From Dyella terrae (lineage in GTDB: Bacteria; Pseudomonadota; Gammaproteobacteria; Xanthomonadales; Rhodanobacteraceae), in NCBI RefSeq assembly GCF_004322705.1, contig NZ_SIZZ01000003.1, positions 62,001 to 126,000 on the forward strand: a stretch of 64,000 nt of DNA. The letters are read 5' to 3'. Positions within the stretch are counted from its first letter, which is position 1, and every line of letters begins with the position of its first letter. The notes under the pieces are model-generated. The model worked only from the letters and a program-made list of their open reading frames with translations, was not told the origin of the DNA and ran no database searches. Position numbers and translations under genes: made by a program. Below, one piece after another: positions 1-64,000 of the stretch.

Positions 1-414
1 CGATGAGCGCACGCCTTTGTCCGGCCCCAGCGCGGGGTCGTAGAAGGAGACCACGGCGATGTCGCCGTGCAGGGCGACGGCCGTTTCCGTGGGGTTGGCT
101 TTCATCCACGCGGCAACTTCCTGCTTAGCCTTGTCCGAATCCTTGTTCTTGGCCGCGCCCGCGATGATGTGTTCGCGCGAGATGGCGCTGCCGTTGGCGT
201 TGACGGAGCGGTAGCCGGGGAGGAGGAAGTGGCTGAGGAAATCCGTGTCGCCGTTGACCTCGGCGCGCAGCCAGTGGTCGTCGACGGCCTTGGCGCCTTC
301 GGCGGTCTTCTCGGTTTCGTGGGGGCCGTTGGGGGTGGGGCCGTTGGCGGCCAGTAAATTGAGGGAGACGCAGATCAGGGCCAGGGCGAACGTCGAGCGG
401 GCGGAGTGGCGCAT
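1..414 (-). CDS. SnoaL/DUF4440-like secreted protein, C-terminus cut by window edge
   Basis: An open frame runs from an ATG at 414 leftwards off the window, giving 138 residues. The start has a GAGG box about 8 bases upstream. The first ~23 residues look like a signal peptide (short basic start, then a Leu/Ala-rich core). The mature part begins with a helix-like segment containing DDHWLRAEVNGD and later DFLSHFLLPGYRSV and HGDIAVVSFYDP. This layout is that of the NTF2-like/SnoaL/DUF4440 fold, whose members are small binding or enzyme domains often exported in this group. The family call is by pattern only, and the substrate is unknown. Confidence 0.6.
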   Translation of the reverse strand, partial: MRHSARSTFALALICVSLNLLAANGPTPNGPHETEKTAEGAKAVDDHWLRAEVNGDTDFLSHFLLPGYRSVNANGSAISREHIIAGAAKNKDSDKAKQEVAAWMKANPTETAVALHGDIAVVSFYDPALGPDKGVRSS

Positions 415-550
415 GGAGGTGCCTCGCGATGGGGGAGGCGTGCAGTGTTGGCGGTGGGGCGGCTGGGTGCAGTGGGTTTGGGATGAGCGGTAAACGGTGA
501 GGGATGGGCGGGTTGGCCGATGTGACGAGCGGTTGGGTTGGCCGGGGTTG

Positions 551-647
551 TGTGGAACGGGGCCAGGTTATGTTTCCCGAGCCTGGAAAAGTGAACCTGG
601 CCCCCTTTGAGAGGCACGGAAGCGATCCGCTTATCCGGCGCGATGGA
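551..647. repeat. Direct repeat copy A with internal hairpin
   Basis: The first copy contains a perfect 11-bp inverted repeat, GGGGCCAGGTT at 559-569 and AACCTGGCCCC at 594-604. Nested inside is TTTCC/GGAAA, so the RNA would fold into a long two-tier hairpin. The 3' half (from about 605) is identical to copy B. Confidence 0.7.
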
Positions 648-648
648 C

Positions 649-744
649 TGTGGAACGGGGTCAGGTTGAGTTACCGCGCCTGGAGAAGTGAACCTGGCCC
701 CCTTTGAGAGGCACGGAAGCGATCCGCTTATCCGGCGCGATGGA
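649..744. repeat. Direct repeat copy B
   Basis: The second copy matches copy A apart from changes in the hairpin loop and one change in the left stem (GGGGTCAGGTT). The region from the right stem to the end is identical to copy A, which suggests a recent tandem duplication. Confidence 0.7.
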
Positions 745-842
745 CCGCTCGTCACACGTTGCGGCCCGGCTGTCATGCATCGGTCGACGGGCGTTGGCGC
801 GGCGCATAGCGTGGCAAGCCTCCTTCCACCGGAATAGCACCC

Positions 843-1748
843 ATGCGACTGGCGATGTTGCTGTTGGCACTCACGGCGGCGACTAGCCTGCCCCCACCGA
901 CACGTTTCGCGCCCGAGCTGATGGGCGCCTCCGACTCGTCGCCGGCCTTTGCGCCGGATGGGCGTTCGGTGGTTTTCATACGGTTCGAGGGGGACGGCGT
1001 CGCGCTGATGGCGTCGCATCGCGAGGGCGCGGGATGGTCGGCGCCACGGCCGGCTCTGCCGGGTCATGAACGCGACTTCGACGCAGCGATGGCGCCGGAT
1101 GGCTCGTACATGGTGTTTGCATCCAGCCGGCCGGCAACGACGGGCGGCAAGCCGCTGGACGCGGTGATGGGTGGGGCGTTGCGCGTGGGAAAGGGCATGA
1201 ACCTTTGGCGGGTGGAGCGGCGCGGGGACGGCTGGGGTGAACCGGTGCGGCTGCCCGATGCCGTGAATCGCTGCACGCGCACATTTGCGCCGGGCGTGGC
1301 GGGGGATGGCAGCGTGTATTTCATTGGCTGCGATGCCGACGACAAGCTGCAGCTGATGCGCAGCGCCTACCGGGGCGGTCAGTACGAGGCGGCGGAGCGC
1401 GTGGCGATCGGCGATGCGGCGACGGTGATCCGCGACCCGGCGATCTTGCCGGATGGCTCGGCGATGGTGTTCAGCATGCGCAAAGACCCGTCGAAGGTGA
1501 TGCGGCTGGCGATCAGTTTCCATGGCAAGGATGGCTGGAGCGAGCCCCAGGATCTGGGCGACAGCGTCAACGCCGGCACGCACGCGATGGCGCCGCAGTG
1601 GGGCTGCGATCACCGCACGATCTACTTCAGCAGCGACCGCGCCGGCGGCTCGGGCGCGCCAGGCTCCGATGCCACGTGGCAGGTGTCCCTGGCGTCGCTG
1701 CTGGCGGCCCATGGCGTGCATCCGCCTTCCACCTGCGCCGCCAGCTGA
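843..1748 (+). CDS. PD40 (TolB-like beta-propeller) protein
   Basis: This 301-residue protein has a hydrophobic N-terminus (possible signal peptide, about residues 1-15) and repeated WD40-like/PD40 blades. These are seen as recurring PDG turns preceded by a hydrophobic strand: FAPDGRSVVF, MAPDGSYMVFASS, LPDGSAMVFS and a final IYFSSDR. Such repeats form the propeller of TolB and of many periplasmic binding proteins. It is a paralogue of the protein at 3815-4786, with similar blade order, the GKxxNLW segment and the xxDxGxxxNAGT-type end. The two flank a two-component system transcribed in the same direction. A periplasmic sensor or binding role is plausible, and no enzyme motif is visible. Confidence 0.75.
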   Translation: MRLAMLLLALTAATSLPPPTRFAPELMGASDSSPAFAPDGRSVVFIRFEGDGVALMASHREGAGWSAPRPALPGHERDFDAAMAPDGSYMVFASSRPATTGGKPLDAVMGGALRVGKGMNLWRVERRGDGWGEPVRLPDAVNRCTRTFAPGVAGDGSVYFIGCDADDKLQLMRSAYRGGQYEAAERVAIGDAATVIRDPAILPDGSAMVFSMRKDPSKVMRLAISFHGKDGWSEPQDLGDSVNAGTHAMAPQWGCDHRTIYFSSDRAGGSGAPGSDATWQVSLASLLAAHGVHPPSTCAAS

Positions 1749-1848
1749 CCCCCACCCGGAGACATGCCTCCTGACACTTCCACTGCCCCGTCGCGCCACG
1801 CACACTCGCCGCTTCGAAGGCCGCCGGGGCCTGGTGGGCGATGTGCGC

Positions 1849-2931
1849 GTGGCTAACCGCTTTCCTTCCTGGAAAACCGCCCTGCTGATCCTGGCGTTCT
1901 GGACGGCGCTGGCCGCCAGTTTCACGGCCAGCAACGTGCTCTCCGCGCTGAGCGAAGACATGCCGGTGATCTGGTGGCGTCCGCTGGCGTGGAACCTGTT
2001 GCATTTCTATCTGTGGATGCTGCTGACGCCGCTGGTGGCCCGGCTGGCGCGTCGCGTCACGCCCGGTTGGGGTCGCTTTGTGCTGCTGCATGGGCCGGCG
2101 AGCGTGCTGGTGGCCGTTACCCAGGTGTGCGTGTTACTGGTGTTGTACTGGGTGATCTGCGGGCCGCCGTCGACGCGGCCGGACATGGCGTTCCTGACGT
2201 ACGTGCGCATGCAGTTCGCCTACAACGTGCACCTGAGCTGGATCACGTACTGGGTGGTGCTGGTGGTGTGTCGGGCGATCGATTCGCATCGTCGCCTGCG
2301 TGACGAGCGCCTGCGCAATGCGCAACTGGAAACGCAATTGGTGCAGTCACAATTGCAGACGTTGCGCGTGCAGCTGCAGCCGCATTTTCTGTTCAACACC
2401 TTGAACGCGATCTCCGCGCTGGCGCTGGCCGATCCGATGCAGGCGCGCCTGATGATCGCCAAACTCAGCGACTTCCTGCGCCTGACGCTGGAAGAGCGCC
2501 ACGCGCAGCAGGTGCCACTGGCGCGCGAGCTGGAACTGTTGCGCTGCTATCTCGATATCCAGCAGGTGCGCTTTCAGGACCGACTCACCACGCATCTCGA
2601 TGCGGCGGTGGATACCTTGCAAGCCTCCGTGCCCAACATGATCCTGCAGCCGCTGGTCGAAAACGCCTTGCAGCACGGCCTGCTGGCGAAACCCACGCGC
2701 GGTGCGCTGCATATCGTGACGCGGCGTGAGGGTGATGCGTTGTATCTGCGCGTGGATGACGATGGGCTGGGTTTGCCGGCGCAGGGTGCGCGCGATGGGT
2801 TGGGGCTCAGCAATACGCGCGCTCGTCTCGCGGCGCTGTTCGGCGTCAACGCCAGCCTTGAGCTGCAGCCGCGCGATGACGGCGGCACGCGCGTCGAGGT
2901 GCGCTTTCCCTTTCAGGCCTTCGCCTCATGA
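1849..2931 (+). CDS. LytS/YehU-type sensor histidine kinase
   Basis: This is an inner-membrane kinase of the LytS/His_kinase family. Four hydrophobic segments in the first ~150 residues are followed by a short coiled-coil linker (RLRNAQLETQLVQSQLQTLR). Then comes the family signature LQPHFLFNTLNAIS, with the phospho-acceptor histidine near residue 179. The ATPase part shows ILQPLVENALQHG and DDGLGL. The frame is open upstream into the PD40 gene, so the start is uncertain; GTG at 1849 was chosen because GGTGGG precedes it at suitable spacing (GTG 1843 is an alternative). It overlaps the response regulator by 4 bp, indicating translational coupling. Confidence 0.85.
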   Translation: MANRFPSWKTALLILAFWTALAASFTASNVLSALSEDMPVIWWRPLAWNLLHFYLWMLLTPLVARLARRVTPGWGRFVLLHGPASVLVAVTQVCVLLVLYWVICGPPSTRPDMAFLTYVRMQFAYNVHLSWITYWVVLVVCRAIDSHRRLRDERLRNAQLETQLVQSQLQTLRVQLQPHFLFNTLNAISALALADPMQARLMIAKLSDFLRLTLEERHAQQVPLARELELLRCYLDIQQVRFQDRLTTHLDAAVDTLQASVPNMILQPLVENALQHGLLAKPTRGALHIVTRREGDALYLRVDDDGLGLPAQGARDGLGLSNTRARLAALFGVNASLELQPRDDGGTRVEVRFPFQAFAS

Positions 2932-3683
2932 GCCTGCCGCCGATTCGTGCCCTGCTGGTGGATGACGAAGTGCTGGCGCGCCTGGCGGTACGGCAAGCGC
3001 TGGCGGCGCATGCGGATATCCAGATCGTCGGCGAGTGCGGCAATGCGGCCGAGGCGCAGAAGGCGGTGGAGGTGCTGGATCCGGATCTCTTGTTCCTGGA
3101 CATTCGCATGCCGGGTATGGATGGGTTCAAGCTGCTGCATTCGTTGAACCCCGGGTTGCGGCCGATGATCGTGTTCGCCACGGCCTTTGGTCAGCATGCG
3201 TTGCGCGCCTTTGATGCCAACGCCATCGATTACCTGCTCAAGCCCATCGAGCAGGGGCGCTTCGATCAGGCGATGCAGCGGGTGCGGCAGCATTGGCAGG
3301 GGTTGCATGCGACGGCGCGCGAGGTGGCTGCGGCGCGGCCGGAGTCGCGCTGGCTGCAACGCATCAGCGTGCAGGTGGGTGAGCATGTGCGAGTGATTGC
3401 GGCCAACGATATTGACTGGATTCGGGCGGATGGCAATTACGTGCATATCCATGCGGGCAGCGCAAGTTACCTGCATCGCGAGACGTTGCGCAATCTCGCC
3501 AACACGCTGGATCCGACGCGGTTCCTGCGCATTCATCGCGGGACGCTGGTGAATGTGGAACGGATTCGCGAGGTGCATCCGCTGTTTCAGGGGAGTGCGG
3601 AGGTGGTGTTGCAGGATGGGACGCGGTTGAACCTCAGTCGCCGGTTCCGCACGCAGGCACGCCACGCGCTGGGCATGAGCTGA
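2928..3683 (+). CDS. LytTR-family response regulator
   Basis: The 251-residue protein has a receiver domain in the first ~115 residues: the acidic pair in LLVDDE, phospho-acceptor Asp58 in LFLDIRMPGMDG, and Lys105 in DYLLKP. A C-terminal LytTR DNA-binding domain follows, with DIDWIRADGNYVHIH and FLRIHRGTLVNVERI. LytTR regulators bind short direct repeats, usually with a LytS-type kinase partner, here the gene directly upstream with an ATGA overlap. The two PD40 genes on either side are the obvious candidate targets or co-functioning genes, but this is inferred from position only. Confidence 0.92.
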   Translation: MSLPPIRALLVDDEVLARLAVRQALAAHADIQIVGECGNAAEAQKAVEVLDPDLLFLDIRMPGMDGFKLLHSLNPGLRPMIVFATAFGQHALRAFDANAIDYLLKPIEQGRFDQAMQRVRQHWQGLHATAREVAAARPESRWLQRISVQVGEHVRVIAANDIDWIRADGNYVHIHAGSASYLHRETLRNLANTLDPTRFLRIHRGTLVNVERIREVHPLFQGSAEVVLQDGTRLNLSRRFRTQARHALGMS

Positions 3684-3693
3684 ACCGTTCATC

Positions 3694-3713
3694 ACAAGCG
3701 GCACACCGCTTGT
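3694..3713. terminator. Stem-loop after the LytTR gene
   Basis: ACAAGCGG and CCGCTTGT form a perfect 8-bp stem around a CACA loop, 11 bases after the regulator stop. No T-run follows, so it may be a weak terminator or an mRNA end-stabilising hairpin. Confidence 0.4.
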
Positions 3714-3814
3714 CACGCGCCACCGCCCGCCAATCCCAAAGTCACTGCGCACGCCGCGTACGCCTGTGAACCTGCTTTGCAACCGGAGCAGGGTGCTTCG
3801 GACGGGAGCTCCAC

Positions 3815-4786
3815 ATGCGTTTGATCCCCTTCCTCTGGATGGTTGCTACGGCGCTGGGTTCGTCGTCGGCCATGGCGGGCGAGCTGTTCGGTGCCGGCGT
3901 GATTTCCACCGGCATGCAGGAAACCTCGGCGACCTTCACGCCCGATGGCAACACCGTTTACTTCATGCGCTCGGACTTCGCCGAACGCGACGACACCATC
4001 ATGCTTTCGCATCGCCAGCAGGGACGCTGGTCGCCAGCGGAAGTAGCATCGTTCTCCGGCCAGTGGCATGACTCCGAGCCCGCGCTGTCGCCCGACGGCA
4101 AGCGCCTGTTCTTCGTCTCCAACCGTCCCGTGAAGCCGGGCGACAAGCCGCTAGTCGCCGAGATGATGGGCCAGAAGTTCGCCGGCAAGAACCTTTGGTA
4201 CGTCGAGCGCCAGGCCAATGGCAGCTGGGGCCAGCCCATGCATGTCGACGGCGCGCACAATGACGGCGTCATGCTGTACAGCCCGTCCGTCGCCGCCAAC
4301 GGCGATGTGTACTTCTCCGCGCATCGCCCGGACTCGGGCAAGGCGTACCAGATCTACGTGATCCACAAGACCGCCACCGGCTACAGCGCGCCGGAGCAGG
4401 TCACGCTCGGCGATACCGACCATAACCGCATGGACCCGTGCATCGACCCGGACGGCCGCTTCATCCTCTACGCCGGCAACGAAGGCGACTCCATCGGCGG
4501 CCCCGACATCTACATCGCCTTCCGCCAGGCCAATGGCGCCTGGGGCAAGCCGGAGCGTCTGAAGGGTGACGCCAACAGCACCTCGCTGGATATCGCGCCG
4601 TCGCTGGGGCGGAGCTTTGGCGAGCTGTACGTGTCGAGCAGTCGCCTGGAGGAGGTGAACTTCCCCAAGACGCCGGATACCGCGGCGACGCTGGCCAAGC
4701 GGATGCAGGAGCCGTTGAACGGCTCGCGCAACATCTGGAAGGTGGATATCGCCGACACCCTGCGGGCGCACGGCATCGACCGCTAA
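3815..4786 (+). CDS. PD40 (TolB-like beta-propeller) exported protein
   Basis: The 323-residue protein has a clear signal peptide (hydrophobic core, cleavage likely after SSAMA near residue 22). PD40 blades follow: FTPDGNTVYFMRS, LSPDGKRLFFVSNR, VAANGDVYFSAHR, IDPDGRFILYAGN, then an SxxxGGPDIYIAF segment. The last pattern is shared with TolB/Pal-type propellers. It is a paralogue of the protein at 843-1748 and stands just downstream of the LytS/LytTR pair. A periplasmic location is expected. No catalytic signature was recognised, so a binding or sensing role is only inferred. Confidence 0.78.
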   Translation: MRLIPFLWMVATALGSSSAMAGELFGAGVISTGMQETSATFTPDGNTVYFMRSDFAERDDTIMLSHRQQGRWSPAEVASFSGQWHDSEPALSPDGKRLFFVSNRPVKPGDKPLVAEMMGQKFAGKNLWYVERQANGSWGQPMHVDGAHNDGVMLYSPSVAANGDVYFSAHRPDSGKAYQIYVIHKTATGYSAPEQVTLGDTDHNRMDPCIDPDGRFILYAGNEGDSIGGPDIYIAFRQANGAWGKPERLKGDANSTSLDIAPSLGRSFGELYVSSSRLEEVNFPKTPDTAATLAKRMQEPLNGSRNIWKVDIADTLRAHGIDR

Positions 4787-4797
4787 GCCACACCTCC

Positions 4798-4824
4798 GAA
4801 GGAAGCGGCCGGTCCGCTTCCTTC
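4798..4824. terminator. Stem-loop terminator after second PD40 gene
   Basis: GAAGGAAGCGG and CCGCTTCCTTC make a perfect 11-bp stem with a 5-base loop, 11 bases past the stop codon. It is followed by CCCCC rather than a T-run, so the call rests on stem strength and position. Confidence 0.5.
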
Positions 4825-4959
4825 CCCCGCCACGCCCCCATTGACAGCCTTGCCTCTTCGCGGCAAAACCCCCGCTGAGCAAACACATTCGGTCCGCCAG
4901 TTCCAAGGATGCCCGCGGGGCGCCACGGCGCGGCCAGTCAATGCCGACAGGGGGCAGGG

Positions 4960-5946
4960 ATGGCAAGTCAGGACGACAACGCGGCAGGCATGCTGCAGAC
5001 GCTGATCGATTCGTTCAAATCGCACGTCAATGAGCGCATAACCAGCCCCTTCGCGGGTGCGTTCGTCATTGCATGGGTTCTCGTGAACTGGAAAGCCCTT
5101 CTGGTGCTGGCGCTTTCGACGCGCGGTATCGAGGACCGGCTGGACTACCTTTCGGCGCATTACTTCGGGCAAGTGGACGCCCTTTGGAAGCCGCTTGGTC
5201 TCGCCTTGCTTGGTGTCATCGCGTATTACCTGTTGGCAACGCTCTTCCTCGCGCTGTTCGAATGCTATGGCTGGCTCAAGCGCGTGGTGGAGCAGAAGTT
5301 TGATCAGGTGCGGTGGGTCGAGCCGACGACCTATATCAAACTCAAGGCAAGCCATGCCAGGCGCGTGAGCGACCTTACCGATCTTGCAGCAGACAATCAG
5401 GCGCGGTACGACAAGTTGCTCGCCGAGCTCGATGCGGCCCGCGGCAACCAGCAGAAAGTGAGCGCTGACCTTGAAGAAAGCCACGAGGCGCTTTCGCAGA
5501 GCAGGGCCGACCTTGGGCAATCACGGGAGAAGCTGGCCGCGTTGAACACGCGGTGCGACGGCCTCTGGCGGGTAGTGACCAAGGGTCGGCGCAAAGTGGA
5601 AGGTGCCGTCGAGCGGATCGATGCCGATCACGAGGCATTGGTCGATGCATCGATGCGGCTTTTGACGGCCATGGGTTATAGCCCGGACAACTTCACCAGT
5701 GAGAACGCGATCCGCTATCACGCTTCCCTCGCGCTGGGACCCGGAACTCCCCCTGTCCTGCTCGACAAGGGACTGGTCATGAAGGTGGCCACTGACGTTC
5801 TGGTCACTGCGCGATCGCAGCAAAGGGAGCTCGGCAAGTCGCTCGCGGCCTGGGCATCCCATATCGCCGTCGATGGACGGGAAATGGAGCCGGACGATAC
5901 GCAGATCGTGGCGCCAACCCGTTTCGCACCAGAGAGTCACGCGTGA
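4960..5946 (+). CDS. Membrane-anchored coiled-coil protein of unknown function
   Basis: This is the first of four genes that overlap one another by 4 bp. The 328-residue product has two transmembrane segments (about 31-53 and 79-101). A long charged helix with heptad character (about 130-215, rich in Leu, Glu, Gln and Arg) and a C-terminal soluble region follow. ATG 4960 is preferred over the upstream ATG at 4909 because a GGGGCAGGG box precedes it. No known domain was recognised. A two-TM anchor plus cytoplasmic coiled coil suggests a scaffold or sensor for the membrane proteins encoded next, but this is inference. Confidence 0.65.
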   Translation: MASQDDNAAGMLQTLIDSFKSHVNERITSPFAGAFVIAWVLVNWKALLVLALSTRGIEDRLDYLSAHYFGQVDALWKPLGLALLGVIAYYLLATLFLALFECYGWLKRVVEQKFDQVRWVEPTTYIKLKASHARRVSDLTDLAADNQARYDKLLAELDAARGNQQKVSADLEESHEALSQSRADLGQSREKLAALNTRCDGLWRVVTKGRRKVEGAVERIDADHEALVDASMRLLTAMGYSPDNFTSENAIRYHASLALGPGTPPVLLDKGLVMKVATDVLVTARSQQRELGKSLAAWASHIAVDGREMEPDDTQIVAPTRFAPESHA

Positions 5947-6374
5947 GCAAGCCCACGCCTGTACCCAAGCCTTCTCCATTCCGACGGCGCCTCCGGCAGC
6001 GTCTGAAACGGCTTTCGATCAGCGGCACCGTCCTGGCCTGCGTATATCTCTGCCTCGCCGTTGCGTGCGTTATCCATGCCATCCAGGGCGGCCAGGGAGT
6101 TTTATTTGCGCTGCAGATCATCTCGCTCCCCATCTCGGCGCTCGTGTTGCTTGTCCTCGACCCGCTGGCTGAGGTCGCCCTGGTCGGCGGGCTCAACCTC
6201 TGGGTCATCAACGTAGTGGTCGTAGCGATTGAAATCGTCCTTTGCACGCGCTGGTATTACTTCATCGGCAAGCAGCTGGGGAGGCTCTTCTCCTGGCTGG
6301 GGAAGCTCATCGCCCATCGCAACGCCAGTAGCACGGCTGTTAACCACCAAACCCGCCATGGTCGTATGCCGTGA
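5943..6374 (+). CDS. Small three-TM membrane protein, paralogue of the product at 6787
   Basis: The GTG start overlaps the preceding stop (GTGA). The 143-residue product has a basic, proline-rich N-terminus, then hydrophobic segments at about 28-47, 52-73 and 87-107 and a short basic tail. It aligns along its length with the protein at 6787-7143. Shared elements are SxxGTVxAxVYLxLA, LQxISLPxS, a Pro-Leu turn after the second segment, and a final IE(I/-)xLCxxxYYxIGxxL. No family was recognised. The two paralogues probably form a complex with each other and with the proteins encoded beside them (inferred). Confidence 0.62.
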   Translation: MSKPTPVPKPSPFRRRLRQRLKRLSISGTVLACVYLCLAVACVIHAIQGGQGVLFALQIISLPISALVLLVLDPLAEVALVGGLNLWVINVVVVAIEIVLCTRWYYFIGKQLGRLFSWLGKLIAHRNASSTAVNHQTRHGRMP

Positions 6375-6790
6375 CCGCCATCGGACCGGAGCGCGCGACG
6401 CCGCGCAGGAGGGATGCGATCCTGGCGGTACCCAAGGCCATCCTGGGTGTGCTTTGCCTGGTCATCGCGGGGGTCCTGGCCTTCTGGCAAGGTGTTGTTG
6501 TCGTCGAGGGTAGCGACTTTGTGTCGCCTGCACTGAAGCTTGCGCTGCTGGCGGCGACCATCGTTATGTCGTATGCCTCGATGGTCACCACGACATGGGT
6601 GAGCGCGGCGGTCACCCGACAAGCCGTACTTGTTCTTGTGCTTTGTTTTGCCGCGTTCGGTTCCGCTGTCGATTGGCTGTTTGACCGCGGGTTTGGCTGG
6701 GAGTTGCTTGGCACGGGGTTCTTGATCAGCGTTGCGACGCTGATGGCATTGAGAGGCGGGCACCGGACTGCGGCGGACAAACGCGCATGA
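6371..6790 (+). CDS. Small four-TM membrane protein of unknown function
   Basis: The GTG start overlaps the previous stop by 4 bp, and the stop overlaps the next ATG by 4 bp. The 139-residue protein has hydrophobic stretches at about 17-40, 52-73, 83-103 and 109-127, with basic residues at both ends. It is not an obvious paralogue of its two neighbours. No recognised domain or catalytic motif is present. Tight coupling on both sides argues it is a real, co-translated member of the cluster. Confidence 0.58.
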   Translation: MTAIGPERATPRRRDAILAVPKAILGVLCLVIAGVLAFWQGVVVVEGSDFVSPALKLALLAATIVMSYASMVTTTWVSAAVTRQAVLVLVLCFAAFGSAVDWLFDRGFGWELLGTGFLISVATLMALRGGHRTAADKRA

Positions 6791-7143
6791 GCAACGTCCC
6801 CTCCGGGTCGCCGCAGACGTCATTCGGGCATCGCATTTCGCGTGCGGTGAAACGCCTCTCGCCGACAGGTACGGTATTCGCTGGCGTTTACCTGTATCTG
6901 GCCGGTATATGCCTTCTGAACGCTTTGCACGGCGGCATGGGTGTCGCGTTCGGCCTGCAGGTGATCTCGCTTCCTGTCTCGTGGATTCTAATGTCGCTGT
7001 CTTCGCCGCTGGATGCGCTGATGGCGGACAGTGTCGTCGCCATGAATGCGTACAACATCGTTATTCCGACACTTGAGATCACCCTTTGCGCCATCGGTTA
7101 CTACTGGATCGGCAGGAAAATGGAAAAGACCGTCTTCGGTTAG
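6787..7143 (+). CDS. Small three-TM membrane protein, paralogue of the product at 5943
   Basis: The ATG start overlaps the previous stop (ATGA). The 118-residue protein repeats the plan of the 5943 gene product: basic N-terminus with SPTGTVFAGVYLYLAG, then LQVISLPVSW and a last segment ending CAIGYYWIGRKM. It lacks the basic C-terminal tail of its paralogue. The gene closes the operon, since a perfect hairpin starts on the base after its stop codon. Function is unknown. Confidence 0.62.
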   Translation: MSNVPSGSPQTSFGHRISRAVKRLSPTGTVFAGVYLYLAGICLLNALHGGMGVAFGLQVISLPVSWILMSLSSPLDALMADSVVAMNAYNIVIPTLEITLCAIGYYWIGRKMEKTVFG

Positions 7144-7165
7144 CCGAAGTGGCGGGCCACTTCGG
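7144..7165. terminator. Hairpin at the end of the four-gene membrane operon
   Basis: CCGAAGTGG and CCACTTCGG form a perfect 9-bp stem with a CGGG loop, immediately after the TAG of the last gene. It lies between convergent genes and could act on either strand. There is no T-run. Confidence 0.5.
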
Positions 7166-7277
7166 TGAATGATCGGCCATGCGCGGGCAGGTAGCGGCAA
7201 GCGCCCGCCAACCACTGCCCTTCGCCACGACGAACTCGGGCGCCACTTTGTGCTGTGACGCCCTGGCCCATGAAACA

Positions 7278-7895
7278 TCAGGTCAGCGGCCGCCACAATA
7301 GAAGCGCAGCCAACACCAGCATGAACACGGCAATCAGCGCATCCAGCGCCCGCCACGCCCACGGCTTGCCGAACACCGGCAACAACCACCGCGCCCCAAA
7401 TCCCAGCGTCACGAACCACGTGACGCTCGCCGCGCACGCACCCGCTGCAAACGCCCAGCGCACCATGCCTGGATAGCGGGTCGACAGGCTGCCGAGCAGG
7501 ATCATGGTGTCGAGGTAGACGTGCGGGTTGAGGAAGGTGAAGGCGAGGCAGGCGAGGAGGACGCGTTGCCATTGGCGCACGCCGTTGCCCTGGGCGCTTA
7601 GCCCGCTGGATCCGTGCCAGGCACGCTTCGCCGCCATGAAGCCGTAGACGGCGAGAAAGGCCGCGCCGCCGAAGCGAAGTGCCTGCAGCAGCGCGGGCCA
7701 CTCCTTCACCAGCGCACCCATCCCGGCCACGCCGCACAGGATCAGCGCGACGTCGCCGAAGATGCAGGTGGCCACCACCAGGCCGACGTGTTCCTTCTGC
7801 AAACCCTGGCGAAGGACGAAGGCGTTCTGGGCGCCGATGGCGATGATGAGCCCTGCACCGGACAGGAATCCGGCGATGGCGGCGGAGAGGTACAT
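7278..7895 (-). CDS. LysE/ArgO-family amino acid exporter
   Basis: This 205-residue inner-membrane protein has about six hydrophobic segments. It carries family marks: GxxxIxAIGAQNAFVLRQG near the N-terminus and the conserved LNPHVYLDT loop followed by ILLGSLS. The LysE/ArgO family exports basic amino acids (lysine, arginine); the QNAFV and NPHVYLDT motifs and length match ArgO and LysE well. The substrate cannot be fixed from sequence. The usual LysG/ArgP regulator is not adjacent, and the nearest upstream gene is convergent. Confidence 0.88.
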   Translation of the reverse strand: MYLSAAIAGFLSGAGLIIAIGAQNAFVLRQGLQKEHVGLVVATCIFGDVALILCGVAGMGALVKEWPALLQALRFGGAAFLAVYGFMAAKRAWHGSSGLSAQGNGVRQWQRVLLACLAFTFLNPHVYLDTMILLGSLSTRYPGMVRWAFAAGACAASVTWFVTLGFGARWLLPVFGKPWAWRALDALIAVFMLVLAALLLWRPLT

Positions 7896-7993
7896 GGGAG
7901 GGTCCGGCAGGGAATCCCGTTAGCGTGCCTTGCCCGGGCGTGCAACGCTAGCCGAAATCATCCATGGCGAGCGCGCTGGCCCGTGGTGAGGCT

Positions 7994-9511
7994 TCACGGA
8001 TTCACGTAGACCGGATTGCCGATGAGCAGCGGGCGCCCGTCGGCCGACCGCACTTCGGCGCGTATCCAGTGGCGTTTGCCGTCGCTGGTCCAGCGTACGT
8101 TGTGGGTCTCGTCGTCCTGAGTCAGAGGCGCGGGTGCGGCGAGTGGCTTGCCGTCGACGATCAGCAACCAACAGCCGCCCTCCGCATGGGTGGCGCGCAG
8201 CGACAGCTCGGCGGTGACGCCGCGCGGTACGGCAAGAGCATCACCCATCAAGGCCTGCGCAGAATCCGTACGAGCTGTGAACTCGAGTACGCGGTCTTTG
8301 GTGCCGTCGGTATCGATGAAGACGTGACCGGCGCGAATGCCCTCGACGATGTCATGCATCGACAAGGTTTCGGCATGCACCACCGTGGCCGGAATGCCCG
8401 TGGGGTTGGAGCCGGGCTTGCGCACCTTCTGGAAGGCATCGTGGTTGTCGCTGCCGCCGATGGCGGTGATGCGGTAGCCGCGGTTGAGCTGCTTTTCCCA
8501 GAACGGGATGCCGGACAAGGGTGTGCCCGGATCGTCGCCGTTGACCACTTCGATGGCCTGTACGAGCGACATGTCGACATCGGGCTTGGGTGTCCAGCCG
8601 CAACCCATGCAGATCTCACCGCTGGGTCGCACGGGATGGTTGATCGAGATGACGCCTTGAAGCGGCGCGATGTTGCGCAGCAGGGTGTTCCAGTCGGGTA
8701 CCTCGGTACTGCCTACGCGGAAGTCCACAGGCGCGGTGGTGCCAAACAGGTTGGCGTGGCCGCTAAACGTCGTGACTTCGCGTCCCGGGATCAGCAGCAG
8801 CTTGTCGAAATACGGTTGCAGTTCGCGCATGGCGTTGGCATGGGCGACAGTGTTGTGGTCGGTGATGGCGATGAAATCCAGGCCGCGATCGGCCGCCGCC
8901 TGCGCGGTGAGGAACAGCGGGCAGGGCGCACGAAGGCCCGCCTGCGTCGGGCAGCTGCCGTCGCTGTGGGCGGTGTGCATGTGCAGGTCGCCGCGGTACC
9001 AGCCGGCTTCGTTTTTGATCGGTGGATTCAGCACGGCGGGCGTCCATGCCGGATCGTCGCGGTGGCCGAACCAGACGCGTGCGGTGTACTCGGCCTTGCT
9101 GTCGGGACGGATGTTGGGGATGCCCAGCAGCAGCTTCCACTCACCGGCGCGAATCATCCCGGGCAGATAGCCGGGCGTGGCGTCGGTGCTGGAGATGGTG
9201 AAAAGTGCTTTGCTGCCACCGCTCCAGCCGCGGAACCCGTCCTGTCCGCGGAAGCCATCGGGCCCCAGCAATCCCAGGTCGATGGTCGTCTTTTCGTCGC
9301 GGCCGGTGTACTCGAACTGCACGGTGATGCGTGTGGTGCCGTCGGGCACCGTGAAAGCCTCGGTGCGGTAGGTCTGGTTGTCCTTGCCGGTGAGCTGGCC
9401 CTTGAGCACGAGAGCGGGCGCGTCGGTCTGCGCGCGCAGCGTGCCGAAGGCGCCAAGCGCGAGTACGAGCAGGGCGAGGACCTGGATGATGCGGTTCGTG
9501 CGAAGTGTCAT
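7994..9511 (-). CDS. Exported PHP-domain phosphoesterase (CehA/McbA-like)
   Basis: The 505-residue protein has a signal peptide (hydrophobic core about 9-25). An N-terminal beta-rich domain is followed by a PHP metal-dependent phosphoesterase core. The core shows GDLHMHTAHSDGS (metal-binding His pair and Asp), DFIAITDHNTVAHAN and IPGREVTTFSGHANLFG, later HPVRPSGE and GGSDNHD. PHP enzymes cleave phosphoester bonds at a di- or trinuclear metal centre. The start overlaps the end of the PLC-like gene by 4 bp, so it is the third gene of an operon with a TonB-dependent receptor. A role in degrading a phosphate ester outside the cytoplasm fits the operon (inferred). Confidence 0.82.
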   Translation of the reverse strand: MTLRTNRIIQVLALLVLALGAFGTLRAQTDAPALVLKGQLTGKDNQTYRTEAFTVPDGTTRITVQFEYTGRDEKTTIDLGLLGPDGFRGQDGFRGWSGGSKALFTISSTDATPGYLPGMIRAGEWKLLLGIPNIRPDSKAEYTARVWFGHRDDPAWTPAVLNPPIKNEAGWYRGDLHMHTAHSDGSCPTQAGLRAPCPLFLTAQAAADRGLDFIAITDHNTVAHANAMRELQPYFDKLLLIPGREVTTFSGHANLFGTTAPVDFRVGSTEVPDWNTLLRNIAPLQGVISINHPVRPSGEICMGCGWTPKPDVDMSLVQAIEVVNGDDPGTPLSGIPFWEKQLNRGYRITAIGGSDNHDAFQKVRKPGSNPTGIPATVVHAETLSMHDIVEGIRAGHVFIDTDGTKDRVLEFTARTDSAQALMGDALAVPRGVTAELSLRATHAEGGCWLLIVDGKPLAAPAPLTQDDETHNVRWTSDGKRHWIRAEVRSADGRPLLIGNPVYVNP

Positions 9512-10620
9512 GGCGTCGGTCGGTCGATGGCGCAGGTGGGGCGATGCGGGTTGCAGCGGGCGACGGCGGCGCGTGGAAGTTCCACGCGATAGGGGCCAAA
9601 GCGCGGGTCCGCTTGCATGTAATCGGTGGAGACGTACTGGGCGCCGCTGGCGAAAGCCGCTTCGCGGCGTCGCGTGTCGTTGTGGCGCGCTTCGACGGTA
9701 TCGGCGTCGGCGCGAGTGCGGACGACGAAACCGGCGCGCACATCGCGTGCGATGCGGTCGCCCTGCGCGAGGGGATCGTTGAGCGTCAGATAGGCAGCGG
9801 CGGGCGAAGTTTCGTCGGTGTTGACGAACATCACGCGACCTTCGAGCGAGCGCCGCTCGCCGCGATAGAGCGCCACTTTGCGGGCATCTTCATCGAGCAC
9901 GAAGAACACCTTGCCGCGCGCGTCATCCAGTGTGGGCCACGCGTTTGCCAGCACCGCATCGCGCAAGGTGGGATGCGTGCCTTGCACGTTGTCGGGCGTG
10001 ATCAGCGAAGGCGCCGGGAATAGGGTGCGAGCTTCGGCGTCCAGCGCATCGAAGGCCGCGGCATCGAAAGGCAGCGGCGACACCGCGCCAGGCCCGGCTT
10101 TCCCGTCCTTGGCATTCATCAGGATCATGATCGGCACATGGCGCGGATGCGTCTGCGACCACGCGCGAATTTCGCTCAGGCACGCCACGAAGGTCTGGCA
10201 GCTGCTGCGAAAGTCGATGTCGGACAGATGCATCACCTTGAAGCCGGGACGCTGCATCTGTGCGGTGGACTCAGGGTTCCAGGGCGACGTGGCGTAACCC
10301 TGCCGCAACGCGCCCGGCGGATGGGCGTAACGTCCGCCTGCCGGGTCGTAGTACACATCCAGTTCGATGGTGCGCGCACCGGCATTGAGCTGGCGCGTGA
10401 GGGACGGGTGGCCGTAATCGATCCCGTCGGCACCACGTGGATCGCGGCGGCGATGCGCGGCCAGCTCTTCCGGTGGCATGGCCTGCTTGTAACTGTTGTG
10501 CGTGCCAATCACCTGGATGTCGTTCATGCGCAAGGTGCCGGACGGGCACGCGGGTGCTTCGAGATCGCAGGCCATCGCCGGCATCGCGGTGAAGAAAAAC
10601 ATGGCCATCAGTACACGCAT
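9508..10620 (-). CDS. PI-PLC-like calcium-dependent phosphodiesterase, exported
   Basis: The 370-residue protein has a signal peptide (first ~17 residues). It carries the hallmark of the phosphatidylinositol-specific phospholipase C-like superfamily of TIM-barrel phosphodiesterases: IQVIGTHNSYKQ with catalytic His, then ARTIELDVYYDP with acidic metal ligands, and FKVMHLSDIDF with the second His. Together these resemble the bacterial calcium-dependent PI-PLC group. The enzyme would cleave phosphodiesters such as glycerophosphoinositides in the periplasm or outside the cell. It follows the TonB-dependent receptor by 38 bases and overlaps the PHP gene by 4 bp. The exact substrate is unknown. Confidence 0.8.
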   Translation of the reverse strand: MRVLMAMFFFTAMPAMACDLEAPACPSGTLRMNDIQVIGTHNSYKQAMPPEELAAHRRRDPRGADGIDYGHPSLTRQLNAGARTIELDVYYDPAGGRYAHPPGALRQGYATSPWNPESTAQMQRPGFKVMHLSDIDFRSSCQTFVACLSEIRAWSQTHPRHVPIMILMNAKDGKAGPGAVSPLPFDAAAFDALDAEARTLFPAPSLITPDNVQGTHPTLRDAVLANAWPTLDDARGKVFFVLDEDARKVALYRGERRSLEGRVMFVNTDETSPAAAYLTLNDPLAQGDRIARDVRAGFVVRTRADADTVEARHNDTRRREAAFASGAQYVSTDYMQADPRFGPYRVELPRAAVARCNPHRPTCAIDRPTP

Positions 10621-10658
10621 GCGGGAAAGGGCGGGGCTGCGAACCCCGCCCCGTTTCC

Positions 10659-13160
10659 TCAGAACCGATACATGATGGCGGCGCGGTAGGCGCGGCCAAG
10701 GATCGGACGGGCGATGAAGGTGTTCGCCCCCGCGTCGGCACTCTGCAGTTCACCGGCGCGCGGGTTGCCTTCGGTCAGGCCCAGCGAGTTGGTGATGTTG
10801 TCGACGTAGAAGAACAGCGAGCACATCTGCGAGATGTCGTAGCGCGCGCTGGCGTTCCACACGTCGTAGGACGGCAGCTTCACCGAGTTGGCGGTATCGA
10901 CGTAACGCTGGCCTTCGTACTCATACGACACCTGCAGGCGCAAGCGACCGTCCAGCAGGTTCACGCCCGGCACCACGCGGTAGCTTTGCTTGGGCACGCG
11001 GATCAGCTGGTTGTCTTCGTAGTTGCGCAGCACCGGTGCACCGGCCACCGCCTCGGTGTAGCGCAGGCCCTTGTACTTCGGGTCCTGGATCGTGGCGGTC
11101 ACCTGCACGTCGAACCAGTTCACCGGGAACCAGCTGCCTTCAAACTCAAGGCCGGTGGTCTTGGTGTCCGCATAGCCCTGCTGCACCGTCGAGCTGTTGC
11201 CCTGCGCATTGAACACGGCATTGCTGAAGCCGACGTTGTTGTACTTGGTGTAGAAGGCCGTGGCGTAGATGTCGAACTGGCGGTCGGTGTACTTGTAGCC
11301 AATCTCACCCAGCTTCATGGTCTGGATGATCGGCGTGGCCGCCGGGCTGGTGATGTAGCTGGAGAGGTTGGGCAGGCGGAAGGCCGAGGTCCAGCGACCG
11401 AACAGGCCCTGGCGATCGGAGAACTGCCAGTTGGCGCCCAGCGTCCAGCCCAGCTTGTTGAAGGTGTGGTCCCAGGGCACGAACACGCCGGTGCCGGTCC
11501 ACATCTGTGAGGTCGCCAGCGTGCCCTGGTTCACCTGTTGCTTCTGCTCGGTGTGGCCACGGGTGTTGACCTGTTCCCATCGCGCGCCGCCGTCGATGCG
11601 CAGCTCCGGCGTGACCTGCCATTCGTCGGAGAGGTAAAACGCGTTGGTCGTCGAACGGCCGCTGGCGTTCTCCCATTCATAACCGTAGCGGTAGATGCCG
11701 TTGTCGGTGAGTTTGGAGAGGGGGTTGCCGGCCGCGTCGACGGCTACGAGGTCCAGCAGCAGCGCGTTGTCGCGCACATCGGTCAGCGCGCTGGAGGAGT
11801 AGCGGCTGAACTTCTGGTCGAAGCGGGCGTAGTAATAGCCCATGGTGACATCGTGCGTTCCGCCGAAGTCGAACTGGCGCATGACGCGGGTATCGTTGAT
11901 GAATTCCTTGAGCGGCATGGTCACGCCGCGCAGGCCAGCCACGACGACCAGGCCGTTACCATTCTGGTTGGCGGTGTTGTAGACCTTGCCCGAGTCCACA
12001 TAGCGCAGCTGCAGGCCCGCGGCGCCGGCCGGCAGATACTTCTGGTTCGCCGCCAGGAATGCCGTGGCGCTCTGCAGCGTGTTCGGGAAAACGCCGTTGC
12101 GCTGGGTGTGGGTGTCGTCGTAGCGCATGGACTCGGCCAGCTTCCAGCCGTCGCCCAGATCCAGGTTGAACTTCAGCGTGAGCTGGTCGCGCTTGACGTG
12201 CGTGCCGTCGGCGTTGTCGAAGTTGTAGAGGCCGCCGTTGGCCATCTTCATCTGCACATGCTCGGTCTCGGGGCCGGCAATGGTGCCGTAGTTGCCATCG
12301 AAGCCCGGCACGGCCTTGATGTCGCCGTTGGGATAAGTGCGCATCGGGATGCCCAGGTACAGCGCGACCTTGTCGTCCATGTGCTTGACGTCGAAGTCGA
12401 AACTGCCGCCCTGGAAATCCTTGCCGATGTTCAGGCGGATCTGCCCGCCGTCGTTGGCATTGAAGCCCGGCTCGCGGATGCCGGTATCGGTGCGGTAGAA
12501 GCCACCGGCGCTGATCTTCCAGCCGCCCTTGAGCGGCGTGCCGTACCAGAAGTCGCCGCGCGTCAGGCCGTAGTCGCCCACCGTGAACTTGGCCACGCCC
12601 GAGGCGGTTTCACCCACCTGGCGCGGGATGAAGTTGATCGCGCCGGCCGGGGCGTTGGAATAGAAGATGGTCGACGGGCCGCCGCGCACCACTTCGACGC
12701 GCTCGATGGTTTCGTCCAGGCGGAAGGCCTGGTCGGCGTTGAGGTAGCCCAGGGCCGGGTCGTGCTGCACGGGGATGCCGTCTTCGAGCAGGTTCACCGA
12801 GCCGAAGCCGTCCACCGGGATGCCACGTGCGCGGATATTGCCGCTGGCTTCGCCGCCGGAGGCTTCCACCCAGAAGCCGGGCACCGACTTCATCGCCTCG
12901 GTCACCGAGGTCGGCGCCTGCATGCGCAGGCGGTCTTCGTCGATGGTGGTGATGGAGTAGCTGGTTTCAGCCTTGGTGCGCTGCTCGACGCCCGAGCGCG
13001 CGGTGACGACGATGCCGTCGAGGTTCTTGGCCTTCTCGTCGGGCTTGGGCTTGGCATCCGTGGTGGACGAGGCGTCCTGCGCGTGCACGGGCGACATCGC
13101 GAAAACAAGGCTGCCCAGCAGGGCCAGGCCGATGGCGTGGCTGATCGATGACTTACGCAC
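10659..13160 (-). CDS. TonB-dependent outer-membrane receptor
   Basis: The 833-residue protein starts at a GTG preceded by GGAGTG. It has a signal peptide ending in PVHAQ near residue 27. A plug domain (about 45-165) follows, with LDGIVVTAR (TonB-box-like), SVTEAMKSVPGFWVEAS and IERVEVVRGGPSTIFYSNAPAGAINFI. The C-terminal 22-strand barrel ends in the outer-membrane signature AAIMYRF, with a final Phe. Such receptors take up siderophores or larger nutrients using TonB energy. The operon with a PI-PLC-like enzyme and a PHP phosphoesterase points to a phosphate-containing ligand rather than iron. This is inferred from context, since the barrel sequence itself does not tell the ligand. Confidence 0.93.
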   Translation of the reverse strand: MRKSSISHAIGLALLGSLVFAMSPVHAQDASSTTDAKPKPDEKAKNLDGIVVTARSGVEQRTKAETSYSITTIDEDRLRMQAPTSVTEAMKSVPGFWVEASGGEASGNIRARGIPVDGFGSVNLLEDGIPVQHDPALGYLNADQAFRLDETIERVEVVRGGPSTIFYSNAPAGAINFIPRQVGETASGVAKFTVGDYGLTRGDFWYGTPLKGGWKISAGGFYRTDTGIREPGFNANDGGQIRLNIGKDFQGGSFDFDVKHMDDKVALYLGIPMRTYPNGDIKAVPGFDGNYGTIAGPETEHVQMKMANGGLYNFDNADGTHVKRDQLTLKFNLDLGDGWKLAESMRYDDTHTQRNGVFPNTLQSATAFLAANQKYLPAGAAGLQLRYVDSGKVYNTANQNGNGLVVVAGLRGVTMPLKEFINDTRVMRQFDFGGTHDVTMGYYYARFDQKFSRYSSSALTDVRDNALLLDLVAVDAAGNPLSKLTDNGIYRYGYEWENASGRSTTNAFYLSDEWQVTPELRIDGGARWEQVNTRGHTEQKQQVNQGTLATSQMWTGTGVFVPWDHTFNKLGWTLGANWQFSDRQGLFGRWTSAFRLPNLSSYITSPAATPIIQTMKLGEIGYKYTDRQFDIYATAFYTKYNNVGFSNAVFNAQGNSSTVQQGYADTKTTGLEFEGSWFPVNWFDVQVTATIQDPKYKGLRYTEAVAGAPVLRNYEDNQLIRVPKQSYRVVPGVNLLDGRLRLQVSYEYEGQRYVDTANSVKLPSYDVWNASARYDISQMCSLFFYVDNITNSLGLTEGNPRAGELQSADAGANTFIARPILGRAYRAAIMYRF

Positions 13161-13463
13161 GTTGATTCACTCCGAAGGGGAAGGCGACAGCCGTGCGTGA
13201 CGCGCACTGATCCGCGGCGACGGGGAGGTCACCGGTTATGCGGATGGGAGAGCGCGTCGGGGCCTCCTTGCGGGGGGAAATGCTCCATGCATAGCGCAGG
13301 CTCGACGTGTGAAAGGCTATTCACGTCGTATGACAGTTGCGCGCTGCTGTCGTGACATCTTGCGGTCGAAAGGCGTTTGGACGTCTAAATGCGTCACATG
13401 GCCGTCATTTGGCGGGCTTTGGACGTGTGGGCGGGCGCGCACAATCATGCGAGGATGCCGGAC
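13161..13463. other. Divergent intergenic region between receptor operon and methylglyoxal synthase gene
   Basis: About 300 bases hold the promoters of two divergent units. One exact match to the 7-base half of a Pho box (CTGTCAT on the minus strand, 13330-13336) is present without a good second half. No other convincing site or reading frame was seen. Confidence 0.4.
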
Positions 13464-14363
13464 ATGCCCACCTCATCCCTGCGATTTGGCCTCATTGCCA
13501 ACCCCATCCACTGGCGCACCCCGGACGCCGCCCTGTTCCGCTGGCTGCGTGCAAGCGCCCCGGGCCTGCGACAACTGGGCGTGCATTTCCATATCGGCGA
13601 GCGCACTTACGACGCCATCCAGGACTCAGGCCTGTTGACCGGTTACGAGGCTGACCTGCGCCGGTATCCGCGCAGCAGCCACGGCGGTCTGATGAAGATC
13701 GTGGCCGAAATCGTCGGCATCCCCGGGGAGGATCGCCAGCTCGACGGCGCCATCCATCTGCTGGATCCGACCGACATCGCGTCCCTGTTCCCTGAAAGCG
13801 CCGCGCTCAAGCGCCAGTGCGTCATCCACCAGAAGCCCTTCGTTTCCACGGTGGCCGCCGCGCGCGACTGGGTGGAGATGGAGCGCATCCATGCCGGCTT
13901 CGCGCCGGACCCGGGTGCCGATGACCTGCATGACTTCGGCCGCCAGACCGTCGCGCTGATCGCCCATGACGCCATGAAGGGCGACATGGCCGAATTCGTT
14001 GCCGATCACTTTGACCTGCTGTCATCCTTCGGCAGCCGCATCGGCACCGGCACCACCGGCCTGCGTCTGAACGAACTGGCCTGGAGTCGCGGCTGGCCGC
14101 GCGACACGCCGTGGATCGAGCGTTTCGCCAGCGGCCCGCTCGGTGGCGATGCGCAGATCGCCGACCGCGTGCTCGAGCGCCGCTGCCAGCGCGCCATCTT
14201 CTTCGAAGACCCGCACGTCGCGCGTCAGCACGAAGCCGACATCCAGCTGCTGGAACGCGCGGTCTGCACCGTGACGGATCACGCCGCGTGCATGACGGCG
14301 CTGAAAGTGGCCCGGCGCTGGGCCGTGGCGGCCGAACAGCGCAAGGCCGTGGTGCAGGCATAA
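13464..14363 (+). CDS. mgsA: Methylglyoxal synthase with an extra, degenerate N-terminal MGS-like domain
   Basis: The 299-residue protein is about twice the usual MgsA length (~150). The C-terminal half (from about residue 160) is a complete methylglyoxal synthase, which converts dihydroxyacetone phosphate to methylglyoxal and phosphate. It shows TVALIAHDAMKGDM, GTGTTGLRLNE, SGPLGGDAQIAD (catalytic Asp) and FFEDPHVARQHEAD with the conserved Asp, His and Asp. The N-terminal half repeats the fold in weaker form: RFGLIANPIH at the phosphate-loop position and LLDPTDIASLFPES at the DP-loop position. It lacks the GGD Asp and the His. ATG 13464 is preferred (GAGG nine bases upstream). The first domain may be regulatory (inferred). 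Confidence 0.85.
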   Translation: MPTSSLRFGLIANPIHWRTPDAALFRWLRASAPGLRQLGVHFHIGERTYDAIQDSGLLTGYEADLRRYPRSSHGGLMKIVAEIVGIPGEDRQLDGAIHLLDPTDIASLFPESAALKRQCVIHQKPFVSTVAAARDWVEMERIHAGFAPDPGADDLHDFGRQTVALIAHDAMKGDMAEFVADHFDLLSSFGSRIGTGTTGLRLNELAWSRGWPRDTPWIERFASGPLGGDAQIADRVLERRCQRAIFFEDPHVARQHEADIQLLERAVCTVTDHAACMTALKVARRWAVAAEQRKAVVQA

Positions 14364-14746
14364 CCGGGAAAAGTTGGCGCCTTGGCCGACGCGGTTGGGG
14401 CATCACTCTGTGCCAGGAGTGCGGGCCACGTCAGCCAAGGCGCTCAACACGGGCATGGGCAAAGTGCTTGCCCATCGCAGGCATCGCATCGTTCGATCGG
14501 CCATGCCGTCGGGATGCGCGCAGGAAAAGCGGCCCGGCAAACGCGCGCAGTCGTTATACGCCGGGCGCGCGGCTTTATGTCGGTACTTAAGTATTAGTAC
14601 TTCGGCGAAATAAGTAGGTAAAACTTCGTCGTAGCGGGCACGCCTTCGCGGCGTTTGATTTCCTGCCGCGCCCGTCGCACGATGCACACGACACCCGCCG
14701 GTACGGTGCATGCGATCCGGTACGACGCGGGCTCTCGCGGAGGCAT
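14364..14746. other. Intergenic region without recognised gene
   Basis: No supported gene was found. Near 14583-14602 the sequence becomes AT-rich against a GC-rich background and contains the palindrome TACTTAAGTA, which would suit a promoter for the downstream VOC gene. A 7-bp inverted repeat (GCCTTGG/CCAAGGC) is widely spaced and probably chance. Confidence 0.3.
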
Positions 14747-15130
14747 ATGGCCACACTCGAATGCGTGCATCCGGTCCTGATGTGCAGCAACGTCTCCACG
14801 GCGATCCGCTTCTATCGACGCCTCGGTTTCGATCTGTGGTTCATCGATTCACCGGATGCCCCGCACTACGCCGCCGTTCGGCGCGATGGCGTGGAGTTGC
14901 ACCTGCAATGGCATGAGGCCGCACGGGACCGCACGCGCGATCGACCGGTGTACCGGTTCCTGGTGCGGGAAGTGGACGAGCTGTTCGTGGAGCTTCGCGA
15001 ACGTGGCGCGCTCAGTGGGCAGGCCGATGGCCCGTGGTCCATGCCCGGCGATACCCCGTGGGGTACGCGCGAATTCCATCTGCATGACCTGGATGGCAAC
15101 GGGTTGCAGTTCTACCACCCCAACCCCTGA
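14747..15130 (+). CDS. VOC-superfamily protein (glyoxalase/bleomycin-resistance fold)
   Basis: The 127-residue protein starts after a GGAGG box. It shows the paired beta-alpha-beta-beta-beta layout of the vicinal oxygen chelate superfamily: ECVHPVLMCSNVSTAIRFYRRLGF at the start, ELHLQWHE in the middle and REFHLHDLDGNGLQFYHP at the end. Metal-ligand-like His and Glu positions are H8, H58 and the FH/Q pair near the end. VOC proteins include glyoxalase I, dioxygenases and antibiotic-binding proteins. The match is closest to the bleomycin-resistance-like binders. Its nearness to the methylglyoxal synthase gene is noted but does not prove a glyoxalase role. Confidence 0.8.
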   Translation: MATLECVHPVLMCSNVSTAIRFYRRLGFDLWFIDSPDAPHYAAVRRDGVELHLQWHEAARDRTRDRPVYRFLVREVDELFVELRERGALSGQADGPWSMPGDTPWGTREFHLHDLDGNGLQFYHPNP

Positions 15131-15165
15131 GCGCTTTTGCGACCCGGGGGTGGGCAAGCCTTGCG

Positions 15166-15528
15166 TCAGCCCGGGCAGAGCAAGCGCATCACGCGATGCT
15201 CAAGTTCGGCCACCTGGAAGGGCTTGGACATGACGGTGACATCGGGAAATTCGCGCAGGATCGGCGTCGGGTCGCCGCCGGTGAGCACCAGGAATGGCAC
15301 CTTCATGCCATGCAGCTTGCGCGCAATGGGCAACGCACTCTCGCCGCGCAGGAACATGTCCAGCACGGCCACGTCGATGTCGCCGGCATCCAGTTCTTCC
15401 TGGGCGTTCTGAAAGCTCTGGTTGACCAGCACTTCCAGTCCCAGCTCGCTCAGCACCTCGTCGACGACCATCGCTACCTGCGGATCGTCTTCCACCAGCA
15501 ATAAGCGCCGTCCCGCTACCGTGCCCAT
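15166..15528 (-). CDS. Single-domain response regulator
   Basis: The 120-residue protein is a receiver domain only. It has the acidic pair in LLLVEDD, phospho-acceptor Asp57 in VAVLDMFLRGES, Thr in FLVLTGGD and Lys in VMSKPF. It has no output domain, so it would act by protein contact or as a phosphate relay. ATG 15528 was chosen for the AAGGGGGA box eight bases upstream; the frame is open further but without coding character. No kinase lies next to it, so it is an orphan. Confidence 0.85.
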   Translation of the reverse strand: MGTVAGRRLLLVEDDPQVAMVVDEVLSELGLEVLVNQSFQNAQEELDAGDIDVAVLDMFLRGESALPIARKLHGMKVPFLVLTGGDPTPILREFPDVTVMSKPFQVAELEHRVMRLLCPG

Positions 15529-15968
15529 AGGCCTGTCCCCCTTGCGCCTCGTCGGCGTTCCGCTGCCTCCCGCGGAATCGCTCCTTGCCACCCTGCTCTC
15601 CCCATGGTGCCCTGACCACCCCCGGGGTCGGCAATTCGACCTTAGGATTGGCTTATGCAAGGCACACCCGGATGCGGACGCCGAAGGTGTGAAGGCGCTG
15701 TCAATCCAGCGTACGCCGAGTGCGTTCAAAAGGCACGAGGAAAATGCTTGCGCCCGCGCTGGCGGCCTCAAGCATGGCGTGCTGTCACATTTGCCTTCCG
15801 AACGCAGGGTTTCGCGCCTTCGAAAGGCTTGCCGCTGCCTGCGCCAGCTGCCCTTTGACGCGCGCATTTCTAGGTATTTTTTCGCTATGCGTTAACGGCT
15901 TGCGGCGCGATCCTTATCACTCGGTCGCCCCCAGGCGGTGGCGACGGTGTCCAGCGGAGGCAAGTGCC
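15529..15968. other. Intergenic region between receiver gene and DUF2252 gene
   Basis: The 440 bases contain divergent promoters but no supported gene. Several short frames cross it without ribosome sites or recognisable products. A T-rich stretch (TATTTTTTCGC near 15874) could belong to the DUF2252 promoter. Confidence 0.3.
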
Positions 15969-17414
15969 ATGAGCGGGTCGTCCAAACTGCGTTCGGACCA
16001 GGAACGCGCGCGCAAGCAATCCAAGCAGATGTTGGCCGGGCAGGAGCATGGCGACCCGCTGGAGCAAAGCCATCGTCTTCCGGTCGCCGAACGACAGGCC
16101 GTCGGTCGCGCGCTGCGCGTGAACTGCTCGCGCAAGTCGCATGGTGACTGGCAAACGGGCGCTCATCGCCGCGATCCGGTGGAGATCCTGATCGACTCCT
16201 CCAAGGGGCGCGTGAAAGAGCTCATCCCGATCCGCTACGGACGCATGATGCGTTCGCCGTTCGCGTTTTATCGTGGCGCGGCGGCCATCATGGCCAACGA
16301 TTTGTCGCACACGCCATCGACGGGCATTCATCTGCAGATCTGCGGCGACTGCCATCTGCTCAACTTCGGCGGCTTCGCCACGCCCGAACGCAAGATCGTC
16401 TTCGACATCAACGACTTTGATGAAACGACGATCGGTCCGTGGGAGTGGGACGTGAAACGCCTGGCGGCGAGCATGTTTATTGCCGCGCAAGCCAATGGCT
16501 TCAACAAGGACCAGGCACGCGACGCGGCATGGAACGCAGCCGATGGCTACGCGGAGTGGATGAAGGCGTATGAGGCCATGCCGGTGCTTGAGGCCTGGTA
16601 CGACCAGATGAATCTCGAGGACGTCATCGCCCAGATGGAAGATGCGGCCATGCGCAAGTTCACCGAGGCACGCATTCGCAAGGCCACGGAGCAAACGGCG
16701 CACACCAAGGAGTTCGTCAAGCTATCCGTCGCCGGTGGCGATCCGCCGCGCATCAAGGACGAGCCGCCGCTGATCTATCACGAAGCCAAGCCGATCTCGC
16801 GCAAGCAAGGTGAGAAGGTCTTCGCCGAGTATCGAAGCTCGCTGCCCACGGAGCGGCGCGTGCTGCTGGATCGCTTCAAGCCCGTCGATCACGCGATGAA
16901 GGTCGTGGGCGTGGGAAGCGTCGGCACCACCTGCGGCATCATCCTGCTCATATCGGGAAGTGGCGATCCGTTGTTCCTGCAGTTCAAGGAAGCGCGCCAG
17001 TCCGTGATCGAGCCGTTCGTGAAGCCGACGATCTACAGCAATCAGGGACAGCGCGTGGTGGCCGGTCAGCGACTGATGCAATCGGCCAGCGATATTTTCC
17101 TGGGATGGACCAAAGGCGAGAAGCTCAGCTTCTACGTCCGCCAGTTGCGCGATGCGAAGATCTCGCCCGAAATCGAGATCATGAAACCCAACAACCTGCG
17201 CAACTATGGGCGCCTCTGCGGCCGGTCGCTGGCGCGTGCCCATGCACGCAGTGGCGATGCCGTCCTGCTCAGTGCCTACCTTGGCAAGAGCGACGCGTTC
17301 CCGGATGCGCTGGCGCGCTTTGCCGAAGCCTATGCGGAGCAGAATCTGCGCGACCATGCCGCGCTGGTCGATGCCGTTCGCTCGGGCAAGGTCGAAGCGA
17401 AAGTGATTGACTGA
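15969..17414 (+). CDS. DUF2252 family protein
   Basis: The 481-residue protein has the DUF2252 signature: YGRMMRSPFAFYRGAAAIMA, then ICGDCHLLNFGGFATPERKI and FDINDFDET with GPWEWDVKRLAAS. These Asp/His/Asn motifs resemble the catalytic core of kinase-fold phosphotransferases, and the family is thought to be kinase-like, but its reaction is not established. ATG 15969 follows a GGAGG box with nine-base spacing. No signal peptide is seen, so it should be cytoplasmic. It stands alone, with a hairpin just after it and a convergent lipoprotein gene beyond. Confidence 0.88.
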   Translation: MSGSSKLRSDQERARKQSKQMLAGQEHGDPLEQSHRLPVAERQAVGRALRVNCSRKSHGDWQTGAHRRDPVEILIDSSKGRVKELIPIRYGRMMRSPFAFYRGAAAIMANDLSHTPSTGIHLQICGDCHLLNFGGFATPERKIVFDINDFDETTIGPWEWDVKRLAASMFIAAQANGFNKDQARDAAWNAADGYAEWMKAYEAMPVLEAWYDQMNLEDVIAQMEDAAMRKFTEARIRKATEQTAHTKEFVKLSVAGGDPPRIKDEPPLIYHEAKPISRKQGEKVFAEYRSSLPTERRVLLDRFKPVDHAMKVVGVGSVGTTCGIILLISGSGDPLFLQFKEARQSVIEPFVKPTIYSNQGQRVVAGQRLMQSASDIFLGWTKGEKLSFYVRQLRDAKISPEIEIMKPNNLRNYGRLCGRSLARAHARSGDAVLLSAYLGKSDAFPDALARFAEAYAEQNLRDHAALVDAVRSGKVEAKVID

Positions 17415-17427
17415 GGACCGGTGCGAG

Positions 17428-17445
17428 GTCAGTCGGGAGACTGAC
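17428..17445. terminator. Hairpin between convergent genes
   Basis: GTCAGTC-GGGA-GACTGAC is a perfect 7-bp stem with a tetraloop, and outer GA/TC pairs extend it with one mismatch. It sits between the DUF2252 stop and the stop of the convergent lipoprotein gene and could serve both. Confidence 0.5.
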
Positions 17446-17454
17446 TTCGCCCGT

Positions 17455-19376
<1,922 letters not shown>

Positions 19377-19377
19377 C

Positions 19378-19566
19378 ATGGGCCAGTTTCGCGAGTTGGA
19401 AGACTTCAAGCGTCGCTTCGACGCCATGGACGTCGAGGAACTGCGGCGCTGGCGCATCTACTGGATCCAGCACGCCCAGTCGTTAGGGCCGAAGGTGCGC
19501 AAGCTCGCCCTGAAGCGCGTCCTGGCGATCGACAAGGCGATCCACGCACGCAGTGTGGACAACTAG
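19378..19566 (+). CDS. Small conserved-looking basic protein (62 aa)
   Basis: The ATG lies one base after the aldo/keto reductase stop, so translation is likely coupled. The 62-residue product is almost fully helical in character: MGQFRELEDFKRRFDAMD, EELRRWRIYWIQHAQSLG, then a basic helix with KVRKLALKRVLAIDKAIHAR. It has no signal peptide, membrane segment or cysteine. No family was recognised. Amphipathic charge alternation and third-position GC bias match real genes here. Confidence 0.6.
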   Translation: MGQFRELEDFKRRFDAMDVEELRRWRIYWIQHAQSLGPKVRKLALKRVLAIDKAIHARSVDN

Positions 19567-19742
19567 CCCGTGCTGAGCGAACCGGCGGTTTGACGGGGCC
19601 CGGGCCGGAAAGCTAGGGTGCCGGCATCTCATCGGCGAGTCGGCCCGATGGGAAAACAGGGGAACACGCATGCACGTCGCCGGGATCGATCCTGGCGTGG
19701 CCGGCGTGTCAGAGGACCAGCGACAGCAAGGAAGGGGGATTC

Positions 19743-20531
19743 ATGCGCACCATTCGGTATGTTGTGGTCGTAGCCTTGATGGCCTGTGCGGTCATGGCAT
19801 GCAGCCAGAAGCAGCAAGTGACGCCCCAGGGCGCCATCCCGGGCGAAAAGGCCAAAGCCGGCGCCAAGCTCGCCTACGAACACAATCTGCGCATCGAACT
19901 GCCTTCGGACCAGATTGCACCCCGTGTGCTCGCCGTGCGCGAGGCCTGTGAATCGGCGCGCTTTGGCGACTGCAATGTGCTCAATATCGAGCAGGATGGC
20001 GCCTCAGGCGGCGTGGTCGTCCGCATCGTGCCGACGGGGGTCGAGCCGATCACCGCATTGGCGGCGAAAGAAGGGAAGATCGCTTCGCGTTCGACGCGTG
20101 GCGAAGACCTTGCCGAGGCCATGGCCGACAACGACCAGAAGCTCAGGCAGCTTGAGGCCTATTCGGCCCAGCTCGATCAGTTTTCGCAGCGCAAGGATCT
20201 GGCCGCCAGCGATCTGATTGCCCTGGGCCACGAACGCGCTGCGCTGATCGTGCAACGCGACGATTTGCAGCGCACCGCTGCCCAGCAGCAGCGTCGCCTG
20301 GACACCAATCTGCTGACGATCCGTTTCTACGATCCGGTGACGGCGAGTGGACGTGGGTTCTCCTGGGGCGACTGGTTCGATGAGTTGAAGGAAGGCATCC
20401 AGGACGCACTGCGGATGCTGGCCTATGGACTGCCCTGGCTGATCCTTGCGTTGCCTTTGGCACTGTTGTGGCGCTGGGTGTGGCGTCGCGTGACGCGCAG
20501 TGCACGCGAACGGAAACATCCGACGCAGTGA
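19743..20531 (+). CDS. DUF4349-like lipoprotein with C-terminal membrane anchor
   Basis: The 262-residue protein starts at an ATG after GGAAGGGGG. The signal peptide ends in a lipobox VMAC near residue 20. The central region contains GVVVRIVPTGVEPIT, then a helical coiled segment (about 115-190) with AEAMADNDQKLRQLEAYSAQ. A strand LLTIRFYDP and a C-terminal transmembrane stretch (about 225-245, WLILALPLALLWRWVW) follow. This order is that of DUF4349 proteins, envelope proteins of unknown role. The double anchor (lipid and TM) would hold it at the inner membrane. Confidence 0.75.
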   Translation: MRTIRYVVVVALMACAVMACSQKQQVTPQGAIPGEKAKAGAKLAYEHNLRIELPSDQIAPRVLAVREACESARFGDCNVLNIEQDGASGGVVVRIVPTGVEPITALAAKEGKIASRSTRGEDLAEAMADNDQKLRQLEAYSAQLDQFSQRKDLAASDLIALGHERAALIVQRDDLQRTAAQQQRRLDTNLLTIRFYDPVTASGRGFSWGDWFDELKEGIQDALRMLAYGLPWLILALPLALLWRWVWRRVTRSARERKHPTQ

Positions 20532-23258
<2,727 letters not shown>

Positions 23259-23296
23259 GCGTGCGATGACGTAGGTCGCATTCCCTAGGTAAAACG

Positions 23297-23330
23297 AAAA
23301 TGGCCGGCGCTGGAGAGCGTCGGCCATTTT
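23297..23330 (+). terminator. Rho-independent terminator of katG
   Basis: AAAATGGCCGGCGCT and AGCGTCGGCCATTTT form a 15-bp stem with a single mismatch and a GGAG loop, followed by TTTTATT. The A-run on the other side makes it bidirectional in principle. It lies about 40 bases after the katG stop. Confidence 0.88.
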
Positions 23331-23340
23331 ATTGGTGCAT

Positions 23341-23378
23341 CGCCACGGGGTTCCTGCGCAGGCAGCAACCCCGTGGCG
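23341..23378. other. Second strong hairpin behind katG
   Basis: CGCCACGGGGTT and AACCCCGTGGCG form a perfect 12-bp stem, and the loop contains the palindrome CCTGCGCAGG. No T-run follows. It begins ten bases after the katG terminator and resembles a REP-type palindrome. Confidence 0.45.
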
Positions 23379-23618
23379 AACACGCGAAATCAGGCGACAA
23401 CCGCACCCTCTGGGTTCTTGCGAAGCCAAAACCCAGACTTAACTCGCGCCGGACCACGGCAACCCGGTTACCCGTCCCGTCATCAACCTGAACTCCGAAC
23501 CCAGCGCTCTTACCGAATGCGCGCCACCCGACACTTTCCGGTGCGCCGTCTGTGCCATGTTTCTGGCCGCACCGACCCACCGGGCCGTTGCCTTCACCCT
23601 TCAGGACCGGAGCCACCC

Positions 23619-23993
23619 ATGAAACGCCTACTCACGTTCGCCATCACCGCTGCGCTGATTGCCGGCAGCGGACTGGCCGTCGCTTCCCCCCAGGACGATC
23701 ACGGGCATGGACACGACCGTTGGGATCAGGGCGACCAGGATCACGACCACGATCGCGGTCATAACCCCAAGGACGAAGGCCGTCATGACAACGGCAAGCA
23801 CAACGGCTGGTACAAGCGCGGCGATCACCTGCCGCAGCGCTACTACGAGCGCGAGTACTACGTGACCGACTACGAGCATTACCACCTGCGTCGACCGGAC
23901 CCGGGTTACCGCTGGATTCGCGCGGACGGCAACCAGTTCTATCTCACGCTGATTTCCAGTGGCGTGGTGATTGACGTTGCCACGGGTTTCTGA
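23619..23993 (+). CDS. RcnB-like periplasmic protein, His/Asp-rich
   Basis: The 124-residue protein starts at an ATG after GGAG and has a signal peptide (about 1-23, cleavage near AVA-SP). A low-complexity His/Asp-rich segment (about 25-60, repeated DHD, HGH, DHDRGH) follows. The C-terminal RcnB-type domain shows QRYYEREYYV, YHLRRPDPGYRWIRADGNQFYL and LISSGVVIDV. RcnB proteins act in the periplasm in nickel/cobalt homeostasis, and the His-rich segment could bind metal ions. No rcnA efflux gene is adjacent, so the role here is inferred from the domain. Confidence 0.82.
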   Translation: MKRLLTFAITAALIAGSGLAVASPQDDHGHGHDRWDQGDQDHDHDRGHNPKDEGRHDNGKHNGWYKRGDHLPQRYYEREYYVTDYEHYHLRRPDPGYRWIRADGNQFYLTLISSGVVIDVATGF

Positions 23994-24063
23994 CGAGGCT
24001 TTCGAACGACGCCCGAAGCAGCTACCGTTTCCGATATCGCTACCCTTCGCGCAAGGACGCCCC

Positions 24064-24294
24064 ATGAAGGAGTTCATCGCCGTCGGTTCCACGTGGTTGC
24101 TGACGGGCGTTGTTTGCCTTGCAGGGTCATTGCGCACCCTGCTTGTCTGTGGATACGACTGTTCCTTGCTCCCGGCGTGGGCTCCGATGCAGGCATCGGC
24201 AACGCTCGGCGTGCTTCTGGGGCTGATGTTGCTGGCTGCCTGCGCCGTGCTGGTGGCGGGGCGAACGATGTTGTGGTTGATTCGCTTGCCGTAA
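24064..24294 (+). CDS. Small membrane protein (76 aa)
   Basis: The ATG follows AAGGACG about six bases upstream. The product has two hydrophobic helices (about 4-24 and 44-70) joined by a loop with two Cys (VCGYDCSLLP). No family was recognised. It follows the RcnB-like gene by 70 bases on the same strand and may share its transcript. Confidence 0.55.
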   Translation: MKEFIAVGSTWLLTGVVCLAGSLRTLLVCGYDCSLLPAWAPMQASATLGVLLGLMLLAACAVLVAGRTMLWLIRLP

Positions 24295-24305
24295 GACCCG
24301 ACAGC

Positions 24306-25163
24306 TCACAATCCCGGCAACTCCGTCCGCACATGCTCATCAAACCGGCTGAGTAAGGTCGACGGCCGTTGAGCAGCCGTCAGCACCGTGATGCCGATCG
24401 ACGGCAAAGGCGGTAACCCGCTGGCAGGCGGAAGTATCTGCAGGTCAGGCGGCACGCCGGTTCGTGTCATCACCGTGATCGCCTGGCCCGAGCGCACGAC
24501 GGCGGTGAGTCCCGCCACGCTTCCACTGGCATACGCGATCCGGTACTTGCGCTTCGCACGCTCAAGGCTGGCAGTTGCCGCCATATGGTCGAGCGCATCG
24601 GGATCGGACAGCGCCAGCTGTAGCGGGTCGCGCCGGTGGGCGTCGCTCCCCTTGCTACCCACCCAGACGAACGGCTCACGGCGCAGGAAGTGATGACGCT
24701 CCTTGCTGTCCGGTTGCGAGACGATCGCGATGTCCAGAGATTTTCCTTTCAGTCGCTCGAGCAGGCGCGGTGTCGGTGCGCACACCACTTCGATGAATAC
24801 CTGCGGATGGCGACTGGCGAAACTCTGCAGCAATCCCGGCAGAAAGACGCGCGCATAGTCGTCGGGACAACCGAAGCGCAGGCGACCGGAAAGCGTATCG
24901 CCGCTCAGTTCGGCAACGGCTTCGTCGTGCTGGCGGAGAATCTTGTGCGCGTGCGCGAGCAATCGCTCGCCATGGACCGTCAGCGTGACACCGCGCCCGG
25001 TGCGGATCATCAACGGCTGCTGGATGCTCTCCTCCAGCTTTTTCACCTGCTGGCTGAGCGCGGCTTGCGTGCGGCCCACGCGTTCGGCGGCGCGGCTCAG
25101 CGTGTTGGCATCGGCGATGGCCACGAAACTGCGCAGCAAACCAATATCGAGTCGAATACCCAT
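24306..25163 (-). CDS. LysR-family transcriptional regulator
   Basis: The 285-residue protein has an N-terminal winged helix (about 1-65): LRSFVAIADANTLSRAAERV and TQAALSQQVKKLEESI, the typical LysR helix-turn-helix. A periplasmic-binding-protein-like effector domain follows, with LRFGCPDDYARVFLPGLL and LDIAIVSQPDS. It diverges from the ester hydrolase gene, the usual LysR layout, and a perfect palindrome lies between them. It therefore probably controls that hydrolase and itself. The effector is unknown. Confidence 0.9.
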   Translation of the reverse strand: MGIRLDIGLLRSFVAIADANTLSRAAERVGRTQAALSQQVKKLEESIQQPLMIRTGRGVTLTVHGERLLAHAHKILRQHDEAVAELSGDTLSGRLRFGCPDDYARVFLPGLLQSFASRHPQVFIEVVCAPTPRLLERLKGKSLDIAIVSQPDSKERHHFLRREPFVWVGSKGSDAHRRDPLQLALSDPDALDHMAATASLERAKRKYRIAYASGSVAGLTAVVRSGQAITVMTRTGVPPDLQILPPASGLPPLPSIGITVLTAAQRPSTLLSRFDEHVRTELPGL

Positions 25164-25287
25164 GGTGAGTCGCCGTTATATCGCGCTGGGAAGGTATTCG
25201 AAGGTTTTATGTCGCGGGGCAAGGCACGAACAGATGACTGATGGGGGAGGCGCAGGGTGTCAGGACATGCCAGGCGCATAACAAAGG

Positions 25288-25304
25288 CTAATAACGTCTA
25301 TTAG
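25288..25304. promoter_or_regulatory. Perfect palindrome, candidate LysR operator
   Basis: CTAATA-ACGTC-TATTAG is an exact inverted repeat in an AT-rich island between the divergent LysR and hydrolase genes, 81 bases before the hydrolase ATG. It is not a strict T-N11-A LysR box, but symmetry, AT content and position suit an operator. Confidence 0.5.
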
Positions 25305-25384
25305 TGTTTTTAGTTTCGCAGGCCCTTGCGGCGTGGCTAAGATCGGGCGGCCACATCGATCATTCCCCACGAACAGGAACAGGT

Positions 25385-27355
25385 ATGACGACAACGCTGC
25401 GCAAAGCGGTGCTGCTGGGTTTGTTTGCCGCCACCGTGCCCATGCTTGCCTCGGCCCTCACGCCGCCGCCTCAAAGCCAGGCACCGCTGGTGGGCACGAA
25501 CGATATTCCCCGGACGTTCGACGATCCGGTCCCGGGCGGGCAGGATTTCATCAAGCGCGTCGAGATGGTGCCGATGCGCGATGGCGTGAAGCTCTACACG
25601 GTGATCCTGATTCCCAAGGGCGCGAAGAACGCCCCCATCCTGCTGACGCGCACGCCGTACAACGCCGAAGAGCGCGCGGGCAACCTGATGAGTCCGAAGC
25701 TCGTCGATGCCGTGCCCCTGGGTGACGCCGTCTTTGCCAAGGCCGGCTATATCCGCATCTATCAGGACGTGCGCGGCAAGTACGGTTCCGAAGGCGATTA
25801 CGTGATGATGCGCCCCGTGCGCGGCCCGCTGAATCCCACCAAGGTCGACCAGGTGACCGATGCCTGGGACACCATTGACTGGCTGGTGAAGCACCTGAAG
25901 GAATCCAATGGCCGCGTCGCCATGATCGGCTCTTCGTACGAAGGGTTCACCGCGGCGATGGCCTTGCTTGAGCCGCATCCGGCGCTCAAGGCGTCGGTGC
26001 CGGAAAGCCCGGTGATCGATGCCTATATGGGTGACGACTGGTTCCACTACGGCGCCTTCCGCAACATGATGCTCGGCTACGTGCATATGCAGACGGTACA
26101 GAAGGGGCCTGGCGCCGTCACGCCGAGTGACACCTTCGACAAGTACGAGGAATACCTGCAGGCTGGCTCCACGGGCGATTACGTGCGCAGCCGTGGCCTC
26201 GACAAGCTGCCTTTCGTGGCGCGCATGATGGGGCATCCGTCCTACGACGCGTTCTGGCAAGGACAGGATCTGGCCAAGCTGCTGGCCGCGCGTCCGTCGA
26301 ACGTTCCCACCTTGTGGGAGCAGGGCCTGTTCGACCAGGAAGACATGTGGGGTGCGAATCACGCCTGGCTGGCGCTGAAGGCGGCCGGGCATATCGGCAA
26401 CAACTGGCTGGTGCTGGGCCCGTGGTCGCACAGCCAGGTCAATGGCAAGGGCTACTCCGTCGGTCCGCTGCAATGGAACGGCGATACCTCGGCCCAGTAC
26501 ATGCGCGACATGGTGCTGCCCTTCCTGGAGCAGTACCTGCGCGACGGGCCGGATGCAAAGCTCCCGCGCGTGGCGGTGTACAACACGGGCGACAACCACT
26601 GGGACGGCTTCGAGACCTGGCCGACGTCGTGCGAGAGCGGCTGCGGTAAGGCGCTCAAGCCGCTGTTCCTGACCGAGCGCTTCGGGCTGTCGTTCGACGC
26701 GCCGGGTGCCGTGCAAGCGGGTGATACCTACACCAGCGATCCGGCCAAGCCCGTGCCGTTTCTGCCGCGTCCGGTGCTCGATCCGTTCTATGGCTATGGC
26801 TCCACGTACGCGGGCTACCTGCCGTGGAGCAAGTGGCTGCTCAACGACCAGCGCTTCGTCGATGGCCGTCCAGACGTGCTGGTCTATGAAACGCCGGTGC
26901 TGACGGAACCCGTGCGCGTGCAGGGCATACCGGTGGCCGACATCCGCGCCGCCACGACAGGCACGGACGGTGACTTCGTGGTCAAGCTGATCGATGTCTA
27001 TCCGTCGAGCGTGCCAGGCAACCCCACCATGGGCGGTTATCAGTTGCCCATCGCGCTGGACATCTTCCGCGGCCGCTATCGCGAGAGCTTCGAACATCCG
27101 ACGGCGATCCCCGCCAACCAGCCGCAGCGCTACAAGTTCGACCTGCCCAACGTGAATCACGTGTTCCAGCCGGGGCACAAGATCATGGTGCAGATCCAGT
27201 CGTCGCTGTTCCCGCTGTACGACCGCAATCCGCAGACGTTCGTGCCAAACATTTTCAATGCGAAGCCCGGGGATTACCGCGCGGCGAACGTGACCGTATT
27301 GCGCTCGAAAGAGCAGGCGTCGGCGGTGTGGTTGCCGGTGGTGGAGGGGCGGTGA
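25385..27355 (+). CDS. Alpha-amino-acid ester hydrolase (CocE/NonD family)
   Basis: The 656-residue exported serine hydrolase has a signal peptide of about 24 residues ending near ASA. The X-Pro dipeptidyl-peptidase S15 fold shows nucleophile Ser in MIGSSYEGFTAAM, Asp in GLFDQEDMWG and His in LGPWSHSQVN. The segment MGDDWFHYGAFRN matches the acidic carboxylate region typical of alpha-amino-acid ester hydrolases, which bind the substrate amino group and can act on beta-lactam side chains. The C-terminal jelly-roll domain follows (about 430-656). The gene diverges from a LysR regulator. The natural substrate is not known. Confidence 0.88.
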   Translation: MTTTLRKAVLLGLFAATVPMLASALTPPPQSQAPLVGTNDIPRTFDDPVPGGQDFIKRVEMVPMRDGVKLYTVILIPKGAKNAPILLTRTPYNAEERAGNLMSPKLVDAVPLGDAVFAKAGYIRIYQDVRGKYGSEGDYVMMRPVRGPLNPTKVDQVTDAWDTIDWLVKHLKESNGRVAMIGSSYEGFTAAMALLEPHPALKASVPESPVIDAYMGDDWFHYGAFRNMMLGYVHMQTVQKGPGAVTPSDTFDKYEEYLQAGSTGDYVRSRGLDKLPFVARMMGHPSYDAFWQGQDLAKLLAARPSNVPTLWEQGLFDQEDMWGANHAWLALKAAGHIGNNWLVLGPWSHSQVNGKGYSVGPLQWNGDTSAQYMRDMVLPFLEQYLRDGPDAKLPRVAVYNTGDNHWDGFETWPTSCESGCGKALKPLFLTERFGLSFDAPGAVQAGDTYTSDPAKPVPFLPRPVLDPFYGYGSTYAGYLPWSKWLLNDQRFVDGRPDVLVYETPVLTEPVRVQGIPVADIRAATTGTDGDFVVKLIDVYPSSVPGNPTMGGYQLPIALDIFRGRYRESFEHPTAIPANQPQRYKFDLPNVNHVFQPGHKIMVQIQSSLFPLYDRNPQTFVPNIFNAKPGDYRAANVTVLRSKEQASAVWLPVVEGR

Positions 27356-27626
27356 GGCAGGTTATTGGATGCATGCCAAGATGATTTGCCTCGCATCCGC
27401 CCCTTCGCTTCGTATCATCGTTGGGGCGAGCACCTGCCCCTCATCCGCCCTTTGGGCGCCTTCTTTCCGGACGGGAGAAGGATTTATGGCGTGCGTCGCG
27501 CGTCATCTCCCTCTTCCGATTTTGGGGAGAGGGTTGGAGTGAGAGGACATGGGTGCGGAAGCCTATCCATCGATGGCTGTTGCGGCTACCTTGCCGGCGA
27601 CTCGATGGCGAACTCAGGGATGCCTG
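27356..27626. repeat. Degenerate intergenic repeat
   Basis: The region holds CCCTCATCCGCCC, GGGAGAAGG and GAGAGGGTTGGAGTGAGAGG-type segments. They look like a decayed copy of a dispersed repeat with the familiar 'gagaggg-ttggggtgagg' end found between genes of xanthomonads. A short stem CGCCC-TTT-GGGCG is at its centre. No gene is supported before 27627. Confidence 0.4.
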
Positions 27627-28145
27627 ATGAAAGTGCTGGTCGCGGTGGGGCTGCTGTTTCCTTTGGGAATGTTGATCTCAACAACCCTCAGTGCTCGGGA
27701 ATTTTGCGAGGCATCGCCTGCGGTTGAATTCGACATTTGGGTATCTCATCGCGAGTCGCATATCGGCCAGCGCGTTCGCTTTGATGCCACCTTGCGTACG
27801 GACGGCAAGGAATTCACTGTATTGCAGGCCGGTGAAGGTGGCGGTCAGATTCTCATGACATCCGACGACGAGTCGGATGCATACCGCGAGCGGTGGAAGG
27901 TTCCGGATCGATTCGTGCCTGGGACCTACAAGGACCTCAACAGCAAGATCGATCAGCTGGGTCGCGATGGCCGGCGCCTGCAGCCACCGACCATTCGCTA
28001 CTATCGCCAGGAAGTGACGGTCTGCGGACGCATCGTCAATGACGATGGCCTGCTCAAGTTCGCTGTCGACGACATGATCACGGTCTCGTCCTACCTGATC
28101 ATGCCCAACGGGAATCGCGCGGCGGAGTACCGGTTCGGAGATTGA
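27627..28145 (+). CDS. Exported protein of unknown function
   Basis: From ATG 27627 the product is 172 residues with a signal peptide (VLVAVGLLFPLGMLISTTLSA). The mature part is beta-rich: VEFDIWVSHRESHIGQRVRF, EFTVLQAGEGGGQILM and EVTVCGRIVNDDGLLKFAVD. This may be a small OB-like or SH3-like fold. It has two Cys. No family was recognised. ATG 27549 is an alternative start but would place a non-signal segment in front. Confidence 0.6.
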   Translation: MKVLVAVGLLFPLGMLISTTLSAREFCEASPAVEFDIWVSHRESHIGQRVRFDATLRTDGKEFTVLQAGEGGGQILMTSDDESDAYRERWKVPDRFVPGTYKDLNSKIDQLGRDGRRLQPPTIRYYRQEVTVCGRIVNDDGLLKFAVDDMITVSSYLIMPNGNRAAEYRFGD

Positions 28146-28199
28146 TACGCGCGCGCCGCTCAAGTGACTGGACGGCGCGCACGGCGAGGCCCGGGCGAT

Positions 28200-29525
28200 C
28201 TACGGCGTAGCGTCGGACTTCGACATCCCCGGCGGGAAGTACGTCCGCGCTGCCACCTCGCCCTTGGGCCGATAGAAGCGGAACGTCAGGCTGTAACCGG
28301 TGCCCTTGGGCGTCGGAAGCCAGTTGCCGTCCGGTGCTTCCTTCGGCTTTACCTTGCCGAAGTACAGGGTCAGCGAACCGTCGGCGCCATAGGTGAGCTT
28401 GCTGACGTTGTTGATCAGATAGCGCTTGAGCGGGTTGGGCAGGACGCGACGGTGGATGGTGTCGACAGCGATTACCGACCAGAAGTACGTGGCGTTGTCG
28501 GCCGGCAACTGGTCCTTGGTGAAATGCAGCACATAGGTGTCGTCGCCGTTGAGCGGCTTGCCGTGTTCGTCGGCGAAGGCTTTGTAATAGATCACTTCTT
28601 CAGGCGTGTTGGCCCAGATGCCGCCGAGGTTGATGATCGTGCGCAGCAGGTAATTGTTGCCATACGAGCCAGACGTGGCCGGCAGCGCCCAGCCGTTCTT
28701 CACCGTGCCGCCGGCGACATTGGTGAGCGACGAGGCGATCTTCGTCAGCGCCTTGTTCTGGATGATGTTGGCGACGCGACGACGGAACTCCGGGTCCTTG
28801 ATGTCCTTGGCGACGGCGCGCGTGTCGGCCTGGAGCTTGTCCATGCCGGGGTTGATGTCGGCCTCGCTGTCGAGCGCGAGATTGGCCGCATCGAAGGCCT
28901 CCACGCCCGGCAGCTTGCCGATATCGAACATCGGCGTCTTGGCGATCTTGGGTGGCGGCGGGTTGCCGGTGGGCCGGAGGGTGAACTTCTTCTGCAGGGC
29001 TTCGGCTTCCTTGGCGTTGGCGCCCAGCTCGACGCGCGACAGCACGCGCAAGGTCTTGGCGGGCACGTCCACGCGTTGCGCGCCGTCCGGCAGCTTCACT
29101 TTCGAGTCTTTCAGGCACACGCCGAACTCGCCATCGGGATGCTGCGGATAGACGCGTTCGTTGATGTTCGCCACCGTCTCGCCCCAGCCGTTGAGGAATT
29201 GCACGGTGTAGTAGCGATCCTTGATCTTCGGCACCGTGACGATCACGCAGCTGTCGTCATCGATGGCAACCCAGGCTTCGGAGTAGGCGACATCCAGGTT
29301 TGGATTGGGCCATGCGACGTCGCCCGGCTTGCGGTGGATCAAGGTGTTCCACTTGAAGCCATGCGCAAAGTCCGCCTGTTCCTGGTTGAGGATCAACAGC
29401 CGCCCGAGCAGGTAGATATAGCTGTTGCTGATATCGTCATCCGATATCTGCGGCGCGGCTGCAGCCGAAGTGCTGCTGATCGCCGCGGCGGCGAGGAGTC
29501 CGAAGAGCCAGGTCCGGGTTGCCAT
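28200..29525 (-). CDS. DUF1254/DUF1214 exported protein
   Basis: The 441-residue protein starts at ATG 29525 with a signal peptide (LFGLLAAAAISSTSAAAA). The DUF1254 part (about 30-170) shows FKWNTLIHRKPGDVAWPNPN, LDVAYSEAWVAID and DRYYTVQFLNGWGETV. The DUF1214 part at the C-terminus shows NATYFWSVIAVDTI and LTLYFGKVKPKEAPDGNWLP. Proteins of this pair are secreted and of unknown function. An in-frame GTG at 29552 is less likely because it would precede the signal peptide. It diverges from the Rrf2 gene. Confidence 0.85.
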   Translation of the reverse strand: MATRTWLFGLLAAAAISSTSAAAAPQISDDDISNSYIYLLGRLLILNQEQADFAHGFKWNTLIHRKPGDVAWPNPNLDVAYSEAWVAIDDDSCVIVTVPKIKDRYYTVQFLNGWGETVANINERVYPQHPDGEFGVCLKDSKVKLPDGAQRVDVPAKTLRVLSRVELGANAKEAEALQKKFTLRPTGNPPPPKIAKTPMFDIGKLPGVEAFDAANLALDSEADINPGMDKLQADTRAVAKDIKDPEFRRRVANIIQNKALTKIASSLTNVAGGTVKNGWALPATSGSYGNNYLLRTIINLGGIWANTPEEVIYYKAFADEHGKPLNGDDTYVLHFTKDQLPADNATYFWSVIAVDTIHRRVLPNPLKRYLINNVSKLTYGADGSLTLYFGKVKPKEAPDGNWLPTPKGTGYSLTFRFYRPKGEVAARTYFPPGMSKSDATP

Positions 29526-29715
29526 GGTCGTCACCGAAGGGGAACGGGACACAAGCGTGCGCGTTCCGGCAATAGCTTGCGACCGTACGACTACGACTGG
29601 CGCCTACGTAGATTTACGTAGCCGTGAGACGCCGCGTCTGAAGCCTTCGCGAGAGCTTCGTGCAAGCGCCGCACGTCGCCGCATGGTCCCGGCACTTGAC
29701 GCTCTCCAGGCGTAA

Positions 29716-29734
29716 TGTAACTCTAGCAGTTACA
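29716..29734 (+). promoter_or_regulatory. Palindromic operator overlapping the Rrf2 start codon
   Basis: TGTAACT-CTAGC-AGTTACA is a perfect 19-bp inverted repeat whose last base is the A of the Rrf2 ATG. A TTGACG -35-like box ends at 29701, and TAACTC inside the palindrome fits a -10. Transcription would then start within a few bases of the ATG. Rrf2 proteins commonly autoregulate, so this is the likely binding site. Confidence 0.6.
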
Positions 29735-30177
29735 TGAATCTCGACAGCCGACTTTCCTCCGTCCTGCACGCCCTGCTGCACATGGCCGAGCACGATGGCC
29801 CGATGACCTCCGATGCGCTGGCGCAGTGCCTAGGCACCAACCCCGTGGTGGTGCGCCGGACCATGGGTCTGTTGCGCGATGCCGGGTTGGTGAGCTCCGA
29901 TCGCGGTCACGCCGGTGGCTGGCGCATCGCCGTCGACCTTGCCACGGTGACCTTGCGCGATCTTCACGAGGCGCTCGGTGAGCCGGTGATGTTCGCCATC
30001 GGCCATCGCAACGAACACCCCCAGTGCCTGGTCGAGCAAGCGGTGAACGCCGCCATTGACGGCGCCATCGCCGACGCCGAAGCCCTGCTGCTCGATCGTT
30101 TCGCCCACATCACGCTCGCCAGTCTGGCGGCGGACTTTGCCAGGCGGCACGCGAGAAAACGCACCCGCCAGGAGTAA
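29734..30177 (+). CDS. Rrf2-family transcriptional regulator
   Basis: The 147-residue protein has the Rrf2 winged helix: SRLSSVLHALLHMAEH, TSDALAQCLGTNPVVVRRTM, LLRDAGLVSSDRGHAGGW. It has only single Cys residues (positions about 33 and 92), so it lacks the three-Cys cluster of iron-sulphur Rrf2 members such as IscR and NsrR. No Shine-Dalgarno sequence precedes the ATG. It is four bases from the flavoprotein gene, a pairing common for Rrf2 regulators of thioredoxin-reductase-like genes. Confidence 0.88.
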   Translation: MNLDSRLSSVLHALLHMAEHDGPMTSDALAQCLGTNPVVVRRTMGLLRDAGLVSSDRGHAGGWRIAVDLATVTLRDLHEALGEPVMFAIGHRNEHPQCLVEQAVNAAIDGAIADAEALLLDRFAHITLASLAADFARRHARKRTRQE

Positions 30178-30181
30178 CTCC

Positions 30182-31069
30182 ATGCATGACGTTATCGTGA
30201 TCGGAGGCAGCTACGCCGGTATGGCCGCTGCACTCCAGCTGGTGCGCGCCCGTCGTTCCATCCACATCGTGGATGCCGGTCAGCGCCGCAATCGCTTCGC
30301 CGCGCATTCGCACGGCTTTCTTGGCCAGGATGGTGTCGATCCTGCGGAGATCTGGGCCACGGCGCGCCGTCAGCTCGAGGCTTATCCGACGTTGCGGTGG
30401 ACGGAAGGCCGCGTGGTGGCCGCTTCAGGCGACAAGGACCATTTCGAGGTAACCCTGGGGAACGGCGATGTGCTCAGCGGCCGTCGCTTGCTGTTCGCCA
30501 CGGGTGTTGCTGACCAGCTGCCGCCTGTTCCCGGCATGGCCGAGCGCTGGGGAAGGTCCGTGTTTCATTGCCCGTACTGCCATGGTTACGAACTCCATCA
30601 AGGGCGCATTGCGGTCATCGCGACCGGGCCGAACTCCATCCACCAGGCCCAGCTCCTGCCCGAATGGGGCCAGGTGACGTTCTTTACCAACGGCAGCATC
30701 ACGCTGGACGACGACGCGCGCCAAAGCCTGGCAGAGCGGAGCGTGCAGATCGAAGAGACACGCATTGATCGACTCGACGGCGAGGCCGACATCGTCCTCA
30801 CCGATGGCCGCGTGCTCTCCTTCGTCGGCATGTTCACCGCACCGGCCTGTGCGCCAGCGAGCAAGGTGCCCGAAGCCATGGGTTGCGAACTGATGGAAAC
30901 CCCCATGGGTATCCAGATCCGCACCAACGACGCCAAGCAGACCAGCTTGCCCGGTGTGTACGCCTGTGGTGACGTCGCACGGGCACCGCATTCGGTGTCG
31001 CTTGCCGTGGGTGATGGCGCCTGGGCAGGCGCCCAGCTGCATCGCTCGCTGGTGTGGCCGGACAGCTGA
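30182..31069 (+). CDS. Thioredoxin-reductase-like FAD/NAD(P) oxidoreductase
   Basis: The 295-residue flavoprotein shows the FAD-binding start MHDVIVIGGSYAGMAAALQL, the redox-active CPYC motif in FHCPYCHGYEL (about residue 127), and the second FAD motif GVYACGDVARAP. Length and the CxxC in the NAD domain match thioredoxin-reductase-like proteins, but the usual NADPH motif is weak (VIATGPNSIHQAQ). The partner disulphide protein is unknown. The start follows GGAG at seven bases and lies four bases after the Rrf2 stop. Confidence 0.9.
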   Translation: MHDVIVIGGSYAGMAAALQLVRARRSIHIVDAGQRRNRFAAHSHGFLGQDGVDPAEIWATARRQLEAYPTLRWTEGRVVAASGDKDHFEVTLGNGDVLSGRRLLFATGVADQLPPVPGMAERWGRSVFHCPYCHGYELHQGRIAVIATGPNSIHQAQLLPEWGQVTFFTNGSITLDDDARQSLAERSVQIEETRIDRLDGEADIVLTDGRVLSFVGMFTAPACAPASKVPEAMGCELMETPMGIQIRTNDAKQTSLPGVYACGDVARAPHSVSLAVGDGAWAGAQLHRSLVWPDS

Positions 31070-31130
31070 GCGTTTCGTGGTGGGGGTGGGGAGAGAGTAA
31101 GGTGCGACTCTTCCTGACCCGGATCTCTCC

Positions 31131-31547
31131 ATGAACAAGCCCATCCAGGGCGGTTGCCTCTGCGGCGCCATTCGCTACGAGGCGAAAGGAACGCCCGTCG
31201 CCAGCACGCTATGCCATTGCGCCTCCTGCCGGCGCGCCAGCGGTGCGCCTTCGCTGGCGTGGCTGGTCTTCAACGAAGACGACTTCGCCTTTGTCGCCGG
31301 CACGCCGACGGTATTTGAATCCTCGCCCGGTGTGCTGCGCACGTTCTGCGGGAAGTGCGGTACCTCGCTGACCTACCAGCGGCAGACCAAGCCCGGCACC
31401 ATCGACATCACCACCGCGACGCTCGATCACGCAGACGACTTCGCCCCGACCAAGGAAATCTGGGTCGGGGAAAAGTTGGCGTGGGAGAGCCTCAATGGAA
31501 TGGCTGCCGTATTTCCTGCATCGAGCAAGGCGTCACCGAACACCTGA
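31131..31547 (+). CDS. GFA-family zinc protein (glutathione-dependent formaldehyde-activating-like)
   Basis: The 138-residue protein has the GFA/CENP-V fold Cys pattern: QGGCLCGAIRYE, LCHCASCRRASGAP and RTFCGKCGTSL, which bind two zinc ions. The family includes the protein linked to formaldehyde-glutathione adduct formation, though most members have no proven reaction. A promoter-proximal gap of 61 bases separates it from the flavoprotein gene, so it may be read through or independent. Confidence 0.88.
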   Translation: MNKPIQGGCLCGAIRYEAKGTPVASTLCHCASCRRASGAPSLAWLVFNEDDFAFVAGTPTVFESSPGVLRTFCGKCGTSLTYQRQTKPGTIDITTATLDHADDFAPTKEIWVGEKLAWESLNGMAAVFPASSKASPNT

Positions 31548-31588
31548 CAGCGGCAAAGACTGGCGATCCGCCGTTGGCCCAATGGATA

Positions 31589-31621
31589 CACCACGGAAGC
31601 CCATCCCTGGCTTCCGTGGTG
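31589..31621. terminator. Strong bidirectional hairpin between convergent genes
   Basis: CACCACGGAAGCC and GGCTTCCGTGGTG form a perfect 13-bp stem around a 7-base loop. It lies between the stop codons of the GFA gene and the convergent autotransporter gene. The T-run is weak, but stem and position argue for a shared terminator. Confidence 0.7.
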
Positions 31622-31631
31622 GCCCGTCTTG

Positions 31632-34600
31632 TCAGAATGCCCAGTTCAACGTCAGCCTCGCCGACTGATCGCGAACCTCGCCCGCGAACTGCCCGTGGTA
31701 CCCGACATCGGCGGACACCGCGCGTCCAAGGGCAAAACGCAGTCCCAGGTCGACGACGCCGGCGTTGTCAGCGACCGGCACGCCGTAGGCAACGAATGTC
31801 TCCGTGCCACCCACGAAACGCTGGCGCTGTTCCGGCAGGCGATCTCCCCACGCATGCTGCCAACCGACGCCCGCATACGCATGCAGGCCCTGCGGCGCGA
31901 GCGTCCACGCGCCGCGCACACCCGCCGTGCCTGCCGTGATGTGCGATGTGCTGCGGTCGACGCTGAGCCCGGCTTCGGTGCCCTGCTCGGTTAACGCATC
32001 GTTGCGCACCATCACCTGGGCCAGGTTGAGATAGGGCTCGATCGTGCCGTGCGCGACGTCGAAGCGGTAGCCGCCTTCGAGGTAGGCCTGTGCGGTGTTG
32101 GCGTCGTAACGCGCGCTGGCGGTGCCAGTGAACTCGTTGAAATCAAACCGACGCGTCGAGTCCACGCGCTGCCACGCGTAGGCGACGCCGCCGCGCCATT
32201 GCACCGGCCCCATATCCCAGCTGGCATACAGCCCGGCGTAGTTGGCTTTGACATGGGCGGAGGCGTCCACCTGGTCGGTGCGCACGCTGTTCTGGCCATG
32301 GCCGATGGCGGCGCCGATGCGCAACGCGTCGACGGGCACGTCCGCGCCCACCAGGATGCCGCTGCCGTTGGCTTTAATCGGGCGTGCATTGCCGTCTTCC
32401 TTGTGATCGCCCCAATGCCCCCAGACGGACGTCCACGCCGACGTGCCGTCCGGCGAGGTTGTTTCCGTGCCCTGGTTGCCCACATGCCTGCCAAGCAGAT
32501 GGTTGTTGATCGCATCGCGCACGTAGTGGCTGTCATCGAACAGCGCCGTGTTGGCGCTGGCATGCACGTCGTCGGACAGTTGCGCGAAGGCGTCGCGGGC
32601 CTGGCTTTCGCTCGACAACAGGATGCGGTTGTACAGGTACGAGCCGGTGCTCAGGAGGCTGGCCGCTTGCGCCACGCCGCGCTGGTTCCTGGTGGCAGCC
32701 AGGCTTGCGAAGGCCACGTCGTTGCGCTCCAGTGAAAGCGTGACGGCATTCGGGCCATAGGCAAGCGTCGGCGTCAGGAAGGCCAGGTCGGCGGTCACCT
32801 GGTTGAACATCCCGGTGATGCCTTGTGCCGCCGTGAGGATGGTGTAGTCGGTCATCGGCGCGTAATGACCCGGCTGGCTCAGCTGGAGCACGCTGCCACC
32901 GAGAATCGTGGCCGTGCCGCCGACCGTGATCTGGCTGCTCTGGCCTCCGGGCGTGGCGGTCACCTGGTACGTCGAACCATCGTGGAAGGTCGCATTGCCG
33001 GAGACGGTGGGATTGCCGACGCCCGGCGCCACCGTGCCCGAAAGATGCAGCGAACCGATGGTGCCGATGCCGCCGAGCGTCGCGCCGGGGCTGACGGTGA
33101 CGGTGCCGGCGAGCGATGCCCCCGGATGACTGGCATCGCCGACGATGAGCGTGCCGCCCGTGACGGAGGTTGCGCCCGTGAGCGGGTTGTTGCCGTTCAA
33201 GGTGACGGTGCCGCTGCCGGCCTTCTGCAAGGTTCCGGTACCGGCGATCACGCCGTTGAATGTGCCGTTCGCGGACTGGTTGAAGATCAGCGCACCGTTG
33301 TCGGTGATGTCGCCCTGCAGGCTGGTGGTGCTGCCTTGCAAGGTGCCTGCCGTGATGGTGGTGCCACCGCTGTAGTTGTTGGCGCCACCCAGGGTGAGCG
33401 TGCCGGCGCCGGTCTTGGTGAGTGAGCCCGAGCCCGATACATCGCCGGCGAAGCTTCCATCGCTGGCTTGATCAAAGACGAGTGCGCCATCGTCGACGAT
33501 CGATCCCTGGATGCTGTTCGCATCGCCCTGCAACGTGCCGCCGCTGATCGTGGTGCCGCCGGCGTAGCTGTTGGTACCGCTGAGCGTCAGGGTGCCTGCA
33601 CCCGACTTGGTGAGCGAGCCGCTGCCCGCCACGTTGCCCGCAAACGTGCCATCGGACGCCTGGTCGAACGACAGCGTCCCGTTGTCGACGATGTTGCCTT
33701 GCAGGCTCGATGTATTGCCCTGCAGCGTGCCCATGGCGATCGTCGTACCGCCGGTGTACGTGTGGGTGCCGCCCAGGATCAGCGTGCCCGCACCGGTCTT
33801 GCCCAGCGAACCGCTGCCGGAAAGGTTGCCGGCGTAGACACCATCGCTCGCCTGGGAGAAAACCAGTGCACCGTTATCGATGATGTCGCCCTGCAGGCTG
33901 GTGGTGTCGCCGATCAAGGTGCCGGCGCTGATCGTGGTGCCGCCGGTGTAGTTGTTCGCACCGTTGAGCAGGAGCGTGCCATTGCCCGATTTGGTCAGCG
34001 AACCCGCGCCGCTCACGCTGCCGTTGAACACACCGTCGCTGGCCTGGTCGAACACCAGTGCACCGTTGTTGGCCATGTTGCCTTGCAGGCTGGCGCTGTT
34101 GCCCTGGAGCGTGCCCGCCGCGATGGTGGTGCCGCCCGTGTAGTAGTTGGTTCCGTTGAGGACCAGCGTGCCCGCACCGGACTTGGTGAGTGCGCCCGAA
34201 CCTGCGATGTTGCCGCTGAACGTGCCATCGCTGGCCTGCGCAAAAATCAGCGAACCGTTGTTGGCGATGTTGCCCTGCAGACTGGTGGTGTCGCCCTGCA
34301 GCGTGCCCGCCGCGACCAGGGTGCCGCCGCTGTAGGTGTTGGCACCGGACAGAACCAGTGTGCCCGCGCCCAGCTTGGTCAGTGCGCCGCTGCCGCCAAG
34401 CGACGGGTTCACGGTGAAGGTGTTGCCCGCATCGGCAATGTCGAACCCGCCGCCCGCGCCGAAGGTGATCGCGCGACCGGTCGACTGGAAGCTGGTGCCG
34501 GTGATGCGCAGGATGCCGCCTTCGAAATCGAGGCCACCACCGCTGGCGCCGAGATTGGCGTCGCTGCTCACCGACAAAGTGCCCGCCGTGAGCGTGGTGC

Positions 34601-37600
34601 CCTGGGTGTAGCTGTTGTTGCCATTCAGGACCAGCGTGCCGGCGCCGGTTTTGTTCAGGCCGTTGCCGACCAGGTTGTTGTCGATGGTCGAGATCCATGC
34701 GGCGCTGCCGGCACTGCCATCGCCCACGCGTATCTCGCTCGAGGCGCCCGGCGTCGGTGCCACGAGGGTAAGGTCATTGCCGATCAGGTGATAACCGTCG
34801 CTGGCGAACTGCATGCCTTGCACCCGCACCGGATTCGACCCACCGGCGCCGTTGTCGACGGTTACTGTCCCGGCATCGCCACCAAAGATGGCGAACGCAT
34901 CCGGTGCCTGTCGCGCCGCGGTGACCGAGCCGGTGGCGTCGGTCCAGTTGGTGTTGGGAACCGACCAGGTGCCGCTACCGCCACCCATGCGCGTATCGCT
35001 GGCAAGGCCGTTGGCATTCCAGAAGTTGAGCGTCATGCCAACCGTGTTGACCAGGTTGATCTGCTTGCTGGCGGTGAGGTTCTGGATGCTCAGGCCCGGC
35101 GTCGACAGCAATATGCCGCCGCTGCTTTGGGTCAGCGTGCCGCCGTAACTGAAGAGGTTGTACACGCCGGGCCCATAGCCACCCGCGTCGATCGGATTGA
35201 GCGTGACGCCGCCGAGGTTGAGGTTGCCGCCGACGCTGACGCTGTGCGCCGCGCCGGGCGTCCTGAAATCCGGGCCCGGGGCGCCGAGCGTGATGTCGTA
35301 CATGCTGCCGAGCGCCAGCGAAAGATCGCCGTTGACCGTCAAGGTGCCACCCAGGCCGCCCGGCGTGAGATGCCCGCCGTTCAGCACCGAAAGATTGCCG
35401 CCGATGGTGCCGAATCCACCCACCGCAGCACCGCTCGACACGGTGACATTGCCCGCCAGCCGCGCGCCCGCGTGTGCCGCGTCACCACCGACGATCAGGC
35501 TGCCGGCATCGACCACGGTGTCACCGGTGTAGGTGTTGATGCCGTTGAGCGCCAGCACGCCGCTGGTATTGCGCAGCCCGCCGGTGCCATCGATCACGCC
35601 ATCGAAACTCGCGCCGCCGCTGCCGGCCACACTCAGGCGGTTGCCGCCCAGATGCACGAGGCCGCCGGCACCGGCGAGCGTGCCGATGGTCTGGTCGCCG
35701 GCGGCGCTCAGGTCGAAGACGCCGCCGCTCGCCAGCGTCACACCGGCGCTGCGTGCCAGCTGACCACCCGCGCCCATCGCCAGCGTGCCCGACTGGATGC
35801 GGGTACCGCCGGTGTAGGTGTTGATGCCGGTCAGCGTTTGCGAGCCGGTGCCGGCGAGGGTCAGTCCCCCGTTGCCGCCGATCACGCCGCCGAAGACGTT
35901 GTTGCCGCTGGTGTTGAGGGTCAACGCGTTGGCGCCGAGACTGACGGTGCCGCCGAGGCCGGCAAGGCCGCCGATGGTTTGTGCGCCGGCTTGCGTCATG
36001 TCGAACGTGCTACCCGTGGTCAGCGTGACCACGCTGGCTGCATTGAGCGAGCCGCCCGCGCCGAGTGCGAGCGTGCCGCCATTGATGGACGTGGCGCCGT
36101 AGGTCTGCGCGCCGGTCAGCGTCAGCGTGCCGGTGCCGGCTTTGACCAGGCTGCCGGTGCCACCGATGCTGCCGCCATACGTCGTCGAGGCGCTGCTGTT
36201 GACCACCAGTGCATTGGCGCCGAGGAGGATCTGGCTGCCTGCCGTACCCGTCAGCGCGGCGATGGCCTGGTTGCCGGAGCGGGCCGACATGTCGAAGCGG
36301 CCGGCATGGCCGAGTGACAGATTGCCGGTGTCGGCGAGCGCGCCGTTGCCAATCAATGCCAGGGTGCCGGCCGTGATGCTGGTACCGCCGGTGTAGCTGT
36401 TGGCGCCGGCCAGGGTCAGCGTCCCGGTGCCTTGCTTGGTCACACCCGCCGTGCCCGCGATGACGCCGCCGAACGTGGTATTCGACGCTGCATTGATGGT
36501 CAGCGCGTTGCCGCCGAGATTGACGGTGCCCGCGGCGCCGGACAGCGCGCCGATGCTCTGGATGGCTCCCGCGCCGGATACATCCAGCGTGGCATCGGCA
36601 TTGAGCAGGCTGACGGCGCTGTTCGCGCCCAGCGACGCACCCGCGCCCAGCACGATCGCGCCGTGGTTGATGGTGGTGTTGCCGGTGTAGGTATTGGCGG
36701 CGCCCAGTCGCAGGGCGCCCGTGCCGTCCTTGGTGAGTCCGCCGCTGCCGGAGAGCACGCCGGTCAGGCTGAAGTTGCTGCTGGTGTTGACGCCAAGACC
36801 GGTGCCATTGAGCAGGATCGCGTTGCCGATCGCCAGGCCCGTGTCCCTCGCGCCGATCGCGCCGCCGTTGACGGTCAGCGTGCCGGTGCCGAAGGCGGCG
36901 TTGTTGTCGAAGTTCACCTGGCCGTCGTTGATCGTCGCGTCGCCGGAAACCAGGGCGCCTTGAAGATTCCACGTACCGCTGTTGACCACCAGGTGACGGA
37001 AGTTCACGTACGTCGTCGACGAAGCGTTCGTTACCGCGCCACCCGTGCCCGAGCCCGGCCCGTTGAGCACGTTCTGCAGCACCAGGGTGTTGTTGCCGCC
37101 TGCGCCGCCGTCGATCTGGCCCGTGGGCGCGAAGGTCAGGTCGATGCCGACGACACCCAGCAGGTTCAGGCCGAGGCTGCCACCGTTGGTGACGCTGGAC
37201 CCGGACACGGCCGTGAAGGTGTTGGTGCTGTTCGTCCCCATCGAGACGCCACCGACGATGCTGCCGCTGTTGGCGAAGCTGTTGCCCGTGGCCGAGCGCT
37301 CGAAGCCCACGCGACCGGTGATCGTGCCCGTGTTGGTAAAGCTGACCGTGCTGCCGCCGTAAATCGATGCGACGGGCGCATCGGACGGAATGAGTGTGAC
37401 GCCCAGCAGCGCCGAGGAACCCATGCTGCCGTCATTGCGCACGGTGGTCGTACCACCCGCGCCGTTGCGTACGGAAAGTGCCATGCCGGTGAGGTTGGCG
37501 AGGTTCAGTCCCAGCAAGCCTGTGGTGCCATGCATGACGCCAGCGGCTCCGTTGTTGACCCGCACCGTGCTGCCCGTTGCTGGCACCAGCAGGTTCGGAT

Positions 37601-38009
37601 TGCCGATGACGGTGCCGGACGACAGCAAGCTCAGAAGCCCGAGCAGGGAAGGATCGATCGTGCCGGCGTTGTTGAGCGTCGTGCCGTTGCCCGTCAGGGT
37701 CAGTGCGCTCCCGCCCAGCCCCAGGAGTACGCCCAGCGTGCTGCCTGCCTGCGTGTTCACGGTGAGGTTGTCAGCCGTGGCGGCGAACGACGGTGCGAGC
37801 GGATTGGCGACGCCGGTGCAGGTGACCGTGGCGCCGTTGCCCGGATTTACCGGCGTGCAGGCGGCGGTGGCGGTCGTGGGCATCAAGGCGGCCGCGCAGG
37901 CCGCGACGCAGGAAAGGGCCAGCAGCCGGCGCGCCAGCGGGCGCGATGAGGTCGTGGCGCAGGGCAAAGGAAGGGCGCGGCTCATGACGAGCCGGTGGGT
38001 AAGGTTCAT
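31632..38009 (-). CDS. Type V autotransporter with beta-helical repeat passenger
   Basis: The 2125-residue protein has a long N-terminal signal region (hydrophobic core at about 28-45, cleavage near ATAA). A very large passenger follows, made of autotransporter-associated beta-strand repeats of the type GxGTLTLxGxNxYxGGT-xxxGTL. Six of these are exact-length 64-residue units (about 1214-1597). The C-terminal ~270 residues form the barrel: SAWTSVWGHWGDHKEDGN, LRIGAAIGHGQNS and the closing strand ending LTLNWAF with terminal Phe. The passenger should form a beta-helix exposed on the surface, probably for adhesion or biofilm. It diverges from ntrB. Confidence 0.95.
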   Translation of the reverse strand: MNLTHRLVMSRALPLPCATTSSRPLARRLLALSCVAACAAALMPTTATAACTPVNPGNGATVTCTGVANPLAPSFAATADNLTVNTQAGSTLGVLLGLGGSALTLTGNGTTLNNAGTIDPSLLGLLSLLSSGTVIGNPNLLVPATGSTVRVNNGAAGVMHGTTGLLGLNLANLTGMALSVRNGAGGTTTVRNDGSMGSSALLGVTLIPSDAPVASIYGGSTVSFTNTGTITGRVGFERSATGNSFANSGSIVGGVSMGTNSTNTFTAVSGSSVTNGGSLGLNLLGVVGIDLTFAPTGQIDGGAGGNNTLVLQNVLNGPGSGTGGAVTNASSTTYVNFRHLVVNSGTWNLQGALVSGDATINDGQVNFDNNAAFGTGTLTVNGGAIGARDTGLAIGNAILLNGTGLGVNTSSNFSLTGVLSGSGGLTKDGTGALRLGAANTYTGNTTINHGAIVLGAGASLGANSAVSLLNADATLDVSGAGAIQSIGALSGAAGTVNLGGNALTINAASNTTFGGVIAGTAGVTKQGTGTLTLAGANSYTGGTSITAGTLALIGNGALADTGNLSLGHAGRFDMSARSGNQAIAALTGTAGSQILLGANALVVNSSASTTYGGSIGGTGSLVKAGTGTLTLTGAQTYGATSINGGTLALGAGGSLNAASVVTLTTGSTFDMTQAGAQTIGGLAGLGGTVSLGANALTLNTSGNNVFGGVIGGNGGLTLAGTGSQTLTGINTYTGGTRIQSGTLAMGAGGQLARSAGVTLASGGVFDLSAAGDQTIGTLAGAGGLVHLGGNRLSVAGSGGASFDGVIDGTGGLRNTSGVLALNGINTYTGDTVVDAGSLIVGGDAAHAGARLAGNVTVSSGAAVGGFGTIGGNLSVLNGGHLTPGGLGGTLTVNGDLSLALGSMYDITLGAPGPDFRTPGAAHSVSVGGNLNLGGVTLNPIDAGGYGPGVYNLFSYGGTLTQSSGGILLSTPGLSIQNLTASKQINLVNTVGMTLNFWNANGLASDTRMGGGSGTWSVPNTNWTDATGSVTAARQAPDAFAIFGGDAGTVTVDNGAGGSNPVRVQGMQFASDGYHLIGNDLTLVAPTPGASSEIRVGDGSAGSAAWISTIDNNLVGNGLNKTGAGTLVLNGNNSYTQGTTLTAGTLSVSSDANLGASGGGLDFEGGILRITGTSFQSTGRAITFGAGGGFDIADAGNTFTVNPSLGGSGALTKLGAGTLVLSGANTYSGGTLVAAGTLQGDTTSLQGNIANNGSLIFAQASDGTFSGNIAGSGALTKSGAGTLVLNGTNYYTGGTTIAAGTLQGNSASLQGNMANNGALVFDQASDGVFNGSVSGAGSLTKSGNGTLLLNGANNYTGGTTISAGTLIGDTTSLQGDIIDNGALVFSQASDGVYAGNLSGSGSLGKTGAGTLILGGTHTYTGGTTIAMGTLQGNTSSLQGNIVDNGTLSFDQASDGTFAGNVAGSGSLTKSGAGTLTLSGTNSYAGGTTISGGTLQGDANSIQGSIVDDGALVFDQASDGSFAGDVSGSGSLTKTGAGTLTLGGANNYSGGTTITAGTLQGSTTSLQGDITDNGALIFNQSANGTFNGVIAGTGTLQKAGSGTVTLNGNNPLTGATSVTGGTLIVGDASHPGASLAGTVTVSPGATLGGIGTIGSLHLSGTVAPGVGNPTVSGNATFHDGSTYQVTATPGGQSSQITVGGTATILGGSVLQLSQPGHYAPMTDYTILTAAQGITGMFNQVTADLAFLTPTLAYGPNAVTLSLERNDVAFASLAATRNQRGVAQAASLLSTGSYLYNRILLSSESQARDAFAQLSDDVHASANTALFDDSHYVRDAINNHLLGRHVGNQGTETTSPDGTSAWTSVWGHWGDHKEDGNARPIKANGSGILVGADVPVDALRIGAAIGHGQNSVRTDQVDASAHVKANYAGLYASWDMGPVQWRGGVAYAWQRVDSTRRFDFNEFTGTASARYDANTAQAYLEGGYRFDVAHGTIEPYLNLAQVMVRNDALTEQGTEAGLSVDRSTSHITAGTAGVRGAWTLAPQGLHAYAGVGWQHAWGDRLPEQRQRFVGGTETFVAYGVPVADNAGVVDLGLRFALGRAVSADVGYHGQFAGEVRDQSARLTLNWAF
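33219..34370 (-). repeat. Six tandem 192-bp repeats within the autotransporter gene
   Basis: Six consecutive units of exactly 192 bp (64 residues) encode GAGTL-x-LxGxNxYxGGT ... GTLQGxxxSLQGxIxxNGxLxFxQASDGxFxGxxxGSGxLTKS. A seventh partial unit follows at 33218 and below. No unit differs in length by a single codon. Divergence between units is mostly at wobble positions and surface residues, which points to expansion by recombination followed by selection. Confidence 0.9.
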
Positions 38010-38159
38010 GGTGTTCCCTGATCTTGGCGAAGGGTGTTGCGACCGGGCCGGGGAAGATCGCGAGTTGAGGCTAGCAACCCGGATGTGTAAGAAAGCGCAA
38101 GAAGGTGCGCTGCAAGTGATTGTAAATCCAGTGAATTATCGCTAAGACTCGTCTCATCT

Positions 38160-38176
38160 TGCACCGACAAGGCGCA
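38160..38176 (+). promoter_or_regulatory. NtrC-like binding site before ntrB
   Basis: TGCAC-CGACAAG-GCGCA matches the NtrC consensus TGCAC-N7-GTGCA with one mismatch. A further GGTGCA half-site abuts the ntrB start at 38188-38193. In the divergent gap between ntrB and the autotransporter gene, it could serve either. Confidence 0.45.
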
Positions 38177-38193
38177 ATGTCCATGATGGTGCA

Positions 38194-39196
38194 ATGGACA
38201 CAGACCGCTGGCGGGCCCTCGCGGAACAGATGTCGACCGGACTGGCGCTGGTCGATGCGCGGCTGCAGGTGCTGTGGATCAATCCGGCCCTGGCCGAGTG
38301 GCTCGATATCGGCACACGCTCGGCCGTCGGCCAGCCTCTTGGCCTGCTGTTGCAGGAGCCCGAATGGCTTGGGCAGGCCGGGCGGATCGTCGATGAGCAG
38401 GGTGGCGTGCAATGGCGCAACGTGGAATTGCGACCGCAGCGTGGCCGCGAACTTCGCGCCGATGTCAGCCTGCAATCCTTCGCCGCCGATCAGCGCTTGC
38501 TGGAAGTGCATGTGCTGGCGCCGGTGGCGTCGGCGCCTTCACCACTCTCCGCGACGCTGCGAGGCTTCGCGCATGAGGTGAAGAATCCGCTGGCCGGTTT
38601 GCGAGGCGCCGCCCAGCTTCTGCAACGCCGGGTTGCCGACGACGATCTCAAATCGCTGGCTGGCCTGGTGATCGCCGAAGCCGATCGCCTCACTGCCCTG
38701 GCCAATCGCCTGCTGCATCACGATGGCGCGGCGAAGCTGGCGCCGGTGAATATCCACGAGCGACTGGAGTGGCTCGCCGATCTGCTGCATGCCGAACCCG
38801 GCGCACCGGGCCTGCGCCACGATTACGACCCCAGCGTCCCGGACGTTCTTGGCGATGCCGGTCGCCTGCAACAGGTGCTGCTCAATCTCGCGCGCAACGC
38901 CATCGAAGCCGGTGCGCAGGCGATCACGCTGCGCACGCGCATCGAGCACGGCGTGCGCGTCGGCGATCGCATGCTGCGTACGGCGTTGCGGGTCGATGTG
39001 ATGGATGACGGCCCGGGCGTGCCCGCCGAATTGCGCGACACCTTGTTTGATCCCCTGGTATCGGGCCGCAGCGACGGCACCGGCCTGGGCCTGGCGCTGG
39101 CGCGCGAGATTGCGCGCGAGCATGGCGGCGACCTTCGTTTCACCAGCCGGCCGGGCGATACCGTGTTTTCCCTGTGGTTGCCGTTGGAGCGCACGC

Positions 39197-39204
<8 letters not shown>
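38194..39204 (+). CDS. ntrB: Nitrogen-regulation sensor kinase NtrB (GlnL)
   Basis: The 336-residue cytoplasmic kinase/phosphatase acts on NtrC under PII control. A PAS-like N-terminus (about 1-115, TGLALVDARLQVLWINPA) is followed by the H-box SATLRGFAHEVKNPLAGLRG with His127 and the LEWLADLL segment. The ATPase boxes are LLNLARNAIEAGAQ (N), DVMDDGPGVPAE (G1) and GRSDGTGLGLALAREIAR (G2). It overlaps ntrC by 8 bp. glnA, the common partner, is not next to it in this window, so the pair is free-standing here. Confidence 0.93.
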
Positions 39205-40579
<1,375 letters not shown>

Positions 40580-40592
40580 CCGGAGTTACCGC

Positions 40593-41042
40593 ATGTCCCT
40601 GACCATTCGTCCCGCCGAACGCCGCGATGCCGAACACATCGCCGCGTGGAATATCGCCATGGCCTGGGAAACCGAAGAGAAGCGCCTGGATCCGGCGACC
40701 ATTGCCCGGGGCGTTGAGGCCGTGTTTGACGAACCGCGCCGCGGCTTCTACATGATTGCCGAGCTCGATGGCGAGGCCGTGGGTTGCCTCCTGGTGACGT
40801 ACGAATGGAGCGACTGGCGTTGCGGGGACTTCTGGTGGATCCAGAGTGTTTACGTGGTGGCAAGTGCGCGCCGGAGCGGGGCGTTTCGTGCGATGTACGC
40901 CGAGGTGACGCGGCGTGCGACGGAGGCGTCGGCCGTGGGCGTGCGCTTGTACGTGGAGACGGAGAATCTTCGCGCGCAGGGGACGTACGAGAAGCTTGGC
41001 ATGGAGAAGTGCCATTACTTCATGTATGAGGCGATGATCTAA
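40593..41042 (+). CDS. GNAT-family N-acetyltransferase
   Basis: The 149-residue protein has the GNAT layout: MSLTIRPAERRDAEHIAAWN, a central ELDGEAVGCLLVTYEW, the acyl-CoA strand WIQSVYVVASARRSGAFRAMY (a modified R/Q-x-x-G-x-G/A loop) and RLYVETENLRAQGTYEKLGM near the end. This last motif is typical of the acetyltransferases that close with N-x-x-A-x-x-x-Y-x-x-x-G. It follows ntrC by 13 bases and may be on the same mRNA. The substrate is unknown. The P-loop is loosely conserved. Confidence 0.85.
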   Translation: MSLTIRPAERRDAEHIAAWNIAMAWETEEKRLDPATIARGVEAVFDEPRRGFYMIAELDGEAVGCLLVTYEWSDWRCGDFWWIQSVYVVASARRSGAFRAMYAEVTRRATEASAVGVRLYVETENLRAQGTYEKLGMEKCHYFMYEAMI

Positions 41043-41618
41043 TGGCCAACCCACAAGCTCGTCATTCCGGCCTTCGCCGGAATGACGGCGTGAGGGATGC
41101 GGCGACAAATGAGTGCAGTCGCCACTGGGTGCCTGCCTTCGCAGGCATGACGGTGTGCGTGGAGACGTAAGGTGAATACCGAACGTGGTCGCGCGTGGAT
41201 CAATCACCGCGCGCACCCGATGTAGAGCCGCCGGTCGCGCCTCGCCCCGCTTTCAGCGGTGGGGCGGATAGCAAGCAGTCGGACGTTAGTTGGCCTCACC
41301 GTCGATCACTTAAGCCTGCGCGTCCCGTGAGACACCTATCTAACGTGAGCGCGCACCCCGCTTTCATGCCATTTTCTTTGGGTTACTTTTCTTTTGGGCA
41401 AGCAAAAGAAAAGTGACTCGGCCGACGGCAGTCGGTCGAAACGCCCGCTGCGTAAGCGGCCCGGTCGCGGTATCGCACAGATGAGCCTGATCGCCCCTGG
41501 ATGCCGGCTTTCGCCGGCATGACGACGTGGGAGTGTGGGGTGGCAAGCGTGTGAGATCACCACGGGGTGCCTGCCTGCGCAGGAATGACGAAACAAAAAG
41601 GAACTGAGGGGAATCCCC
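41043..41618. repeat. Cluster of REP-like palindromes
   Basis: The 576-base gap has no supported gene but several hairpin repeats. GTCATTCCGGC-CTTC-GCCGGAATGAC is at 41061-41086, GCCTGC-CTTC-GCAGGC at about 41131-41146, ATGCCGGC-TTTC-GCCGGCAT at about 41501-41520 and CCTGCGCAGG near 41574. ACTTTTCTTTTG-GGCAAG and its complement form a 12-bp stem at 41385-41414. The first four share a 'TTCGCCGGCATGAC'-like core, as REP elements do, and the last belongs to a different, AT-rich repeat. Confidence 0.7.
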
Positions 41619-44066
41619 TCACAGCAACGTCGCGAATTCCTCCGCCGGCATCGGCGGCCCAAACAGAAACCCCTGCAACACCGTGCACCCCGCCGCGCGC
41701 AGGAACGCCGCCTGTTCGGCCGTCTCCACGCCTTCCGCCACCACGCCCATCGCCAGGCTCTGCGCCATGGTGATGATCGCTTCGGTGATCGCCGCACTAT
41801 CGGAATCGGTCGCCACGTCACGCACGAAGGTTCGCGGGATCTTCAGCACGTCGATCGGGAAGTGCTTGAGGTAGGAAAGGCTGCTGTAGCCCGTGCCGAA
41901 ATCGTCGAGCGCCAGTGATACACCCAGTTCCTTGATCTCGCGCATCAGCAAACGACTCTGTTCGCCACCGGACATCACCATCCGCTCGGTAAGTTCCAGT
42001 TCGATCAGTTGCGGCGGCAGCTCGCTCTCCGCCAGAAGTTCCTGCAGGGATGCGCGAAATCCCGGCTGCAGGAACTGTGGCGCGGCCACGTTCACGGCGA
42101 TGGTGATGCCATGTCCGCGCCGGTGCCATGTCGCGGCCTGCCGGCATGCCTGCTGGAGCGCCCATTTCCCGATGACGCCGATGAGCCCGGTTTCCTCGGC
42201 CACCGGCACGAACTGGTCGGGACGATACACATCGCGACCGTCCACCTGCCAGCGCATCAGCGCTTCGGCGCCGACCACGGCGCCGGTATCGGCGTCGACC
42301 TTCGGTTGGTAATGAAGTTTGAGATCGCCGCGCCGGATAGCCTTGCGCAGTTCCGACTCGATGCGCATGCGTGCGGCGGGTCGTTGCGTCATGGCGGGAG
42401 TAAACAGGCGGAAACTGCTGCGGCCCTGCATCTTCGCCTCGTACATCGCCGTATCGGCGTGGCGGATCATCGTTTCCACGTCGAGCGCGTCGTCGGGATA
42501 GATACTGATGCCAGCGCTGAAACTCAGCGGCAGTTCGCTCAGTTCGTTGGGTGGCTGTTCGGCCCAACGACGCATCAGGAGCTCACAGACCAGGCTGGCT
42601 TCGCTGGCGCTGTCGACGTGCGGCAGCACCACCATGAATTCGTCACCGGCCGTGCGGCTTACCGTGTCTTCGCTGCGCAGCAGGCCGCGCAAGTGGGTAG
42701 CGAAGGTGCGCAGCAGCTGATCGCCGACCTTGTGGCCCAGGGTGTCGTTGATGAGCTTGAAGTGATCGAGGTTGATGAAGATCAGGGCAGCGCGCGACTG
42801 GCGCCGCCCGGCGGCGACGATGACCTGTTCAAGCCGTGACTGCAGCAGGCTGCGGTTGGGCAGGCCCGTGAGCGTGTCGTGCTGCGCCATGTGCGCCATC
42901 TTCAGCACGAGTGCGCGCGTGGCACTGACGTCATGGAACACCAGCACGCCACCGATGACGTTGCCGGCATGGTCGTGGATCGATGCGGCCGAATCTTCGA
43001 TCGGCGTTTCGAAGCCGTTGCGATGGACCAGCATCGCGTCGCCACGCAGTTCGACGATGGCGTCGCGCAGAATGGCGTCGAGCAATGGGTTAAGCATGGG
43101 TTCGCGCGTCTGGCCATCGATCAGCCGGAACACATCCGAGACGTGCCGGCCAATGGCCGCGCTCTGGCTCCAGCCCGTCATGGCCTCGGCGATGGGGTTG
43201 AGCGAGGTGACGCGATGCTGCAGATCCGTGGTGATGACGGCATCGCCGATCGAGCGCAAGGTGACTTCGGCCAGTTCGCGTTCGCGGAACAGCGCTTCTT
43301 CGTAGGCTTTTCGCTGGCTGATGTCGGCGATCAGCGCCACGGCATGGAACGGCGTACCGTCGGCCGCACGCACCAGCGATACGCTCAGCTGCACATGCAC
43401 GATGTGCCCATCGCGATGCACGTAACGCTTTTCCAGTTGGTACGACTCGCGCTTGCCGCTCATAAGCTCAGTCGCCATCACGCGGCTCTTGGTGACGTCG
43501 TCCGCGTAGGTGATGTCGCCGATGGTGAGCTTGAGCATCTCCTCTTCGCGATAGCCGAGCATGCTGCAAAGGGCGGCGTTGACGCGCAGCAGCTGGCCGT
43601 CGGGCGTGACCAGGGCCATGCCGACCGCGGCGTTCTGGAAGGTGCCGAACAGGCGTGCTTCGCTTTCGCGAAGTCGCGACTCCATGGCGTAGCGTTCGGT
43701 GATGTCGATGAACACGGTGAAGACGCCGCGCACCGAGCCGTCGTCGGCGAAGTCGGGCTGGAAGCTGCCGTGCACATAGCACTGCGCGGGGCCGGAGAAC
43801 ATTTCGCCTTCGTAGACTGCCGGCTGGCCAGCCAGTGCTTGCTCGAGGCAACTGCCGGCGCGCTGCAGGCTCAGTTCGTCGATGACTTCGGCGACGCGAC
43901 GGCCGACCAGATCCTCCGGCAACACGCCCAGCCACGCCTGGTGGGCGAGGTTGACGAAGCGGAAGCGCTGGTCGCGATCGATGTAGGCAATGAGGGCTGG
44001 CGCGCCATGAATGACATGCGATGCCCAATCCCGGGGCGACTGCTCATGGTCGTCTGCGATCTGCAT
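41619..44066 (-). CDS. PAS-PAS-PAS-GGDEF-EAL cyclic-di-GMP protein
   Basis: The 815-residue cytoplasmic protein has three PAS domains (about 15-135, 140-265, 270-395). A GGDEF domain (about 400-560) with the degenerate motif SRTAGDEF follows, then an EAL domain (about 575-815). The EAL domain keeps GAEALMRW, VNVAAPQF, ELTERMVM, ALDDFGTGYSSLSYLKHFP and AEGVET, so c-di-GMP hydrolysis is expected. AGDEF variants can be active cyclases or act as GTP sensors. No TM segments were seen, so the signal is likely intracellular (redox, ligand or oxygen through PAS). No operon partner. Confidence 0.93.
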   Translation of the reverse strand: MQIADDHEQSPRDWASHVIHGAPALIAYIDRDQRFRFVNLAHQAWLGVLPEDLVGRRVAEVIDELSLQRAGSCLEQALAGQPAVYEGEMFSGPAQCYVHGSFQPDFADDGSVRGVFTVFIDITERYAMESRLRESEARLFGTFQNAAVGMALVTPDGQLLRVNAALCSMLGYREEEMLKLTIGDITYADDVTKSRVMATELMSGKRESYQLEKRYVHRDGHIVHVQLSVSLVRAADGTPFHAVALIADISQRKAYEEALFRERELAEVTLRSIGDAVITTDLQHRVTSLNPIAEAMTGWSQSAAIGRHVSDVFRLIDGQTREPMLNPLLDAILRDAIVELRGDAMLVHRNGFETPIEDSAASIHDHAGNVIGGVLVFHDVSATRALVLKMAHMAQHDTLTGLPNRSLLQSRLEQVIVAAGRRQSRAALIFINLDHFKLINDTLGHKVGDQLLRTFATHLRGLLRSEDTVSRTAGDEFMVVLPHVDSASEASLVCELLMRRWAEQPPNELSELPLSFSAGISIYPDDALDVETMIRHADTAMYEAKMQGRSSFRLFTPAMTQRPAARMRIESELRKAIRRGDLKLHYQPKVDADTGAVVGAEALMRWQVDGRDVYRPDQFVPVAEETGLIGVIGKWALQQACRQAATWHRRGHGITIAVNVAAPQFLQPGFRASLQELLAESELPPQLIELELTERMVMSGGEQSRLLMREIKELGVSLALDDFGTGYSSLSYLKHFPIDVLKIPRTFVRDVATDSDSAAITEAIITMAQSLAMGVVAEGVETAEQAAFLRAAGCTVLQGFLFGPPMPAEEFATLL

Positions 44067-44184
44067 CCTGTGGCCGCCCCGTTCGCCCTCCCGGGCGCGT
44101 GACGCAGATCATGCGCCAAGTCGCGGTCGCTTGGGCAGTGGGGCGGTCAAGGATTGGGAAGCGCCTTAATGCGGGCTTGCGATT

Positions 44185-45327
44185 TCAGTGAAGGGCCTGT
44201 GCAGGCGCCCCAAGCTGGCCCTCGTCGTCAAGCAGGATGCGACCCAGTGCGTGCACTTCGGCCGGAATACCGACGTGCCCGGCCAGGTGCGACACCAGGG
44301 GGCCAAGCGCTTTGGAGTGCAGCGGATAACCATGCGCGAGCACGCGGGCGCGTCCACCGTCGCCGCGCTGGGCGAGCGTGATGGCGACGACGCCCAGCCC
44401 GGGGGCTTCGTGCGCGAACAGGCTCGGCGGGTCATACGCCGGATCGACCGCACCCAACACTTCCACCAGATAACCATCGCCGGCCGCAGCCGCGGTGCCG
44501 GGCGTGGGCTGCAAGCTCAGCGGGAGGTGGTGCGCATCGAGCAGGGCGGCGTACTGGCGCAGTTCGAACAGGATGCCGGCCAGGTCATGCGGGCGTTGCG
44601 CGATATCGTCGGTTTGCGCGGCCAGCCATGCCGACGGCGACTGCGCCAGGACCTTGCCGTCGTGATACTGCAACGCCAGGCCGCGGGCGGTCAGCGTGTG
44701 TTCGTCCTTGTACGGCGTCAGCAGGCCGGCTTCCAGCACCTGCCAGAGCGCGGCCAGGTTGACGTGTTCGTACTGCACGCAGGTCAGCGCGATCAGGTCG
44801 TTGCGAGTGAGGTAGCGCACGTGCTCCAGCGGCAGGCCGAGCTGGCGGATCAGCCAGTCGGCGGTGCGCTCGCCGGCTTCGCCGCGACCGACCAGTTCCA
44901 CTTCGAGCTGTTCGAGGAGTTCGGCGGCCAGGTCCTCCGGTGCCAAAAGCGTCAGCGGCAGCAGGCGCATCGGACCGTCGGCATACATGGGGGCCGGCTC
45001 CAGCGGCTGGGCCGGCATGTGGCCGTCATGGGTGCCGAAAGCCACCACGTTGTCCAGATGACCGCGCGGCACGCGGCGCGCGAGCTCGTCGAGCGTGGCC
45101 CATACGGGGAAGCCCGGGCGCAGCAGCTCAACGGCATCGAACAGGGCGCCGGCCACGGCCAGGCGAGCCTGGTTCACCGCGGGGACCAGCGCGTGCAGGT
45201 CGGCGGCGATCAGGCTGGCCAGCTCCGCGGCCTGGTCGCGCTCGAGCGTGAGACGATTCAGGCGGGCGCCCTCAGGCAGCTCCAGCGCCAGAACGACGGG
45301 CAGGGCGACCAGCGATTGTGCTTCCAC
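44185..45327 (-). CDS. Conserved-looking protein of unknown function
   Basis: The 380-residue protein has no signal peptide or TM segment. It is Leu/Ala-rich with a helical middle part: LEQLEVELVGRGEAGERTAD, WLIRQLGLPLEHVRYLTRND. A C-terminal alpha/beta part carries EVLGAVDPAYDPPSLFAHEA. No catalytic signature or family was recognised. Codon use and a clear ATG start at 45327 support a real gene. It diverges from the thiolase gene, and a shared promoter region of 118 bases lies between them. Confidence 0.65.
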   Translation of the reverse strand: MEAQSLVALPVVLALELPEGARLNRLTLERDQAAELASLIAADLHALVPAVNQARLAVAGALFDAVELLRPGFPVWATLDELARRVPRGHLDNVVAFGTHDGHMPAQPLEPAPMYADGPMRLLPLTLLAPEDLAAELLEQLEVELVGRGEAGERTADWLIRQLGLPLEHVRYLTRNDLIALTCVQYEHVNLAALWQVLEAGLLTPYKDEHTLTARGLALQYHDGKVLAQSPSAWLAAQTDDIAQRPHDLAGILFELRQYAALLDAHHLPLSLQPTPGTAAAAGDGYLVEVLGAVDPAYDPPSLFAHEAPGLGVVAITLAQRGDGGRARVLAHGYPLHSKALGPLVSHLAGHVGIPAEVHALGRILLDDEGQLGAPAQALH

Positions 45328-45445
45328 GTGAGTCCAATCCGAACGGCAAAGAACTCAAATTCTAACATTGGGGCCTGTTGGGCTTTCGCGTGCTGGCATA
45401 GCGGGTTAGCCTTACTGGCTTAGGCCTGCCCGGACAGTCAGAGAC

Positions 45446-46732
45446 ATGGAAAACAGCTCCAAGCGCGTCGGTGTCATCGGCGGCGTACGCATCCCCTTCT
45501 GTCGCAACAACACCGCCTACGCCGATGTCGGCAATTTCGGCATGTCGGTGAAAGTGCTCGGTTCACTCGTCGAGCGCTATCGCCTGCACGGCGAGGAGCT
45601 CGGCGAAGTGGCGATGGGTGCGGTGATCAAACATTCCTCGGAATGGAACCTGGCGCGCGAAGCCGTGCTCTCGTCGGGCCTGGCGCCGACCACGCCGGGC
45701 ATCACCACGGCGCGCGCCTGCGGCACCTCGCTGGATAACGCCATCATCATTGCCAACAAGATCGCCGCAGGGCAGATCGAGGCGGGCATCGCCGGTGGTT
45801 CGGACACCACCAGCGACGTGCCGATCGTGCTCAGCGAGCGCCTGCGCAAGCGGCTTCTCGCGATCAATCGCGCCAAGGGCTGGCAGGACAAGCTCGCGTC
45901 CGCCACGCGCGGCTTCTCGTTCAAGGAATTCAAGCCGGCCTTCCCGGGCGTGGCCGAGCCGCGCACCGGCATGTCGATGGGCGACCATTGCGAGCGCATG
46001 GCGAAGGAATGGCATATCACCCGCCAGGCGCAGGACGAACTGGCGCAGTCGAGCCACAAGAAGCTCGCCGCCGCCTATGACGCCGGTTTCTTCGACGATC
46101 TCGTGGTGCCCTTCCGCGGCCTCAAGCGCGACGGCTTCCTGCGCCCGGACACGACGCTGGAAAAGCTCGCCTCGCTCAAGCCCGCTTTCGACAAGATTTC
46201 CGGCCACGGCACGCTGACCGCCGGCAACTCCACCGGCCTCTCCGATGGTGCTGCCGCCGTGCTGCTCGCCAGTGATGACTGGGCTGCCCAGCGCGGTCTG
46301 ACGGTGCAGGCGTACTTCAAGGATGCCGAAGTGTCGGCGGTGGATTTCGTCCATGGCGAAGGCCTGCTGATGGCGCCGACGGTGGCCGTGCCGCGCATGC
46401 TCAAGCGCCATGGCCTGACGCTGCAGGATTTCGATTTCTACGAGATCCACGAAGCCTTCGCCGCCCAGGTGCTGTGCACGCTGCGCGCGTGGGAAAGCGA
46501 AGACTACTGCCGCAACCGCCTGGGGCTGGACCAGCCGCTGGGCAGCATCGATCCGGCCAGGCTCAACGTGCATGGCTCCAGCCTGGCCGTCGGCCATCCG
46601 TTCGCCGCCACGGGCGCGCGCATCGTCGCCACGCTGGCGCGCATGCTCGAGCAGAAGGGTTCGGGCCGCGGCCTGATCTCGATTTGCACTGCGGGCGGCA
46701 TGGGCGTCACCGCCATCCTCGAACGGCCGTAA
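45446..46732 (+). CDS. Acetyl-CoA C-acyltransferase (thiolase, FadI-like)
   Basis: The 428-residue thiolase cleaves 3-ketoacyl-CoA (or condenses acetyl-CoA). The nucleophile Cys is in ITTARACGTSLDNA, the conserved His in DFDFYEIHEAFAAQ, and the second Cys in SICTAGGMGVT. GHPFAATGARIVATL lies near the CoA-binding end. Length (428) and N-terminal VGVIGGVRIPFCRNN match the FadI branch better than short biosynthetic thiolases. No fadJ/fadB partner is next to it. Confidence 0.9.
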   Translation: MENSSKRVGVIGGVRIPFCRNNTAYADVGNFGMSVKVLGSLVERYRLHGEELGEVAMGAVIKHSSEWNLAREAVLSSGLAPTTPGITTARACGTSLDNAIIIANKIAAGQIEAGIAGGSDTTSDVPIVLSERLRKRLLAINRAKGWQDKLASATRGFSFKEFKPAFPGVAEPRTGMSMGDHCERMAKEWHITRQAQDELAQSSHKKLAAAYDAGFFDDLVVPFRGLKRDGFLRPDTTLEKLASLKPAFDKISGHGTLTAGNSTGLSDGAAAVLLASDDWAAQRGLTVQAYFKDAEVSAVDFVHGEGLLMAPTVAVPRMLKRHGLTLQDFDFYEIHEAFAAQVLCTLRAWESEDYCRNRLGLDQPLGSIDPARLNVHGSSLAVGHPFAATGARIVATLARMLEQKGSGRGLISICTAGGMGVTAILERP

Positions 46733-46751
46733 CCACGGCCGTTCCGTTCGC

Positions 46752-47261
46752 ATGCGCGTCATGCCACGTCTTCGCACCACCGCCACCCTCAGCCTGCTGA
46801 TGCTGCTGGGTGGCATCGCGGGCACCGCGTGGCTCAGCGAACAGACCGCCGGATGGCAGGGCCCGAAGGCGCGCTACGTGCAGGTGCCTGAAAAGCTGGC
46901 GCGCCGTCCCGCGACCACGCCGCGTCGCGAACGCCCGCGTGTCGTGCATCCCAGCGAAGTCGGCGCGATCGCAGCGCCCGTCGCGCCGGAGTCGATTTCC
47001 CTCACGCCTGTCGACATGCCCTGGCCGGAGACGTCGCTGTTCTCGCGGCGGGAAACACCGGACGGGCGCGTGTTGCTCGACCTGAACGTGGACGGCGTCG
47101 GCCATGTCGTGAGCGCGCGCGTGGCCGAATCGAGCGGTAACGCGAACGTGGATGCCGAAGCCCTGAGTGTCGTCAAAGGGTGGCGTTTCGCCGTGCCGGA
47201 CGGACATCCGGATGGCGCGCGCGGCGAACTCGTATGGCGTGCAGCGGGGGCCGGCCCGTAA
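46752..47261 (+). CDS. TonB-C-like exported protein
   Basis: The 169-residue protein has an N-terminal membrane anchor (about 11-30) and a basic, proline-rich linker (ARRPATTPRRERPRV). A C-terminal segment resembles the TonB C-terminal fold: GRVLLDLNVDGVGHVVSARV, then NVDAEALSVVKGWRF. Such small proteins can pair with TonB-dependent receptors, but this one lacks flanking exbB/exbD. The gene begins 19 bases after the thiolase stop, so they may be co-transcribed. ATG 46761 is an alternative start. Confidence 0.6.
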   Translation: MRVMPRLRTTATLSLLMLLGGIAGTAWLSEQTAGWQGPKARYVQVPEKLARRPATTPRRERPRVVHPSEVGAIAAPVAPESISLTPVDMPWPETSLFSRRETPDGRVLLDLNVDGVGHVVSARVAESSGNANVDAEALSVVKGWRFAVPDGHPDGARGELVWRAAGAGP

Positions 47262-47278
47262 AGGTCCGCGCGTCGCGG

Positions 47279-48292
47279 TTACTTGATCGCCAGCGCCAGC
47301 ACGATACCCACCCACAACACCATGCCGAGCCAGTTGTTGTTGCGAAAAGCGGCCAGGCAAGCCGTGCGGTCGTGGGTGCGGATGCTCCACATCTGGCGCG
47401 CGAACAGGCCGATGGCCACCACGAGGGCTAGCCAATAAGGCCAGCCCAGTGCCCCGCGCTGTCCCACGAAGAACATGGCGAGCACGAAGGTGGCGATCAG
47501 GATGGAGAGGATCGGGATGTCCGCGTCGCCAAAAAGAATCGCCGTGGATTTGGCACCGGCCTTGATGTCGTCTTCGCGATCGACCAGCGCGTACTGCGTG
47601 TCGTAGATCACCGACCAGATGATGTTGGCGATAAACAGCAGCCAGCCCAGCGGCGGGACCGTGTTGCTCACCGCTGCAAACGCCATCGGAATCGACCAGC
47701 CGAACGCCGCGCCCAGCACCACCTGCGGCAAATGCGTGTAGCGCTTGGTGAATGGATAGATGGCCGCCAGCGCCGCACCCGCGAAAGACAGCTTGATCGT
47801 CAGCGGGTTGGTGAACAGCACCAGGATGAACGAGAACGCCAGCAACGCGCCGAACACGATCAGCGCCTCCTTCGGCGTGACGCGTCCTGACGCGATCGGT
47901 CGGCCCGCGGTGCGTTCCACCTGCGGATCGAGCTTGCGGTCGGCAAAGTCGTTGATCGCGCAACCGGCAGCGCGCATGGCGAACACGCCCATCGTGAAGA
48001 TCACCAGCAGCTTGACCGGCGGGAAATCACCGGCGGCCAGCCACAGCGCCCACCACGTCGGCCACAACAGCAGGAGCGCGCCAATCGGGCGGTCCATGCG
48101 CGTGAGCACCAGGTAATCCAGCGCCTTTTCGCGGATGTTCGGCGGCAACTTCTGCATCAGGAACATCAGCACGCGCGTCGCCCGGGTGGAACTGTCCGCG
48201 GGGCGGGTCGGTGCGCTGGCGCCGGGCTTGGGGCGCGCGGCACTGTGGGTGTTCGAGACGCGCCGCTGGCGCTTACGGGAGGGAGAGGCCAT
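47279..48292 (-). CDS. ubiA: 4-hydroxybenzoate octaprenyltransferase UbiA
   Basis: The 337-residue membrane enzyme attaches the prenyl tail to 4-hydroxybenzoate in ubiquinone synthesis. The first Asp-rich motif NDFADRKLD and the second YDTQYALVDREDD are both intact, and about eight hydrophobic helices are present. The N-terminal ~45 residues are basic and Ser/Arg-rich, longer than usual (E. coli UbiA is about 290), so a later start (Met 43 or 46) is possible. ATG 48292 has AGGTC before it. It converges with the TonB-C-like gene. ubiC is not adjacent. Confidence 0.93.
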   Translation of the reverse strand: MASPSRKRQRRVSNTHSAARPKPGASAPTRPADSSTRATRVLMFLMQKLPPNIREKALDYLVLTRMDRPIGALLLLWPTWWALWLAAGDFPPVKLLVIFTMGVFAMRAAGCAINDFADRKLDPQVERTAGRPIASGRVTPKEALIVFGALLAFSFILVLFTNPLTIKLSFAGAALAAIYPFTKRYTHLPQVVLGAAFGWSIPMAFAAVSNTVPPLGWLLFIANIIWSVIYDTQYALVDREDDIKAGAKSTAILFGDADIPILSILIATFVLAMFFVGQRGALGWPYWLALVVAIGLFARQMWSIRTHDRTACLAAFRNNNWLGMVLWVGIVLALAIK

Positions 48293-48412
48293 AAGACCTA
48301 CAGTTTAGCGTGGCTGGATGTCAGGCATAGCGTGATCCAGGCCGGGATTCCGCTGACTCATGTGGGACAATGCCCGCTGCATCCCCGTTTGTGGCCTACC
48401 GAATCCTCAGCC

Positions 48413-48775
48413 ATGCCCGTCAGCATCAGTCACATCGCCTGGATCGTCAGCCACCCGGGTCGAACCGCCGACCTGCTCGCCGGCGTGTTTGAAAACGTGC
48501 GGATCGTGCGCGAAGCGCCCGATGCGGAAGGCCACGTGGAGACACGGGTGCGCATCGGCAACACCTGGCTGGTGCTGGTGGAAGGTCAGGGGCCCGCATC
48601 GCGCAATGGCGATCACGTGGCTTTCGCCGTCAGCAAAGAAGAACAGCTGGCCTGCGCTCGTCGCCTGGACGAGCTGGCGGTGGACTACATGATGTCCAGG
48701 GAAGACAGCGCGCTGTACTTCAGCGACTACGACAACCATGTCATTGAGCTGGATACGCTGCCGCCTGTGGATTGA
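48413..48775 (+). CDS. VOC-superfamily protein, FosX-like
   Basis: The 120-residue protein starts at MPVSISHIAWIVSHPGRTAD and carries VOC metal-ligand positions: His7, His in GDHVAFAV and Glu in YFSDYDNHVIEL. That final motif and the overall length are close to the FosX fosfomycin hydrolases (metal plus water opens the epoxide). FosA needs glutathione and has different loop residues. Whether this protein acts on fosfomycin is not known. It is upstream of, and divergent from, ubiA. Confidence 0.7.
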   Translation: MPVSISHIAWIVSHPGRTADLLAGVFENVRIVREAPDAEGHVETRVRIGNTWLVLVEGQGPASRNGDHVAFAVSKEEQLACARRLDELAVDYMMSREDSALYFSDYDNHVIELDTLPPVD

Positions 48776-48914
48776 CGTTTCCGCGGGGCTTATACATCGC
48801 TCCGCTAGGACAATTCCCTGCAATGCAAGGCATCCGTCGCCGACTCAACGGTCGCCCATGGATGCGGTAAGCGCTGCCTCGACTGCTAGTGTCAGCGCTT
48901 TTGCAGGAGGCGCC

Positions 48915-49355
48915 ATGAAACACATCAACGGATGGTTCGCGATTGCCTTGTCGCTGGTTTGCAGCTGCGCCATGGCCGGGGAGCGCCCACCCTCCCGTTA
49001 CTTCGCCTTCATCAGTTACGCGGGCGCACCCAAGATCGACGCCAACGAATTCATCGTCGAAGTGGCCAACCCGGACGTCGCCGCTCAATTCGAAGACATC
49101 CTCCGGCATCGCGTCATGCATCCGAACATCGCGTTCGAGGGCAGGGTGGTGCCGGGGCGCACGATCGAGAACGCCGCATGGCCCTATCACCTTGACCCCA
49201 AGTCAGTGAAAGTCGGTAGCACGGGGGCGCTCGATGAGTGCGACTCGACACCCGAGAACATCGAGGCGAACTTGACGGACGTGGGTGGGCGCATTCTCCC
49301 CGGTGGATGGTGGTGCCCCTGGTCGATGCACCTGTCACGGGAAGTCCTTCGTTAG
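48915..49355 (+). CDS. Exported BP74-like domain protein
   Basis: The 146-residue protein starts behind a GGAGG box and has a signal peptide (FAIALSLVCSCAMA). The mature domain shows SRYFAFISYAG, EFIVEVANPDVAAQFEDIL, VPGRTIENAAWPYHLDPKSV, ECDSTPENIEANLTDVGGRI and LPGGWWCPWSMHL. The run from WPYHLDP to WCPWS is the characteristic pattern of the BP74 N-terminal domain, first named from a calmodulin-binding protein in Dictyostelium. Its function in bacteria is not established. It ends one base from the convergent ilvA stop. Confidence 0.72.
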   Translation: MKHINGWFAIALSLVCSCAMAGERPPSRYFAFISYAGAPKIDANEFIVEVANPDVAAQFEDILRHRVMHPNIAFEGRVVPGRTIENAAWPYHLDPKSVKVGSTGALDECDSTPENIEANLTDVGGRILPGGWWCPWSMHLSREVLR

Positions 49356-49356
49356 T

Positions 49357-50931
49357 TCAGGTCGGCTCACTCCGGAGCAGCAGCGCATAGGCCGGATGCA
49401 TGCTTTCATCGCGGCAGGGATAACCCAGGCCCTCGACAAACCGTGCGAACAACGAGCGCTCATGCCGGGGCACCTGCAAGCCCACCAGGATGCGCCCATA
49501 GTCCGCGCCTTGGTTGCGGTAATGGAACAGGCTGATGTTCCAGTCCGGGTGCATCCGCGCAAGGAAGCGCGTCAGGGCTCCGGGCCGCTCGGGAAATTCG
49601 AAGCGATAGAGCAACTCGTCGTGTGCCAGCGCCGAGCGACCGCCGATCATGTGGCGAAGGTGCAGCTTCGCCAGCTCATCGTCCGTCAGGTCCAGCACGC
49701 CGAATGACTGCGCGCGGAACGCAGCGGCAAGCGCCTCGCGCTCTTCCCGGCTGCGGATTTGGATGCCGACAAAGATATGCGCCTGCGAGGCGTCGCTGAT
49801 CCGGTAGTTGAATTCCGTGATTGAGCGATCGCCGAGTGCCGCGCAGAAGCGTCGGAAGCTACCGCGTTCTTCGGGGATCGTGACGGCGAACACGGCTTCC
49901 CGCTGCTCGCCGACTTCGGCGCGCTCGGCGACGAAACGCAGGCGGTCGAAGTTGAGATTGGCGCCAGAGACCACGGCGGCATAGGTTTCGCCAGCTCCGT
50001 GGCGGCTCGCTGCATAAGCCTTGAGGCCGGCCACGGCGAGCGCACCGGATGGCTCAGGCACGCTGCGTGCATCCTGGAAAACATCGCGCATCGCCGCGCA
50101 GATCGCATCCGTATCCACGCGTATCACGGCATCCACATGGCGCTGGCATAGCGCATACGTCAGTGCGCCCACTTGCTTGACGGCGGTGCCGTCGGCGAAC
50201 AGGCCCACTTCATGCAGAACGACGCGGGCCTTGGTGTCGAGCGATTGCGCCATGGCGTCGGAATCGATGGCCTGCACCCCGATGATCTTCACCTCGGGAC
50301 GAATTGCCTTGACATACGTTGCCATGCCGGCGATCAGGCCACCCCCGCCGATGGGCACGAACAACGCATCAAGCCGGCCCGGATGCTGGCGCAGGATCTC
50401 CATGGCCACCGTGGCCTGGCCGGCGATGACGGCTTCGTCGTCGAACGGATGCACGAACGTCATGTCGCGCGCCTGGCAAAGTCGGTTCGCCTCGGCCTGG
50501 GCATCGCTGTAGGAATCGCCGGCCAGCACGACCTCCACCCATTCGCCGCCCAACTGCCTCACCGCGTCCACTTTGACCTGTGGCGCCGTGGCGGGCATGA
50601 CGATGACGGCATGCATGCCGAGCCGTGCCGCACCGAGCGCCACGCCCTGCGCATGATTGCCCGCCGACGCTGCAATGACCCCGCGCGCACGCTCCTGTGG
50701 CGATAGCCCGACCATCTTGTTGTATGCACCGCGCAGCTTGAAGGAATGCACGGGCTGCTGATCCTCACGCTTCAGCAGCACGGTCGCACCAAGGCGCTCA
50801 GAGAGTGCCGGGGCCACGTCAAGCGAGGTTTCGCGCGCGACGTCATACACGCGTGCCTCCAGGATGCGGCGCAGCCAGGCGTGGTCGTCGGCGAGCGCCG
50901 GGCTTGCCGTGGCGAGCGCCGCCGCGTTCAT
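49357..50931 (-). CDS. ilvA: Threonine dehydratase, biosynthetic (IlvA)
   Basis: The 524-residue PLP enzyme converts threonine to 2-oxobutanoate, the first committed step to isoleucine. PLP Lys is in [11 protein letters not shown], the phosphate-binding loop in IGGGGLIAG, and [10 protein letters not shown] contacts the substrate. Two C-terminal ACT-like regulatory domains (about 335-420 and 430-515: [30 protein letters not shown]) mark the isoleucine-inhibited biosynthetic type. The start overlaps the ilvM stop by 4 bp. It is the last gene of the leu-ilv operon; the BP74-like gene converges one base away, leaving no room for a terminator. Confidence 0.97.
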
Positions 50932-51176
50932 GCGGCGAGTTCTTCTGCCGGATGACTCACGTCGATGACGTCGACCAGCTTGCGCGTCTGCTTGATCAGC
51001 TGATCCACCGATTCGTCGGCACCGTGCATGACCAGCGTGAGCCGCGACACCGCCGGATCCTGCGTGACGGCGACATTCAGCGAGTCGATGTTGAAGCCGC
51101 GCGCGGAAAACAGGCCGGCGACGCGAACCAGTGCGCCCGCCTCGTTCTGCAGAAGGATGGAAAGCGTGTGCTTCAT
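50928..51176 (-). CDS. ilvM: Acetolactate synthase small (regulatory) subunit
   Basis: The 82-residue ACT-domain protein has [20 protein letters not shown] and [18 protein letters not shown], the pattern of acetolactate synthase regulatory subunits. Length is close to E. coli IlvM and half that of IlvN/IlvH. It pairs with the large subunit encoded 12 bases upstream and may carry feedback control by valine or by other end products. The stop overlaps the ilvA start. Confidence 0.92.
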
Positions 51177-51188
51177 GGCTGTCTCCGC

Positions 51189-53036
51189 TCAGAACATGTG
51201 GGTGGGTGAGTCGCCGGGTGCATCGGCTTCATGGCGGGCAGCAATGAAATCCCCGGTGATCATCTGTGCATAGGTCGCACCCGGGCCCACCATGGGGTAC
51301 ACGCCGGCATCCGGATCGATCATCACTTCAAGGAAGGCCGGGCCCGGATGGGCGAGGAAGTCAGCGACGGTATCGGCGAGCTCTTCCTTGCGCTCGAGCC
51401 GCCGCGCCCACTCGAAGCCATCCGCCTGCGCGGCCTTGATGAAATCCTTGCGGTGCAGGCTTTTGTCGGACGACGCAAAGCGGCCCCGGAAGAACAGCTT
51501 CTGCCACTGCCGCACCATGCCGTCGCCCATATTGTTGAGCACGACAATCTTCACCGGCAGGCCGTACGTGGTCACGGTTTCGAGCTCGCCGAGATTCATG
51601 CGGATGCTGGCGTCGCCATCAATATCGATGACCACGGCATCGCGGCGCGCGAACTGTGCACCTATGGCCGCCGGCAGGCCGAAACCCATCGTGCCCATCG
51701 AACCGGAACTCAGCCAGTGGCGCGGCTCGCGGAAGTCGAAGTACTGCGCCGCCCACATCTGGTGCTGGCCGACGCCCGTGCTGATGATGGCGTGGCCGCG
51801 CGTGTGGCGGTTGATGGCCTCGATCACGGCATAAGGCTGGATCAGGGCGCTGTCGCGGTCGTAATCCAGCGCGTGATCGCGCTTGAGGGTGGCGATGTGC
51901 GCATGCCACTCGTCGAAGCGACGGCTGACGCCATGGGCAACCGCCCAGACGGCCAGCCGATCGAGCGCATGGGCCAGGTCGCCGTTGTGATGCCAGTGGA
52001 CCGCCTTCACCTTGCCGATCTCGGCCGGATCGATGTCGATCTGCGCGATGAACTGCGCGTTTGGTGCAAACTTCAGTGGCACGCCCGCCACGCGATCGTC
52101 GAAGCGCGCGCCAAGCGCGAACAGGAAGTCGCAATCCTCCACGGCGTAGTTGGCATAGGCCGTCCCGTGCATGCCCAGCATGTGCAGGGCCAGCGGCTCG
52201 GTGGTGTCGTAAGCGCCCAAGCCCATGAGCGTGGTGGTGACCGGCATGCCCAGTTGCTCGATGAAGCGGCGGAGTTCGGCAGCCGCGCCGGAAGCGATGA
52301 CGCCACCGCCCGCGTAGATCAGCGGTCGTTTCGCGCGTGACAGCGCGTCAAAGAACGCGGTGCAGGCAGCATCATCCAGACGCGACTGTTCCAACGTTGC
52401 CAGTCGCGCCCGATAGCCGGGCATGGGCAGCGTGCCCTCGCCGCGAAAGGCGAGAGGCGTGTTCTGTACGTCCTTGGGAATATCCACGACGACCGGTCCC
52501 GGTCGCCCGCTGCGCGCGATCTCGAACGCGGTGCGAATCGTGTCCTCCAGCTTGCTGGCATCGGTCACGAGGAACACGTGCTTGGCGCAGGCGCTCATGA
52601 TGTTGCTGATCGGCGCCTCTTGAAACGCATCGCTGCCGATGGCCGACGTCGGCACCTGGCCGCAGATGACCACCATGGGAATGGAGTCGGACATCGAGTC
52701 GCGCACCGGCGTCACCATGTTGGTCGCGCCCGGGCCCGACGTGACGATGGCCACGCCAACCTTGCCGGATGCGCGCGCATAACCGGCGGCCATGAAGCCC
52801 GCGCCCTGTTCATTCGCCGGCACGATCAAGGGCATCGGCTCGCCACCAAGCGGGCTCAGGTGCGTGGCGTTGTAGCGGAATACCGCGTCGTACACGGGCA
52901 GGATGGCGCCACCCGAATAACCGAAGAGCACGTCGACGCCTTCGTCGGCGAGCACCTGCACCACCACTTCCGCACCGGACATCGGCTGCGCGTTGAGCGG
53001 GTGGGCGGTGATGCGTTCTGCGTGCAAGGCGGTCAT
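51189..53036 (-). CDS. ilvG: Acetolactate synthase large (catalytic) subunit
   Basis: The 615-residue TPP/FAD enzyme makes 2-acetolactate (valine/leucine) and 2-aceto-2-hydroxybutyrate (isoleucine). GAEVVVQVLADEGVDVLFGY starts the Pyr domain with catalytic Glu in NEQGAGFMAAG. The TPP site is DIDGDASIRMN followed by VVLNNMGDG, and SSGSMGTMGFGLPAAIGA precedes it. ATG 53036 was chosen over a further in-frame ATG upstream at 53099, which would add a non-conserved Ser/His-rich tail. The gene follows ilvC after a 94-base gap with a strong hairpin, the second longest gap in the operon. Confidence 0.96.
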   Translation of the reverse strand: MTALHAERITAHPLNAQPMSGAEVVVQVLADEGVDVLFGYSGGAILPVYDAVFRYNATHLSPLGGEPMPLIVPANEQGAGFMAAGYARASGKVGVAIVTSGPGATNMVTPVRDSMSDSIPMVVICGQVPTSAIGSDAFQEAPISNIMSACAKHVFLVTDASKLEDTIRTAFEIARSGRPGPVVVDIPKDVQNTPLAFRGEGTLPMPGYRARLATLEQSRLDDAACTAFFDALSRAKRPLIYAGGGVIASGAAAELRRFIEQLGMPVTTTLMGLGAYDTTEPLALHMLGMHGTAYANYAVEDCDFLFALGARFDDRVAGVPLKFAPNAQFIAQIDIDPAEIGKVKAVHWHHNGDLAHALDRLAVWAVAHGVSRRFDEWHAHIATLKRDHALDYDRDSALIQPYAVIEAINRHTRGHAIISTGVGQHQMWAAQYFDFREPRHWLSSGSMGTMGFGLPAAIGAQFARRDAVVIDIDGDASIRMNLGELETVTTYGLPVKIVVLNNMGDGMVRQWQKLFFRGRFASSDKSLHRKDFIKAAQADGFEWARRLERKEELADTVADFLAHPGPAFLEVMIDPDAGVYPMVGPGATYAQMITGDFIAARHEADAPGDSPTHMF

Positions 53037-53081
53037 GTGCTGAGTGTTTCCCTGGTTGGCATGAGTGGTTCTGGCGTGGCA

Positions 53082-53118
53082 CGAAGCGGGAGACAGCATG
53101 GCCGTGGCTCCCGCTTCG
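53082..53118 (-). other. Strong hairpin in the ilvC-ilvG gap
   Basis: CGAAGCGGGAG and CTCCCGCTTCG form a perfect 11-bp stem with a 15-base loop, between the ilvC stop and the ilvG start. No T-run follows on the transcribed strand. It may be an mRNA processing or stability element that sets different levels for the two parts of the operon. Confidence 0.65.
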
Positions 53119-53130
53119 ACCGGTACGGCG

Positions 53131-54150
53131 TCAGCCCACCTTCTTCAATGGCTCGGCGGCGGCTTTCGGTGCGTTAGCCTGCAACCAGGGCATCCGCGCA
53201 CGGAGCTTCGCGCCCACCTGTTCGATCGGATGATCGAGGTCGGCCTGCTTCAGGCGCTTGTAGTTGGGCAAGCCCGCCTGGTACTCGGCGATCCAGTTGC
53301 GGGCGAAGGTGCCGTCCTGGATATCGGTGAGCACGCCCTTCATGCGCTCCTTGGTGGCGGCGTCCACGACGCGCGGGCCGCTGACATAGTCGCCGTACTG
53401 CGCCGTCTCGGAGACAAACTCCAGCATGCGCGCGATGCCGCCTTCGTAGAACAGGTCCACGATGAGCTTCAGCTCGTGCAGCACTTCGTAGTACGCGATC
53501 TCCGGCTGGTAACCGGCTTCCACCAGGGTCTCGAAACCGGCCTGCACCAGCGCGCTGGCGCCGCCGCAGAGCACGGCCTGTTCGCCGAACAAATCCGTTT
53601 CGGTCTCTTCCTTGAAATCGGTCTTGATCAGCAGCGCGCGACCGCCGCCAATGCCGTCGGCATACGCCTTGGCCTTGGCTTCCGCCTCACCGCTGACGTC
53701 CTGGTGCACAGCCCAGATGCACGGCACACCACGACCGATCTCATATTCGCGACGCACGAGAGCGCCCGGGCCCTTGGGCGCCACGAGGATCACGTCGATG
53801 TCGGCGCGCGGTGCGATCTGGCCGAAGTGCACATTGAACCCGTGGGCGAACAACAGCGCGGCACCCGGCTTGATGTTCGGCTCGATCGACTCGCGATACA
53901 GCGACGGCTGCACCATGTCCGGGGTGAGCACGGCGACGAGATCGGCGCCGCGCACGGCGTCGCCCGGCTCGGCCACGTTGAAGCCTTCGGCCTTGGCGCG
54001 CTCCCAGGAGGGGCCGCCCTTGCGCAAGCCAACGATGACGTCCAGGCCGGAGTCGCGCAGGTTCAGCGCATGTGCGCGGCCCTGGCTGCCGTAACCAAGC
54101 ACGGCAATGCGGGCATCGGCCAGCGTCGGGTGGGAGGTGTTGCTGCTCAT
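53131..54150 (-). CDS. ilvC: Ketol-acid reductoisomerase (class I)
   Basis: The 339-residue enzyme isomerises and reduces acetohydroxy acids with magnesium and NADPH. The nucleotide motif [13 protein letters not shown] and loop [12 protein letters not shown] (with a Ser for the 2'-phosphate) suit NADPH. The catalytic His is in [14 protein letters not shown]-adjacent HGFN, and the acidic metal ligands are in [13 protein letters not shown] and [18 protein letters not shown]. Short (class I) length fits. The stop-start relation with ilvD is a 4-bp overlap. Confidence 0.97.
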
Positions 54151-55853
54151 GCGGTGACTCCTTCGTTATCGGTGACGTGTTGGCGTTGGGAGGTGCTGAC
54201 GTGGGTATCGGGATGCGTGGTGGCGCCGTCGGAAGCGGAGCCCACAAGTCGTGCGTATTTGGCGAGCGCGCCGCGCGTGACCTTCGGCGCCGGTGGTGAC
54301 CAGTGGCGGCGGCGATCGACGAGGTCGGCGTCGGTATCGATCTCGCGCGTGCCCGCGTCGATGCGGATGCGATCGCCATCGCGCAGCAGGGCAATCGGCC
54401 CGCCGCGTGCGGCTTCCGGCGAGATATGACCGACCATGAAACCGTGCGTGGCGCCGGAGAAGCGGCCGTCGGTGATCAGGGCAACGTCGTCGCCGAGACC
54501 GCGACCGATCAATGCCGCCGTGACGCCGAGCATCTCGCGCATGCCGGGGCCGCCGGCCGGGCCTTCGTTGCGGATGACCAGTACGTCGCCCTTGCGGATG
54601 CTGCCGCCCTGCACGGCGGCAAAGGCCTGTTCTTCACTTTCGAAGACGCGTGCCGTGCCTTCGAAGTGGCTGGTGCCCTTGCCGGCGAGCTTGAGAATGC
54701 AGCCTTCCGGGGCGAGGTTGCCGTAGAGGATGGAGTAGCCGCCACGCGGCTTGATCGGTTGCGCGACCGGCAGAATGACGTTCTGTTGTTCGGCGCGCGG
54801 TGCCGCTTCAGCTTCTTCGAACAGGCTTCGACCCGTGACGGTCGGTGCATCGTCCAGCATCCCGGCGGCGATCAGTTCCTGTGCGACGCGCGCACTACCA
54901 CCTGCGCCGAACATCTCGACGGCGGTATAGCGGCCGCCAGGCAAGAGATCCGCAATCACCGGCGTGTGCTTCGAGGCGGGTTCGAAATCCTCCAGCGTCC
55001 AGGATGCGCCGGCTTCGCGTGCGATGGCGAGCAGGTGAAGTACGGCATTGGTGGATCCGGCCGTGGCGGCCACCATGCGCGCCGCATTGCGCAGCGACGT
55101 GCGATTGATCAGCGCGCGCGGCGAGCGTTGCTGCGCCAGGCATTCCATCACCAGCTCGCCGCAACGACGCGCGGCAGCTGCCTTTGCCGGATGCGTGGCG
55201 GGAATGTCGTTGAAGCCCATAGGGGACAGGCCCAGCGTCGTCAGCACCATCGCCATGGTATTGGCGGTGAACTGGCCGCCGCAGGCACCGGCACCGGGGC
55301 ACGCATCGCGCTCGACCGAAGCGAGTTCGGCGTCGTCGATCTTGCCGGCGCCATGCGCGCCGACGGCTTCGAACACCTGCTGCAAGGTGATTGGATGATT
55401 GTCGTGCGTCCCGTGCGCAATGGTGCCGCCGTAAAGCGCCACCGCCGGGATATCGAGGCGCGCCATGGCCATCGCGGCGGCGGGGATGGTCTTGTCGCAG
55501 CCGCACAGCACCACCATCGCATCGAGGCAGTGGCCGTCGACGGCCAGCTCGATCGAATCGGTGATCACCTCGCGACTGATCAGCGAGGCGCGCATGCCCG
55601 GTGTGCCCATGGCGATGCCGTCCGTCACCGCGATGGTGTTGAACTCGATCGGCGTACCACCGGCAGCACGAATGCCCGCCGACACATGTTCGGCCAGTTC
55701 GCGCAGGTTGAGGTTGCACGGGCTGACGTTCGACCAGGTATGCACCACCGCCACCAGCGGCTTGGCGATGTCCGCGTCGTCCAGGCCAGTGGCGCGCATC
55801 ATGGCGCGTGCAGGTGCGCGGTCCGGGCCGCTCTTGATCAGGTCACTGCGCAT
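54147..55853 (-). CDS. ilvD: Dihydroxy-acid dehydratase
   Basis: The 568-residue iron-sulphur enzyme removes water from dihydroxy acids in the valine and isoleucine branches. The cluster Cys residues are in [23 protein letters not shown] and [16 protein letters not shown], with [17 protein letters not shown] near the C-terminus. A His/Thr-rich tail of about 25 residues after [14 protein letters not shown] goes beyond the usual end and overlaps the ilvC start. It follows leuB after the longest gap in the operon (184 bases), which also contains a hairpin. Confidence 0.97.
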
Positions 55854-55994
55854 GAAGATTCCAGGACATGGGTGATGGAAAGGTTGCCCTCCGCGCGTGC
55901 GCGCGCTGCGGTGACAGGGCTGGGGAGAGCGATGGACACCCGGGGTGTGGTGTTCGCCCTCGCAGCAGCACGCACGCGGGGAGAGGCAAGGGGT

Positions 55995-56016
55995 GCGAAG
56001 GCGCTATCGCCTTCGC
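55995..56016 (-). other. Hairpin in the leuB-ilvD gap
   Basis: GCGAAGGCG-CTAT-CGCCTTCGC is a perfect 9-bp stem with a tetraloop, starting 22 bases after the leuB stop. No T-run follows on the minus strand. It divides the leu half from the ilv half of the operon and could be a processing or partial stop signal. Confidence 0.6.
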
Positions 56017-56037
56017 GTGAGTTCGGGCGGGCGCGGC

Positions 56038-57135
56038 TCAGCCGCACGCGCGCGCGCCGCAGAAGAAGGCTTCGGCGTTGGCAACGTGTTCGTCGAGTGC
56101 GGCGATCACGGCGTGGCGAATGTCGGTGGTACCCGCGTGGCCGCCGATGTCACGCGTGTGCGGGCCGTGCTCCAGCACCTGTGCCACGGCGGCTTCGACG
56201 TGGGCCGCTTCGTCTTCCAGGCCCAGCGAGTGACGCAGCAGCATCGCGGCGGAAAGGATGGCGCCGGTGGGGTTAGCCACGCCCTTGCCGGCAATGTCCG
56301 GGGCGGAGCCGTGGATGGGCTCGTAGAGGCCCCGCGAGCCTTCGCCAAGCGAGGCCGACGGCAGCAGGCCCAGCGAGCCGGCGATGGCGGCGGCTTCGTC
56401 TGTGAGAATGTCGCCGAAGAGGTTCTCGGTGACCACGACGTCGTAGTAGCCCGGCTGGGTCAGCAACAGCATGGCCATGGAATCGACCAGCTGGTGCTCC
56501 AGCTTCACGTCCGGGTATTCGGCGGCGATGCGCTGCACCGTGCTGCGCCACAGGCGCGAGGTTTCCAGCACGTTGGCCTTGTCGACCGAGGTGACATGGC
56601 GGCGACGTTCGCGCGCCAGCTCAAAGGCGCGGCGCGTGACACGCTCGACTTCGGCGACGGTGTATTTGCATTCGTCGGTCGCGGTATCGGGCGTACGCGT
56701 TTTCGCGCCGAAATAGGCGCCACCGGTCAGTTCACGCACAAACAGCACGTCGACGTGGCGCAGCTTGTCTTCCTTGAGCGGCGACAGCGCGGCCAGTGCC
56801 GGATGCACGTTGAGCGGGCGCAGATTGGCGTAGACGCCCAGCGCGGCGCGCAGCGCCAGCAGACCCTGTTCCGGGCGCACCGGGGCCTGCGGATCGGACC
56901 ACTTCGGTCCGCCGACAGCGCCCAGCAGCACCGCATCGGCTTGCTGGCACGCCTTGAGCGACGCGTCGGGCAACGGCGAACCCGTGGCATCGATGGCGCA
57001 GCCGCCGATCAGGTGTTCCTCGAACGCAAACTCATGATCGAAGTGCGCGGCAACAGCCTGCAGAACAGCAACGGCAGCGGCGGTGACTTCCGGACCGACG
57101 CCATCGCCGGGCAGGGTGACGATACGGGCTTTCAT
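56038..57135 (-). CDS. leuB: 3-isopropylmalate dehydrogenase
   Basis: The 365-residue NAD-dependent decarboxylating dehydrogenase of leucine synthesis shows [33 protein letters not shown], the substrate Arg/Tyr region [13 protein letters not shown], and [20 protein letters not shown] with the metal-binding Asp residues. [17 protein letters not shown] is the conserved signature. The start overlaps the leuD stop by 4 bp. Confidence 0.98.
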
Positions 57136-57716
57136 GCGGCTTGCTCCTGGTGCGATTCATAGCGGGAGATGGCGTCGGCGTGTTGCAGCAGATAGCCGAG
57201 CTGATCGACGCCGTTGAGCAGGCAATGGCGCGCGAAGGGTTCGAGCTGGAAGGCAATGCGGCCGCCGTCGGGCAGGGCGATGTACTGGCCTTGCACGTCG
57301 ATGGTCAGCTCGATGCCGGGATGGCCCAGCAGCCAGCGGTGTTCGGCGTCGGAGATGACGATGGCGAGCAGGCCGTTCTTCAGCGCGTTGTTGCGAAAGA
57401 TGTCCGCGATCTCGCTGCACAACACCGCTTGGATGCCGTCGTCGAGTAGCGCCCATGGGGCGTGTTCGCGCGAGGATCCGCAGCCGAAGTTGCGGCCGGC
57501 GACAAGGATCGAGCAACCCCTGGCTTGCGGCTGGTTCAGCGGAAAGGCCGGGTTGTCACTGCCGTCCGGCAGATAGCGCCAGTCGTTGAAGCAGCGCTTG
57601 CCGAGGCCTGCGCGTTGGGTGGTGGTGAGGAAGCGCGCCGGGATGATGCGATCGGTGTCGATGTTTTCGTCGGCGAGGACGGCCGTGCGTGAGTGGAGGC
57701 GGGTAACGGGGCGCAT
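57132..57716 (-). CDS. leuD: 3-isopropylmalate dehydratase small subunit
   Basis: The 194-residue subunit of the isomerase has [27 protein letters not shown], the swivel-domain signature [15 protein letters not shown] and [11 protein letters not shown]. The start at 57716 has GGAG about nine bases ahead and gives the normal N-terminus; an upstream extension to 57809 would overlap the leuC end and is unlikely. It follows leuC by 52 bases and overlaps leuB by 4 bp. Confidence 0.96.
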
Positions 57717-57768
57717 CAGAAGGTCTCCGAAGAACAACAGCAGGACGGCAGGAATGAAGTGCGCGCGT

Positions 57769-59181
57769 TCATGCCGCCACCTCCGCCAGGTATTCGCGCG
57801 GATCGGCAATCCGCCCGGCGATCGCGGACGCGGCCGCCGTCGCGGGACTGGCCAGCACCGTGCGCGCGCCCTTGCCCTGGCGACCTTCGAAATTGCGGTT
57901 GGAGGTACTCACCACCAGCTGGCCCGGCTGCGCCAGGTCGCCGTTCATGGCAATGCACATCGAGCAACCCGGCACGCGCCATTCGGCGCCAGCGTCGGCA
58001 AACACGTGATGCAGGCCTTCGTGCTCCGCCTCGCGACGCACGGCTTCGGAGCCCGGCACCACCAGCATGCGCACGCCCTGCGCCACGCGACGGCCACGCA
58101 GGATGTGGGCTGCTTCGCGCAGGTCGGAAAGGCGCGAGTTGGTGCAGCTGCCGACGAAAACCACGTCGACCGGCGTGCCCTGCATGGCCTTGCCCGGCTG
58201 CGCCTGCATATAGGCCAGCGCGCGTGCATCGAGCGCGGACTGTGCGGCGGGGACCGGCGCGTCGATGGCGATGGCCATGCCCGGGTGGGTTCCGTAGGTG
58301 ACCGTCGGGCGGATCCTGCTGGCGTCGATGTGCACTTCGCGATCGAAGCTGGCACCGGCATCCGTATGCAGCGTGCGCCACCGGGTGACGGCGGCATCCC
58401 ACGCTGCACCCTTCGGCGCGCGGTCACGTCCCTTGAGCCAGTCGAAGGTGACATGGTCGGGCGCGATCAGGCCGGCGCGCGCGCCGGCTTCGATCGACAT
58501 GTTGCACACCGTCATGCGTTCTTCCATCGACAAGGCTTCGACGGCTGCGCCACGATATTCGATGACGTAACCGGTGCCGCCGTCGACGCCGATGCTGCCG
58601 ATGATGTGCAGGATCAGGTCTTTCGCTCCCACGCCCGCCGGCAGCTGCCCGTCGACATGGATCGCCAGGGTTTTCGGCTTGCGTTGCAGCAGGCACTGCG
58701 TCGCCATTACGTGGCCGACTTCCGTCGTGCCGATGCCGAAGGCCAGCGCGCCGAAAGCGCCGTGAGTGGAAGTGTGGCTGTCGCCACAGACGATGGTCAT
58801 GCCCGGTTGCGTGGCGCCCAGTTCCGGGCCGATCACATGCACGATGCCGCGATCGCTGCTGTCCCAGCCATGCAGTTCCACGCCGAACTCACGGCAGTTG
58901 GTTTCCAGCTGCGCGACCTGGGCTTTCGCCTCGTCATTGGCGTAAGGGCGTTCGCCCTGCGCATTGGCCGGCAAGGTCGGCGTCGAATGATCGAGCGTGG
59001 CGAGCATGCGATCGGGGCGGCGCAGCTTCAGGCCACGATCGCGCAACTCGCTGAAAGCTTGCGGCGAGGTGACCTCGTGGACGAGGTGCAGGTCGATGTA
59101 GAGGACGGCTGGCGTGTCGTCGGTTTCGGCGGCGACGACGTGGGCGTCCCAGATCTTTTCGAACAGCGTGCGGGGGGTCAT
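57769..59181 (-). CDS. leuC: 3-isopropylmalate dehydratase large subunit
   Basis: The 470-residue aconitase-family subunit carries the 4Fe-4S cluster. Cys ligands are in [12 protein letters not shown] and [27 protein letters not shown] and [22 protein letters not shown] are family marks. With LeuD it converts 2-isopropylmalate to 3-isopropylmalate. The start overlaps the ilvE stop by 4 bp, so the leuA-ilvE-leuC junctions are all coupled. Confidence 0.97.
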
Positions 59182-60167
59182 GCGGTGGCTCCGATCGAAG
59201 CGGTTTGTGCGATGGCGCGGCCGTGGAAGGTCGAGGCGCCCTGGTTCTCACCCGCGTCGATGGCGCTGAGCCAGCCCCAGCGATCGTCGGTGCGTCCGTC
59301 GAACAAGCCAAAGAAGGCGTCCTGCAGGGCGCGCGTGACCGGACCGGGCTTGCCGCCGCCGACGGCCTTGCGATCGACCGAGCGCACCGGCGTGATCTCT
59401 GCGGCGGTGCCGGTCATGAAAACTTCGTCAGCGGTATAGAGCGCTTCGCGCGGCAGATCGCGTTCCTCGACCTTGATGCCGAGATCGTCTGCCAGCGTCA
59501 TCACGGTGTCGCGGGTGATGCCGGCAAGGATGCCCGCGCTGGTGGGCGGTGTTAGCAACTTGCCTTGCTTGACGATGAAGACATTCTCACCAGCACCTTC
59601 GCTCAGCAGTCCGTTATGGCCGAGCGCGATGCCTTCGGCGTAACCGCCGCGACGCGCTTCGAGGCCGATCAGCTGGCTGCTGAGATAATTGCCGCCCGCT
59701 TTGGCCCAGCTCGGCACGGTGTTCGGTGCGGGGCGTTGCCACGACGACACGCAGACGTCGGCGCCGTGCTCGCGTGCGTCGCCGTGATAGGCGCCCCACT
59801 CCAGCGCCATGATCGCGACGTCCACCGGATCGCCCGCCTTGGGCAGCACGCCCAGGCCGCCGGCGCCGCGGAACACGATGGGGCGCACATAGGCCGAGCC
59901 CATGCGATTGGCACGGATCACGTCGAGGCAGGCGGCGTTGATCTCATCTTCGGTGTAGCCGATGTCGATTTCGTACACGCGCGCGGATTCGAACAGGCGG
60001 CGCGTGTGGTCGGCGAGGCGAAAATAGGCGGGGCCTTGCGGCGTCGCGTACACGCGCTCGCCTTCGAAGACCGAGGAACCGTAATGCAGCGCATGCGTGC
60101 TGACGTGGACGGTGGCTTCGGTCCAGGGTTTGATGTGGCCGTTGTGCCACAGGAAGGGCGTAGTCAT
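59178..60167 (-). CDS. ilvE: Branched-chain aminotransferase
   Basis: The 329-residue fold-IV PLP enzyme makes the final transamination to leucine, valine and isoleucine. [20 protein letters not shown], the PLP Lys in [14 protein letters not shown], and the phosphate-binding [12 protein letters not shown] and [13 protein letters not shown] are present. It sits between leuA and leuC with 4-bp overlaps on both sides. Length is slightly above E. coli IlvE (309). Confidence 0.96.
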
Positions 60168-61744
60168 GCGGCGGCTCCTTGCGAGACGGACGCCGAAGGC
60201 GCCAGTCGTTCAATGCGATTGACGATGCCCAGCGCGGCGAGTGCGGTGGCTTCGACGATGTCGGTGCTGACGCCGTGGCCGCTCCAGTCGCGCTTGGCGT
60301 GACGAGCGGTGAGCGCGGCCTGGCCTTGCGCATCCCCGCCTTCGCTGACGGCGCGGATGTGGAACTCGGTCAGCTCCAGCGAGGTGCCGGTGGCGCGTTC
60401 CATGGCGCGCAACACGGCATCGACCGGGCCATCGCCAATCGCCGCTTCGCCAATCTCGCGGCCATCGTCATGCACCATTTTCACCGTGGCCGACGCGCTG
60501 CCGCCCCAGTGCGAATTGGCGTGCAGTTGCACGATGTGCCATGGGCCGGCGGCTTCCGGATCCTGGCCCAGCGCGATGGCTTCGAGGTCTTCGTCGTGGA
60601 TCTCGCGCTTCTTGTCGGCCAGTGCCTTGAAGCGCGCGAAGATGTCGTCCATCGCGGCATCTTCGGGCTGGTGGCCCAGGGCCTGCAGGCGCTGACGCAA
60701 GGCGTGGCGGCCGGAATGCTTGCCCAGCACCAGGCGCGTTTCGCCAATGCCCACGTCCTGCGGATGCATGATTTCGTAGGTGCCGCGGTGCTTGAGCATG
60801 CCGTGCTGGTGGATGCCCGACTCGTGCGCGAAGGCGTTGTCGCCTACGATGGCCTTGTTGCGTGGCACGGCCTGGCCGGTGAGTTGGGTCAGCAGGCGCG
60901 AGGCCGGATACAGCTTGCGCGAGTCGATGCGCGTGCCGGTCTGGAAGTACGGCTCACGCACGCGCAATGCCATGACGATTTCTTCCAGTGATGCGTTGCC
61001 CGCGCGCTCACCGATGCCGTTGATGGTGCATTCCACCTGGCGCGCCCCTGCTTTCACCGCGGCCAGGCTGTTGGCGACCGCCATGCCTAAGTCATCGTGG
61101 CAATGCGTGGAGAAGATCACGCGCTCGGCGCCCTTCACGTGCTGGCGCAGATAGGCGAAGAGCTGCTCCATTTCCGCTGGCGTGGTGTAGCCGACGGTGT
61201 CCGGTGCATTCAGCGTGGTGGCACCGGCGGCAACCGCAGCGCTGAACACCTCCGCGAGAAATTCCGGCTCGGTGCGCAGCGCGTCTTCGGCGGAAAATTC
61301 GACTTCGTGGCAAAGGCCGCGTGCACGTTCGACGGCGGCGACGGCGGTGTCCAGCACCTGGGCCTTGCTCATGCCCAGCTTGTGTTCGCGATGCAGCGGG
61401 CTGGTGGACAGGAACACGTGGATGCGCGAATGGCGGGCCCGCTCCAGTGCGCGCCCGGCGGTTTCGATATCGCCTTGCTGGCAGCGGGCGAGTGCGCACA
61501 CGGTGGGGACGGTGAGCGTGCGCGCAATCTCGGCCACTGCAGCAAAGTCATCCGGCGATGCCTGCGGAAAACCCGCCTCCAGCACGTCGACGCCCAGCGC
61601 CTCGAGCATGTGGGCCATGCGCAGTTTGGCGCGTCGGTCCATGGCGAAGCCCGGTGCCTGTTCGCCATCGCGAAGCGTGGTGTCGAAGATGCGTACGCGA
61701 TCTTCGCTGGAGTTATCGCTGCCGTGCTGTTCCGGGTTTTTCAT
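60164..61744 (-). CDS. leuA: 2-isopropylmalate synthase
   Basis: The 526-residue enzyme condenses acetyl-CoA and 2-oxoisovalerate, the first step to leucine. The catalytic barrel shows VRIFDTTLRDGEQAPGFAM, metal ligands in STHCHDDLGMAVANSL, and NAFAHESGIHQHGML. The C-terminal regulatory domain (about 390-520) is present, so leucine feedback is expected. ATG 61744 follows GGAG at eight bases and lies 33 bases after the attenuator stem. It is the first structural gene of the operon. Confidence 0.98.
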   Translation of the reverse strand: MKNPEQHGSDNSSEDRVRIFDTTLRDGEQAPGFAMDRRAKLRMAHMLEALGVDVLEAGFPQASPDDFAAVAEIARTLTVPTVCALARCQQGDIETAGRALERARHSRIHVFLSTSPLHREHKLGMSKAQVLDTAVAAVERARGLCHEVEFSAEDALRTEPEFLAEVFSAAVAAGATTLNAPDTVGYTTPAEMEQLFAYLRQHVKGAERVIFSTHCHDDLGMAVANSLAAVKAGARQVECTINGIGERAGNASLEEIVMALRVREPYFQTGTRIDSRKLYPASRLLTQLTGQAVPRNKAIVGDNAFAHESGIHQHGMLKHRGTYEIMHPQDVGIGETRLVLGKHSGRHALRQRLQALGHQPEDAAMDDIFARFKALADKKREIHDEDLEAIALGQDPEAAGPWHIVQLHANSHWGGSASATVKMVHDDGREIGEAAIGDGPVDAVLRAMERATGTSLELTEFHIRAVSEGGDAQGQAALTARHAKRDWSGHGVSTDIVEATALAALGIVNRIERLAPSASVSQGAAA

Positions 61745-61776
61745 GTTCGGCTCCGCGGGTGCGTTGCCGAGGGCAT

Positions 61777-61809
61777 AAAAAAACCCCGCATCCTGTTCGG
61801 TGCGGGGTT
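61777..61809 (-). terminator. Attenuator terminator upstream of leuA
   Basis: On the minus strand AACCCCGCA and TGCGGGGTT form a perfect 9-bp stem, loop of 10 bases, followed directly by seven T. It lies between the leader peptide stop (61856) and the leuA start (61744). The 5' arm region CCCCGCACC is also complementary to GGTGCGGG at 61860-61867 at the end of the leader, so the two structures exclude each other. Confidence 0.93.
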
Positions 61810-61855
61810 CTTTGGTCGTATTCAGGTGATTTTTGCTTTACCTGGACACACGCCC

Positions 61856-61993
61856 TCAGCCCGCACCTCCGTTGGTAATAAGGAGTACGAGTACAAGGGC
61901 AAGAAGGAGGTTGTTGCGAAGTCGCAGCAGGCCGCGATTCGACGGCGGTCGAATCTTTTCGGTGGTGCTGAAGTGGTTGGTGCGCTGCGACAT
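61856..61993 (-). CDS. leuL: leu-ilv operon leader peptide (45 codons)
   Basis: A short frame begins at ATG 61993 with AGGG eight bases upstream and ends TGA at 61856-61858. Residues 29-40 are L-L-L-A-L-V-L-V-L-L-I-T: seven Leu, two Val, one Ile. All the Leu codons are CTC or CTT and none is CTG, Val is GTA and Ile is ATT, rare choices in this GC-rich genome. A stalled ribosome at these codons leaves GGTGCGGG (61860-61867) free, while a ribosome at the stop codon covers it. This is the defining layout of ribosome-mediated attenuation, here sensing all three branched-chain amino acids. The gene was recognised from these features, not from a database. Confidence 0.9.
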   Translation of the reverse strand: MSQRTNHFSTTEKIRPPSNRGLLRLRNNLLLALVLVLLITNGGAG

Positions 61994-62001
61994 GCAACCG
62001 A

Positions 62002-62050
62002 CCCTAAAGGCTCCCCGAGTGGCGTGTCAACAGTTTCTTGTGAAATTATG
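62002..62050 (-). promoter_or_regulatory. Candidate promoter(s) for the leu-ilv operon
   Basis: Two candidates lie upstream of the leader. CATAAT at 62050-62045 (minus strand) is a good -10 that would give a ~45-base untranslated leader, but its -35 is poor. TTGACA at 62030-62025 is a perfect -35 with a weak TAGGGT at 18 bases, which would put the start at the leader ATG. The first is preferred because it keeps the AGGG ribosome site. Confidence 0.4.
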
Positions 62051-62117
62051 AGAAAAAGTTTTGGCCGATCACATTTGGACGTCCAGATGGCTGAATGCGT
62101 CGACGTCAAAGCAGGCA

Positions 62118-62155
62118 CCTCTTCGCGCGCGCGTACGCGAGGGCGCGCGAAGAGG
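62118..62155. other. Very stable hairpin in the leuA-yecD-like divergent gap
   Basis: CCTCTTCGCGCGC and GCGCGCGAAGAGG form a perfect 13-bp stem, and the loop contains the palindrome GCGTACGC. It lies upstream of both divergent units, so it cannot terminate either. It may be a DNA-level structure, a binding site or a relic repeat. Confidence 0.5.
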
Positions 62156-62249
62156 GCTTAGAACCTTTTGTGCATGAAGAATGTTTCACGGGCCATGGAC
62201 CCTGCCAGAAGCCCATAATTGAGCGTTTTCAACGCTCTGGAGGCCCCCG

Positions 62250-62825
62250 ATGGACAAGCTCGACCCCCGCTCGACCGCCCTGGTGCTGATCGATCTGCAG
62301 ATGGGCATCACTGCGTACGCCGGTGGCCCGCACACCGCGCAGGAAGTCTTCCAGCGTGCCGGCAAGCTCGCCGCGCGCTTTCGCGAAGTAGGCGCACCGG
62401 TGATTCTGGTCCGGGTCGGCTACGCCCAGGATTTCGCTGATGCGCTGCGGCAACCGGTCGACCGCCCCACTCAGTTCCCCGCCGGCGGCCTGCCGCCGCA
62501 GTGGTGGGACTTCCCGCCCGAGCTCGGCGTGGCCGAATCGGACATCCAGGTGATCAAGCACCAGTGGGGCGCGTTCTACGGCACCGAGCTGGAGCTGCAG
62601 CTGCGTCGTCGTGGCGTGCGCACCCTCGTGATGGGCGGCGTGTCGACCAACATCGGCGTCGAGTCGACCGCGCGCACGGCCTGGGAGATGGGCTTCGAGC
62701 AGGTGCTGGTGGAGGACGCCATGAGCGCCGCCAACGCCGAACAACACCAGTTCGCGGTCGACCATATTTTCCCGCGCATCAGCCGGGTGCGGAGCACCGC
62801 CCAGGTGCTTGAAGCCCTGGCCTAA
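62250..62825 (+). CDS. YecD-like isochorismatase-superfamily hydrolase
   Basis: The 191-residue cytoplasmic protein has [16 protein letters not shown] (catalytic Asp), [20 protein letters not shown] (Lys) and [20 protein letters not shown]. In most members the last motif reads TN-x-C-V, with Cys as nucleophile; here Gly replaces it, as in E. coli YecD and true isochorismatases. Cleavage without a covalent Cys intermediate is therefore expected, and the substrate is unknown. It diverges from the leu operon and converges with thrC, sharing the stop-codon bases. Confidence 0.82.
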
Positions 62826-64000
62826 CTCGCCCAGGCGCTTTCGCGGTGCTCGCCCCCGGCCACTTCGCCGGTCAGCAGCCAGCGCCGCAATGCCTCGTCC
62901 GTGGCCTCGATCGGTTCGGCAAACGCCGACCGGTCGAGCATGCGGGCCAGTGCAGCCGGAACCGGCACGGCCTGTCCGATCAGTGGCTCGATCACGGTTT
63001 CAAACTTGGCCGGATGCGCCGTGGACACCACGGCCCATCCGTCCGCCCCGTCCGGCAACTGGTCCAGCCGGTGCATGGCGGTGGCCGTGTGCGGGCAGAA
63101 TATCTCGCCGTGCATGTGTGCGTGATGGCGAACCGTGGCGCGAATCGTCGGGTCGTCGACGCTGTGCGCCGTCGTCGCCTGGCGAAGCTCCTCATCGTGC
63201 GGGAAGGTCCAGTGCAGCCGCTCGAAGTTGCTCGGGGCGCCCACGTCCATGGCATTGGCCAGGGTCGCGATGGCGGCACGAGGGGTGTACGTCCCGCCGT
63301 CGAAATAGTCGGGCAGCGTGGGGTTGGCATTACAGGCGAGCTCAACTTGGCCGATCGGCAAACCCATCTCGCGAGCCCAGAGCGCGGCCAGCGCATTGCC
63401 CAGGTTCCCCGTCGGGACGATGAAATTCAGCGGCTTGCCGTGCTCGCGTTCCCACGCCAGCGACGCATGCGCGTAGTACGACATTTGCGGAAGAAGACGA
63501 CCCAGACTGATGCTGTTAGCCGACGATAGCGGACGTTGCGCCTGGAGCGCCGCGTCGTTGAGCGCCGCCTTGACCATGCGCTGGCAGTCGTCGAAACGAC
63601 CGGCCACGCGCAGGGCGTGCACGTTCTCTCCGAAGCAACCGAGCTGGTGTGCCTGGCGGGGTGACACCAACCCATCGGGGTACAGGATCACCACCTGCAC
63701 GCCCGGCTGGCGATGGAACGCGGCCGCCACGGCGGCACCGGTATCGCCCGAGGTGGCGACAAGAATGGTCAGCGGTCGCGCGTGGTCCTTGCGCAGATGC
63801 CGGAAGCAGCTGGCGAGAAAGCGGGCGCCGAAGTCCTTGAACGCAGCACTGGGGCCGTGGAACAGCTCCAGCATGCTCGCGCCCGGATGCTGCGGCAGCG
63901 CGCGCAACGGGGCTTCGAAATCGAAGGCTTCGCGGCAGATCGACGGCAGCGCCTCGGCCAGCGCATGCCCGCGGAAGAACGGTTTCAGCAGGCGCTCGGC
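62822..64000 (-). CDS. thrC: Threonine synthase (5' end beyond the window)
   Basis: The visible 392 residues lack the N-terminus. They include the PLP Lys in [15 protein letters not shown], the phosphate loop in [32 protein letters not shown] and [20 protein letters not shown]. These mark the family that turns phosphohomoserine into threonine, the substrate of the IlvA step encoded 12 kb away. TAG at 62822-62824 overlaps the TAA of the convergent hydrolase. Confidence 0.95.

Follow-up and report, generated by a model that had tools for sequence, protein, structure and literature searches.

The attenuators of ilvGMEDA and leuABCD in Escherichia coli and Salmonella combine a leader ORF rich in branched-chain amino acid (BCAA) codons with mutually exclusive antiterminator and terminator structures, and BCAA genes follow downstream. 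E. coli, the best-known gammaproteobacterium, has few leaderless mRNAs. Leaderless leader peptides have been reported in mycobacteria, and those of ilvL, leuL and trpL in Streptomyces lividans are also transcribed leaderless (PMC8079986). We analyzed a 64,000-nucleotide stretch of Dyella terrae DNA (the window), in which an initial annotation had placed an attenuator sensing Leu, Val and Ile ahead of a ten-gene operon. As judged from the sequence, a ribosome-mediated transcription attenuator with a leaderless leader peptide very probably controls this leuA-ilvE-leuCDB-ilvDC-ilvBM-ilvA operon.

The leader ORF and the operon

The leader ORF consists of 45 codons and a TGA stop at 61856-61993 on the (-) strand, the strand of all leader, promoter and operon features given below, and translates as MSQRTNHFSTTEKIRPPSNRGLLRLRNNLLLALVLVLLITNGGAG followed by the stop. 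Residues 29-40, LLLALVLVLLIT, hold 7 Leu, 2 Val and 1 Ile, encoded by CTC/CTT, GTA and ATT. Both the 45-codon frame and this block had been annotated initially, and both were confirmed by direct translation. The sensor codons 29-39 (CTC CTT CTT GCC CTT GTA CTC GTA CTC CTT ATT) occupy 61877-61909. No other ORF of up to 70 codons on either strand of the 64 kb carries 10 L/I/V per 12 residues, and no in-frame ATG, GTG or TTG was read between codon 1 and the sensor codons. The block had also been described as written in rare codons. This holds for CTT, GTA and ATT, which make up 7% of Leu, 2% of Val and 14% of Ile codons in the 12 long genes of the window, but not for CTC, which accounts for 25% of the Leu codons in those genes (58% are CTG) and is therefore not rare.

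The requested search of relatives for the same leader before leuA found it, together with the terminator, in 73 distinct Rhodanobacteraceae sequences drawn from loci fetched with LeuA. By LeuA (86%), the genome of the window is closest to Dyella. The frame is conserved as the annotation had supposed, with length, frame and stop position all kept: the ORF has 45 codons in 55 of the 73, and the stop codon varies (TGA 50, TAG 16, TAA 7) while its place is constant. CTG makes up 3/435 Leu codons in the last 17 codons of these leaders vs. 116/218 in the rest of the same ORFs, and in the same 17 codons GTA accounts for 136/167 Val and ATT for 106/112 Ile codons. The sensor codon bias is thus kept in relatives. 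Selective tRNA charging theory agrees with the codon bias of attenuator leaders (PMC1183508). Over the last 13 sense codons, positions 1 and 2 (0.15 bits each) are more conserved than position 3 (0.38), as expected of translated sequence.

Downstream, NCBIfam models identified leuA (2-isopropylmalate synthase, 60164-61744) as the first structural gene, then ilvE (59178-60167, overlapping leuA), leuC (57769-59181, overlapping ilvE), leuD (57132-57716), leuB (56038-57135, overlapping leuD), ilvD (54147-55853), ilvC (53131-54150, overlapping ilvD), the large subunit of an acetolactate synthase of ilvB/ilvG type (51189-53099), its small subunit of the short ACT, ilvM-like type (50928-51176) and ilvA, a biosynthetic threonine ammonia-lyase (49357-50931, overlapping the preceding gene). 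Five junctions have a 4-nt overlap; the largest gap, 184 nt before ilvD, is the likeliest place for an internal promoter. The genome holds one strong match to the leader model. Given the overlaps between genes and this single strong match, it is likely that one leader serves all ten genes, in support of the initial annotation, and internal promoters are possible. Between 49100 and 61830 a scan found 10 terminator-like sites, close to the number in shuffled sequence (mean 7.5, sd 2.4); on the operon strand, every such site falls within a gene. A look upstream of trpE and hisG in this genome showed no other attenuators. Before hisG (L200, ~1150-1480) there is an ORF that, named by eye, encodes a small TrpR/YerC-like (HisR-type) regulator, and no His leader peptide.

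Of 300 genomes searched in the order, 217 gave a match to a covariance model (E <= 0.01), although the weakest matches may be other terminators; some of the 83 genomes lacking a match are incomplete. Closer reading of individual loci showed leuA, ilvC, ilvD or ilvB downstream, and one locus where the nearest recognized gene is ilvE. The leader precedes ilvC in the Xanthomonadaceae Stenotrophomonas daejeonensis, Lysobacter silvestris, Thermomonas beijingensis and Pseudoxanthomonas broegbernensis, and ilvD in a Thermomonas MAG. Two genomes carry a second leader at a second BCAA operon. A class-wide model search returned a few related leaders outside the order, and these are not leaderless in appearance. 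Three loci from other gammaproteobacterial families (L191, L192 and L193) combine short Ile/Val-rich leader ORFs with a CCCCGCACC terminator arm that resembles the one here. Some of them seem to carry a Shine-Dalgarno site, such as CAGGAG before the L193 ATG, and they are possibly distant relatives.

Promoter geometry and the start of the leader

A -35 box, TTGACA, can be read directly at 62025-62030, and the pattern in relatives identifies TAGGGT (TANNNT) at 62001-62006, 7 nt before the leader ATG, as the -10 box. From this geometry, the predicted transcription start is the A of the leader ATG (61993), with an uncertainty of ~2 nt. All 73 Rhodanobacteraceae leaders share the arrangement of TTGAC, a 17- or 18-nt spacer, TANNNT, 6-8 nt and ATG. 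Across the order, 137 of 139 loci have a TTGAC whose last base lies 29-32 nt upstream of the ATG, a spacing that has no place for a Shine-Dalgarno site. For 40 of these 139 loci, promoter geometry guided the choice between in-frame ATGs; as a control for those 40, the geometry occurs at 4 of 795 other ATGs. The base preceding the ATG is C in 72/73 Rhodanobacteraceae leaders and in 130/139 loci of the order. In loci from other families, the -10 frequently departs from TANNNT. A Shine-Dalgarno-like 4-mer lies upstream of the leader ATG in only 7 of the 73. The leader peptide thus appears to start at the first RNA base, with a promoter placing the start at the start codon and no Shine-Dalgarno site, a reading drawn purely from geometry.

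A strict sigma-70 promoter scan upstream of the leader returned no match, because the -10 is only TANNNT. The complete leaderless promoter pattern occurs twice in the genome, once at this leader. The other occurrence (L185, G000:C1:1520609-1520647) coincides with the ATG of a gene that, judged by eye, encodes an ArsR-type HTH regulator. Within the window, a long GC-rich inverted repeat (CTCTTCGCGCGC..GCGCGCGCGAAGAG) spans 62117-62160, between the leader promoter and a divergent gene.

Codons 2-7 (61973-61990) are CA-rich and T-poor, a composition that may enhance leaderless initiation; in relatives, the 18 nt after the leader ATG are 45% C, 30% A and 5% T and are conserved relative to codons 8-26. 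Leaderless translation is enhanced by CA repeats after the start codon (PMC9031893). In these codons the third position has 0.42 bits, and the first two 0.26 and 0.52.

Alternative structures, stall model and competing explanations

An upstream ORF with a run of end-product codons is followed, before the first gene, by an intrinsic terminator. The latter is formed by region 3 (AACCCCGCACC, 61799-61809), assigned from sequence, fold and co-variation, and by region 4 (TGCGGGG) with its T7 tract (61777-61790; T7 at 61783-61777). Its fold has an energy of -20.7 kcal/mol (z -6.8), in agreement with the GC stem and T7 annotated at 61777-61809. The terminator on the leader strand, which has a bulge, was missed by the terminator scan. 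A terminator between leader and first gene is kept in 73/73 relatives. Terminators with a short T tract, such as GGGGTTTCGCGTTT, were seen at L148, L160, L166, L167 and L168 and were missed by the first terminator rule.

Region 3 also serves as the 3' arm of the antiterminator, whose 5' arm is region 2 (GGAGGTGCGGGC, 61859-61870), the last four sense codons of the leader, assigned from its co-variation with region 3. GGTGCGGG (61867-61860) in region 2 and CCCGCACC (61806-61799) in region 3 are exact reverse complements, so the annotated complementarity between the last leader codons (61860-61867) and the terminator 5' arm is correct. The annotation had called for RNA folding of the leader: the entire leader folds with z -4.5, and a fold made without the terminator 3' arm contains the GGTGCGGG/CCCGCACC pair (-30.5 kcal/mol).

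We then asked how regions 2 and 3 vary together at 139 loci across the order, with region 3 sorted into 11 types by 8 bases of the arm. Paired with its own region 3 type, region 2 gives -17.2 vs. -15.0 kcal/mol (sd 0.47) with permuted types; none of 20000 permutations was as low, although the permutation takes no account of phylogeny and so does not yield a strict probability. In 6 of the 11 rows, no other type does better than the native one. Matched changes between families include the GGTGCGGG/CCCGCACC region 2/3 pair, GGTAGCGGG/CCCGCTACC with a matched one-base insertion in most of 10 loci, and GGAGCGGG/CCCGCTCC in 4 loci from three families, one of them bulged. Synonymous recoding of region 2 weakens the 2:3 pair from -17.9 to -13.9, and the native pair is stronger in 118 of 125 loci. 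The alternative structures are conserved in relatives, as the annotation had required. Co-variation, recoding and the masking model described below point to an antiterminator that uses one of the terminator arms and becomes unavailable once a ribosome reaches the stop codon.

In the masking model, applied to the 73 Rhodanobacteraceae sequences, a ribosome hides the A-site codon together with 15 nt on its upstream and 12 nt on its downstream side; because these dimensions follow general knowledge, the exact edge may lie one codon away. When the A-site is placed between stop-18 and stop-7, 99-100% of the sequences form an antiterminator of 5 bp or more ahead of region 4 synthesis. The share drops to 1% at stop-6 and to zero at later codons. 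The run of BCAA codons extends from stop-17 to stop-7, where 72/73 leaders have Ile. In the model, sensor codons 29-39 are the stall positions that free region 2: a stall at any Leu, Val or Ile codon does so, while a stall at the next codon, Thr 40 (stop-6), largely fails. That the leader reads all three amino acids, as first proposed, is plausible for this reason. With the A-site 19-26 codons before the stop, some 2:3 pairing occurs in 41-67% of sequences. At equilibrium the terminator is always preferred in the full transcript, so antitermination must be kinetic. In ilvC-type leaders (L164, L165, L149-L152, L162 and L163), the ORF extends several codons past region 2, ending in ..TGAGRTGV before the stop, so region 2 would be left uncovered by a ribosome that has reached the stop codon.

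We propose that RNA polymerase would begin transcription on the A of the leader ATG, give or take ~2 nt, and that the ribosome would therefore have to load on a 5'-terminal AUG. With sufficient charged Leu, Val and Ile tRNA, it would reach the stop codon inside region 2 and mask that region, and regions 3 and 4 would form the terminator. On a stall at the Leu, Val or Ile codons 29-39, region 2 would stay free and pair with region 3 before region 4 is made; this 2:3 pairing would pre-empt the terminator, and the operon would be read. Sequence and comparison show the parts of the switch, their conservation, the co-variation of regions 2 and 3 and the match between sensor codons and stall window; we infer the transcription start, termination, an amino-acid response and control of all ten genes by one leader.

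A 1:2 pairing is possible in the leader fold. As a selected protector hairpin it was rejected, the native value being -14.9 vs. -16.0 for synonymous recodings. An untranslated leader may therefore read through. It is a tentative and rather doubtful extension that all of this gammaproteobacterial order runs its BCAA pathway through a leaderless attenuator. Translation of leaderless mRNAs relies on 70S particles and differs in its response to initiation factors and stress, so such a switch would sense initiation state as well as tRNA charging, and with no 1:2 protector it would by default be ON, not OFF, when untranslated.

The same attenuator could lie on a conventional leadered mRNA that starts further upstream and recruits ribosomes weakly or independently of a Shine-Dalgarno site. 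The weak TAGGGT box and the failed strict promoter scan would suit such an arrangement, but we consider it improbable: the -35 and -10 keep a fixed distance from the ATG in 73/73 leaders, and the -35 does so in 137/139, while the spacer varies; the scarcity of Shine-Dalgarno-like 4-mers (7/73) also speaks against it, as do the related leaders outside the order, which look leadered (L193 with its CAGGAG). Slightly less probable again is that the small ORF encodes a functional peptide, or that the terminated short RNA acts in trans, with attenuation secondary. The N-terminal MSQRNSH is conserved in Rhodanobacteraceae, and Sinorhizobium peTrpL has a trans role (PMC7298713). Against this, the third position of codons 2-7 is not freer than the first two, which points to a constraint at the nucleotide level; a GAG to GSG change at the C-terminus accompanies the change in region 3, and the N-termini differ in other families.

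Finally, the hairpin is strong enough as a terminator by itself that it might simply end an upstream transcript, the Leu/Val-rich ORF being fortuitous. This we find very hard to credit, since the ORF co-varies with the terminator arm, its sensor codons avoid CTG unlike its N-terminal part, and the element remains at BCAA operons even where a different gene comes first. An attenuator with a leaderless leader peptide is thus the reading we prefer.

Comparison with known attenuators

No Rfam family matches the leader at gathering or relaxed thresholds: Leu_leader (RF00512) scores 15.7 bits against a gathering score of 50, and Thr_leader (RF00506) 21.8 bits against 55. Among open-access papers we found no report of a leaderless attenuator in gammaproteobacteria and nothing relevant on a Xanthomonas ilvC leader peptide; an earlier Xanthomonas attenuator prediction is possible. 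Vitreschak et al. (2004) is reportedly a comparative paper on proteobacterial attenuators. The leader would give the order of Xanthomonas, Lysobacter and Dyella a clear, testable BCAA regulatory element that is absent from Rfam, and a case of attenuation apparently working from a leaderless start in gammaproteobacteria. It also provides well over a hundred natural variants that differ in leader codons, in RNA pairing and in the gene at the head of the operon.

Leaderless leader peptides for BCAA genes liken this locus to ilvL and leuL of Streptomyces lividans, an actinobacterium whose BCAA peptides have 12-15 aa and whose leuA leader was reported without a typical terminator (PMC8079986). Sinorhizobium meliloti trpL (rnTrpL/peTrpL) is, like this locus, proteobacterial and its RNA starts with the leader ATG, but it concerns tryptophan and a 14-aa peptide in an alphaproteobacterium (PMC7298713). 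A BCAA leader peptide and a terminator/antiterminator choice are shared with Corynebacterium glutamicum ilvBNC and Mycobacterium tuberculosis ilvB1NC, which are ilvB-type operons only; the C. glutamicum peptide is short (MTIIRLVVVTARRLP) (PMC11857589, PMC13236596).

The three-part enteric layout invoked by the initial annotation stands for the terminator, the antiterminator and the leader codons. The likeness is incomplete because the leader looks leaderless and no selection on the 1:2 hairpin is apparent. As in enteric ilvGMEDA and leuABCD, BCAA codons in a leader ORF, an exclusive antiterminator and terminator, and BCAA genes downstream occur together; unlike there, the leader seems to lack an untranslated 5' region, the 1:2 protector has no support, and one leader precedes leu and ilv genes together.
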